Below are positions 1-37,828 of a stretch of 37,828 bases of DNA, one piece after another (the stretch's first letter is position 1; every line of letters begins with the position of its first letter). Position numbers and translations under genes: made by a program. This stretch comes from Deltaproteobacteria bacterium (GTDB lineage: Bacteria; Desulfobacterota; Binatia; UBA12015), in assembly GCA_016874795.1 (NCBI GenBank), contig VGTG01000045.1, forward strand, positions 1 through 37,828, in the 5' to 3' direction. The notes beneath the pieces were generated by a model, which was not told the origin of the DNA, did no database searches, and worked only from the letters and a program-made list of their open reading frames with translations.

Positions 1-125
1 CGAGTATGCCGCGCCGTGCCGGCGCCGAGTATGCCGCGCCGTGCCGGCGCCGAGTATGCCGCGCCGTGCCGGCGCCGAGTATGCCGCGCCGTGCCGGCGC
101 CGAGTATGCCGCGCCGTGCCGGCGC
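1..125. repeat. Tandem repeat, five perfect 25-bp units
   Basis: Five identical 25-bp units run from the first base of the window; each starts CGAGTATGCCGCGCC and ends in GGCGC. The unit junctions form GGCGCC palindromes. Because 25 is not a multiple of 3, the array is open in several frames and produces spurious Pro/Arg/Ala-rich ORFs. It lies at the very edge of the window, so the true copy number may be higher and the contig may have broken in it. No function is apparent. Confidence 0.95.
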
Positions 126-146
126 GGACAGTCGACCTCGCTCTGC

Positions 147-208
147 CTACGCGGCGTAGCCGCCGTCGATGTGAGGCCCGCGCCGCTGATGAAGCCCGCC
201 TCGGGGCC
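147..208 (-). pseudogene. Remnant of a short-chain dehydrogenase (SDR) C-terminus, frameshifted
   Basis: On the minus strand one frame reads EAGFISGAGLT and the next, from about position 172, reads IDGGYAA followed by TAG. Joined by a 1-nt shift this is the usual SDR C-terminal motif (F-I-S/T-G-x-x-L-x-x-D-G-G-Y). Nothing upstream looks like the rest of an SDR, so only about 20 codons survive. The final residues are read in the frame of the overlapping coiled-coil gene, which probably lost its own stop and now ends in this debris. The identification rests on a short motif and is tentative. Confidence 0.45.
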
Positions 209-899
209 CGCTCTCCGACTCACCCCCCTGGGGCTGATCCGCCACGCTCTTCGCGCTCAGGAAGAGGACGGTGCTCGCGCTGCCGTCCGCGAGCTCGATG
301 CGGCTCGCGACCGTCCTCGGGAGCGCTTCGTTCAGCCTCATGAGAAACGTCGGGAGCATCCCGGCCGAATCGCTGCTCTCGTCCTCGGCGATCTCCACAC
401 GGCAGGTCTTCGATCGGCAGTCGAGGCTTCGGATCTCGAGCGCGTCGGTCTCCGGATCCTCGAGCGCTTCGAGCACCGCCGCCGAAGCCCCCTCCGACCA
501 GACCGCGTCGATGGCTTCTTCCTGGAAGCGTGTCTCGACCGCCTGCATCTCGAGCTCGCGATCGCGCTCGGCCTGCTCCGCAGCCGCAGGGACGAGCTGC
601 TGGGCGGCGGCGCGACCTTCCTGCATCGCAGCGATCTGGCTGCGAAGCTCGGCGAGCTCGCGGCGGACGCCGCTTGCCTCCGCGAGGTCCGACACCTCGT
701 CGCGGAGGCGCTCGACCTCGCGGCGGAGCAATGCGACTTCGGAGGAAGCCGTTCGGCCCGGCGCCGGCGAGCTCGCTTCGGCGAGCGAGCTCGAGGCGGC
801 CTTGTCGCACGTCGCGACGAATGCGGCGTTCCGGGCATGCGTGCTCGGCCCGCCGCGAGCAGGCAGGGCGAAGGCGTCGGATTGGAGCGCAAGGGGCAT
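147..899 (-). CDS. Coiled-coil protein of unknown function
   Basis: The chosen ATG at 899 gives about 250 residues; an earlier in-frame start at 1052 would add a low-complexity Arg/Ala stretch that does not look coding. The N-terminal third is Ala/Ser-rich. A heptad-like coiled coil follows (LLRREVERLRDEVSDLAEA and about 30 residues more). The C-terminal globular part contains LEIRSLDCRSKTCRVEIAED, a Cys-containing beta-strand pattern I associate with uncharacterised proteins of Myxococcota. There is no enzymatic motif. The last ~35 residues (after LFLSAKSVAD) are Gly/Arg/His-rich and appear to read into an SDR remnant, so the native C-terminus is probably lost. The gene lies downstream of a same-strand CysE-like gene, with a 94-nt gap. 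Confidence 0.6.
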   Translation of the reverse strand: MPLALQSDAFALPARGGPSTHARNAAFVATCDKAASSSLAEASSPAPGRTASSEVALLRREVERLRDEVSDLAEASGVRRELAELRSQIAAMQEGRAAAQQLVPAAAEQAERDRELEMQAVETRFQEEAIDAVWSEGASAAVLEALEDPETDALEIRSLDCRSKTCRVEIAEDESSDSAGMLPTFLMRLNEALPRTVASRIELADGSASTVLFLSAKSVADQPQGGESESGPRGGLHQRRGPHIDGGYAA

Positions 900-993
900 G
901 GCCAAGCGTGGCTCCGGCGCGTGGCTAGCATCCGCATTCGCGGCGTGGGCACGACCACCGGGGAGACGGCCTTCGACCCGGGAGTGGGGTTCT

Positions 994-1614
994 CTAGCTG
1001 CGCAGCGAGACGACGCGGGGCGCGTCCTCGCTTCGCGTGGCACTGCTCGCATGCGAGGGCTGTGCGCGCGCCGGGACGCCGACGGCCGTGTGGTCGTCCG
1101 GCACGTCGCTGACGACGACCGCGTTCGCGCCGATGCGCGCGCGGTGGCCGACGCGGATCGGTCCGAGGAGCTTCGCTCCCGTACCGATGAACACGTCGTC
1201 GCCGAGCGTCGGTCCGCGGAAGTCGAACACGGTGGTGTTCAAGCCGAGAGTCACGAAGGGTCCGACGCTGACGTTCCGCCCGAACGTCGTCTGCCCGTCG
1301 ATCACCACGTGTCCGTGCGCGATGTAGAACCCGCCGTCCGCGCGCACGTCGCGTCCGATCGAGACGAGGTAGATCATCCTGTTCGTGACGTTCAGCATCC
1401 ATGCCAGCGACGGCCATCCCGCCTCGTAGAAGAACGTCTGCAGCCGGAAGAGGAGCGCTGCGCCGAACATCTCCGACCAGAGAACGGCGTAGAGAACCCG
1501 GCGCAGGAGCGACCACTCGGCCCCGAGCCCCGGCAGCCAGGCGCCGTAGGTCCGGAGATCGAGCTGGATCAGGCGGCTGGTCTCCACCCATCCGATCTTC
1601 GGCTGAGGTTCCAT
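994..1614 (-). CDS. Serine acetyltransferase-like hexapeptide-repeat acyltransferase
   Basis: Left-handed beta-helix acyltransferase of about 206 residues. The ATG at 1614 is preferred over a TTG at 1683. The N-terminal ~95 residues are helical and hydrophobic (LYAVLWSEMFGAALLFRLQ). The C-terminal half carries hexapeptide repeats: GGFYIAHGHVVIDGQTTFG, then VSVGPFVTLG, then VGHRARIGANAVVVSDVP and a VGVPAR end typical of CysE and related O-acetyltransferases. The His of the AHG motif matches the catalytic His position of CysE. Unlike real CysE, the N-terminal helical domain is short, so the acceptor could be a sugar or another hydroxyl compound instead of serine. It is followed on the same strand by the coiled-coil gene. 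Confidence 0.75.
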   Translation of the reverse strand: MEPQPKIGWVETSRLIQLDLRTYGAWLPGLGAEWSLLRRVLYAVLWSEMFGAALLFRLQTFFYEAGWPSLAWMLNVTNRMIYLVSIGRDVRADGGFYIAHGHVVIDGQTTFGRNVSVGPFVTLGLNTTVFDFRGPTLGDDVFIGTGAKLLGPIRVGHRARIGANAVVVSDVPDDHTAVGVPARAQPSHASSATRSEDAPRVVSLRS

Positions 1615-1672
1615 CGGACGACGCGTTCGGACGCCGTCCAAGTAGCAGAGAGCGAGCGCTAAACCACGCCCG

Positions 1673-1844
1673 ATGGAGCCCAACCTCGCCGAGCTCGACG
1701 AAGCCGTCGCCGCCGCGATCCCCGAGACGCCGCGATCCGGTGAACGTCGACTTCGTGTTCCGCGACGCGATCCCGCGCAGCCCGGCCGGCAAGCCCGACT
1801 ACGCGTGGGCGCGCGCGCAGGTGGCGGAGAAGACCGAAGCCTGA
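1673..1844 (+). pseudogene. C-terminal remnant of an AMP-dependent acyl-CoA synthetase, frameshifted
   Basis: About 57 codons of the C-terminal subdomain of an ANL-superfamily acyl-CoA synthetase remain. The first frame gives EPNLAELDEAVAAAIP, and after a 1-nt shift near 1740 the next frame gives VNVDFVFRDAIPRSPAGKPD, then YAWARAQVAEKTEA and TGA. The R-S-P-A-G-K-P-D-Y motif carries the lysine used in adenylation by this family. No N-terminal domain exists upstream; the opposite strand there encodes the CysE-like protein. The remnant cannot be functional. It is one of several gene 3' ends left behind in this window. Confidence 0.7.
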
Positions 1845-1875
1845 GCGGAGCCGCCCAAGGCTTCGTGCCGCGGAC

Positions 1876-2544
1876 TCAGCGCTTTCCTTTCGCGCTCCAG
1901 AACGTCAGCGTGCCGAACGGCGTCATCACGCTGCCGCGCTCCTCGACCTCCGCGAAGCCCGCTTCGCGCATGATCGCCGGGAGCTGGCCGGAGAGGTTCC
2001 CGCCGACGCGGTCGCTGCCGTCGAAGAAGCGTACCGGCAGCGAGACGAGCCACATCAGCGGGTTCGCCGGCGGCCCGAAGTCGGCGACGTGCAGCTCGCC
2101 GTCCGGGTAGAGGACCTCGCGCACGGCGCGGAGCGCCGCGAGCTTCTCCTCGCTCGTCATGTGGTGCAGGACGAGGCTCGTCACGACGCGGTCGAACGAA
2201 GCGGGGACGAAGTCCGCCTCCTCCACCGTGCCGCGTCGGAGCTCGATGTCGACGCCCGCGGCGGCGATCTTGCCGCGCGCGATCTCGAGGATCTGCGGAT
2301 CGACGTCGAGCCCGACGACCCGGGCCGTCGGATGCGATCGCTTGACGAGCAAGGTGAGCGTGCCCGTGCCGCAGCCGAGATCGAGGACGCTCATCCCGGG
2401 TGCGATGCGCGACTGGTCGACGAGGCGCTGCTTCACCTCGTCCTCGCGCAGAGCGAGGCGGACCAGAGGGTCGTAGAGCGGCGTCAGCCAGTCGAACCCG
2501 AGCGCGGGTACGAACGAGTGCGAGTGCCTCTGGGATGCTTCCAT
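1876..2544 (-). CDS. Class I SAM-dependent methyltransferase
   Basis: The 222-residue protein has a Rossmann-fold methyltransferase core. Motif I is VLDLGCGTGTLTLLV (about residues 53-67), the motif II acidic residue lies in RVVGLDVDP, and the post-I/motif IV region reads FDRVVTSLVLHHM, as in UbiE/Methyltransf_11 proteins. The C-terminal part (PLMWLVSLPVRFFDG) is the substrate-side cap. The substrate cannot be read from the sequence. The ATG has a GGAGG sequence 6-7 nt upstream. It is transcribed divergently from the UbiB-like gene at 2667; the 122-bp gap must hold both promoters. Confidence 0.88.
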   Translation of the reverse strand: MEASQRHSHSFVPALGFDWLTPLYDPLVRLALREDEVKQRLVDQSRIAPGMSVLDLGCGTGTLTLLVKRSHPTARVVGLDVDPQILEIARGKIAAAGVDIELRRGTVEEADFVPASFDRVVTSLVLHHMTSEEKLAALRAVREVLYPDGELHVADFGPPANPLMWLVSLPVRFFDGSDRVGGNLSGQLPAIMREAGFAEVEERGSVMTPFGTLTFWSAKGKR

Positions 2545-2666
2545 CCTCTACCTCCGAAAGCGGGAGACGCGACGTCGGCTGGTATAGCGCACGGCGGCCG
2601 CGGCGCGCATCCCGCACGCGAATTGACCCGCGGTGCGTCGGTCCCGAAGATGGAGCGGCCTGCACG

Positions 2667-3968
2667 ATGTCTCCCGGAGCTCGATCCTCGTTCTGGCGCA
2701 TCACCCGGCGCAGTACGCACATGGCGCGCGCTTCCCTCGTCGCGGCGTGGCTGTTCGTGCGCGAGCGCTCCCGCGAGCGCTCGCGCGGCGCCGAGCAGGC
2801 GACGAGCCGCGCCCTCGGCCGCGCGCTGGCCTGGCTTTGCGCCGATCTCGGAGCGACGTTCATCAAGGTCGGACAGATCGCCTCGACTCGGGGCGACCTC
2901 CTGCCTCGCGCGCTCGTCGCCGAGCTCGCGACGCTGCAAGACCGCGTCCCCGCGTTCGACTTCGCCGACGTGCGCCGGACGATCGAGCTGGAGTTCGGCC
3001 GGCCCCTCGAGGAGATCTACGACGGTTTCGAGCGCGAGCCGGTCGCCGCCGCTTCGGTCGCGCAGGTGCACCGCGCGGTCCTCCGAAGCTCCGGTGCGAC
3101 CGTCGCCGTCAAGGTGCGGCGGCCGGACATCGTCGAGAAGGTGGCTCTCGACCGCTCGATCCTCCTCGCGGTGGGACGCTTCGCGGAGAAGATCGTCCCC
3201 TCCCTCCGCCTGATCGCGCTCGAGGAGGCGCTGCGCGCCTTCTGCAACGCGGTCGCGGAGCAGATTGCGCTCGGCAACGAGGCGCGGAACAACGTGCGCT
3301 TCCGCGAGAACTTCGCGGACGATCCGGACATCGACTTCCCGCTCCTCTACCCCGAGGCGTGCACGGACGCGGTGCTGACGATGGAGTTCGTCCACGGCGT
3401 TCACGAGGCCGAGCTCGAGGCGTCCGACTGCGACGTCCGCGGCATCGTCACCGCTGGGATGCGCTGCGTCTGCCGGATGATCTTCCTGCACGGGTTCGTG
3501 CACGCGGACCTCCACCCCGGGAACATGCGCTTCACGGCGCCGTCGCACGTCATGCTCCTCGACCTCGGCCTGATCGGCGAGCTCACGGACGAGGACCGGA
3601 TCACGACCGCGCGGACGCTCCTCGCGTTCGCGACGGGCGACGGACCCACCGTCGCGCGGCTCTTCTTCGACAACGCGCCGCACACCGGCACGAAGGACTA
3701 CGCGGCGTACGAGCGCGAGATGTGCGCCTTCGTCGCGAGCGTGCAGAACCGCGGCATGGGGAACGTGGAGATCACCGCCGAGATCGGGCGGATGTTCGAC
3801 ATCCTCCGCCGACACAAGATCCAGGCGCGCGCGCACATGACGATGGTCAACATCGCCCTGATGACGGCCGAGGGTCTCGGCAAGCGGCTCGCGCCGGACC
3901 TCTCGCTCACCGACGCGACGCTTCCGTACCTGCGCGAGGCGCTCGCCCTCGCGGCCGCGCGCTCCTGA
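2667..3968 (+). CDS. UbiB/ABC1-family atypical protein kinase-like ATPase
   Basis: The protein has 433 residues from ATG 2667, which has GGAG 11 nt upstream; ATG 2721 is an alternative. It carries the ABC1 signatures: the invariant KVGQ motif (about residues 67-70), an Ala-rich nucleotide loop (VAAASVAQVH, ~126-135), the VAVKV lysine (~149), the catalytic loop HADLHPGN (~279-286) and a metal site MLLDLGLIGEL where the usual DFG reads DLG. The family supports ubiquinone/isoprenoid-lipid metabolism through an unusual ATPase activity. The canonical C-terminal transmembrane hairpin is not obvious, so this is called UbiB-like and not UbiB. An ABM-domain gene follows after 76 nt. Confidence 0.87.
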   Translation: MSPGARSSFWRITRRSTHMARASLVAAWLFVRERSRERSRGAEQATSRALGRALAWLCADLGATFIKVGQIASTRGDLLPRALVAELATLQDRVPAFDFADVRRTIELEFGRPLEEIYDGFEREPVAAASVAQVHRAVLRSSGATVAVKVRRPDIVEKVALDRSILLAVGRFAEKIVPSLRLIALEEALRAFCNAVAEQIALGNEARNNVRFRENFADDPDIDFPLLYPEACTDAVLTMEFVHGVHEAELEASDCDVRGIVTAGMRCVCRMIFLHGFVHADLHPGNMRFTAPSHVMLLDLGLIGELTDEDRITTARTLLAFATGDGPTVARLFFDNAPHTGTKDYAAYEREMCAFVASVQNRGMGNVEITAEIGRMFDILRRHKIQARAHMTMVNIALMTAEGLGKRLAPDLSLTDATLPYLREALALAAARS

Positions 3969-4044
3969 GCGCCGTTGCCTCGCGCACGGGCGCGTGTTTG
4001 AGGAGCACGAAGCCCGCTCGCACCGGGGCCGAAGGAGGAGCGCC

Positions 4045-4395
4045 GTGTTCGTCGTCACCAATCGCATTCCCGTTTCCGAGGGCCACGAGGCGGACTTCGA
4101 GGAACGCTTTCGCAAGCGCGCGCACCTGATCGACAGCTCCCCCGGCTTCGTCAAGAATCTCGTCCTTCGTCCCGTACAGCGGCGCTTCAATCACCAGACC
4201 GGCGCTTGGGAGGACAAGCCCGAGCAGGGCTACTATCTGGTGCAGACCTACTGGGAAAACGAGAAGGCCTTCTGGGACTGGACGAACAGCGAGTCGTTCC
4301 GCATCGCGCACTCGAACCGCCCGCCGGCGGAGATGTTCGCGGGCTCGGCCGTCCTCGAGATCCACGAAGTCATCCAGACCACCGAGAAAGCGTGA
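4045..4395 (+). CDS. Antibiotic biosynthesis monooxygenase (ABM) domain protein
   Basis: A small (116-residue) protein of the dimeric alpha/beta-barrel ABM/IsdG-like superfamily. It shows the pattern FVVTNRIPVSEGHEADFEER, then SSPGFVKNLVLRP, then YYLVQTYWENEKAFWDW, with a Trp-rich acceptor helix as in heme-degrading or cofactor-free monooxygenases. The start is set to GTG 4045 because a strong AAGGAGGAG sequence lies a few nt upstream; the longer GTG at 3994 has no such site. Function within the family (heme degradation, quinol monooxygenase or other) cannot be decided. The Yip1-like gene follows, and a GTG at 4392 would overlap this stop as GTGA. Confidence 0.8.
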   Translation: MFVVTNRIPVSEGHEADFEERFRKRAHLIDSSPGFVKNLVLRPVQRRFNHQTGAWEDKPEQGYYLVQTYWENEKAFWDWTNSESFRIAHSNRPPAEMFAGSAVLEIHEVIQTTEKA

Positions 4396-4421
4396 CTCCG
4401 GAGCAGGAGCGGAGCTGGGAC

Positions 4422-4970
4422 ATGACGGAGGTCCAGCCCTTCGTCGTTCGCCTGTTCGGCGCGGCGCGGATCGACCCGAAGGTCTACGACCAGGTCGCGT
4501 CGGATCCGGCCGCGACGAACCAGGCCGCCGTGGTCGTCGCGCTGTCCGCGCTCGCGCAGGCGATCGGCGGACCGGAGCGCATCGCGATCGCCGAGATCCC
4601 GATCGCGCTCGCGTGGTCGTACTTCAGCTGGCTCATCCCCGGAACGCTCGTCTGGCTCGTCGCCGTGCGCGTGCTGAAGCACGAGGCCGATCTGCCGCGC
4701 GTTCTCCGCTGCGTCGGCTTCGCGACGGCGCCGCAGATCTACTGGCTGCTCGGCCTGCTGCCGATCGAGGCCGAGGCGTTTCGGCTCGCGATCGGCGTCG
4801 TCGTGTTCATGATGGCGCTCGTCGCGAACGTGATCGCGATCCGGGAAGCCTTCGCGGTGCCGACGCTGCGCGCGGCGGTGATCTTCGCGGGCGGCTTCCT
4901 CGCGTTCGCGCTGCTCGCGGTGGCGCTCGGCTCGATCCTCGCGACGTTGGGCGGGTTCGCTCCGGCCTGA
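4422..4970 (+). CDS. Yip1-domain-like integral membrane protein
   Basis: The 182-residue protein starts at ATG 4422 with GGAG 7 nt upstream. After a short soluble N-terminus and a small-residue segment (AVVVALSALAQAIGG) it has about five hydrophobic segments, including YFSWLIPGTLVWLVAVRVL, a proline-containing loop YWLLGLLPI, and a C-terminal pair ending LLAVALGSILATLGG. The layout, and the conserved short helix before F-A-T-A-P, resemble bacterial Yip1/DUF-type membrane proteins. No catalytic motif is visible. It is co-directional with the ABM gene 26 nt upstream and convergent with the CAP lipoprotein, whose stop is only 5 nt away. Confidence 0.65.
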   Translation: MTEVQPFVVRLFGAARIDPKVYDQVASDPAATNQAAVVVALSALAQAIGGPERIAIAEIPIALAWSYFSWLIPGTLVWLVAVRVLKHEADLPRVLRCVGFATAPQIYWLLGLLPIEAEAFRLAIGVVVFMMALVANVIAIREAFAVPTLRAAVIFAGGFLAFALLAVALGSILATLGGFAPA

Positions 4971-4975
4971 AAGCG

Positions 4976-5515
4976 TCAGCCGCCGTCGGCGACGATCCAG
5001 GTCACGAACCATCGCCCGTCCTCCGCCCGGACGGCGGCGGCTCCGGCGTAGGAGTATCCGCCGAGCAGATTCAGACGGTGACGATCGCTTCCCATCCAGC
5101 GCGCCACCGCATACTCCGCGACCTCCTCGGCGGGACGTCGCTGGTACGTGACGTTCTCCGCGCCGCGCCGGCCGCCGACCGACGTGACCGCGGCGGCGAG
5201 CCGCTTCTCGTAACCGGTGTGCCCGAACGGGACCTTCCCCGTCGCCATCTCGAGCGAGTGCTGGCGCGCGAGCTCGTCGAGCTCGGGACGCTCGCGCAAG
5301 ATCGGCTGACCGCTCTGGCGGCGGACGGCGTTCACGCGGGCGAAGATGTCGTCGACGATGCCGCCCGGTCCGACGGGCTCGGGCGGCGCCTCGTCGTCCA
5401 TGAGATCGGGCGGCGGTGCGCTCGCGGTGCAGGCCGCCAGGCCGGCCGCGAGAAGCAGCGTCAGGCTTCTCGCGAGGAGGCAGTGCCCACGTTCTCTCGT
5501 CATCCCCTTCTTCAT
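4976..5515 (-). CDS. CAP-domain (SCP/PR-1-like) lipoprotein
   Basis: A 179-residue lipoprotein. A charged N-terminus and the hydrophobic stretch LTLLLAAGLAAC form a lipobox (L-A-A-C); a Pro/Asp/Glu-rich linker follows. The mature domain is a bacterial CAP/SCP domain: IFARVNAVRRQSGQP, then LARQHSLEM with the first putative metal His, FGHTGYEKR, AENVTYQRRP, and WMGSDRHRLNLLGGY carrying the second His. Bacterial CAP proteins are exported and of mostly unknown activity. The ATG at 5515 is used; ATG 5503 is also possible. Its stop nearly touches that of the Yip1-like gene, so the two transcription units are tail to tail. Confidence 0.87.
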   Translation of the reverse strand: MKKGMTRERGHCLLARSLTLLLAAGLAACTASAPPPDLMDDEAPPEPVGPGGIVDDIFARVNAVRRQSGQPILRERPELDELARQHSLEMATGKVPFGHTGYEKRLAAAVTSVGGRRGAENVTYQRRPAEEVAEYAVARWMGSDRHRLNLLGGYSYAGAAAVRAEDGRWFVTWIVADGG

Positions 5516-5586
5516 CGGCCGGCGAAGGGACGCTCCTAGCCGAGACGGGCGGTGTCGGCTACCGTTCGGCGGGTCAGGAGCGCGGC

Positions 5587-6375
5587 GTGGCGGAGACGGC
5601 CCCGGGGGAGAAGACGGTTCGCCTCGAGCGCGACGGCGCGATCGCAGTCGTCACGTTCGATCGGCCGGAGAAGCGGAACGCGCTCTCGCCGCGTGAGCAC
5701 CATGCCCTGCAGGAGATCTGCTTCGAGCTCCGGCGGGACTTCGAGACCCGCGTCGTCGTCCTGACGGGCGCGGGCTCGGTCTTCTCGGCGGGAGCGGACC
5801 TCGCCCAGCCGCGTGAGGAGAGCCGTCCCACGAACGACCTCGAGCGCCGGCATCGCGCTCGGATCGGCGATCGCACCGTCGCCGCGCTCGAGTCGCTCGA
5901 CCAGATCACGATCGCCGCGATCAACGGCGCCTGCGTCGGCGGCGGCGCGGTCCTCGCTCTCGCCTGCGACCTGCGGGTCATCGCGGCGGAAGCCTGGATC
6001 TCCCTCCCCGAGGTCGAGCTCGGCCTGCCGCTCACGTGGGGCGCCCTCCCCCTCCTCGTCCGCGAGATCGGACCGGCGCGCACGATCGAGCTCGTGACGA
6101 CGTGCGAGCGGATCGACGCCGAGACGGCACACCGCTGGGGCCTCGTGAACCACGTCGTGGCGGAAGGCGCGCTCGCGCTCGCGCGCGAGATCGCCGAGCG
6201 CATCGTGCGACGCCCCGCCGTCCCGGTGGCGATGACGAAGTCGGTCGTGCGCGCGCTCCGGGGCTCTTCGCGCCAGGGCGACGTGACCGAGACGGACGGC
6301 GACCTCTACTGGCTCGGCATCCGGCTCGGCGGCTTCACGCCGCGCAAGCCCGGCGGCGGGTCGAAGCCCGGTTGA
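5587..6375 (+). CDS. Enoyl-CoA hydratase/isomerase family protein
   Basis: The 262-residue crotonase-fold protein starts at GTG 5587, fixed by AGGAG six nt upstream; longer in-frame starts read through the CAP lipoprotein promoter. It shows IAVVTFDRPEKRNALS near the N-terminus, the first oxyanion-hole segment SVFSAGADL, the second INGACVGGGAVLALACDLRV (two pieces), and LPEVELGLPLTWGA. The Glu of PEVELGLP corresponds to one catalytic acid of the family; the G-A-D-L region lacks the other common Glu, so hydratase versus isomerase activity is open. It fits beta-oxidation together with the two acyl-CoA dehydrogenases in this window. The cbpA-like gene follows after 43 nt. Confidence 0.88.
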   Translation: MAETAPGEKTVRLERDGAIAVVTFDRPEKRNALSPREHHALQEICFELRRDFETRVVVLTGAGSVFSAGADLAQPREESRPTNDLERRHRARIGDRTVAALESLDQITIAAINGACVGGGAVLALACDLRVIAAEAWISLPEVELGLPLTWGALPLLVREIGPARTIELVTTCERIDAETAHRWGLVNHVVAEGALALAREIAERIVRRPAVPVAMTKSVVRALRGSSRQGDVTETDGDLYWLGIRLGGFTPRKPGGGSKPG

Positions 6376-6418
6376 CGTAGCCGCCGGGGATGACCACTTT
6401 CCCCGGGAAAGCCGCTCG

Positions 6419-7381
6419 ATGGAGGAAAAGGATCTCTATGCAGCGCTCGGCGTCGAGCGCGGCGCGACCACCGATCAGATCCGCAAGGCGTATCGGAAGC
6501 TCGCGCGGAAGCACCATCCCGACGTCAACCCGAACGACCCGAAGGCGGCCGATCGCTTCAAGGAGATCTCGTTCGCGAACGACGTCCTCTCGGACGAGAA
6601 GAAGCGCGCGCTCTACGACGAGTTCGGTAGACGCGGTCTCGAGGCGGGCTTCGATCCCGAGCAGGCGCGCGCGTACAAGCACTGGTCCGAGGGCGCGCGC
6701 CGGAGCCCCTCGTACGAGGACTTCAGCTCGGAGATCGATCTCGAGGACCTCCTCGGCGGGCTCGGCGGGTTCGGCGAGCGCTTCGGCTTCGGCGGCGGTG
6801 GTGGCGGCCGCGGCGGGAGGCGACGCGGACCGCGCAAGGGCCGCGACGCCCAGGGCGAGGTCTCGGTCGACTTCCTCGACGCCGTGCGCGGCGGCAAGGT
6901 CGGCATCCAGTTCGAGGGGAAGGGCGCGCTGAACGTGACGATTCCCCCCGGGGCCGACGACGGGACGCGCATCCGTCTCGCCGGCCAGGGAGAGTCGGGC
7001 CAGGAAGGCGGACCTCCGGGAGACCTCTACGTGACGCTCCGCGTGCGGCCGCACCCGTACTTCTCGCGCCAGGGAGCGGACGTGTACGTCGACGTCCCCG
7101 TGACCGTTCCGGAGCTGCTCCGCGGCGCCTCCATCGAGGTGCCGACGCCGGACGGCGCCGTCACGCTGAAAGTTCCGCCCCGGTCCGCGAACGGCCGCAA
7201 GCTCCGCCTCCGCGGCAAAGGCGCGACGCAGCGCGGGTCGAAGGAGCGCGGCGACCTCTACGCGACGCTCCAGGCCGTCGTCCCGACCGACGGGGACGCC
7301 GAGCGGGTCGAGCAGATCGCACGCGAGATGGAGCCCCTTTACGGGAGCGCGAACGTGCGCGAGCATCTGAGGAGCCGATGA
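6419..7381 (+). CDS. cbpA: CbpA-type DnaJ co-chaperone
   Basis: A 320-residue type II J-protein. The J-domain occupies residues 1-70 with YRKLARKHHPDVNPND (HPD motif) stimulating DnaK ATPase. A Gly-rich linker follows (GGFGERFGFGGGGGGRGG), with no CXXCXGXG zinc repeats, then two C-terminal beta-domains (GTRIRLAGQG; GRKLRLRGKG) that bind clients. Length and layout match CbpA of E. coli, a DnaJ homologue. Its TGA overlaps the ATG of the next gene (ATGA at 7378-7381), the usual cbpA-cbpM arrangement, so the two are translationally coupled. Confidence 0.93.
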   Translation: MEEKDLYAALGVERGATTDQIRKAYRKLARKHHPDVNPNDPKAADRFKEISFANDVLSDEKKRALYDEFGRRGLEAGFDPEQARAYKHWSEGARRSPSYEDFSSEIDLEDLLGGLGGFGERFGFGGGGGGRGGRRRGPRKGRDAQGEVSVDFLDAVRGGKVGIQFEGKGALNVTIPPGADDGTRIRLAGQGESGQEGGPPGDLYVTLRVRPHPYFSRQGADVYVDVPVTVPELLRGASIEVPTPDGAVTLKVPPRSANGRKLRLRGKGATQRGSKERGDLYATLQAVVPTDGDAERVEQIAREMEPLYGSANVREHLRSR

Positions 7382-7668
7382 CGTACTTCACGCGACGTCA
7401 GCTGATCGAGATCCTCCACGTCGACGAGAGCTTCCTGATCGCGCTCGAGCAGGAGGAGATCGTCCAGTGCGACTCCCCCGAGACCGAGCCGGGCGGCTTC
7501 TCGGAGAGGATGCTCGAGCGCGCCCGCGTCGCGGACAACCTCGTCCACGAGCTCGAGGTGAACCTCGCCGGCGTCGCGGTGATCGTGCAAATGCGCGAAA
7601 GCCTCGCCGACCTCCGGCACCGCGTCGAGTCGCTCGCGGCCGAGCTGCAGAAGACCCGCGGCCGCTGA
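7378..7668 (+). CDS. cbpM: CbpM-like chaperone modulator
   Basis: The 96-residue protein begins TYFTRRQLIEILHVDESFL, a MerR-like helix-turn-helix-type fold used by CbpM to bind the J-domain of CbpA rather than DNA. The C-terminal half is an amphipathic helix, including VIVQMRESLADLRHRVESLA, suitable for dimerisation. CbpM specifically inhibits CbpA co-chaperone activity. Position immediately downstream of, and overlapping, cbpA strongly supports the call. It is tail to tail with the pyrophosphatase gene (27 bp between stops). Confidence 0.88.
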   Translation: MTYFTRRQLIEILHVDESFLIALEQEEIVQCDSPETEPGGFSERMLERARVADNLVHELEVNLAGVAVIVQMRESLADLRHRVESLAAELQKTRGR

Positions 7669-7695
7669 GCCGGCCCGGGGGTCGGAGGGTCGGGT

Positions 7696-8388
7696 TCACA
7701 CCCCCTTCGTGCTCGCGATCTTCTCCTTGGCCGCCTTGATCCGGCCGTAGGACGCCTCGTAGTCCTCCTGGCTGTACGCGATCACCTGATACGCTTCCTC
7801 GCGCCCGTACACGTGCGTGATCTCGACGCGCGCGCGCGGCATCCCCGGCGCTTGCTTGTACGTGAGGAAGTAGTGCTCGAGACGGGCGACGAGACGCGCC
7901 GGCAGGTCGGCGACCTCCTTCGCGTCGCCGTAGACGGCGTCGCCCTCGAGGACGGCGATGATCTTGTCGTCGGCCTCGTTGCCGTCGATCATGCGAAGTC
8001 CGCCGATCGGGATCGCCGGGACGAGAATGTCGCCGTGCGTGATGTCGCGCTCGCAGAGGACGCAGATGTCGAGTGGATCGCCGTCTCCCTCGATCGCGGT
8101 CCGGCCCGCGCGCTCGGCACAGAACCGGCCGATGCGATCGCCGCAGTACGTCTGCGGGATGAAGCCGTACAGCGACGGATAGACGTTCGAGAACTGCTGC
8201 GGCCGGTCGACCTTCAGGAAGCCCGTTCGCTTGTCGAGCTCGTACTTGACCGTGTCCGTCGGGACGATCTCGATGTATGCGGTGACCTTGCGGGGCGCTT
8301 CGTCTCCCGGCGTGATGCCGTGCCACGGATGACGCCGGTAGAGCATCGGCAGGTATCGCAGCGGATCGTCTTCCGGATCGCTCGCCAT
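7696..8388 (-). CDS. ppa: Family I inorganic pyrophosphatase
   Basis: The 230-residue soluble pyrophosphatase shows the family I pattern: KYELDKRTGFLKVDRP near the N-terminus, YGFIPQTYCGD, the metal-binding core EGDGDPLDICVLCERD (D-x-D-P-x-D signature), IPIGGLRMIDGNEADDKIIA, and Y-K-Q near the C-terminus (HYFLTYKQAPG). It hydrolyses PPi made by biosynthetic ligases, which pulls those reactions forward. It is somewhat longer than the ~175-residue E. coli enzyme, with an N-terminal extension closer to eukaryotic or long bacterial forms. The ATG at 8388 faces away from the zinc-ribbon gene at 8430; a short 41-bp divergent spacer separates them. Confidence 0.94.
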   Translation of the reverse strand: MASDPEDDPLRYLPMLYRRHPWHGITPGDEAPRKVTAYIEIVPTDTVKYELDKRTGFLKVDRPQQFSNVYPSLYGFIPQTYCGDRIGRFCAERAGRTAIEGDGDPLDICVLCERDITHGDILVPAIPIGGLRMIDGNEADDKIIAVLEGDAVYGDAKEVADLPARLVARLEHYFLTYKQAPGMPRARVEITHVYGREEAYQVIAYSQEDYEASYGRIKAAKEKIASTKGV

Positions 8389-8429
8389 CGGCCTCGACTA
8401 CCACACACGCAGAGGCTAGTCCCAGCGCG

Positions 8430-8750
8430 GTGACGACTCTCCTCCTGGTCGCCGCCCTCGTCGCCGCAGTCGCGGTGATGGGCGCACGACGCTGGCGTCG
8501 CGAGCGGCTGCGGCGCGCCGCGCAGGAGCGCGCGGGAGCGAGGCCCGAGACCGCCTTCTACATCCGCTCGTTCGACGAGATGGACGAGCACCTGCGGAAG
8601 CGCTGGTGCTCGTGCGGCGGCTTCCTCGAGCTCGAAGGCGAAGGCACGCGCGAGCTCGACGAACGCCGCTACCGCGTCGCGCGCATGCGCTGCCACGAGT
8701 GCGACGAGATCGGCGAGGTATACTTCGACACCACCGACCTCGTGCAGTAA
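8430..8750 (+). CDS. Small membrane-anchored zinc-ribbon protein
   Basis: A 106-residue protein from a GTG start. Residues ~3-17 (LLLVAALVAAVAVMG) form a single N-terminal membrane helix, followed by Arg-rich residues that would stay cytoplasmic. The C-terminal half has a four-Cys pattern, WCSCGG (C-x-C-G) and about 30 residues later RCHECDEIG (C-x-x-C), a plausible zinc ribbon. I do not recognise a named family. Its TAA stop at 8748-8750 supplies the last two bases of the 86-bp palindrome that follows, so the palindrome probably terminates this transcript. Confidence 0.7.
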   Translation: MTTLLLVAALVAAVAVMGARRWRRERLRRAAQERAGARPETAFYIRSFDEMDEHLRKRWCSCGGFLELEGEGTRELDERRYRVARMRCHECDEIGEVYFDTTDLVQ

Positions 8751-8834
8751 GGGGGTCCGGTTCGTTGCGGCGCATCTGCACCCAGGCTCGAACGAGCCTG
8801 GGTGCAGATGCGCCGCAACGAACCGGACCCCCTT
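8749..8834. repeat. 86-bp perfect palindrome, copy 1 of a dispersed repeat; likely bidirectional terminator
   Basis: Two 42-bp arms (8749-8790 and 8793-8834) are perfect reverse complements around a 2-nt centre (AA). Each arm reads outward-in AAGGGGGTCCGGTTCGTT, then GCGGCGCATCTGCACCC, then AGGCTCG. The element exactly fills the space between two convergent stop codons: its first two bases are the end of TAA (8748-8750) and its last base is the first base of TCA, the complement of the opposite TGA (8836-8834). A second, diverged copy lies at 35231-35322. No T-tract is present, but the stem would be extremely stable in RNA. Confidence 0.93.
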
Positions 8835-9169
8835 CAGTCTTGCGCGGTGCGGGGGGTGTCGACGACCTCGGAGCGCTTCATGACCTCGAGGCTCTCGGTC
8901 GTGCTCGGCTCGGTACGCGGCTCGATCGTGCCCGTCGCCGCGGCGGCGCTCCAGCCGACGATCGATCCTTGATCCGAGATGGCCCCCTCCGGATCGGTTC
9001 CGAAGCGGATGATGCGAAGGGTCGAGGGCTTGTCGACCTTCGCGTGCGACTGCTCGAGCGACGACATGCCCTTCCAGTCCTCCTGCGCCTCCGCCGCTGC
9101 CGGCGCGAGAAGCGCAAGAGTGCTGGCGAAAACGATCGCGCGGCCCGTCTCTCGTTTCGCGTTTCGCAT
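8834..9169 (-). CDS. Small secreted protein, unknown function
   Basis: The 111-residue protein starts at ATG 9169, which has GGAGG about 6 nt upstream. A Sec signal peptide is visible: basic MRNAKRETGR, hydrophobic AIVFASTLALLAPAAAEA, and likely cleavage before QEDWKGM. The mature ~80 residues are polar with SLEQSHAKVDKPSTLRIIRFG and no Cys. I do not recognise the family. It is the last gene of a minus-strand run from the YkgJ-like gene, 56 nt after the Cys-rich membrane protein, and its stop abuts the large palindrome. Confidence 0.68.
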   Translation of the reverse strand: MRNAKRETGRAIVFASTLALLAPAAAEAQEDWKGMSSLEQSHAKVDKPSTLRIIRFGTDPEGAISDQGSIVGWSAAAATGTIEPRTEPSTTESLEVMKRSEVVDTPRTAQD

Positions 9170-9225
9170 GCTCACCTCCGTTCGCGATGGATCGTACGCA
9201 GTCCGCGCTGCTTTGGGAAATCGCA

Positions 9226-9498
9226 TCAGCGGCACGCCACCGAAGCCGGCGGGGCCTGGTCGCAGGCGAACGAGTCCCGCACGCCGGCGGCGATGAGCCC
9301 GCACGCGGTCGTACGCCCGCTGTGGACCGCCTGCTCCTTCGAGGCGGCCGCGGCGGTGGCGCAGTTCCGGCGTCCGGAGAACTCCATGCACACCTCGCAC
9401 TGGACCTCCTGCGCGCCGAGCGTCAGCCAGGTCAGGATGCCCGCCAGGGCGACGAGCGAGACGATCGTCACCAAGCGCGCCAGAGCTTTGCCCTTCAC
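9226..9498 (-). CDS. Small Cys-rich membrane-anchored protein
   Basis: The 90-residue protein starts at GTG 9498, preceded by AGGAGG; the GTG overlaps the upstream TGA as GTGA. One membrane helix (RLVTIVSLVALAGILTWLTLG, shown in part as VSLVALAGILTWLT) is followed by a short exported domain with five cysteines: QCEVC, RRNC, TTAC and FAC, with a final VACR. The even spacing and a conserved-looking core (EVCMEFSGRRNCATAAAA) suggest a disulfide-bonded or metal-binding domain facing the periplasm. I know no characterised member. Coupling to the TrmN6-like gene suggests coordinated expression. Confidence 0.7.
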   Translation of the reverse strand: MKGKALARLVTIVSLVALAGILTWLTLGAQEVQCEVCMEFSGRRNCATAAAASKEQAVHSGRTTACGLIAAGVRDSFACDQAPPASVACR

Positions 9499-10403
9499 GA
9501 AGGTCCTCCTCCCGCCGGCATTCCCATCGCCCGACGGAGCGCACGGAACTCACCGCTCCAGGCGCCTCTCCCATCGCGGACGACGAGCGGCGCGAGCGGC
9601 TCGTGCGTCCCGAGCGTCCCGAGGGGTTCGACCTCCGCAGCGCGACCGAGCGCGAAGACGCCGAAGAGCGGATCCTTCCCGGAGCGCGGCACGACGTCCC
9701 GCCAGCTCTCGATCGCGAGGCCGGCTTTCGCGGCGCCGCGCGCGACGCGGCCCTCGGGTCCGCCCGTCATGCAGAGGACGAGCCGTCCCCCCGGCCCGAG
9801 CAGCCGTGCGCCTGCCTCGCAGTACGCCTCGACCCCGCCCCGCGTTTCGAGCCGGCACGCGAGCCGCTGCGGGTCGCTCGAGCCGACCGCATCCGAGAGC
9901 GGGAGGTACGGCGGCGTCGCGGTCACGAGATCGACCGTCTCGCCCGCGAGGGCGAGGGTCGCCCCGTCTCGCAGATCGCCGTGCAGTACGCGACATCGCT
10001 CCGCGATCCCGTTCCACGCGAGCGAGCGACGCGCGAGCGCGACGCTCTCCGCCTGCGCTTCGACGCCGAAGCCGCACGCGTCCGGAAACCGCCACGCGAG
10101 GAGCATCAGCACCGAGCCGATCCCGCAGCCGAGGTCCGCGAAGTGCGCTGGCGGCGCGCTTCGGTGAAGCTCTGCGGCGAAGTGCGCGGTGACGAGATCG
10201 TCGAGCGACCACCGATGTCCGCCGGTCCGCTGGAAGATCCGGAAGTCTCCGGCGAGATGGCAGAGATCCTCGCCGGGCGCGGGCCAAAGCCGCGGATCGT
10301 CGCCCGGGCCCGCCGGTCGTGGTCCCGGTGCGATCCAACCGGGCGGGCGTCGCGCGGCGCGTACGATTCCGGGGCTCGCGGCGATGTCGATCGCCGAGCT
10401 CAG
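9495..10403 (-). CDS. TrmN6/YfiC-like N6-adenine methyltransferase
   Basis: Class I methyltransferase of about 302 residues. It has GDFRIFQRTGGHRWSLDDLV (a substrate-side motif seen in YfiC/TrmN6 proteins), motif I FADLGCGIGSVLMLL, FGVEAQAESVALARRSLAWN, and the catalytic VTATPPYLPLS (PPY motif, with A-T-P-P-Y in place of N-P-P-Y). YfiC methylates A37 of tRNA-Val; the exact substrate here is inferred only. No ATG, GTG or TTG lies between the upstream stop and the conserved core in this frame. The best start is CTG 10403, which overlaps the previous TGA (CTGA) and has GGGAG 6-7 nt upstream. Confidence 0.78.
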   Translation of the reverse strand: MSSAIDIAASPGIVRAARRPPGWIAPGPRPAGPGDDPRLWPAPGEDLCHLAGDFRIFQRTGGHRWSLDDLVTAHFAAELHRSAPPAHFADLGCGIGSVLMLLAWRFPDACGFGVEAQAESVALARRSLAWNGIAERCRVLHGDLRDGATLALAGETVDLVTATPPYLPLSDAVGSSDPQRLACRLETRGGVEAYCEAGARLLGPGGRLVLCMTGGPEGRVARGAAKAGLAIESWRDVVPRSGKDPLFGVFALGRAAEVEPLGTLGTHEPLAPLVVRDGRGAWSGEFRALRRAMGMPAGGGPS

Positions 10404-11035
10404 CGCGCGCTCCCGCGGACGCGCGCGCCCAACGTGGCGCGGGCGCGCGGCAAGCGCGCCATCGAACGGATCTCCTCGATCTCGCTCCGGTACGCTTCGA
10501 GCACGCTCGGCTGGCCGGGCAGCTCCGCACGCGGCGCGATGCAGCCGATGCGACGCGCGGACGGCTGCACCGAGATGCGCACGCGCGATCCCTCCGCCTG
10601 CAGCATCAGCGGCCAGTGCCGGCACGCGGCGGGCTTCCAGTCGGGCACGTGGCGTCCCGTCGCGAGCGCCTGGTGATGGATCGAGCAGAGAGCGCGCGTG
10701 CGCGTCCGCATCAGGAACGGGCAGACGCCGTCGTCGTCCGTCTCGATGATCCACTCGGGTGGATCGTCGACGAAGACGCTCGCGTAGCCGTCGTCCTCCG
10801 CGAGCGCCGGAACGAGCGAGGCGAGCTCGTCCATCATGCTGTCGATCGCGCGAATCTCGCGACGCGAGACCTCGACGGCGAGGCCGATGCAGCACGTGCG
10901 ATCGCGCGGGCAGCCGTCCGGCCAGCAGCGGTACGCGAAGCGCGACAGGCTCGCGTCGAGGATCACGTCGAGACGCCGCCCCGAGCCCGAACGGCGGGTC
11001 GAGGTCGGCTTTTCGGGCGCGCGCTTCGCCGGCAC
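10400..11035 (-). CDS. YkgJ-like Cys-cluster (zinc/iron-chelating) protein
   Basis: A protein of about 211 residues from GTG 11035; GTG 11092 is also possible and the start is uncertain. Its cysteines lie in YRCWPDGCPRDRTCC, then GVCPFL, then ALCSIHHQALATG, and WKPAACRHWPL, the layout of the putative zinc- or iron-chelating YkgJ/DUF3109-type domain. The intervening EVSRREIRAIDSMM is the usual helix of that fold. The biochemical role of the family is unknown. It heads a minus-strand unit and its TGA overlaps the CTG of the TrmN6-like gene. Its promoter must lie in the ~66-bp gap shared with the divergent acyl-CoA dehydrogenase. Confidence 0.7.
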   Translation of the reverse strand: MPAKRAPEKPTSTRRSGSGRRLDVILDASLSRFAYRCWPDGCPRDRTCCIGLAVEVSRREIRAIDSMMDELASLVPALAEDDGYASVFVDDPPEWIIETDDDGVCPFLMRTRTRALCSIHHQALATGRHVPDWKPAACRHWPLMLQAEGSRVRISVQPSARRIGCIAPRAELPGQPSVLEAYRSEIEEIRSMARLPRARATLGARVRGSAR

Positions 11036-11101
11036 GGGCCGGGAGATAGCAGAGGGAAGCGGCGTTGACCCGCCACAGGCGGTCCGCTTCACTCCCCGCC
11101 C

Positions 11102-12334
11102 ATGATCGAATGGAGCGAGCAGCACCTGGCGATCCGCGACGCGTTCCGCCGTTTCGTCGAGGCCGAGATCAAGCCGAACCTCGAGGAGCTCGAGCACGGG
11201 GATACGCCGCCGTACCGCGTCCTGCGGAAGATGTTCGAGACCTTCGGCATCGGAGCGATGCAGCTCGATCGCTTCCAGCGCCAGCTCGAGCGCGAGAAGA
11301 GCGGCGGCGCGGAGCAGAAGCCGTCCGACGCCGCACGCAGCCTCTCGTTCGAGGCGGCGACCGACGCCGCGGCGATGCAGATCCTCCCGATCATCGAGCT
11401 CTGCCACTACTGCCCCGGCATGGTCACCGCGATGGGCGTGAGCGTCGCGCTCACGGCCGGCGCGATCCGCTCGCGCGGCACGGTCGCGCAGAAGGAGAAG
11501 TTCGTCCCGCAGCTTCTCACGATGGAGAAGGTCGGCGCCTGGGCGATCACCGAACCCGGCTCGGGCTCGGACGCGTTCGGCAGCATGAAGTCGACGGCGC
11601 GCCGCGACGGCGATCAGTACGTGCTGAACGGCAACAAGACGTTCATCACGAACGGCCCGTACGCCGACACGATCGTCTTCATCTGCAAGCTCGACGAAGG
11701 CAACGATCCGCGCGACCGGAAGGTGCTGAGCTTCATCCTCGACCGCGGCATGCCCGGGCTCACGCAGTCGAAGCCGCTCCGCAAGATGGGCCTGCACTCG
11801 TCGCCGACGGGCGAGCTCTTCCTCGACGACGTGCGCGTCGGGAAGGACCGCTTGATCGGCGAGAAGGAAGATCCCGCGGCACGCTCCGGGGCGAAGGCGA
11901 CCTTCAACACGGAGCGCGCGGGCGTCGTCGCGATGGCTCTCGGGATCGTCGAGCAGTGCCTTGCGCTTTGCGTCGAGTACGCGAAGACGCGCGTCCAGTT
12001 CGGCCGCCCGATCGGCGAGTTCCAGCTCATCCAGGAGAAGCTCGCCGGAATGGAGGTCGCGCGCATGAACCTCCAGAACATCGTGTTCCAGCAGATCGAG
12101 CGTGCGGCGCTCGGGAAGCCGATGAGCCTCGCCGAGGCCTCTGCCGGGAAGCTCTACTCGGCGCGCGCGGCGATGTCGGTCGCGCTCGAGGCCGTGCAGC
12201 TCTTCGGCGGAAACGGCTACATGGCCGAGTTCCAGGTCGAGCAGCTCTGCCGCGACGCGAAGGTGCTCCAGATCTACGCGGGCACCGACGAGATCCAGAT
12301 CTCCCAGATCGCGCGCAGCCTCCTCGCGGATTGA
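11102..12334 (+). CDS. Acyl-CoA dehydrogenase (IVD/LCAD-type catalytic base position)
   Basis: A 410-residue flavoprotein. It has the FAD/substrate motif GAWAITEPGSGSDAFG (residues ~145-160), the NGNKTFITNG strand, and the C-terminal signature ending QLFGGNGYMAEF and VLQIYAGTDEIQ. In most family members the catalytic Glu lies in I-Y-E-G-T; here that position is Ala (A393). The Glu of NTERAG (E271) sits where isovaleryl- and long-chain enzymes carry their base (E254/E261). The substrate chain is therefore likely branched or long (inference). There is an extra charged loop at ~60-85. It is transcribed away from the YkgJ unit and no strong ribosome-binding site is seen. Confidence 0.9.
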   Translation: MIEWSEQHLAIRDAFRRFVEAEIKPNLEELEHGDTPPYRVLRKMFETFGIGAMQLDRFQRQLEREKSGGAEQKPSDAARSLSFEAATDAAAMQILPIIELCHYCPGMVTAMGVSVALTAGAIRSRGTVAQKEKFVPQLLTMEKVGAWAITEPGSGSDAFGSMKSTARRDGDQYVLNGNKTFITNGPYADTIVFICKLDEGNDPRDRKVLSFILDRGMPGLTQSKPLRKMGLHSSPTGELFLDDVRVGKDRLIGEKEDPAARSGAKATFNTERAGVVAMALGIVEQCLALCVEYAKTRVQFGRPIGEFQLIQEKLAGMEVARMNLQNIVFQQIERAALGKPMSLAEASAGKLYSARAAMSVALEAVQLFGGNGYMAEFQVEQLCRDAKVLQIYAGTDEIQISQIARSLLAD

Positions 12335-12375
12335 GGCCGCTCGTCGGCTCCACCTGTCCCCGTGCGGCGACGGCT

Positions 12376-12391
12376 GTCACCACGGGGTGAC
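12376..12391. promoter_or_regulatory. Palindrome upstream of a sigma-54-type promoter; possible activator site
   Basis: GTCACC-ACGG-GGTGAC forms perfect 6-bp arms with a 4-bp spacer. It lies about 50 bp upstream of the -24 element of the promoter at 12441. That is within the range where sigma-54 activators bind, although they often sit further upstream. It could instead be part of a terminator for the acyl-CoA dehydrogenase (stop at 12334), but no T-tract follows. Confidence 0.4.
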
Positions 12392-12440
12392 GGCTGCGGT
12401 GCGGAGTGCCGGGTTTCGCGTGCGTTCTGCGTGGGCCGCC

Positions 12441-12456
12441 TTGGCACCCTCATTGC
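12441..12456 (+). promoter_or_regulatory. Sigma-54 (RpoN) -24/-12 promoter
   Basis: TTGGCAC-CCTCA-TTGC matches the RpoN consensus TTGGCACG-N4-TTGC except for one base. The GG and GC dinucleotides are spaced exactly 12 bp apart. The predicted transcription start is near 12468, leaving a leader of about 60 nt before the XRE gene at 12527. No coding sequence overlaps it, which makes a chance match less likely. Transcription from it would need an AAA+ enhancer-binding protein encoded elsewhere. Confidence 0.65.
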
Positions 12457-12526
12457 GATGCTGGCCGGCAGATCGAATGCGCAGACGCCACGAGGCGTCA
12501 AACATGCAAACGGTCGGGAAGGAAGG

Positions 12527-12781
12527 ATGACGACCACCATGGCAACGACCACGCACACGATGACCGGAACCGAGGTTCGGACCCTGCGGCGCGATCTCGG
12601 CATGACGCAGGAGGACCTCGCTCACGAGCTCGGCGTGACCGTCTCGACCGTGAACCGCTGGGAGAACGGACACACGCGCCCGAGCCGACTCGCCCACGCG
12701 GGCCTGGACCGGCTCGCGAGCATGCGAGCCACGCCCACTCCGTTCCCGCAGGTGGCGGCCGAGCGCGAGCAGCGCGTCTGA
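12527..12781 (+). CDS. Small XRE-family helix-turn-helix regulator
   Basis: The 84-residue protein consists of a short Thr-rich N-terminus (TTTMATTTHTMTGTE) and one HTH_3 domain: VRTLRRDLGMTQEDLAHELG, then VTVSTVNRWENGHTRPS, the typical helix-turn-helix with R-W-E-N-G. The C-terminal tail is short and has no ligand domain. ATG 12527 directly follows GGGAAGGAAGG; ATG 12542 has better spacing to the same site. It stands alone between the acyl-CoA dehydrogenase and the M20 peptidase, behind a sigma-54-type promoter, which is unusual for a small XRE protein. The target is unknown. Confidence 0.82.
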   Translation: MTTTMATTTHTMTGTEVRTLRRDLGMTQEDLAHELGVTVSTVNRWENGHTRPSRLAHAGLDRLASMRATPTPFPQVAAEREQRV

Positions 12782-12866
12782 GCGCATCACCACGAATCGA
12801 ACGCGTCTGAACGACCGAGAGAACCGCTCTTCCGTCCGACAGGGTTCGGCTCGTCGCTGGCCGGCG

Positions 12867-14315
12867 CTACGCGGCCGGCGGCGGGCCGGATCGGGGTGTC
12901 GCGAGCACCTGCGCGATGCAGCCCGTCAAGCGACGCGCCGTCCGCAGGTCGAGGAACTCGTTCGGGCCGTGCGCGTTCGAGCCGGGACCGAGCACTCCCG
13001 TGATCACGAACTGAGCCGCCGGGAACCGCTCACCGAGCATCCCCATGAAGGGGATCGAGCCGCCCTCGCCCATCGCGACGGGAGGCGGGCCGAACCACGT
13101 CGTCGAAGCCGCGCGTAGCTTCTCCTCGAGCCACGGCGCCATCGGCGGAGCGGACCAGCCCGTCTGTCCGCCCGCGCTCACGCGAACGCGAGCGCCGTGC
13201 GGGGGATCGCGCTCGAGCGCCGCGCGGACGGCTGCGGCGGCTCGTGCCGACGGCACCGTCGGCGGAAGACGAACGCCGAGGCGAAGCGTCGTCCGCGGGC
13301 GAAGCACGTTGCCCGCGTCCTCGAGAGCGGGAATGCCGCGCGCGGCGATCACCTCGATCGCGGGACGCCACGTCCGGTCGAGGACGAGATCCACCATGTC
13401 CCTCTTCGCCGTCCCCGCGCCCGGGACGAACGGGAACCGCTGGAACGCCGTCGGCCCGAGCGCCTCCGCCGCGACCTCCGCCTGCGCCCGCCGGTCCGCC
13501 GGGATGTCGGCGTGCAGCTCGGGAAGCCGCACGCGGCCCGTCGTCGCGTCCTCGAGGCGCTCGAGGAGAAGGCGCGCGATCCGGAAGCTCGACGGGACGA
13601 CGCCTCCCGCGTCGCCGCTGTGCACGCCTTCCTCGAGCACCTCGACCCCGAGGTCGACGGCGAGGAGGCCGCGCAGCGACGTCGTGCACCAAAGGCGATC
13701 GTAGTCGCCGCAGCCCGAGTCGAGGCAGACGACGAGCGACGGCGAGCCGAGTCGCGCTCCCAGGTGCTCGATGTGCGCGGGAAGGTCGATGCTGCCGCTC
13801 TCCTCGCTGCACTCGATCAGCACGACGCAGTGCGGATGCGGGACGCCCTGCTCCTGCAGCGCGCGGATCGCCGTCAACGAGGCGAAGACGGCATAGCCGT
13901 CGTCGGCGGCGCCGCGGCCGTAGAGGCGCTCTTCACGGACGACGGGCGTCCACGGTCCGAGGCCTTCGGCCCAGCCGACCATCTCCGGCTGCTTGTCGAG
14001 GTGGCCGTAGAGGAGGACGTCGCCCGCCACGGTCCCGGGGACGTCGACGAGGAGGACCGGCGTGCGCTCGTCGAGCCGGACGACCTCGATGCTCGCACCC
14101 GCGGGCGCGCTCCGCCGTGCCCAGGCCTCGGCCAGCGCGAGCGCGCGATCCATGTGACCGTGCGCGGCCCAGTCGCGATCGAAGGCGGGAGAGACGTTCG
14201 GGATCCGCACGTACTCGACGAGCGCCGGGAGGATCGCGTCCTGCCACTCCCCGTCGATGAAGCTCCGCGCACGGGCGACGTCGAGGGGAGCGGCGTCGAG
14301 GTTCCGCTCGGCCAT
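12867..14315 (-). CDS. M20-family metallopeptidase
   Basis: A 482-residue di-zinc peptidase. The catalytic domain has YGHLDKQPEMVGW with the first metal His and catalytic Asp (~105-107), YGRGAADDGYAVFASL with the bridging Asp (~139), the base/ligand pair ECSEESGS (Glu ~171-172), CLDSGCGDYD with an Asp ligand, and the C-terminal His in NAHGPNEFLD. The middle part is the dimerisation/lid domain (VHSGDAGGVVPSSFR). This layout matches the carnosinase/dipeptidase branch more than DapE or ArgE, but substrate prediction is weak. ATG 14315 faces amtB divergently across 271 bp. Confidence 0.88.
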   Translation of the reverse strand: MAERNLDAAPLDVARARSFIDGEWQDAILPALVEYVRIPNVSPAFDRDWAAHGHMDRALALAEAWARRSAPAGASIEVVRLDERTPVLLVDVPGTVAGDVLLYGHLDKQPEMVGWAEGLGPWTPVVREERLYGRGAADDGYAVFASLTAIRALQEQGVPHPHCVVLIECSEESGSIDLPAHIEHLGARLGSPSLVVCLDSGCGDYDRLWCTTSLRGLLAVDLGVEVLEEGVHSGDAGGVVPSSFRIARLLLERLEDATTGRVRLPELHADIPADRRAQAEVAAEALGPTAFQRFPFVPGAGTAKRDMVDLVLDRTWRPAIEVIAARGIPALEDAGNVLRPRTTLRLGVRLPPTVPSARAAAAVRAALERDPPHGARVRVSAGGQTGWSAPPMAPWLEEKLRAASTTWFGPPPVAMGEGGSIPFMGMLGERFPAAQFVITGVLGPGSNAHGPNEFLDLRTARRLTGCIAQVLATPRSGPPPAA

Positions 14316-14505
14316 GCGCTTCTCGTTACAGCGCGCACACGGCCCGCGAAAGTCGAGGGCTCCGCCGCGGTGGCGAACGATCGGCCGAGCCCGGGTTCCA
14401 TCGATCGGGCGGACGTCGCTCATTCTTTCGGCGTCGTCGTGCCCAAGAAACGAGCGATCCGGCGCCCGGCGCGAATCGACGGCAGCCAATTGCTGGGTTC
14501 TTCGG

Positions 14506-14521
14506 CGGCATGGCCGTTGCA
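14506..14521 (+). promoter_or_regulatory. Sigma-54-type promoter upstream of amtB
   Basis: CGGCATG-GCCG-TTGCA has GG and GC spaced 12 bp apart and a perfect -12 half (TTGCA). The -24 half matches 5 of 7 consensus bases. It sits 66 bp before the amtB ATG in the intergenic region. AmtB genes are classically controlled by NtrC and sigma-54 (established in enterics), which supports the call. I could not find a clear NtrC dyad upstream. Confidence 0.5.
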
Positions 14522-14586
14522 AAACCCGCCTCGAGCACGCCGCACCCGCGGCGCGTCCACAACCCCATTCGGAGGGAGGATGGAAG

Positions 14587-16128
14587 ATGTCTGATCACTC
14601 TCGCGCGATCTCCCGACTCGGGCTCGCCGCGGTCGCTACCGTGTCGATGGCGCTGCTCGCGTCCGTCGCCTCGGCTCAAGACGCCGTCACAGCCGAAGGC
14701 TGGCAGGCGATGATGGACAACAGCAGCGCCATGCGCATCGGACTGGACACGGTCTGGGTGCTCGTGTGCGGCATGCTCGTTTTTTGGATGAACGCCGGGT
14801 TCGCCCTCGTCGAGAGCGGTCTGTGTCGAGCCAAGAATACGACGAACATCCTCGCGAAGAACTTCATCGTCTTCGCGGCGTCGAGCCTCTCCTTCTGGGT
14901 GATCGGCTGGGGGCTCATGTTCGGCGACGGGAATCCGTTCGTCGGCACCCAGGGCCTGTTCTTCGTCTCCGGCGCCGACAACTCCCCGGCGCTGGGCGAG
15001 GCGTACGCGTCGATGAATCCGTTCTCGGCGGTGCTCTACGAGGGCGTCTACTCGTCGATCAACTGGACGCCGGTTCCGCTCTGGGCCAAGTTCTTCTTCC
15101 AGCTCGTGTTCGCCGGAACGGCGGCGACGATCGTCTCCGGCGCTGTCGCCGAACGCATCAAGTTCGTCTCGTTTCTGGTCTTCAGCTTCATCCTCGTGGC
15201 CTTCATGTATCCGGTCACGGGCCACTGGATCTGGGGCGGCGGGCTCCTCGGCTCGGACAACTTCCGTGACTTCGCCGGCTCGACGGTCGTGCACTCGGTC
15301 GGCGGGTGGGCGGCGCTCGCGGGCGTGATCGTCCTCGGGCCGCGACTCGGTCGTTACGGCAAGGACGGGAAGCCCCGCCCGATGCCGGGCCACAGCATGA
15401 CGTCGGCGGCTCTCGGCGTCCTGATCCTCTGGCTCGGCTGGTTCGGGTTCAACCCGGGCTCGACGATGTCGGCGGGCGCGAGCGCGATCTCCTACATCAT
15501 CGTCAACACGAACATCGCAGCGGCGACGGGTGCCCTCGGCGCGATGGTGACGGCCTGGCTGATGCTCGGAAAGCCCGATCTCTCCATGATCCTGAACGGG
15601 TGCCTCGCCGGCCTCGTCGCGATCACGGCGGGATGCGGCTTCGTCACGATCGGATCCGGTGCGATCATCGGCCTGATCGGCGGCGTCCTCGTGGTCTTCG
15701 CGGTCCTCGGGTTCGATCGGCTCAAGATCGACGACCCCGTCGGCGCATGCTCGGTTCACCTCGTGAACGGGATCTGGGGGACGCTCGCTCTCGGGCTCTT
15801 CTACGACGAGCAGGTCGCGACCGACATCGCGGCTCTCGCGACGGGCCTCTCGCCGATGGCGCAGTTCCTCGTGCAGCTGAAGGGCGTCGTCTACGTCGCG
15901 GCCTTCACGCTGCCGGTCTCCCTGGTGGTCTGGTACGTGATCAAGGCGACGCTCGGCGTCCGCGTCTCCCCCGAGGAGGAGATCGAAGGCCTCGACATCG
16001 GCGAGCACGGAATGCACGCCTACGACATTCCGCCGGTGGGCGGCGGCGACACGACGCCGATCGGCGAGCCGGCGTACTCGATGGCGGGTGAGCGCGCGAT
16101 GAGCGCGAGCCCCCGAACGGTGCCCTGA
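14587..16128 (+). CDS. amtB: Ammonium transporter AmtB
   Basis: A 513-residue Amt/Rh channel. A signal peptide (LAAVATVSMALLASVASA) precedes a periplasmic segment, then 11 predicted membrane helices. Diagnostic features are FWMNAGFALVESGLCRAKN (first helix), GSTVVHSVGGWAAL with the first pore His, WLGWFGFNPGST, and IDDPVGACSVHLVNGIWGTL with the second pore His. The C-terminal tail (SPEEEIEGLDIGEHGMHAYD) is the regulatory element that contacts PII proteins. No glnK lies beside it. It imports ammonium and is expected to be induced under nitrogen limitation from the sigma-54-type promoter at 14506. ATG 14587 follows a GGAGGGAGGATGG run. Confidence 0.95.
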   Translation: MSDHSRAISRLGLAAVATVSMALLASVASAQDAVTAEGWQAMMDNSSAMRIGLDTVWVLVCGMLVFWMNAGFALVESGLCRAKNTTNILAKNFIVFAASSLSFWVIGWGLMFGDGNPFVGTQGLFFVSGADNSPALGEAYASMNPFSAVLYEGVYSSINWTPVPLWAKFFFQLVFAGTAATIVSGAVAERIKFVSFLVFSFILVAFMYPVTGHWIWGGGLLGSDNFRDFAGSTVVHSVGGWAALAGVIVLGPRLGRYGKDGKPRPMPGHSMTSAALGVLILWLGWFGFNPGSTMSAGASAISYIIVNTNIAAATGALGAMVTAWLMLGKPDLSMILNGCLAGLVAITAGCGFVTIGSGAIIGLIGGVLVVFAVLGFDRLKIDDPVGACSVHLVNGIWGTLALGLFYDEQVATDIAALATGLSPMAQFLVQLKGVVYVAAFTLPVSLVVWYVIKATLGVRVSPEEEIEGLDIGEHGMHAYDIPPVGGGDTTPIGEPAYSMAGERAMSASPRTVP

Positions 16129-16148
16129 GAGGAGGGGACCGTGCGCGT

Positions 16149-16229
16149 CCCCGAGCTCCGCTCCCACGCGAGGGAGGCGTGTCTCGCCGAGTGGACCGGC
16201 GAGATCCTCGCGAGGAGCGGAGCTCGGGG
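16149..16229 (+). other. Three-way-junction structured element downstream of amtB
   Basis: A perfect 16-bp outer stem (16149-16164 with 16214-16229; CCCCGAGCTCCGCTCC) encloses two adjacent hairpins: CACGC/GCGTG (16165-16169 with 16177-16181, 7-nt loop) and TCTCGCCG/CGGCGAGA (16182-16189 with 16197-16204, 7-nt loop). A 9-nt unpaired strand containing CTCGC (16205-16213) closes the junction. A pyrimidine-rich CTTCTCCTTTT follows. It could terminate amtB transcription or act as a structured RNA. The element at 28207-28268, read on the minus strand, has the same topology and the same unpaired CTCGC. Confidence 0.7.
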
Positions 16230-16328
16230 CTTCTCCTTTTGCACCTCGGGTGCGGTCGAAGGAGCGATGCGCTAGGGCGTGAACCCCTGGCTCCCCGTTC
16301 GCACCAACCGATCCCCGAAGACGGCTGC

Positions 16329-17327
16329 GTGCTGCTGGTCGTCTCGAAGCGGATCGGGGATACGATCTTCTGCACGCCGGCTCTGCACTGGCTGCGTGCG
16401 AGCTGGCCGCGACTCCGCATCGACGTGATCGCTCCCTCGCGCGCCTCGGCGGACGTCCTGCGCCACAACCCGGCGATCGACCGCCTCTGGGAGCGGCCCG
16501 GCCCCTGGACACGACGCCGGCTCGCGCGTCTCTCATGGGACCTAGCCCTCGATCTGCACGGAGCGAAGGAGACGCGCCGCGCGACGCGTGGATTCGCTGC
16601 TCCGGTCGCGGTGTGCGAGGTGCACGGAAACGCGCAGTCGACGGTGCACCAGAGCGAGCTGGTCGCGGCGTTCGTGCGAGAGATCTTCCCCGTCGCGCGC
16701 GGCGCCGGAGAAGAGACTTCCTTCGAGTACGAGATCTTCCCGCAGCCGTCGCACGACGCGGCGGTCGACCGCCTGCTCCAGCGGCACGGCGCGGACGGCG
16801 CGGCGCTCGTCGGCTTCCACACCGGCTCGTATCCGATCGCGGCGCGCGGCCGGCGTCTCTTTCGGCGGCCTCTCGTCGCCGAAGCGCGCAACTGGCCCTT
16901 CGAGCGCTTCGTCGAGCTCGGCGAGCGCCTCGCCGCGTCGCACCCGGGTCTGCGCGTCGTCCTCACGGGCAGCTCGGGCGAGAAGGAGATCGCGCGGCGC
17001 TACTTCCGGGGTCGCCCGTGGGCGATCGACCTGATCGGCTCAACCGAAGTGCTCGAGCTCGCCGCGCTGATGCGGCGCCTTCGGTGCTTCGTCACGGGAG
17101 ACACGGGGCCGCTGCACGTCGCTTGTGCGATGGGCACGCCGGTCGTGGCACTCTCGGGGCCGCCTCAGGTGCCGGTGCGAACGGGACCCCATCCGCCGCG
17201 CGCGGATCGGGTGCTCCTGCACGAGGAGCCGGGGCTCGCCCACTTGGAGGTCCCGCGCGTCCTCGATGCGGTGTCGCGTTGCATGTCGCCCAAACGCCAG
17301 GCGCCCGCGCTCAGTGCGCCTGGCTGA
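16329..17327 (+). CDS. Glycosyltransferase family 9 (LPS heptosyltransferase-like)
   Basis: About 332 residues from GTG 16329; the start is uncertain because no strong ribosome-binding site is seen. It shows the GT9 pattern: LLVVSKRIGDTIFCTPALHW at the N-terminus (acceptor-side Rossmann with G-D), IDVIAPSRASADVLRHNP, DLALDLHG, and the C-terminal donor-binding part FVTGDTGPLHVACAMGTPVV, the D-T-G-x-x-H motif of ADP-heptose transferases. An insertion containing Arg-rich ARGRRLFRRPL is atypical. It implies an outer membrane with LPS-type core sugars. Its last 17 nt overlap the 3' end of the convergent PD40/TPR gene. Confidence 0.84.
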   Translation: MLLVVSKRIGDTIFCTPALHWLRASWPRLRIDVIAPSRASADVLRHNPAIDRLWERPGPWTRRRLARLSWDLALDLHGAKETRRATRGFAAPVAVCEVHGNAQSTVHQSELVAAFVREIFPVARGAGEETSFEYEIFPQPSHDAAVDRLLQRHGADGAALVGFHTGSYPIAARGRRLFRRPLVAEARNWPFERFVELGERLAASHPGLRVVLTGSSGEKEIARRYFRGRPWAIDLIGSTEVLELAALMRRLRCFVTGDTGPLHVACAMGTPVVALSGPPQVPVRTGPHPPRADRVLLHEEPGLAHLEVPRVLDAVSRCMSPKRQAPALSAPG

Positions 17328-19644
17328 GCTCCCGCGCCTTCGCGAACTGCGCCTCCGCCTCGTCCGTCTTCCCGAGGCGGCGCTGGATCACCCCGAGAGC
17401 GGTGTACACCGCCGGGCTCGGCTTCAGCGCGAGCGACCGCTCGTAGATCGCCTCCGCCTCGGTGAACTTGCCGCCGCGCGCGAGCGCGTCGGCGAGGTTG
17501 TTGTACGCGGGTGTGTACGCGGCATCGAGCTCGATCGCCTTCTCGAACTCGCGCACGGCTTCGTCGGTCCGGTCCTGCTGCGCGAGCACGTACCCGAGGC
17601 CGTTGTGCGTCTCGGCGGTCGGCCGTCCTGGTAGCGCCTGGCGATAGTGCGACTCCGCTCGATCGAGCGCTCCCATCTGCACGAAGGCGACGGCGAGGTT
17701 GAAGTGCGCCGACGGGCAGGCCGGGTCGAGCTCGAGGGCCTTCCCGTACGCGGCGAACGCCTCCTTCCCCTTCCCCTGCCGCGCGAGCGTGAAGCCGAGG
17801 TCGCTGTAGATCTCCGCTCGCGGCTCGAGTGCGAGCGACGTCCGGAAGTGCCCGGCCGCGTCGTCGAGACGTCCGAGCTCGACGAGTGCCAGCCCCAGGT
17901 TGTTGTGCGCCTTCGCGTGTCCGGGGTCCGCGGCGATCGCGCGCTCGTACTCGACGATCGCTTCCTGCGGGTGTCCCTCTTGGAACAGCGTCCAGCCGAG
18001 CGCGTTGTGCAGCTCCGGGTCGTCCGGAGCGAGCTCGAGACCGCGCCGGAACGCACGCTTCGCCCCCTCGTGGTCGCCGGTATTCTCGTTCGCGGTCCCG
18101 GCGCGCAGAAACGAGTACGGGTCGAGGAAGCGCTCGCGGATGTCGGCGATCGCGTCTCCGGGCAGCTTGACGAACTCGGGGATGTTCGCGGCGCGATCCG
18201 GCGACGTGAAGCGCTCGAGCAGCACCGGCGGCGTGTCGTTCCCGTTCTCGTCGATGTGCGTCAGGAAGAGCTGCGTGTACGGGCCGTTCTTCTTCGACGA
18301 GAACACGAGCCAGCGGCCGTTCGAGGACCAGCTGTGCCACGAGTTCATGCGCGCGGTGTTGTACTTCAGCCGCCGCGGCTCGCCGCCGTTCGCCGGGACG
18401 ATCCAGAGCTCGCTGTCCGGCCGCAGCAGCATGTAGTTCTTCGCCTTGCAGAAGACGATCCACTTCCCGTCCGGGGAGTACTTCGGGAAGAAGTTGCTCA
18501 TCCCGTTCTGCGAAGCACCTTCGAGCGGCACCGCCGTCCCGCCCTTCCCGTCGTTGAACGGCACGCGGTAGAGGTCGTAGAGGAACGGCTGCTCCTCGAC
18601 GGTGAACTCCGGAACGTCCTTCTCGTCGACGAGCGCCGCGTTCTTCTGCTCGAGGCGCTCGGACTCGTGCGCCTTCGCTCGCGCGAAGACGATCTCCTTC
18701 CCGTCCGGGCTCCACACCGCGTTCGTCTGCACGTACTCGGGATCGTCGGCACCCGGCAGCGCGGCGAACTTCCCGGTCTCGCGGTCGTAAACGACGAGGA
18801 TGCCTTTGATCGGGAAAAAGAGCTGCGAGATCATGAGATCCGGCATCGCGACGAAGACGGAACGGTCCTTGACGGTGCTGATCACGTAGCGCCCCGTCGG
18901 CGAGACGCGCGAGAGGAGGCCGAACGTCAGCTCGCCGTCGTCGCGCCGGTAGTCCGACCAGGTGATGATCTTGTCGTCGGTCAACTCCATGTGCGACGAG
19001 ACCGGCAGGATCCCGTACCCGCCCTTGTCGTTGCCGTAGTCGACGTCGAGCCCGAGGACGCTCCCGTCGTCGGCGAAGGAGTGGCAGTTGCCGCACACCG
19101 GGAGGTTCTCGAGAACGATCGGCGGGCCGTTCACCTGGTCGATCGTCCCGTAGCGCCAGCGGATCTTCGACGGATCCTGCACGGCCTTCAGGAACGGCAG
19201 CGGCACCTCGCGGTAGAAGAGCGCGTCGCCGACCGGGTCCGTCGACGTGCGGACGTGCACGCGCGTCGAAACGTCGCCGGGGAGACGCTCGACGGCGACC
19301 TCCGCTTCGCGCTCGACGCTCCTATCCTTGATCCGCTTCCAGCTCTCCTCGGAAGGCCGCCAGCGCGGCTCGTCGACGGACTCCTGCAGGATCTCCTTGC
19401 CGGCGCCGTCGCGGACGACGACCTGCCACCGCGCGCCCTCCGCCGCCTCATCCTCCCACGTGAACGTCGGCGCGACGATGTCGGGCGGGAAGAGCGTTCC
19501 CTCCATCGGATACGTGATCCGGAGCGGACCGGACTCGGCGAAGCTCGGAGCACGAACGACGAGCAGCAGGGCACTCGCCGTGATCGCGACGATCGCCGCG
19601 GCGACGAGTCCCGCAGGTACGGCGAAGCGACGCTTCGGGCTCAT
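17311..19644 (-). CDS. TolB-like (PD40) beta-propeller/TPR protein with one CXXCH heme motif
   Basis: A 777-residue exported protein. A membrane anchor or signal (LVAAAIVAITASALLLVV) is followed by a beta-sandwich part with ITYPMEGTLFPPDIVAPTFT, then a single c-type heme site VCGNCHSF (C184-H188), several PD40/WD40-like repeats (NAVWSPDGKEIVFARAK; FPKYSPDGKWIVFCKAK; SWHSWSSNGRWLVFSSKK), and about seven C-terminal TPR units (LHNALGWTLFQEGHPQEAIV; AHNNLGLALVELGRLDDAA). The ATG overlaps the upstream TGA (ATGA), with GGAGG before it. A periplasmic sensing or electron-transfer scaffold is plausible but unproven. Confidence 0.85.
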   Translation of the reverse strand: MSPKRRFAVPAGLVAAAIVAITASALLLVVRAPSFAESGPLRITYPMEGTLFPPDIVAPTFTWEDEAAEGARWQVVVRDGAGKEILQESVDEPRWRPSEESWKRIKDRSVEREAEVAVERLPGDVSTRVHVRTSTDPVGDALFYREVPLPFLKAVQDPSKIRWRYGTIDQVNGPPIVLENLPVCGNCHSFADDGSVLGLDVDYGNDKGGYGILPVSSHMELTDDKIITWSDYRRDDGELTFGLLSRVSPTGRYVISTVKDRSVFVAMPDLMISQLFFPIKGILVVYDRETGKFAALPGADDPEYVQTNAVWSPDGKEIVFARAKAHESERLEQKNAALVDEKDVPEFTVEEQPFLYDLYRVPFNDGKGGTAVPLEGASQNGMSNFFPKYSPDGKWIVFCKAKNYMLLRPDSELWIVPANGGEPRRLKYNTARMNSWHSWSSNGRWLVFSSKKNGPYTQLFLTHIDENGNDTPPVLLERFTSPDRAANIPEFVKLPGDAIADIRERFLDPYSFLRAGTANENTGDHEGAKRAFRRGLELAPDDPELHNALGWTLFQEGHPQEAIVEYERAIAADPGHAKAHNNLGLALVELGRLDDAAGHFRTSLALEPRAEIYSDLGFTLARQGKGKEAFAAYGKALELDPACPSAHFNLAVAFVQMGALDRAESHYRQALPGRPTAETHNGLGYVLAQQDRTDEAVREFEKAIELDAAYTPAYNNLADALARGGKFTEAEAIYERSLALKPSPAVYTALGVIQRRLGKTDEAEAQFAKARELSQAH

Positions 19645-20873
19645 CTCGCCTCCGGCGAACGCGGCAGCATCGCCACGACCTCGACCTCGCAGAGAAGCTC
19701 GGGGCGACACAGGCCCGCCTCGACGATCGCGAGCGGAAACCCGTCGAAGCCGCGCCGGCGAGCGACGCCGCGCAGGATCTGCACGTCGCTCGCACGCTTC
19801 ACGTAGGCGATGCCGCTCAGCAAGCTCTCGAAGGTCGCGCCCTCCCCCGAGAGCAGCGACTCGACGTTGTCCAGCATGCGCTCGGCCTGGGCCTCGAGCT
19901 CGCCCAGGTGGACGGTGCTGCCGCCCTCGTCGATGCTCGCCGTTCCGGACACGTGCAGCGTGATCCCGTTCGTCTCGACGACCCGGAGGCCGCGCGAGAA
20001 GTCGGCGCCGTACCTCCACGCCTCGTTGAGAAGCGGCGTCGACATCCCTCGGACGTCGAGCGGCCGTGGAAGCTTCACCGCGCCCAGGCGCAACGAGAAC
20101 GTGTGCGCGTTCGAGCACGGGGCGCCCTGGATCCCGGTGCTCGCGGGGGCGAGGTCGATCCCGCGACTGCGGAAGAAGGCCCGTCGCGCGCGATTGAAGG
20201 TGTCGTAGTCGCGATCGATGTCGCGGAGGTGCACCCACGTACGGACGACGTCGCGGAAGCCCATCCCGCCTTGCTCGAGGAGGCGCTCGGCGGCGTGGAA
20301 CATGTCGCTCGCCTCCGCAAGCGCGTCCTCGCCGACGCCGTGCAGGCTCGTCGTGTGGAGCGAGAGCTGCTCGCCGAGACGGACGAGCCGAGCGCCGGAG
20401 AGCCGGCACGCCTCGCAGGCGCACGCCGAAGGTGCACGGACATCGCGCACCGACCACGCGTCGCGATCGCGCGGAGCCGACGCGTGGACCAGGATCTCGA
20501 AAGCCGCGCCCGGCTCGACGGGAGCCTGCTGCACGACCGACGGAGCCGGTGCGGTCGATGCCGAGCCGGAGCTCGAGAGGAGACGCTCGCGAACCGCGAG
20601 CACGCGCGACAGATCGCGCGCGGCGTCGCGCAGGAGGAGCGTCTCGCCGACGACGTCCGCCACCGAGGCGTCGTGGCTCGCGAGAGCCTCGACCAGCGCT
20701 TCGTACGCGGCTTCCGCCTGCAGGACCGCGTCCGGCGCACGCGCGCCGTCGGGGCGAAGGAGAATCGCGATCTCGTCCGCCTCCGGGCCCGTATGGAGCC
20801 GGAGAACGGCCTGGCACCCGGAAGCCGGCGCCGCGTCTCGCTTCAGGCGAAGCTCAGATCCTCGGCCGGGCAT
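19641..20873 (-). CDS. Three-unit RidA/YjgF-fold protein, chorismatase-like
   Basis: A 410-residue protein built of three RidA-like units. Unit 1 includes AVLQAEAAYEALVEALASHD with VADVVGETLLLRD; unit 2 includes DMFHAAERLLEQGGMGFRDV with VRTWVHLRDI; unit 3 includes ERMLDNVESLLSGEGATFES and ends LAIVEAGLCRPELLCEVEVV. Units 2 and 3 with the C-R-P-x-L-L ending resemble the FkbO/Hyg5/XanB2 chorismatase family, which cleaves chorismate to hydroxybenzoates or related acids. The classical RidA Arg in A-R-L-P is replaced. Unit 1 is an extra domain. ATG 20873 follows the lipoprotein stop by 18 nt, and its stop overlaps the PD40/TPR start. Confidence 0.68.
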   Translation of the reverse strand: MPGRGSELRLKRDAAPASGCQAVLRLHTGPEADEIAILLRPDGARAPDAVLQAEAAYEALVEALASHDASVADVVGETLLLRDAARDLSRVLAVRERLLSSSGSASTAPAPSVVQQAPVEPGAAFEILVHASAPRDRDAWSVRDVRAPSACACEACRLSGARLVRLGEQLSLHTTSLHGVGEDALAEASDMFHAAERLLEQGGMGFRDVVRTWVHLRDIDRDYDTFNRARRAFFRSRGIDLAPASTGIQGAPCSNAHTFSLRLGAVKLPRPLDVRGMSTPLLNEAWRYGADFSRGLRVVETNGITLHVSGTASIDEGGSTVHLGELEAQAERMLDNVESLLSGEGATFESLLSGIAYVKRASDVQILRGVARRRGFDGFPLAIVEAGLCRPELLCEVEVVAMLPRSPEAR

Positions 20874-20891
20874 CACTTCTGCCCGGCGCTT

Positions 20892-21190
20892 CTAGCACGC
20901 GGGCAGCTCCGGAGTGAGAATCGTCGTCCCGGCGATGTTCCCGCTCGCGCAGTTGTTCGAGCCGCCGATCCCGAGGATGTCGGAGCCCAGCGCCTCGAAG
21001 GGTCCGGGCGGGGGACTGGAGCCGTTGTCGACGACCTCGCTGTCGGTGAGGCTGGCGTTCTCCGGGGCCGTGTCCGGGACGATCGGCGGAACCAGCTCGC
21101 AGCGGATCGGCGAGCCGTCGACGGCGATGCAGGCACGACGAGGGCGGCTGCGACGCCCACGGCGCTGCGAAAGGAGCGATGCGAATGCAC
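20892..21190 (-). pseudogene. Small lipoprotein gene with apparent frameshift at the lipobox
   Basis: From GTG 21190 (GGAGAGGA just upstream) one frame gives a signal-like HSHRSFRSAVGVAAALVV. The following frame, from about 21132, gives CIAVDGSPIRCELVPPIVPD, then a mature domain rich in Ser/Asn/Gly ending in Cys (TTILTPELPAC) and TAG. One missing base between the Val pair and the Cys would restore L-V-V-A-C, a good lipobox. The gene is either recently inactivated or affected by a sequencing/assembly error. It lies 18 nt before the triple-RidA gene and would be the first gene of that unit. Confidence 0.6.
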
Positions 21191-21310
21191 GGAAGTCCTC
21201 TCCACGTGGATGCGGGCCGTGACCGGATTGCGCCGGGTGCTGCTCCGCAGGATCCGGAACGAGACCGGTCCCCCACCTTCGCCGCGCCGAGCCGAGGGCG
21301 CAACCCACTT

Positions 21311-23238
21311 TCAGGGGTCGTCGAAGACGGGCTGCTCGGGGACGGCTCCGCCGTCGACGAAGACGTCGTGCCAGAAGTGGGTCGCCGCCACCACGAGCAG
21401 CTCGCGGCCGTGCGCCGCGGCGCCGGAGCGGTGCTCGTCGACGAGCGTCCGGACCGCGTCGGGCGCGAAAAGACCGACACGGCGCGCGCGTTCGGGAGAG
21501 AGCGCGTCCGCCACTGCCCGCGGCAAGCTCGGCGCGCGCATCCAGGCGTCGAGCGGGCTCAGCGTTCCGCGCTTCCGCCGCGCGCGGACCTCGTCGGGGA
21601 GCAGGCCGTGCATCGCCTGACGGAGGACATACTTCTCGCGAAAGCCGCGCATGCGGAGGCGTCGCGGAATCGAGCAGCAGAGCTCGACGAGCTCGTGGTC
21701 GAGGAACGGAAGACGCGCCTCCACCGAGTACGCCATCGTCTCGCGATCGAGCGCGGCGTTGATCAGGTCGGTGAGACGAAGCTTCAGATCGAGGTACTGA
21801 AGACGATCGAAAGGGTGCCACGCGGCAACTCGGCAGGCAGCTCGATCTCCTCCTCCCCGTCCTCGGCGTCCGCGCGATCGAGCGCCGCCGACACCTCCGG
21901 CGAGAGAAGCGTCCGCGCTCGCTCCCACGTCCACGGACCGGCGATCGCCCGAAAGCGTGCGAGCCCGGCCTCGTGCGGCGCCATCACGAGGCGCGCGAGG
22001 CGCGGTCGAAGCCAGGGCACGACCGGTCCGAGCAAGAGCGCTCGGCGCACGCCGAGCGGGAGACGCGCGAGCGGGCCGAGCGCCTTGACGCCGCGGTACC
22101 AGGGGTAGCCGCCGAGCGCTTCGTCCGATCCCTCGCCCGTCAGCACGACCTTGACGCGGTCGCGCGCCACGAGCGACGCGAGGCGGGAGCGCCACGACAA
22201 GCTGCCGACGCCTCCGGACTCCTCGTTGCACCAGACGCTCCACGGAAGGACGGCGAGATCGTCGGCGCGCGCGACGGCGAGACGAGGCAGCAAGTCGTAG
22301 CCGTCGAAGTCGTAGAGCATGCGCCGGTGACGCGGCTCGTCCGCTTCCGCGACGTCGAAGCCCACGGAGTACGAGCGCACCGGACGGTCCGCGAGGCCGC
22401 ACATCAAGCTCGCGACCGCGCTGGAATCGAGCCCGCCGCTCAGGAGCGTGCCGACCGGAACGTCGCTGCGCATGCGGATCCGGACCGACTCGCGGAGCTT
22501 CTCGCGAAGCGCGTCCGTCCAGTCGCGCTCGCTCGAGCGGGACTGGACCTCGCCGCGCTCCGGAAAGCGGACGTCCCAGTAGCGTTCGATGCGCGATCGG
22601 CCGCCCTCGTGCACGAGAAGGCACCCCGCCGGCAAACGGTGGATGCCCGCGAACATCGTGCGCGGCGTGCGGACGAAGGAGAGCGTCAGGATGTCGCGCA
22701 GGGCGCGCGGCTCGAGACGCGCGGTCGCGCCGCCCGCAGCGAGGATCGCCTTCGCCTCGGAAGCGAACCAGATCCCGCGCCCGTCCTCCCGCCAGCAGAG
22801 CGGCTTGATGCCGAGCCGATCGCGCGCCAGCACGAGGCGGCGACGACGCGCGTCCCAGAGTGCCAACGCGAACATGCCGCGCAGGTGCTCGACGAAGGCG
22901 AGCCCGTGCTTCTCGTAGAGGTGTGCTGCGACCTCGACATCCGAACGCGAGCGCAGCACGTGCCCGTCCCGCTCGAGCGCGATCCGCGTCTCCGGCGCGT
23001 CGTAGATCTCGCCGTTGCATACGACCACAACCGAGCCGTCCTCGTTCGAGAGCGGTTGTTCGCCGTGCTCGAGGTCGACGATCGCGAGCCGCCGACAGCC
23101 GAGCCCGATGCCATCCGCCGTGTGGACTCCCTCTCCGTCCGGGCCCCGGTGGACGAGCGTGCGCAGCATCCGCTCGACGAGCGCGCGCTCGACGGGCCGC
23201 TGCGCGTCTCGCGAGGCGTATCCCGCGATTCCGCACAT
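21311..23238 (-). pseudogene. asnB: Glutamine-hydrolysing asparagine synthetase (AsnB-like), frameshifted
   Basis: The first frame (23238 to about 21830) starts MCGIAGYA with the catalytic Cys2. It has HRGPDGEGVH and CNGEIYDAPE of the class II glutamine amidotransferase domain, then the ATP-binding LLSGGLDSSAVASL (PP-loop) and VVLTGEGSDEALGGYP. After a 1-nt shift between 21818 and 21840 the second frame continues AAWHPFDRLQYLDLKLRLTD, MAYSVEARLPFLDHELVELC and a normal C-terminus to 21311. Joined, the protein has ~640 residues, the normal length. The first frame alone stops at 484 residues and lacks the acceptor-side helices. It may be a real mutation or an indel error. The 5' end is 31 nt from the DUF3604 gene. 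Confidence 0.82.
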
Positions 23239-23269
23239 CAGAAGACCGAGAGCGGACGAGGTTCGAAGC

Positions 23270-25519
23270 CTACGACGGGTCCACGAAGATGGGCGACGAC
23301 CAGGCGCGCTCCTCGATCTCGCTCAGACAATCGTCCGAAGCGGGCGTGCGGTAGTCGCCGTAGCAGATGTCGACCTCGCGGCAGCGGCCCTTCTCGTCGT
23401 ACGTGCAGCGCACGTTCTTTCCGTTGACCGCCATGCTCGGCTCTTCGATCGCGCGAGCGTAGTACGCGGCGCCGCGGCCCGAGCCCGCGAACTCGGCGTC
23501 CTCGAACTGCGCGACGCAGCCGTCGCCCTGGTCGTCGCACGAGAACGTCTTCCAGGGATCCTGGATCAGCGGTGCGACGGGCTCGCCGGGCTTCGCCTGC
23601 GGCCGGATGCGGACGACCTCGATGCGCGTGATGCGCTTCCGCTCGTCGGACGGGTTGTAGCACTCGCCGCGGCAGAGGTACTGGAGCCGCTCCTTCGAGA
23701 GCGAGCCGACGCTCATCGGAGGGCATCCGGGCTTCTGCTTCAACGCGCCGAGCGCACGCACCTCGAAGCGCGGCGCGGCGGAGAGCTTCACCTCGCTCCC
23801 CATCGGCACCGACGTCTCGCCGCCGCCTTCTCCGGGCGCATTCAGCAAGTTGAACCAGAGGAGGATGCGGTCTCCGCTCGTGCCGTAGACCTCCTTCCGC
23901 TGCAGCGCTGCCCAGACCGCGTCTCGGCTCCGCCCGGTCGAGTGCACCGCGGCGAGGCCGCCCGTCATGAAGAACGTTGCTTGACGCTCCGCCTCGAGCG
24001 CCTGGAAGCCGAGCTCGGTCAGCCCCTCGACGTCGAGCTCGGTCGAGCGGGGCTCGCCGGGCTTCGGATCGCCCATCAGACGGCCGCGCCAGGTCGCGTC
24101 GCGCGGGCCTCCCGCTTCCGTGTTGCCGATGCGGTGGATCTCCTTGTACCCGGTGCCCGGCCGCCCCTGGTGGTTGTCGCTCGAGGCGATGATGCCGAAG
24201 CGGAACTGCTTCGGGTTCGCCGGATCGTCGAAGTTCGTGAGGGCGAGCGCGTACTGCGTGGAGCCACCTGGCCGGTAGTTGAACGACGGGATGAAGCAGT
24301 CCTTGCACTGCCCCGCGTCGAGCCACTCCTCGAAGCTCACGCCGGGTACGCTGAGCGCTCCCGCGATGCCGTAGCGCGCATAGTTCTGCCGCGCCTCGTT
24401 CGCGCGCGCGGCGCACTCGTCCGGCGTCAGACCGGCGTCGATGCAGCGCTTCTGGATGATCTCGCCGGCGCGCCAGCAGCTCGGCAGGTAATCGTCCGTC
24501 GGCTCGGGACAGAACACGCCGCCGTACTCGTCGAAGCCGACGTCGCGCCAGCTCCGGTACTCCTCCGAGTTGCCGTGCCCGGACATGATCTCGACGAGGA
24601 ACTGCTTCTCGGGATCGTTCATCCCCTCGCGGAGCTGCTTGTCCCAGGTCGTGCCGGGCGGCGAGTAGAAGCCCCACGTGTTGCCGTGCGGGATGACGAT
24701 GGTCTCGAGGCCCCACTGGTCGAGCTTCTCGAAGAGATCGCGCGGCGTCCTCGCCTGCTCGTAGCAGTCGGCCGGAAGCTCGCGGCTGTTCACCCCCTCG
24801 GGGCAGAGCGGGACGTCCCGCACCTCCTTCATGAACTCGGCGAAGTTGAAGTATCGCTGCCGGTGCTCGAAATCGAGGAGGCCGACGAGCGGGTTCAAGC
24901 CGCCGAACGAGCCGCGCAGCGCGTCCGTCGCCATTCCGCCGGCACCGATCGCGCGCGTCGGCACCTCGTCTTCGCCGAGGCCGCGGAACAGGACGTTCTT
25001 GTGACCGTAGTGCTCCTCGGGGATCTGCCCGACCTGGCTCCACTCCCAGCCGAGGAACACCGCGACGTCGGGGTTCTCGGGATCGCCCGCGACCGCGTTG
25101 CACTGCCGGATCGTCTCCTTCGTCTCCTGCCAGCGCTGCGGCGTCGACGCCTCGGCGTGGTCGTTGATCGACCAGAAGTCGAGGCCCGAGCAGAAGCGCG
25201 CGAAGTCGCACGCGTCGGCGACCGGATGCGCGCCGTCGCCTTGCACCATCGGCAGGCTCCAGAGGAACGCGTCCGTCGAGAAGGTCGTATGCACGTGCAG
25301 GTCGCCGAAGAGGACCTGCTTGTCCCCGGTCGCGCCGACGGCTTCCGCGCCCGCGCGCTCGACCGCCGCGCGCTCGTCGACGACCGCCCGCGGCACCCGC
25401 TTCTCGGTCACGACGCCCGGCCCCTCGTGCTCCCCCATCCAGCCGAGCCAGACGAAGAACGTGTACGAGAGTGCAAACGCAACGAGAGCGGCGACTCCGA
25501 GCCCGATTCGCTTCACCAT
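23270..25519 (-). CDS. DUF3604 family protein (PHP-like metal-dependent)
   Basis: A 749-residue protein anchored by one N-terminal helix (LGVAALVAFALSYTFFVWLG). Metal-binding motifs typical of DUF3604 and PHP-like phosphoesterases are present: LFGDLHVHTTFSTDAF (His75/His77), FWSINDHAEAS, ETIVIPHGNTWGF and GIIASSDNHQGRPGTGY. The family is thought to be metal-dependent hydrolases, but substrates are unknown. At least 10 Cys in the central and C-terminal parts (CYNPSDERK, FSCDDQGDGC) suggest disulfides in the periplasm. ATG 25519 lies 40 nt after the upstream dehydrogenase on the same strand, so the two are probably cotranscribed. Confidence 0.9.
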   Translation of the reverse strand: MVKRIGLGVAALVAFALSYTFFVWLGWMGEHEGPGVVTEKRVPRAVVDERAAVERAGAEAVGATGDKQVLFGDLHVHTTFSTDAFLWSLPMVQGDGAHPVADACDFARFCSGLDFWSINDHAEASTPQRWQETKETIRQCNAVAGDPENPDVAVFLGWEWSQVGQIPEEHYGHKNVLFRGLGEDEVPTRAIGAGGMATDALRGSFGGLNPLVGLLDFEHRQRYFNFAEFMKEVRDVPLCPEGVNSRELPADCYEQARTPRDLFEKLDQWGLETIVIPHGNTWGFYSPPGTTWDKQLREGMNDPEKQFLVEIMSGHGNSEEYRSWRDVGFDEYGGVFCPEPTDDYLPSCWRAGEIIQKRCIDAGLTPDECAARANEARQNYARYGIAGALSVPGVSFEEWLDAGQCKDCFIPSFNYRPGGSTQYALALTNFDDPANPKQFRFGIIASSDNHQGRPGTGYKEIHRIGNTEAGGPRDATWRGRLMGDPKPGEPRSTELDVEGLTELGFQALEAERQATFFMTGGLAAVHSTGRSRDAVWAALQRKEVYGTSGDRILLWFNLLNAPGEGGGETSVPMGSEVKLSAAPRFEVRALGALKQKPGCPPMSVGSLSKERLQYLCRGECYNPSDERKRITRIEVVRIRPQAKPGEPVAPLIQDPWKTFSCDDQGDGCVAQFEDAEFAGSGRGAAYYARAIEEPSMAVNGKNVRCTYDEKGRCREVDICYGDYRTPASDDCLSEIEERAWSSPIFVDPS

Positions 25520-25559
25520 GGACGGCCCCCCGCAGGACGTATGTCGGATTTCGGCTCGC

Positions 25560-27476
25560 TCAGGAAGCGGCGCTCCGCTGGCGCTCCGTCTCGGCGGGAC
25601 GGAAGTCCGTGATCGCGCGCGTCTTGAAGGACTCGGCGTCGAAGTGCATGTCGAGCGTGCCCTTCTCGAGCCACTCGTGGCGGCCGCCCATCACATCGGC
25701 GGCGACCTTGTTCTTCACGTCGTCGTCGTTCGCCCAGAGGCTCTGGAAGAGCCGCGCGACCTTGCGGCGCGACATGCGGCAGAAGAGGTCGGCGAGCTCC
25801 ACGGCGCGCGCGGCTTCGGGATCGTTCGTCTCGATCATCCGGCGCACGCGGGCGACGGTCGCGGACATCGCGAAGAGCTCCATCACGACGTCGACGCAGC
25901 GGAAGAGGAAGCCCTGCTTCCGCTCCATCTTCGCCTGGTAGATCGCCATGCCGTGGAAGCTCTCGCGCGCGAGCTTGCGGGCGCTCCGCTCGATGAAGCG
26001 CGCATGGCCGCGGAGCTTCCCCCAGTCGCGGTACTTGCCCATCGTCTTCATGCCGTTCCACCAGAGCGGCGGGTACCAGGTCGCGTAGTGCCCGAGGATC
26101 GACGGGATCGCCGAGGCCTTGTCGCCGAAGCCCTTCTTCGGGTCGATGATCGCGCCCGCGACCTGCAGGTGCTTGTCGACGGCCTCGCGCGCCATGAAGA
26201 GGTGCATGATCTCGCTCGAGCCCTCGAAGATCAGGTTGATCCGGCAGTCGCGCATGATGCGCTCGACCGGGATCGCCGCCTCGCCGCGCTGCTGCAGCGA
26301 GCGCTCCGTCTCGTAGCCGCGGCCGCCGCGGATCTGCAGCGTCGTGTCGAGGATCTCCCAGCAGCGCACGGTGTTCCACTCCTTCGCGGCGGCCGCCTCC
26401 AGGCGGATGTCGTAGCCGCCGCGATCGGACATCGCGCTCGCGAGACGCGAGACCGATTCCATCGCGAACGTCGTCGCCGCCATCTCCGCGACCTTGTGGC
26501 CGATCGCCTCGTGCTTCCAGATCGGCACGCCCCACTGCGCGCGCTGGTTCGACCAGCCGCGGCAGATCTCGAGGCAGCGCTTCGCGACGCCGGTGCAGGT
26601 CGCGGGCAGCGTCAAGCGGCCCGTGTTGAGCGTGATCAGCGCGATCTTCAAGCCCTTGCCGGGCTCGCCGATGATGTTCTCGCGCGGCACCTGCACGTCC
26701 TTGAAGCTGACGACGCCGTTCGCGAGGGCCTTCAGGCCCATGAAGCGGCAGCGGTGCTCGATCTTCACGCCGGGCGAATTCGTCTCGACGATGAAGCAGC
26801 TGATCTTCCCGCTCGACGCGTCGCGCGCCATCACGACGAGGAGCTCCGCGAGCGTGCCGTTCGTGCACCAGAGCTTCTCGCCGTTCAGAACCCAGTTGTC
26901 GCCCTGCAGCTCGGCGCGCGTCGAGAGGCTCGCGGGATCGGAGCCGACGTGCGGCTCGGTGAGCGCGAAAGCGGAGATCGCGCCGGCGGCGCAGCGCGGC
27001 AGGTACTTCTTCTTCTGGTCCTCGGTGCCGAAGAGCTTCAGCGGCTGCGGCAGTCCGATCGACTGGTGAGCCGAGAGGAGCGCCGAGATGTTCGAGCAGT
27101 AGCTGCCGACCATCTGCATCGCGGTCGTATACTCGCTCACCGTGAAGCCGAGGCCGCCGTACTGCTTCGGGATCTTCATCCCGAACGCGCCGAGGCGACG
27201 CAGGCCGTCGACCGTCGGCTGCGGGTACTCGCCGCTCGCGTCGATCTCGACGGGGTCGACCTCGTCGCGCAGGAACGTCTCGAGGCGGTCGAACCACTCG
27301 CGGAACTCGGGCCGCGTCCCCGCCTCGTCCGGGAACGGATGGATCGCGTCGAGGAGGAAGTTCCCGAGGAAGAGCTCGCGCAGGAAGGTGCGTCCCACCC
27401 ACTCCTGCTCGCGGGATTCTTCGGCGACGCGCCGGGACTCTTCTTCGCTGGGGACGTGCGTTTGCGGCGAACTCAT
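25560..27476 (-). CDS. Acyl-CoA dehydrogenase, VLCAD/ACAD9-like with C-terminal extension
   Basis: A 638-residue flavoprotein. Family motifs: KIPKQYGGLGFTVSEYTTAM, FALTEPHVGSDPASLSTRA (FAD/substrate), VLNGEKLWCTNG, LQIRGGRGYETERSL, and INLIFEGSSEIMHLFMAREA with the catalytic Glu in the common F-E-G-S position. About 200 residues follow that motif, as in very-long-chain enzymes that associate with membranes. It therefore likely acts on long-chain acyl-CoA. ATG 27476 has GGAGG 6 nt upstream. It is the first gene of the long minus-strand run and is divergent from the VTT membrane gene. Confidence 0.92.
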   Translation of the reverse strand: MSSPQTHVPSEEESRRVAEESREQEWVGRTFLRELFLGNFLLDAIHPFPDEAGTRPEFREWFDRLETFLRDEVDPVEIDASGEYPQPTVDGLRRLGAFGMKIPKQYGGLGFTVSEYTTAMQMVGSYCSNISALLSAHQSIGLPQPLKLFGTEDQKKKYLPRCAAGAISAFALTEPHVGSDPASLSTRAELQGDNWVLNGEKLWCTNGTLAELLVVMARDASSGKISCFIVETNSPGVKIEHRCRFMGLKALANGVVSFKDVQVPRENIIGEPGKGLKIALITLNTGRLTLPATCTGVAKRCLEICRGWSNQRAQWGVPIWKHEAIGHKVAEMAATTFAMESVSRLASAMSDRGGYDIRLEAAAAKEWNTVRCWEILDTTLQIRGGRGYETERSLQQRGEAAIPVERIMRDCRINLIFEGSSEIMHLFMAREAVDKHLQVAGAIIDPKKGFGDKASAIPSILGHYATWYPPLWWNGMKTMGKYRDWGKLRGHARFIERSARKLARESFHGMAIYQAKMERKQGFLFRCVDVVMELFAMSATVARVRRMIETNDPEAARAVELADLFCRMSRRKVARLFQSLWANDDDVKNKVAADVMGGRHEWLEKGTLDMHFDAESFKTRAITDFRPAETERQRSAAS

Positions 27477-27528
27477 GGAAACCTCCGGTTGATCCCGCGG
27501 ATGCGGCCGTGTTGCTCGGTGAAGCCCG

Positions 27529-27554
27529 ATGAAAGCTCGATGAAAGCTCGATGA
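27529..27554 (+). promoter_or_regulatory. Two coupled 4-codon mini-ORFs (MKAR) leading into the VTT gene
   Basis: The 11-bp unit ATGAAAGCTCG occurs twice in tandem (27529-27539, 27540-27550) and is followed by ATGAAGCCCG, the start of the VTT gene. Read out, ATG-AAA-GCT-CGA-TGA occurs at 27529 and at 27540. Each TGA overlaps the next ATG by the ATGA arrangement, so the second mini-ORF ends on the VTT start codon. No Shine-Dalgarno sequence is evident immediately upstream. It may serve translational coupling, or it may be slipped-strand duplication of the start region. Confidence 0.5.
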
Positions 27555-28177
27555 AGCCCGAGGACGAGGACGCCCCCCTCCATAGCCTAGACGGGACCGT
27601 TCCGCCTACGGACCGAGCGGCGCCGCTCTGGCGCCGCCTTCTCGGCTCGTCGAGCTTCTGGAGCTTCCTCGCGATCGGCGCGATCGTCGCGACGGCGCTC
27701 TACTGGATCCACTCGCACGGTGGACCGACGGCTCTGCGGGAGCGCGTCGGCTGGCCGGCGGCCGCGATCCTCGTCGCCGCGCAGGCGCTCGCGGGCATGT
27801 ATCCCGTCCCGGCCGGGGAGCTTCTCGCCTTCGCGAACGCGATCCTGCACGGCTTCTGGTGGGGGATGGCGCTCGCGTGGACGGGCTGGATGCTGGCGGC
27901 GCTCCTCCAGTACACGCTCGCGCGCCGCATGGCGCGCGACGTCGACCTCGAAGCGTCGATGCGGTTGATGCCCGCTTGGGTACGGCGGTTCCCCGTGAGC
28001 CATCCCGCGTTCCTGATCCTCGGACGGCTCGTTCCGGGACCGGGACCGCAGCTCGTGAACCTCGCGGCCGGCGCGCTCGGCGTGCCGCTCTGGCGCTACA
28101 CGTGGTGCGCGGCGGTGAGCATCCTGCCGGGCGCGGCGCTGATCTCGGGAATCGCGACCGGCCTCGTCGAGGCGTGA
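27551..28177 (+). CDS. VTT/DedA-type (TVP38/TMEM64) membrane protein
   Basis: A 208-residue protein with a ~35-residue polar N-terminus and about five hydrophobic segments: FLAIGAIVATALYWIHSHG, AAAILVAAQALAGMYPVPAG, GFWWGMALAWTGWMLAALLQ and FLILGRLVPGPGPQLVNLAA are the clearest. The VTT signature lies in the last, F-x-x-R-x-x-P-G-P-x-P-Q-x-V-N-x-x-A-G, followed by WRYTWCAAVSILPGAALISG. Family members move or scramble phospholipids or polyprenyl lipids. ATG 27551 is preceded by two MKAR mini-ORFs. A three-way-junction element lies 30 nt after its stop. Confidence 0.84.
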   Translation: MKPEDEDAPLHSLDGTVPPTDRAAPLWRRLLGSSSFWSFLAIGAIVATALYWIHSHGGPTALRERVGWPAAAILVAAQALAGMYPVPAGELLAFANAILHGFWWGMALAWTGWMLAALLQYTLARRMARDVDLEASMRLMPAWVRRFPVSHPAFLILGRLVPGPGPQLVNLAAGALGVPLWRYTWCAAVSILPGAALISGIATGLVEA

Positions 28178-28206
28178 GGGACCGCGCCACCCGACTACGA
28201 GACGGC

Positions 28207-28268
28207 TCTCCTCGACGCGAGCGTCACTCGTGACGACCCACCAGACGCGGGGGTGGGTGTCGAGGAGA
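28207..28268 (-). other. Second three-way-junction structured element
   Basis: An outer 10-bp stem TCTCCTCGAC/GTCGAGGAGA (28207-28216 with 28259-28268) encloses CGTCA/TGACG (28222-28226 with 28231-28235, loop CTCG) and ACCCACC/GGTGGGT (28236-28242 with 28252-28258, 9-nt loop). The two hairpins abut each other, and the second abuts the outer stem. Five unpaired bases lie at 28217-28221. On the minus strand this gives the same order as the 16149 element: outer stem, hairpin, hairpin, unpaired CTCGC, outer stem. The stem sequences differ, so the structure rather than the sequence is shared. Confidence 0.62.
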
Positions 28269-28431
28269 AGCGCGCTCGAACGGCCAGATTCCAGTGACCC
28301 TGGCTACAGGTCAATGGCCAACAGCGGCTCGATCGTGCCGACCTTGCGTCGCCAGCCGCCGGGGGCGACAAGAAAGACAGCGCCGCGCGAGGGCTCCCCG
28401 TCGCCGGCACCGTCCGACAAGGAGAACGATC

Positions 28432-29868
28432 ATGGCCCAAACGGCTCAGCTCCGGCGGCTCGACGTCATCGAGAACGAAGCGCAGCGGATCTTCGCGCGG
28501 CAGCGCGAGGCGTACCGGCGGCATCCGTACCCGACTCTCGCGGAGCGGCTCGAGAGCCTGAACAAGGTCGAGCGCATCCTCACCGAGAACACGGATGCGA
28601 TCGCGAAGGCGATCCACGCGGACTTCGGGCACCGCTCGACCGAGGAGTCGCTGATGCTCGAGCTCTTCACGTGCGTCGACGCCATCCGCGACGTGAAGAA
28701 GAAGGTCCGCAAGTGGATCCAGCCGGAGCGCCGCCACGTCTCGATCCTGTTCGCGACGGGGAAGAATCGCGTGATCCCGCAGCCGAAGGGCGTCGTCGGA
28801 CTCGTCTCGCCGTGGAACTATCCGCTCTTCCTGACGATCAGCCCGCTGACGAGCATTCTCGCCGCGGGGAACCGCTGCATGATCAAGATGGCGAGCAACT
28901 CGCAGAACCTCTGCCGCCTGCTGCACGAGAAGTTCGCCGAGAAGCTCGACGAGGACCTGGTCGCGATCCTGCCGGGCGTGCGCGCGCAGGACTTCTCCTC
29001 CCTGCCCTACGACCACATCATCTTCACCGGCTCGGCCGACGCGGGCCGCACGGTGATGCGGGCCGCGGCGGAGAACCTGACGCCGGTGACGCTCGAGCTC
29101 GGCGGAAAGTCGCCGACGATCGTCTGCGACGACTTCGACGTGAAGGAGGCGGCCTCGCGCATCCTCTACGCGAAGCTCGTCAACGCCGGACAGACGTGCC
29201 TCGCACCGGACTACCTCTTCATTCCGGAAGGCAAGCGCGACGCGTTCGTCGCCGCGGCGAAGGAGATCGTCCCGCGGCGCTATCCGGACACGAACGACCC
29301 GAGCTTCACGTCGGTGATCGACGAGAAGTCGTACCGCCGCCTCCGCGCGACCCTCGAGGACGCGGAGCGGAAGGGCGCGAAGCTCGTCCCGCTCGTGCCC
29401 GGTGCGCAGTTCAACGACGTGCACCGGAAGATCCCGCCGCACCTCGTCCTCGATCCGACGGAGGACATGATCATCCTGCAGGAGGAGATCTTCGGTCCGC
29501 TCTTCCCCGTGAAGACGTATCGCGATCTCGACGAGGTGATCGAGTACGTGAACGCGCGCGACCGCCCTCTCGGCTTCTACGTCTTCACGACCGACAAGCA
29601 AAAAGAGGAGAAGCTGATCTACTCGACGATCTCGGGCGGCGTGACCGTCAATCACTGCCTCTTCCACGTCGCGCAGCACGACATGCCCTTCGGCGGCGTC
29701 GGCGCGAGCGGGATGGGGCACTACCATGGCCACGAGGGATTCCTCGAGTTCTCGAAGCTGCGGCCCGTCCACACCGCCCCGAAGCTGCCGGGGCTCGAGA
29801 TGTTCTACCCTCCGTACCGGCCGCGGCAGCGGCGGATGATCGACCTGCTGCTGAAGTTCAAGCGCTAG
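28432..29868 (+). CDS. calB: Coniferyl-aldehyde-dehydrogenase-like NAD(P)-dependent aldehyde dehydrogenase
   Basis: A 478-residue aldehyde dehydrogenase. The catalytic Cys is in NAGQTCLAPDYLF (Cys256), the general base Glu in VTLELGGKSPTIV (Glu222), the cofactor loop in IIFTGSADAGRTVM, and the Asn in VSPWNYPLFL. The C-terminal GGVTVNHCLFHVAQHDMPFG, followed by GVGASGMGHYHG, is characteristic of the CalB group acting on coniferyl and long-chain or aromatic aldehydes. The expected reaction is oxidation of an aldehyde to the acid. ATG 28432 has AAGGAG 7 nt upstream. Exact substrate specificity is inferred from family only. Confidence 0.87.
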   Translation: MAQTAQLRRLDVIENEAQRIFARQREAYRRHPYPTLAERLESLNKVERILTENTDAIAKAIHADFGHRSTEESLMLELFTCVDAIRDVKKKVRKWIQPERRHVSILFATGKNRVIPQPKGVVGLVSPWNYPLFLTISPLTSILAAGNRCMIKMASNSQNLCRLLHEKFAEKLDEDLVAILPGVRAQDFSSLPYDHIIFTGSADAGRTVMRAAAENLTPVTLELGGKSPTIVCDDFDVKEAASRILYAKLVNAGQTCLAPDYLFIPEGKRDAFVAAAKEIVPRRYPDTNDPSFTSVIDEKSYRRLRATLEDAERKGAKLVPLVPGAQFNDVHRKIPPHLVLDPTEDMIILQEEIFGPLFPVKTYRDLDEVIEYVNARDRPLGFYVFTTDKQKEEKLIYSTISGGVTVNHCLFHVAQHDMPFGGVGASGMGHYHGHEGFLEFSKLRPVHTAPKLPGLEMFYPPYRPRQRRMIDLLLKFKR

Positions 29869-30023
29869 AGACTCCTTCATCCCGCGGGCTGCCATTCGAG
29901 GCGCCGAGAAGAAGCACCTGGTCACGCTGTGAGCTTCGAATGCGTGGAAGCGGACGGCTGGGTGTCCCGAAGGCGCGTTGCAGGGCCGAACACGAGGAGC
30001 CCTTCGAGGCCATCTCGACGGCG

Positions 30024-31157
30024 TCATAGGTACCGGTCGAGTGCGCGAATCGCCTCCGCGAATGGCACGATGTCCACGCCGCTCTCGTGCCAGCGCCGGG
30101 TGCCGAGATGGAGCAGGTAGGCCTTCGCGCGCGGGTAGTCCACGAGAAATAGCTGCAAGGGCCTCAGGTCCTCGGCACGCGGACGCGAGCTGCGCTTCAC
30201 CTCGAAGGCGACCAGGCCGCGCTCACCATAGAGTACGAAATCGACTTCGTCGCCCTTGGCGGTACGCCAGTAGTGCAGCGTGTAGCCGAGCTCGTGATAG
30301 TCGTTCACCGCACGGAGCTGCTGGAGCATCAGCGTTTCGAGGGCTGGCCCGGCGATCTCCTCGGCCACGTCGAGTGGCCCACGCGGCCGCACGGTCTGGA
30401 AGATCCCGGCATCGAAGAAGTAGAACTTCGGATGCGCCAGCAGCCGCCGCTTGGCGCGGCGCGTGAAGACCGGAAGCCGGACAGCGATCAGTAGGTCCTC
30501 GAGAATCGTAAAGTAGTCCTCGGCGACTTTGGCGTGGACTGCCGCTTCCCGCGCTACCCCGGCCATGCTGAGCACGCTGCCCTGCGAGAAGCTCGCGGCC
30601 TCGAGGAAGCGAGCGAACGCTCCCGTATTGCGCACGAACCCCTCCTGCTGCACCTCTTCGCGCAGATACGTCGAAACGTAGCTCGACAGGTACTCCTTCG
30701 GCCTTGGGGTCGCGCAGGCGAACGGCAGGCAGCCGAACCGGATGGCTCGCTCGAGATTGAAGTCGGGCCCGAGCTCCAGCGCGGTGAGCGGGTGCATGAA
30801 GCGCGTCAAGGCGCGCCCGGCCAGCAGGTTCACGCCTCGGCGCCGCAGCTTGCGAGCGCTGGATCCGGTGAGCGCGAAGCGAAGCTTGCGGCCTTCGATG
30901 AGGCGGTGCACCTCGTTCAATACCTCCGGAACCCGCTGCACCTCGTCGATCACCACCCAGCCGCGATAGGACCGGGGAATCTGCTCGCCGAGCTGGTCCG
31001 GGGACGCGAGCAACCGGGTATAGACTCGTGCGTCCAGGAGGTCGAACCACAGTGCGTCGGGTAGGGTCTGGCGCAGCCATGCGGTTTTTCCCGTGCCGCG
31101 CGGTCCGAAGAGGAAGAAGCTCTGGGTCCCGGGCGGCTCGAGCAATCGCGCATACAC
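30024..31157 (-). CDS. AAA_14-DUF4143 ATPase
   Basis: A 377-residue P-loop protein. Walker A is FLFGPRGTGKTAWL (residues ~16-29), Walker B WVVIDEVQRVP, and the sensor-type motif FALTGSSARKLRR. The C-terminal DUF4143 part contains KFYFFDAGIF and a nuclease-like GDEVDFVLYGERGLVAFEVK (D-x-D, E-x-K arrangement of PD-(D/E)XK folds). These proteins are widespread, often horizontally transferred, and of uncertain function. The start is GTG 31157, immediately beside the A/T-rich stretch TCTTTTTTAC, rare in this window. Base composition here looks less GC-rich than in the neighbours, consistent with acquisition. Confidence 0.9.
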   Translation of the reverse strand: MYARLLEPPGTQSFFLFGPRGTGKTAWLRQTLPDALWFDLLDARVYTRLLASPDQLGEQIPRSYRGWVVIDEVQRVPEVLNEVHRLIEGRKLRFALTGSSARKLRRRGVNLLAGRALTRFMHPLTALELGPDFNLERAIRFGCLPFACATPRPKEYLSSYVSTYLREEVQQEGFVRNTGAFARFLEAASFSQGSVLSMAGVAREAAVHAKVAEDYFTILEDLLIAVRLPVFTRRAKRRLLAHPKFYFFDAGIFQTVRPRGPLDVAEEIAGPALETLMLQQLRAVNDYHELGYTLHYWRTAKGDEVDFVLYGERGLVAFEVKRSSRPRAEDLRPLQLFLVDYPRAKAYLLHLGTRRWHESGVDIVPFAEAIRALDRYL

Positions 31158-31376
31158 GAGTCTTTTTTACACAAGAAAAATGACTTTCCAAGTCGGGACG
31201 GATCCCGCTCTGACCGCGTTCGAGGAGAACGAGAATCGGCCCGAGAGCGCCGATCAAGGATTTTCCTCCTGCACTTCTTCCCCTTCTTCGGGGGCGGAGA
31301 TCGACAGGGGCTGGAGGAGCGCTCGAGCCTCTGGCAGAGTCCCTCGGGCGGTTCCCGGGACCGCCCTCACCTTCGC
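31158..31376. other. A/T-richer intergenic segment
   Basis: It contains the most A/T-rich sequence of the window (about 31161-31190, TCTTTTTTAC then AAGAAAAATGACTTTCC) and likely holds the promoter of the ATPase gene on the minus strand. A stable dyad GGGCGGT/ACCGCCC with a 7-nt centre is near 31347-31367. No convincing gene is seen. Long minus-strand and plus-strand ORFs cross it, but none resembles a protein family. Confidence 0.4.
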
Positions 31377-31484
31377 ATGCCGTCTCCGATCTGCATCACG
31401 TTCGGAGAGTTTCGGCTCGACCTCGAAGGCCAGCGCTCGTGGCGAGGCCTCGACCAGATCGACATCACGCCCGAGCCCTTTTCG
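31377..31484 (+). pseudogene. N-terminal remnant of a winged-helix (Trans_reg_C) regulator
   Basis: About 36 codons from ATG 31377 read MPSPICITFGEFRLDLEGQR, then SWRGLDQIDITPEPFS. This is the usual opening of OmpR/CadC-type winged-helix domains (F-G-x-F-x-L-D, then I-x-x-T-P-x-x-F). After the T-P-x-x-F helix start the similarity ends abruptly near 31484, and the recognition helix is missing. The sequence then runs into the luciferase-like remnant. Two unrelated gene ends are thus joined here. Identification rests on a short motif. Confidence 0.5.
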
Positions 31485-31548
31485 GCCGGGCCATCTGCTC
31501 GGCCGGATCGAAGAGCTCTCGGCGCTTCGCGACGCGCGAGGCAGGACT

Positions 31549-31704
31549 TCGACGGTCGACCACTGCATCCGCAAGGCCGAGCGCTATGCCGCCGCCGGCC
31601 TCGACCACATGATCTGCCTCATGCAGGCGGACCGCATCCCGCACGAGAAGGTGATGCGCTCGATCGAGCTCTTCGCGATGGAGATCATGCCCCGCTTCCG
31701 GTGA
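31549..31704 (+). pseudogene. C-terminal remnant of a luciferase-like (LLM) flavin monooxygenase
   Basis: The last ~50 codons before TGA 31704 read TSTVDHCIRKAERYAAAGLD, then HMICLMQADRIPHEKVMRSI and ELFAMEIMPRFR. This is the typical end of LLM-class F420- or FMN-dependent oxidoreductases (C-I-x-x-I/A-E-x-Y, the M-Q strand, and the P-H-E-x-V-M-R-S-I-E-L-F helix). No TIM-barrel N-terminus exists upstream; it is replaced by the winged-helix remnant. The fragment is non-functional and shows that a full LLM gene once stood here. Confidence 0.65.
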
Positions 31705-31793
31705 GGGCACGAGAACACGACGACCACCGAAGCGTCACTCGCCGGCTCCTTGCGTTGACAGGCCGCCCGTTGCGTCGGTAGTCGGGGGAGCGC

Positions 31794-32342
31794 ATGCCGA
31801 GCGAGCAGCTCACGGTCTTGAAGCTCGTCGCGGAAACGCTCGACGGCGCCGGTCTGCCCTACATGCTGAGCGGCTCGACCGCCATGAACTACTACGCCCA
31901 GCCCCGCATGACGCGTGACATCGACCTCGTCGTGGAGCTGTCGGCGGACGACGCACCCCGCTTCACGCACCTCTTCGGGGCGGCCTTCTACCTCGACGAC
32001 GACGCGGTCGCGGACGCCATCGCGCGGCAGGGTATGTTCAACCTCATCCACACGGCGCTGGTCATCAAGGTCGACTTCATCGTCCGCAAGGGCACGGCCT
32101 ACCGGCGGGAGGAATTTTCCCGCCGCCGAAGGATCCGGGTCGACGACTTCGACCTCTGGATCGTCACGGCAGAGGACCTGGTTCTCTCCAAGCTCGACTG
32201 GGCCAGGGACAGTCGCTCGGAGCTGCAGCTCGCCGACGTCCGCAACTTGACCACGGCCGTCGCCGATCTCGACTGGTCGTATCTCGAGCGCTGGGCAGCA
32301 GTGCTCGGCGTCACGGAGCTGCTTCGCGAGGTGCGGTCGTGA
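31794..32342 (+). CDS. Nucleotidyltransferase of the AbiEii/MNT-like type
   Basis: A 182-residue protein. YMLSGSTAMNYYAQPRMTRD, followed by IDLVVEL, matches the nucleotidyltransferase pattern G-S-x-A, R-x-T-x-D-I-D-L with its metal-binding Asp pair. IKVDFIVRKG supplies a third acidic position, and VTAEDLVLSKLDWARDSRSE is the conserved helix typical of AbiEii/DUF6036-type proteins. Such enzymes act in toxin-antitoxin or abortive-infection pairs by modifying RNA or protein. ATG 31794 has GGGGGAG 3-9 nt upstream. The stop overlaps the GTG of the next gene (GTGA), so the two form a tight pair. Confidence 0.85.
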   Translation: MPSEQLTVLKLVAETLDGAGLPYMLSGSTAMNYYAQPRMTRDIDLVVELSADDAPRFTHLFGAAFYLDDDAVADAIARQGMFNLIHTALVIKVDFIVRKGTAYRREEFSRRRRIRVDDFDLWIVTAEDLVLSKLDWARDSRSELQLADVRNLTTAVADLDWSYLERWAAVLGVTELLREVRS

Positions 32343-32584
32343 CGGTCATGAAGGACACGACCGATGCGATGAGCGCACGCTACCGAGATCTGCTCATGGC
32401 GCGTCCCGGGGTAGAGCGCCTCCGCATGGGGTGCGACATGTTCGACACGGCGCGAGCCCTTCTCCGGTCGGCTGTAGCGTCCGGTGACTCGCCCTCGGCG
32501 CGTTCGGCGGTCTTCCTCCGCACGTACGGCGCGGATTTCGACGCGCCGACCCGTGAGCGCATCCTGAGCGCGCTCGGTCGCTGA
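32339..32584 (+). CDS. Small helical partner of the nucleotidyltransferase
   Basis: An 81-residue protein from GTG 32339. It has three predicted helices with AMSARYRDLLMARPGVERLR, MGCDMFDTARALLRSAVASG and FLRTYGADFDAPTRERILSA. I recognise this pattern (Y-x-x-L-L-M, E-R-L-x-M-G, M-F-D-T-A-R, F-L-R-x-Y-G-x-D-F) only as an uncharacterised small protein found beside nucleotidyltransferases. It has no DNA-binding motif and is not a HEPN domain (no R-x4-6-H). The 4-nt overlap suggests stoichiometric synthesis with its neighbour. A cognate antitoxin or substrate-adaptor role is inference only. Confidence 0.7.
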   Translation: MTVMKDTTDAMSARYRDLLMARPGVERLRMGCDMFDTARALLRSAVASGDSPSARSAVFLRTYGADFDAPTRERILSALGR

Positions 32585-32999
32585 AGCGAGCGCCTGCGGC
32601 ACCGAGTTCTCCCCGGAGCTCCTGGGTGAAGAAGCCGGGCCGGGCGAGCTTGCCGGCGAGCGGCTCCACCGGCTCGCGCGAAGCGCCCAGGTGGTCCGCA
32701 CGGCGGGCCAGCGCTTGGCATTCGTTCACGAGCGTGGCTCGCGAATCCTCTCTACCCGACCCGTGACGGCTTCTGGTGCGGCTCGATCACGCCGCCGCGA
32801 ACGAGGCGGCGCATGAACTCCTTCACGGGGAGTCGCGCGCTCCCCGCGGTGCCAGCTTCGCGTGACAGGCCTGCTGACGCATCGCAGCAGGCGGCTCGGT
32901 CCCGCGACCCGACCGCCGCGAAGCCGAACGGACGGCACGCACGAAACCCCGCCGGAACCTGGTAAAGGAAGTCGCCCCGGTCCCGTATCCTCCTCCGCC
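32585..32999. other. Gene-free segment with dyads and unassigned fragments
   Basis: There is no supportable gene in 415 bp. A minus-strand stretch from ATG 32729 reads NECQALARRADHLGASREPV then EPLAGKLARPGFFTQELRG and could be the decayed 5' end of a gene, but it runs into the partner gene on the other strand and resembles no family I know. Dyads: GGGGAG/CTCCCC (32827-32832 with 32840-32845) and CCTGCTG/CAGCAGG (32870-32876 with 32885-32891). The promoter of the following lipoprotein gene must lie in the last ~100 bp. Confidence 0.4.
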
Positions 33000-34745
33000 A
33001 TGCGCAGAAGCCGACCGTCGACGTCCGTCGTGCGAATTCTCCCCTTGATCGCCGCTTGCGTTCTCGCGGCGTGCTCCGGCGACGGCGTCGGAACCGACGT
33101 CACGGCGCCGCCGAGCGAGGAGCCTCAGCCGACGCCCTCGCCGAGCGATTGCAGCGAGGGCACCTCGTACGACAGCACGTTCGAGGCGGTCCAGGACATC
33201 ATCTTCGAGCGACACGGCTGCACGCAGGACATCTGCCACGGCAGCTCCGCGCAGGGCGGCCTCGTCCTCTCTCCGGACGTCGCGTGGACGAACCTGATGG
33301 CGCCGTCGACGGCGTCCGCCTTCGCGCGTGTGACGCCGGGCGACAACGACCGGAGCTTCGTCTGGCTGAAGCTCGCCGCCGCGACGAATCCCGGCACGGT
33401 CGAGATCGCCGGCTCGCCGATGCCGAGCGGGCTTCCCGCGATCAGCGAAGAAGAGCTCGAGCTCCTGCGCGTCTGGATCTACGGCGGCGGGCCGGAGACC
33501 GGCACCGTCGCCGGCTCGGAAGAGCTGATCGACGGCTGCCTGCCCGAGCCGGGCCCGATCACGATCCAGCCGCTCGAGCCGCCGCCGCCGGGCGAAGGCG
33601 TGCAGCTGGTCATGCCGCAGTATCTCCTCCCCGCGGCGAGCGAGCACGAGCTCTGCTTCGCTTCCTACTACGACATCAGCGACCAGGTCCCTGCCGAGCT
33701 GCTGAGCGCGGACGGCAAGACCGTGCGCGTGAAGGCGATGGAGATGCGGCAGGACCCGCAGAGCCATCACCTCCTCGTCGACTGGGTGAACCCCGAGGTG
33801 ATCGACGTCGATGATCCCGCGTTCGGCCCCTGGACCTGCAAGGGCGGCTCGCAGGCGGGACAGGCGTGCGAGCCGACGGACACGTCGAGCTGCGGCGACG
33901 GCTACTGCGCGACCGACTACGAGGACGGATTTGCGTGCCTCGGCTTCGGTCCTCCGGGAACGAGCATCTTCGAGCGCCTCGGCATCGGCGGAGCGCAGGC
34001 GCCGCAGGCGTACGACCGGGCGCCCGACGGCGTCTACAACGAGCTGCCGGTGCGCGGGATCATCTACTGGAATTCGCACGCGTTCAACTTGACGACGCAG
34101 GACCACCTGATGAACGCGCGGCTCAACTACCTCTTCGCCGGGCCCGAGAACCAGACCTATCCGGCGCGCGGCATCTTCGACGTCTCGCGCATCTTCTCGC
34201 CGAGCGCGGCGCCGTTCGAGAGCGAGACGCTCTGCAACGACGTGATCCTTCCGCAGGGCGCTCGCCTCTACGAGCTCAGCTCGCACACGCACCAGCGCGG
34301 CAAGCACTTCACGATCGATCTTCCGGACGGGACGCGCGTGTACGAGAGTTTCGTCTACAACGATCCGCTGATCCGCCGCTTCGATCCGCCTCTCGAGTTC
34401 GACTCGCCGAACGCGGCCGACCGGACACTCACCTTCTGCTCCCTCTACGTGAACGGCGTGAACGAGGACGGGTCGCCGAACATCGAGGACGTGACGCGCT
34501 ACTCGCAGCTTCCGCAGAGCGTGTTCCAGCCGGGGGTGCCGGGACGCTGCCGTCCGGTCGCCTGCGTCAACGACGGCATGGTCGGCGAGCCGTGCCGCGG
34601 CATCGACGACGACGCTTCCTGCGACAGCTCGCCGGGCGCCGGCGACGGCTGGTGCGACGCCTGCGCGATCACCGGGGGTGAGAGCACCGAGAACGAGATG
34701 TTCCTGCCGCTCGGCAGCTACTACGTCGTGCCGGTCGGGGAATAG
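33000..34745 (+). CDS. Copper type II ascorbate-dependent monooxygenase-like lipoprotein with CX4CH motif
   Basis: A 581-residue lipoprotein: signal RILPLIAACVLAAC with lipobox Cys25, then a Pro/Ser linker. Residues ~50-175 resemble a cytochrome-like module with HGCTQDICHGS (C74-x4-C79-H80), SSAQGGLVLS and MPSGLPAIS. The C-terminal two-thirds show the PHM/DBH-type copper fold: MRQDPQSHHLLVDW (His256/257), IIYWNSHAFNLT, and SSHTHQRGKHFTIDLPDGTR (H-x-H, second copper site) with NDPLIRRFDPPLEF. Many extra cysteines surround these sites. The expected chemistry is copper-dependent oxidation in the periplasm; the substrate is unknown. No close operon partner exists; a terminator-like hairpin follows. 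Confidence 0.82.
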   Translation: MRRSRPSTSVVRILPLIAACVLAACSGDGVGTDVTAPPSEEPQPTPSPSDCSEGTSYDSTFEAVQDIIFERHGCTQDICHGSSAQGGLVLSPDVAWTNLMAPSTASAFARVTPGDNDRSFVWLKLAAATNPGTVEIAGSPMPSGLPAISEEELELLRVWIYGGGPETGTVAGSEELIDGCLPEPGPITIQPLEPPPPGEGVQLVMPQYLLPAASEHELCFASYYDISDQVPAELLSADGKTVRVKAMEMRQDPQSHHLLVDWVNPEVIDVDDPAFGPWTCKGGSQAGQACEPTDTSSCGDGYCATDYEDGFACLGFGPPGTSIFERLGIGGAQAPQAYDRAPDGVYNELPVRGIIYWNSHAFNLTTQDHLMNARLNYLFAGPENQTYPARGIFDVSRIFSPSAAPFESETLCNDVILPQGARLYELSSHTHQRGKHFTIDLPDGTRVYESFVYNDPLIRRFDPPLEFDSPNAADRTLTFCSLYVNGVNEDGSPNIEDVTRYSQLPQSVFQPGVPGRCRPVACVNDGMVGEPCRGIDDDASCDSSPGAGDGWCDACAITGGESTENEMFLPLGSYYVVPVGE

Positions 34746-34757
34746 CTCGAAGGACGA

Positions 34758-34790
34758 CGGGAGTCGCGGGACCCCCTCCCGCGACTCCCG
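34758..34790. terminator. Strong hairpin after the copper-monooxygenase-like gene
   Basis: CGGGAGTCGCGGG (34758-34770) pairs perfectly with CCCGCGACTCCCG (34778-34790) around a 7-nt loop, 13 nt after the TAG stop. There is no T-run, as is common in high-GC genomes, so it may act through Rho-independent stalling or 3'-end protection. Its right arm is the first unit of the tandem array at 34781-34870. Confidence 0.65.
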
Positions 34791-34870
34791 CGCTTCACGC
34801 GACTCCCGCGCTTCACGCGACTCCCGCGACTCCCGCGCTTCACGCGACTCCCGCGACTCCCGCGCTTCAC
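34781..34870. repeat. Two-letter 9-bp tandem array (ABABAABAAB)
   Basis: Ten 9-bp units of two kinds, A = GCGACTCCC and B = GCGCTTCAC, follow in the order A B A B A A B A A B. The first A belongs to the right arm of the terminator-like hairpin (left-arm complement GGGAGTCGC), so five further A copies offer alternative pairing partners. In one plus frame the array encodes a Ser-Arg-Asp/Ala repeat, but no gene start or downstream continuation supports translation. Confidence 0.92.
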
Positions 34871-34889
34871 GCCTCGCAGGGAAACGCGC

Positions 34890-35075
34890 CTAGCCTGCAT
34901 TTCTCACCAGATCACGTCGCGAGGCGGTCGAGAGTGCCGAAGATTCGCGAGCCTCGGACCGGAGGGCGACGCAGGCGTACTTGAACAGTACGTCGAGGAG
35001 CCCGGAGGGAGAAGCTCGCGAAGATTCGGTGCTATCGGCCGCCGCAGTAGGGATCTGGTGAGAAATGCAGGCTAG
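34890..35075. mobile_element. MITE-like 186-bp element with 24-bp perfect terminal inverted repeats
   Basis: CTAGCCTGCATTTCTCACC plus five bases (34890-34913) is the exact reverse complement of 35052-35075, so both ends read CTAG. Inside, CCGAA-GAT-TCGCGAGC near 34938-34953 pairs with GCTCGCGA-AGA-TTCGG near 35014-35029, and an apical hairpin CGTACT-TGAAC-AGTACG is at about 34976-34992. The whole element can thus fold into one long rod. No transposase is encoded. Its right end supplies the TAG stop of the DUF1428 remnant. It is either a non-autonomous mobile element or a structured dispersed repeat. Confidence 0.8.
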
Positions 35076-35230
35076 AGGCGAACGATGTCCTCGAAGCGGC
35101 CGAAGATCATCCGCTTGGCGTCGAACGGCATCGACTCCCCGTCCATGTCGAGCCGCGGGTCGGCCATCACCTTCTTGTTGATCCGGTTCCGCTGCGCGCG
35201 CGACTGGTAGACGATGTAGACGTGAGACGT
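35072..35230 (-). pseudogene. C-terminal fragment of a DUF1428 (YbaA-like) protein
   Basis: About 52 codons read SHVYIVYQSRAQRNRINKKV, then MADPRLDMDGESMPFDAKRM and IFGRFEDIVRL. This matches the DUF1428 C-terminus (I-V-Y-x-S-R, R-I-N-K-K-V-M-x-D-P-R, M-P-F-D-x-K-R-M-I-F-G-F). The N-terminal half is missing: upstream of the fragment the palindromic repeat begins at 35231. The stop TAG lies inside the terminal repeat of the MITE-like element. Both edges of this fragment are therefore repeat boundaries, which points to disruption by these elements. Confidence 0.78.
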
Positions 35231-35322
35231 GGGGTCCGGTTCGTTCGGGCGTATCTGCACCCAGGCTCGCCAGGCTCGCTCGGTCAGCCTGGGTGCAGAT
35301 GCGGGCAAACGAACCGGACCCC
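35231..35322. repeat. Imperfect copy 2 of the palindromic repeat
   Basis: Arms 35231-35267 and 35286-35322 match over two perfect 15-bp blocks (GGGGTCCGGTTCGTT with its complement, and ATCTGCACCCAGGCT with its complement), separated by a 7-bp stretch with four mismatches; the centre is 18 nt. The arms are clearly the same family as those at 8749-8834, 26 kb away. CAGGCTCG is duplicated at the tip. It borders the truncated DUF1428 gene and precedes the MBL-fold gene by about 36 bp. Confidence 0.88.
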
Positions 35323-35358
35323 CTTTCCTTCTTCGGCGGCTCGACGCATGCTCCGGCG

Positions 35359-36360
35359 GTGCGGCGTTTTCTCCTGATCGCGCTCGCGCTGGTCGTCGCG
35401 GGCGGCGGCTTCGTCGCGTGGAAGCTGAACGACCGGCCGTCGCTCGAGGTGATGCAGCCGCGCGTGCTGCCGGAAGCGCCGCCGCGCGCGAACGAGCCGC
35501 GGATCCGCTTCCTCGGCGTCTCGACGATCGCGATCGGCGACGGCGAGAGCACGCTCCTCGTCGACGGCTTCTTCACGCGGCCGGGTCTCGCGAGCGTCCT
35601 TCTCGGCAAGGTCGCTCCCGACGACGAGATGATCCGGAGCGGTCTCGCGCGCGCCGGCATCTCGAAGCTCGACGCGGTGCTCGTCGCGCACTCGCACTAC
35701 GATCATGCGATGGATTCCGCGGAAGTCGCGCGCCAGACCGGCGCGCTCCTCGTCGGCTCCGAGTCGACCGCGAACATCGGCCGCGGAGCGGGCCTTCCCG
35801 AAGACCGGATGCGCGTCGTCGAGGAGACGACGGAGACGACGGAGATGACGTTCGGCGACTTCCGCGTGACGCTGATCCCCTCGAAGCACCTGCCGCACGG
35901 GATGGCGATGGGGGAGATCGAAGCGCCGCTCGAGCCGCCCGCACGCGCGACGGACTACCTCGAAGGTGGCAGCTTCTCGATGCTCGTCGAGCACCCGCGC
36001 GGCACGATGCTCGTGCAGTCGAGCGCGGGCTGGGTCGACGGCGCCCTGGCGGGTCGGAAAGCGGAGGTCGTCCTGCTCGGCGTCGGCGGCCTCGGCATGA
36101 TGGACGAGGGCTATCGCGCGAAGTACTGGAGCGAGGTCGTCGAGCCCGTCGGCGCGCGGCGCGTGATTCCGATCCACTGGGACGACTTCACTCGTCCGCT
36201 CGAGGACCCGCTGCTCCCGATGCCGCGGATGCTCGACGGCCTCGACGCGACGCTCGCGTTTCTCGAGGAACGCACGGCCGCCTCTGGAATCGACCTCGCG
36301 TGGCTCCCGATCGTCGCCCCCGTCGATCCCTTCGGAGCGCGCCCAGGTGCGGAGCCGTGA
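35359..36360 (+). CDS. MBL-fold metallo-hydrolase (UlaG/RomA-like), membrane-anchored
   Basis: About 333 residues from GTG 35359; longer starts would read through the palindrome. An N-terminal anchor (RRFLLIALALVVAGGGFVAW) is followed by the metallo-beta-lactamase core: RIRFLGVSTIAIGDGESTLL, VLVAHSHYDHAMD (H-x-H-x-D-H-like, about residues 111-116), LIPSKHLPHGMAMG, and RRVIPIHWDDFTRPL with the last His/Asp ligands. The W-D-D-F end is typical of the UlaG/L-ascorbate-6-P lactonase-like group. The substrate is unknown; the anchor places it in the periplasm. Its TGA overlaps the next GTG (GTGA at 36357-36360). Confidence 0.85.
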   Translation: MRRFLLIALALVVAGGGFVAWKLNDRPSLEVMQPRVLPEAPPRANEPRIRFLGVSTIAIGDGESTLLVDGFFTRPGLASVLLGKVAPDDEMIRSGLARAGISKLDAVLVAHSHYDHAMDSAEVARQTGALLVGSESTANIGRGAGLPEDRMRVVEETTETTEMTFGDFRVTLIPSKHLPHGMAMGEIEAPLEPPARATDYLEGGSFSMLVEHPRGTMLVQSSAGWVDGALAGRKAEVVLLGVGGLGMMDEGYRAKYWSEVVEPVGARRVIPIHWDDFTRPLEDPLLPMPRMLDGLDATLAFLEERTAASGIDLAWLPIVAPVDPFGARPGAEP

Positions 36361-37424
36361 ACCGGGCGCTCCTCGATCACTTCACCGAGCAGGCCGGCTT
36401 CTGCGGCCACCTCGGCTCGCCGTTCACCGCGCGTCTGATCGAAGCGATGGCGACCGACCTCCGTACGGGCGGACCGACCGCGGATCTCGTCGGCGACTGG
36501 CCCGGTCCGCCGCGCGCGGACGCCGTCTCGCTGCGGCTCGCCGGTGCGCTGCACGCGGCAGCGCTCTCGGGAAGAGACGAAGCGCTCGCCGCCGAGTATC
36601 CGGCCGCGCGTCCGACGTGGGACGCCGCCGCGGTGTGGAGCGCTGCGCGCGCTTTTCTCGCCCGCGAGCGCGAGTGGGTCGCGGACTTCCTCCGCTTCGC
36701 ACCGCAGACGAACGAGACGCGCCGCTCGATCGCGCTCCTCGCGGGCTTTCTCGAGCTCGCGGCGCAGCACGATCTCCCGCTCGAGACACTCGAGATCGGC
36801 GCGAGCGCCGGGTTGAATCTCTTCTGGGATCGCTTCGCGTACCGGACCGCGTCGTGGAGTTGGGGCACGCCGAGCCGCGAGCCGATCGGGACGGTGTGGG
36901 AAGGGCCGCCCCCACCTCTCGAGGCGACGCTATGCGTGCGGCGTCGTGCCGCCTGCGACGTGAACCCGCTCGACATCCACAGCGAGGCGGAGCGCCTCCG
37001 GCTTCGCTCCTACGTGTGGGCGGACCAGCCACACCGGCTCGCGCGCTTCGACACGGCCGTCGCCGTGGCGCTCGCGCACGACGTCCGCGTCGACCGCGCC
37101 GATGCCGGCGCTTGGCTCGAGGAGAAGCTCGCGCGCCGCTCCGAGGACGCGCTGACCGTCGTGTACCACTCGGTCTTCTTCCAGTATCCGCCGCCCGAGA
37201 CCCGCAAGCGCATCGCTTCGGCGATCGCGCACGCGGGCACGACGTCGAAGGCGCCGCTCGCGTGGCTCCGGCTCGAGCCGGAAGCCGCGATCGGTGGACC
37301 GAGGGAAAGCGTCCGCTTCCTCGTCGACGTGATCACATGGCCCGGCGCGGCTCGCCGAACGCTCGCGGAGACGGACGGGCACGCGCGGTTCGTGAAGATC
37401 CTGTCGACGGCGACTCGAGCCTGA
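36357..37424 (+). CDS. DUF2332 family protein
   Basis: A 355-residue soluble protein from GTG 36357, overlapping the MBL gene stop. DUF2332 features: an N-terminal HFTEQAGFCGHLGSPFTARL, a helical bundle, NETRRSIALLAGFLELA, LETLEIGASAGLNLFWDRFA (a Gly-rich loop reminiscent of methyltransferase motif I), DVNPLDIHSEAERLRLRSYV followed by WADQPHRLARFDTA, and VVYHSVFFQYPP near the end. The family function is unknown; the G-A-S-A-G-L-N-L loop could bind a nucleotide-like cofactor (inference). Translational coupling links it to the metallo-hydrolase. Confidence 0.86.
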   Translation: MNRALLDHFTEQAGFCGHLGSPFTARLIEAMATDLRTGGPTADLVGDWPGPPRADAVSLRLAGALHAAALSGRDEALAAEYPAARPTWDAAAVWSAARAFLAREREWVADFLRFAPQTNETRRSIALLAGFLELAAQHDLPLETLEIGASAGLNLFWDRFAYRTASWSWGTPSREPIGTVWEGPPPPLEATLCVRRRAACDVNPLDIHSEAERLRLRSYVWADQPHRLARFDTAVAVALAHDVRVDRADAGAWLEEKLARRSEDALTVVYHSVFFQYPPPETRKRIASAIAHAGTTSKAPLAWLRLEPEAAIGGPRESVRFLVDVITWPGAARRTLAETDGHARFVKILSTATRA

Positions 37425-37439
37425 GACGGCCCGGTCGCT

Positions 37440-37620
37440 TCAGTCCGCCGCGAGCACCTCGCTCGCGGCGCGCTCGCCCGCACGGATCGCGCCGTCGATG
37501 AAGCCGTTCGAGCGGGTCGCCGTCCCCGTCCCCGCCCAGTGGAGACGGCCGATCGGATCGCGCAGCACCGAGCCGATCCGGCTCGGGAGCGCCTTCTCGC
37601 ACTCGCCGATCACCGTGTCG
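37440..37620 (-). pseudogene. C-terminal part of a flavin amine oxidase, truncated
   Basis: The minus frame ending at TGA 37440 reads GSVLRDPIGRLHWAGTGTAT, then RSNGFIDGAIRAGERAASEV and LAAD. This is the FAD-binding end of monoamine-oxidase-type flavoproteins (P-I/V-G-R-x-H-W-A-G-T, then G-F/Y-x-D-G-A-x-x-S/A-G-E-R-A-A). Similarity is lost upstream of about 37600, where the plus strand becomes a good coding candidate. Either the gene is truncated in the genome or the contig is chimeric at its end. The conserved T-E-T-A is G-T-A-T here. Confidence 0.65.
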
Positions 37621-37828
37621 GGCAACGACGTGGGGCTGCAGGAGACGTCCGGCATCTACATCCGCTCGACGGACACCTCGGCGAACTTCGCGCAGATCCC
37701 ATCGACGGCCACGATCGCCGGCACGTGCAACGAGGTCAAGGGCTTCGTGAGCGGCGTCAGCGTCTACAGCCCGTGGCCGCGGACTTCGGTGGCCTCCTCC
37801 CCGGAACGACCGTCAACCTCGACGACGG
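37600..37828 (+). other. Unassigned plus-strand coding-like fragment at the window end
   Basis: From about 37600 one plus frame reads SPITVSGNDVGLQETSGIYI, then RSTDTSANFAQIPSTATIAG and TCNEVKGFVSGVSVYSPWP, with the low-complexity and Thr/Ser/Gly content of secreted beta-rich proteins. It has no start and continues to about 37790. No family is recognised with confidence. It faces the truncated amine oxidase, so it marks a rearrangement or a misassembly at the contig edge. Confidence 0.3.

Follow-up and report, generated by a model that had tools for sequence, protein, structure and literature searches.

A non-autonomous IS1380-type element with a conserved, probably RNA-level core in a Deltaproteobacteria genome

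A 178-bp element in a 37,828-nucleotide stretch of DNA from a Deltaproteobacteria bacterium (the whole stretch is hereafter referred to as the window) is best explained, with a probability of roughly 0.8, as a non-autonomous MITE of the IS1380 type, one of about 120 recent copies, with a core that would be a conserved structured RNA. An earlier note on this DNA had left the choice between two candidates, a mobile element that is non-autonomous and a dispersed RNA with structure, and the analysis supports both at once. The MITE reading is based on the many copies in both orientations, the CTAG duplication, a clean comparison of occupied and empty sites and the existence of IS1380 elements with matching ends.

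Perfect 24-nt inverted repeats (34890-34913 and 35052-35075) are present at both ends, as the earlier note had stated for a 186-bp element with termini ending in CTAG. Its repeats stand and its borders do not, since CTAG flanks the copies on both sides and is doubled around exactly 178 bp in a disrupted repeat, which identifies it as duplicated target DNA outside the element. The 24-bp repeat thus consists of a 20-bp TIR and the duplicated 4-bp CTAG target, and the element proper covers 34894-35071 (Table 1). The rod-like folding described previously was borne out over the whole of 34890-35075, with a DNA minimum free energy of -68.2 kcal/mol as against -32.3 +/- 3.0 in shuffles (z -11.9). No transposase ORF was found inside 34890-35075, again as claimed, and the element shows the features of a MITE in being short, bounded by perfect terminal inverted repeats and without a transposase. 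Further matches to the 18-nt end in the window (up to 3 mismatches) were not found, 0.02 being expected by chance. The right terminus had also been credited with giving the neighbouring gene remnant its stop codon; the TAG (35074-35072, minus strand) does lie in the right CTAG, but it would be there at the empty site too.

Table 1. Positions of the element, its parts and the adjoining gene remnant in the window
Feature	Position	Strand	Evidence
Left target duplication, CTAG	34890..34893	.	31/32 host copies CTAG/CTAG; nested insertion in 82-bp repeat
Left TIR CCTGCATTTCTCACCAGATC, IS1380-type end	34894..34913	+	247 genomic matches; IS1380 ends differ at 1-3 positions
Non-autonomous 178-bp element; putative RNA sense strand +	34894..35071	+	40 full copies; exact 178-bp insertion at G000:C58
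Conserved structured core (model R1 region, TIR mostly outside)	34910..35055	+	Covariance model, compensatory changes
Conserved internal-loop strand CGTCGCGAG	34915..34923	+	Faces GCAGTAG at about 35044-35050; (nearly) invariant in class alignment, recurs in other phyla
Apical hairpin region AGGCGTACTTGAACAGTACGTCGAGGA	34972..35000	+	Helix 9 of alignment A6
Right TIR, perfect copy of left TIR	35052..35071	-	Inverted-repeat and end-match searches
Right target duplication, CTAG	35072..35075	.	Holds TAG stop of minus-strand DUF1428 remnant
DUF1428 gene C-terminal remnant, ending at CTAG	35072..35308	-	PF07237, E 1.7e-8, profile positions 68-102 of 102

Several other features were observed in the window. 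A tandem array of CTCCCGCGA (34776-34872; period 9, or 27 with CTTCACGCG) lies directly to the left of the element. Another dispersed repeat, which is unrelated to the element, forms a near-perfect hairpin of 82-92 bp (GGGGTCCGGTTCGTT...AACGAACCGGACCCC). It occurs at 35231-35322 and 8752-8831 and in about 40 further copies in the host, one copy interrupting the same DUF1428 remnant. An ORF at 31794-32342 with a weak match to AbiEii-type nucleotidyltransferases, just below the Pfam cut-off, is found near a DUF4143/AAA_14 ATPase gene (30024-31157).

When up to 3 mismatches were allowed, the 21-nt end matched the host genome (6.27 Mb, 360 contigs) at 247 places and the reversed control at none. 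This corresponds to about 120 copies, which occur in both orientations. A single genomic copy, named in the earlier note as grounds for rejection, is thus not what is seen. The full copies scored (n=40) are 98-100% identical, and CTAG is present on both flanks in 31 of the 32 copies inspected; CTAG occurs 11 times in the window as against about 148 for an average 4-mer. Among the places listed, at least 17 contigs break off no further than about 160 bases from an element end, so that the repeat itself fragments the host assembly.

The comparison of occupied and empty sites, which had been put forward as a check, revealed a clean 178-bp insertion with CTAG duplication in a disrupted copy of the 82-bp hairpin repeat. 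The element at G000:C58 splits this repeat such that repeat positions 1-34 lie at 1622-1655 and positions 31-82 at 1834-1885, which places exactly 178 bp between the halves with CTAG doubled. The uninterrupted copies of the repeat that were listed have no gap at the insertion point and usually read CACCCAGGC there; they alone are independent evidence, since the 82-bp query was itself assembled from the two flanks, fused at a single CTAG. The genes flanking another insertion site were found free of the element in three congeners, where the flanking genes align and the intergenic parts have diverged, so that these empty sites are not clean to the base. No element match was obtained in congeners G001 and G003. 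Identical flanks other than CTAG in relatives (TTAG three times, CTAA and TTAA) lend support to a 4-bp duplication, the duplicated target being CTAG in the host and YTAR in the relatives. The copies, the target duplication and the autonomous elements with the same ends together support the identification of the element as a recently amplified MITE with IS1380-type ends.

A covariance model of the interior, made from alignment A4 with the TIRs left out, detected the core in 45 of the 395 genomes sampled across the phylum. An alignment of ten copies from five related genomes was made by sequence only and not fitted to structure; 31 of its 66 pairs are compensatory, where shuffling gives 9.8 and sliding the structure gives no more than 6. 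Alignment A6, which unlike the ten-copy alignment was fitted to the model, contains 44 core matches, in which 43 of 44 pairs changed on both sides, 91.3% of the cells pair (60.7% when shuffled) and covariation reaches 0.718 (at most 0.085 when slid). In helix 9 of A6, the apical hairpin, 7 of the 8 pairs carry changes on both sides and 96.5% are paired. The stems of the core vary and the loops are kept, with CGTCGCGAG facing GCAGYAG and AGGCR-stem-YGTYGAGGA at the tip; these motifs recur, whole or in part, in elements of Eisenbacteria, Gammaproteobacteria, Nitrospira, Acidobacteria and Verrucomicrobia. Rfam 15 gave no match in the window at the gathering threshold, and permissive limits produced only unrelated chance-level matches. 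The covariance analysis suggested at the outset has thus revealed compensatory changes in nearly every stem pair, the changes looked for in a structured RNA, and they strongly support the view that the core is a conserved structure, more than deletion debris. With the copy number and the clean empty site, this means that none of the grounds for rejection named in the earlier note applies.

Elements of about 240 bp in Gammaproteobacteria (L072, L085, L088, L101, L108, L131) share the CTAGCCTGCATTTCTCACCAG ends and have a different interior, which is partly strongly structured; adjacent or composite copies are seen at L101. These elements were left out of the element set.

Core matches found without recourse to the TIR have a TIR just outside in 18 of 30 cases and are without terminal repeats in the other 12. 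Core copies, at least some of them TIR-less and sometimes in clusters of two or three, were observed at L261, L264, L270 and L286-L291. The TIR-less copies are possibly domesticated or decayed forms. They can also be taken to indicate a dispersed RNA that serves the host, with a regulatory or 3'-end role, and that in some lineages came to be enclosed by IS1380 ends; the clustering of some of them in twos or threes, and the intergenic location of a short RNA family of Geobacter, for example 5' of lysine/arginine genes in the available text of its description (PMC2700814), would agree with such a role. This possibility is unlikely, as the congeners range from no copies to about 120, CTAG dictates the insertion sites and no gene-orientation bias exists in the host genome. 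At the ten host copies that adjoin a gene stop, the RNA strand is sense in 6 cases and antisense in 6, two of these copies lying between convergent genes, and nothing points to a function linked to the adjoining gene. A fixed role as a sense 3' UTR of host genes was rejected on the same 6:6 distribution.

The position of the insertions relative to genes was also examined. Of 26 host copies, 10 are located exactly at the TAG that ends a gene, the coding status of which was judged from codon bias. Open frames of 150 codons or more are present at 22 of 26 insertions compared to 25 of 46 other CTAG sites. The enrichment at gene stops over other CTAG sites is suggestive only, since the null sites were drawn from overlapping loci. 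As the target CTAG holds a stop codon, insertion preserves the stop of the gene.

Whether the conserved object is RNA or single-stranded DNA can be judged from the folding of the two strands. Of the two strands, the one with CGUCGCGAG has the more stable fold in 30 of 31 elements. This also holds for 42 of 42 cores, by a mean of -15.3 kcal/mol with RNA parameters. The same strand is favoured in 42 of 42 cores with DNA parameters (mean -7.2 kcal/mol), and the rod also folds as DNA, both of which would be compatible with a single-stranded DNA hairpin acting as the substrate of a transposase or of a Y1/RAYT-like enzyme. Such a substrate is improbable, slightly more so than the host-serving RNA considered above: the aligned core pairs comprise 159 GU as against 45 AC, RNA parameters double the strand advantage, and a DDE transposase of the IS1380 kind works on double-stranded ends. 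The strand asymmetry and the GU excess favour RNA over single-stranded DNA, and we infer that selection on the core would act at the RNA level.

The source of mobility was sought among insertion sequences with the same ends. The 18-nt terminus is present in many phyla, paired at a spacing of 140-320 bp, and near-identical ends (1-3 mismatches) bound IS1380 transposase genes in several other genomes. CTAG/CTAG flanks are found at the IS1380 loci L138 (1742 bp, with 2 mismatches at each end), L149, L150 and L277, and the ends of L168, L190 and L196 match those of the element, L168 being from an Eisenbacteria genome that also carries many of the small elements. A second end type, CCCGSATTATTCATGA, flanks the IS1380 loci L139, L142, L149 and L150; at L249-L251 it encloses copies of the same core. 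The single intact IS1380 of G189, a complete genome in one contig with many core copies, has this second end type, as do the small elements of G189. A core at L254 (G371) was observed to be bounded by a further end type, CCTAGGCCYAAAWCAAGC..., which was seen on no IS1380 in this set. The element ends begin with CC beside the 4-bp duplicated target, as expected for mobilisation by IS1380. The search for an insertion sequence with the same ends thus succeeded in other genomes and yielded none intact in the host, the assembly of which has only a remnant of an IS1380 gene; intact IS1380 was likewise absent from most of the other core-bearing genomes searched. The case for IS1380, the transposase of which presumably mobilises the element in trans, is therefore drawn from the matching ends seen in other genomes. 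Searches of viral contigs, phages and plasmids gave no match.

No core match was detected in the IS1380 loci examined, and an origin of the core as a remnant of IS1380 UTRs was rejected on this basis. The same absence bears on the view that the element is an ordinary MITE, a deletion derivative of IS1380 with an arbitrary interior and a rod that simply follows from having long inverted repeats. The TIRs, the target duplication and the burst of identical copies would all be accounted for in this way, and stable hairpin transcripts have been called typical of MITEs (PMC10969869). An interior that is conserved without TIRs in 45 of 395 genomes, with invariant loop motifs and compensatory changes at 43 of 44 pairs, is not, and these features of the core largely refute this explanation, which is left with a small probability. 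The IS630 and IS5/IS427 families also use TA-containing targets, and mobilisation by one of them and not by IS1380 would suit a host without an intact IS1380, but it is very improbable, as no DDE_3 (PF13358) match was found in the host, the single host DDE_Tnp_1 locus (PF01609, IS4/IS5-type) lacks such ends, IS1380 genes in several genomes are bounded by them and the 4-bp duplications include the TTAG/TTAG type.

In the preferred reading, a non-autonomous IS1380-type MITE with a structured RNA core, an IS1380 transposase supplied in trans (not intact in the host assembly) would bind the TIRs and move the element into CTAG. As CTAG contains a stop codon, insertion at a gene end would keep the gene closed at a low cost to the host. 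The core would be transcribed from the CGUCGCGAG strand and fold into a rod-like RNA kept by selection. In what is the weakest step, the RNA would most likely aid the persistence of the element itself, for instance by insulating read-through or by helping it move, and not a particular host gene; this is suggested by the recurrence of the RNA strand with a matching TIR type in many lineages. A wider proposal, tentative and with the balance somewhat against it, is that of phylum-spanning mobile elements without proteins, whose RNA core outlasts changes in TIR type (apparently tracking IS1380) and is needed for mobility or survival.

The interiors of bacterial MITEs are usually regarded as free of constraint, and the elements themselves as debris left by deletion, whereas the present interior is a very well-supported, unassigned structure in dozens of genera. 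Its link to a defined transposase family makes it testable whether a non-autonomous transposon can depend on RNA structure, and a core family would annotate many repeats now listed without identity. The CTAG/TTAA target suggests how bursts are tolerated, insertions at stop codons leaving genes closed. Among the papers searched, none joins IS1380 with CTAG and the target site, and the exact end sequence appeared only in two unrelated papers. New here is a deeply conserved RNA-like core, absent from Rfam and of presumptive function, inside an IS1380-type MITE.

Among known systems, dispersed imperfect palindromes with a GTAG/CTAG-like tetranucleotide are typical of the REP/BIME elements associated with RAYT transposases, and the element resembles them in this respect. 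REPs differ in having no 20-bp TIRs plus 4-bp target duplication. IS1380 serves as the outgroup to piggyBac, which targets TTAA and has ends mostly starting with CCC (PMC10813416). The TIRs of the element similarly start with CC at a 4-bp YTAR target and matching ends flank IS1380 transposases, whereas the element has no transposase and its core does not occur in the IS1380 loci examined. Bacterial MITEs such as QMITE2 of Coxiella, Correia and Nezha are likewise short, TIR-bounded and multi-copy, with target duplication and a hairpin transcript (PMC10969869, a review in which IS1380 is not mentioned); the element differs in that its interior is deeply conserved and covaries extensively, in different genera and phyla. 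A further comparison is with a family of predicted short RNAs in Geobacter metallireducens, Gmet_R1005 together with 23 others (Aklujkar et al. 2009; PMC2700814). In the available text, the family has the central palindrome GRCGTAGCGCTGCTACGCC and is also seen in G. sulfurreducens, G. uraniireducens and Desulfotalea. That text does not link the family to IS1380 or to terminal repeats. The palindrome corresponds to the apical hairpin of the core when this is read on the opposite strand, and the core at L270 has GACGTAGCCCTGCTACGCC, one base off GRCGTAGCGCTGCTACGCC; compared by the central palindrome only, the Geobacter family as there described is probably the same core.
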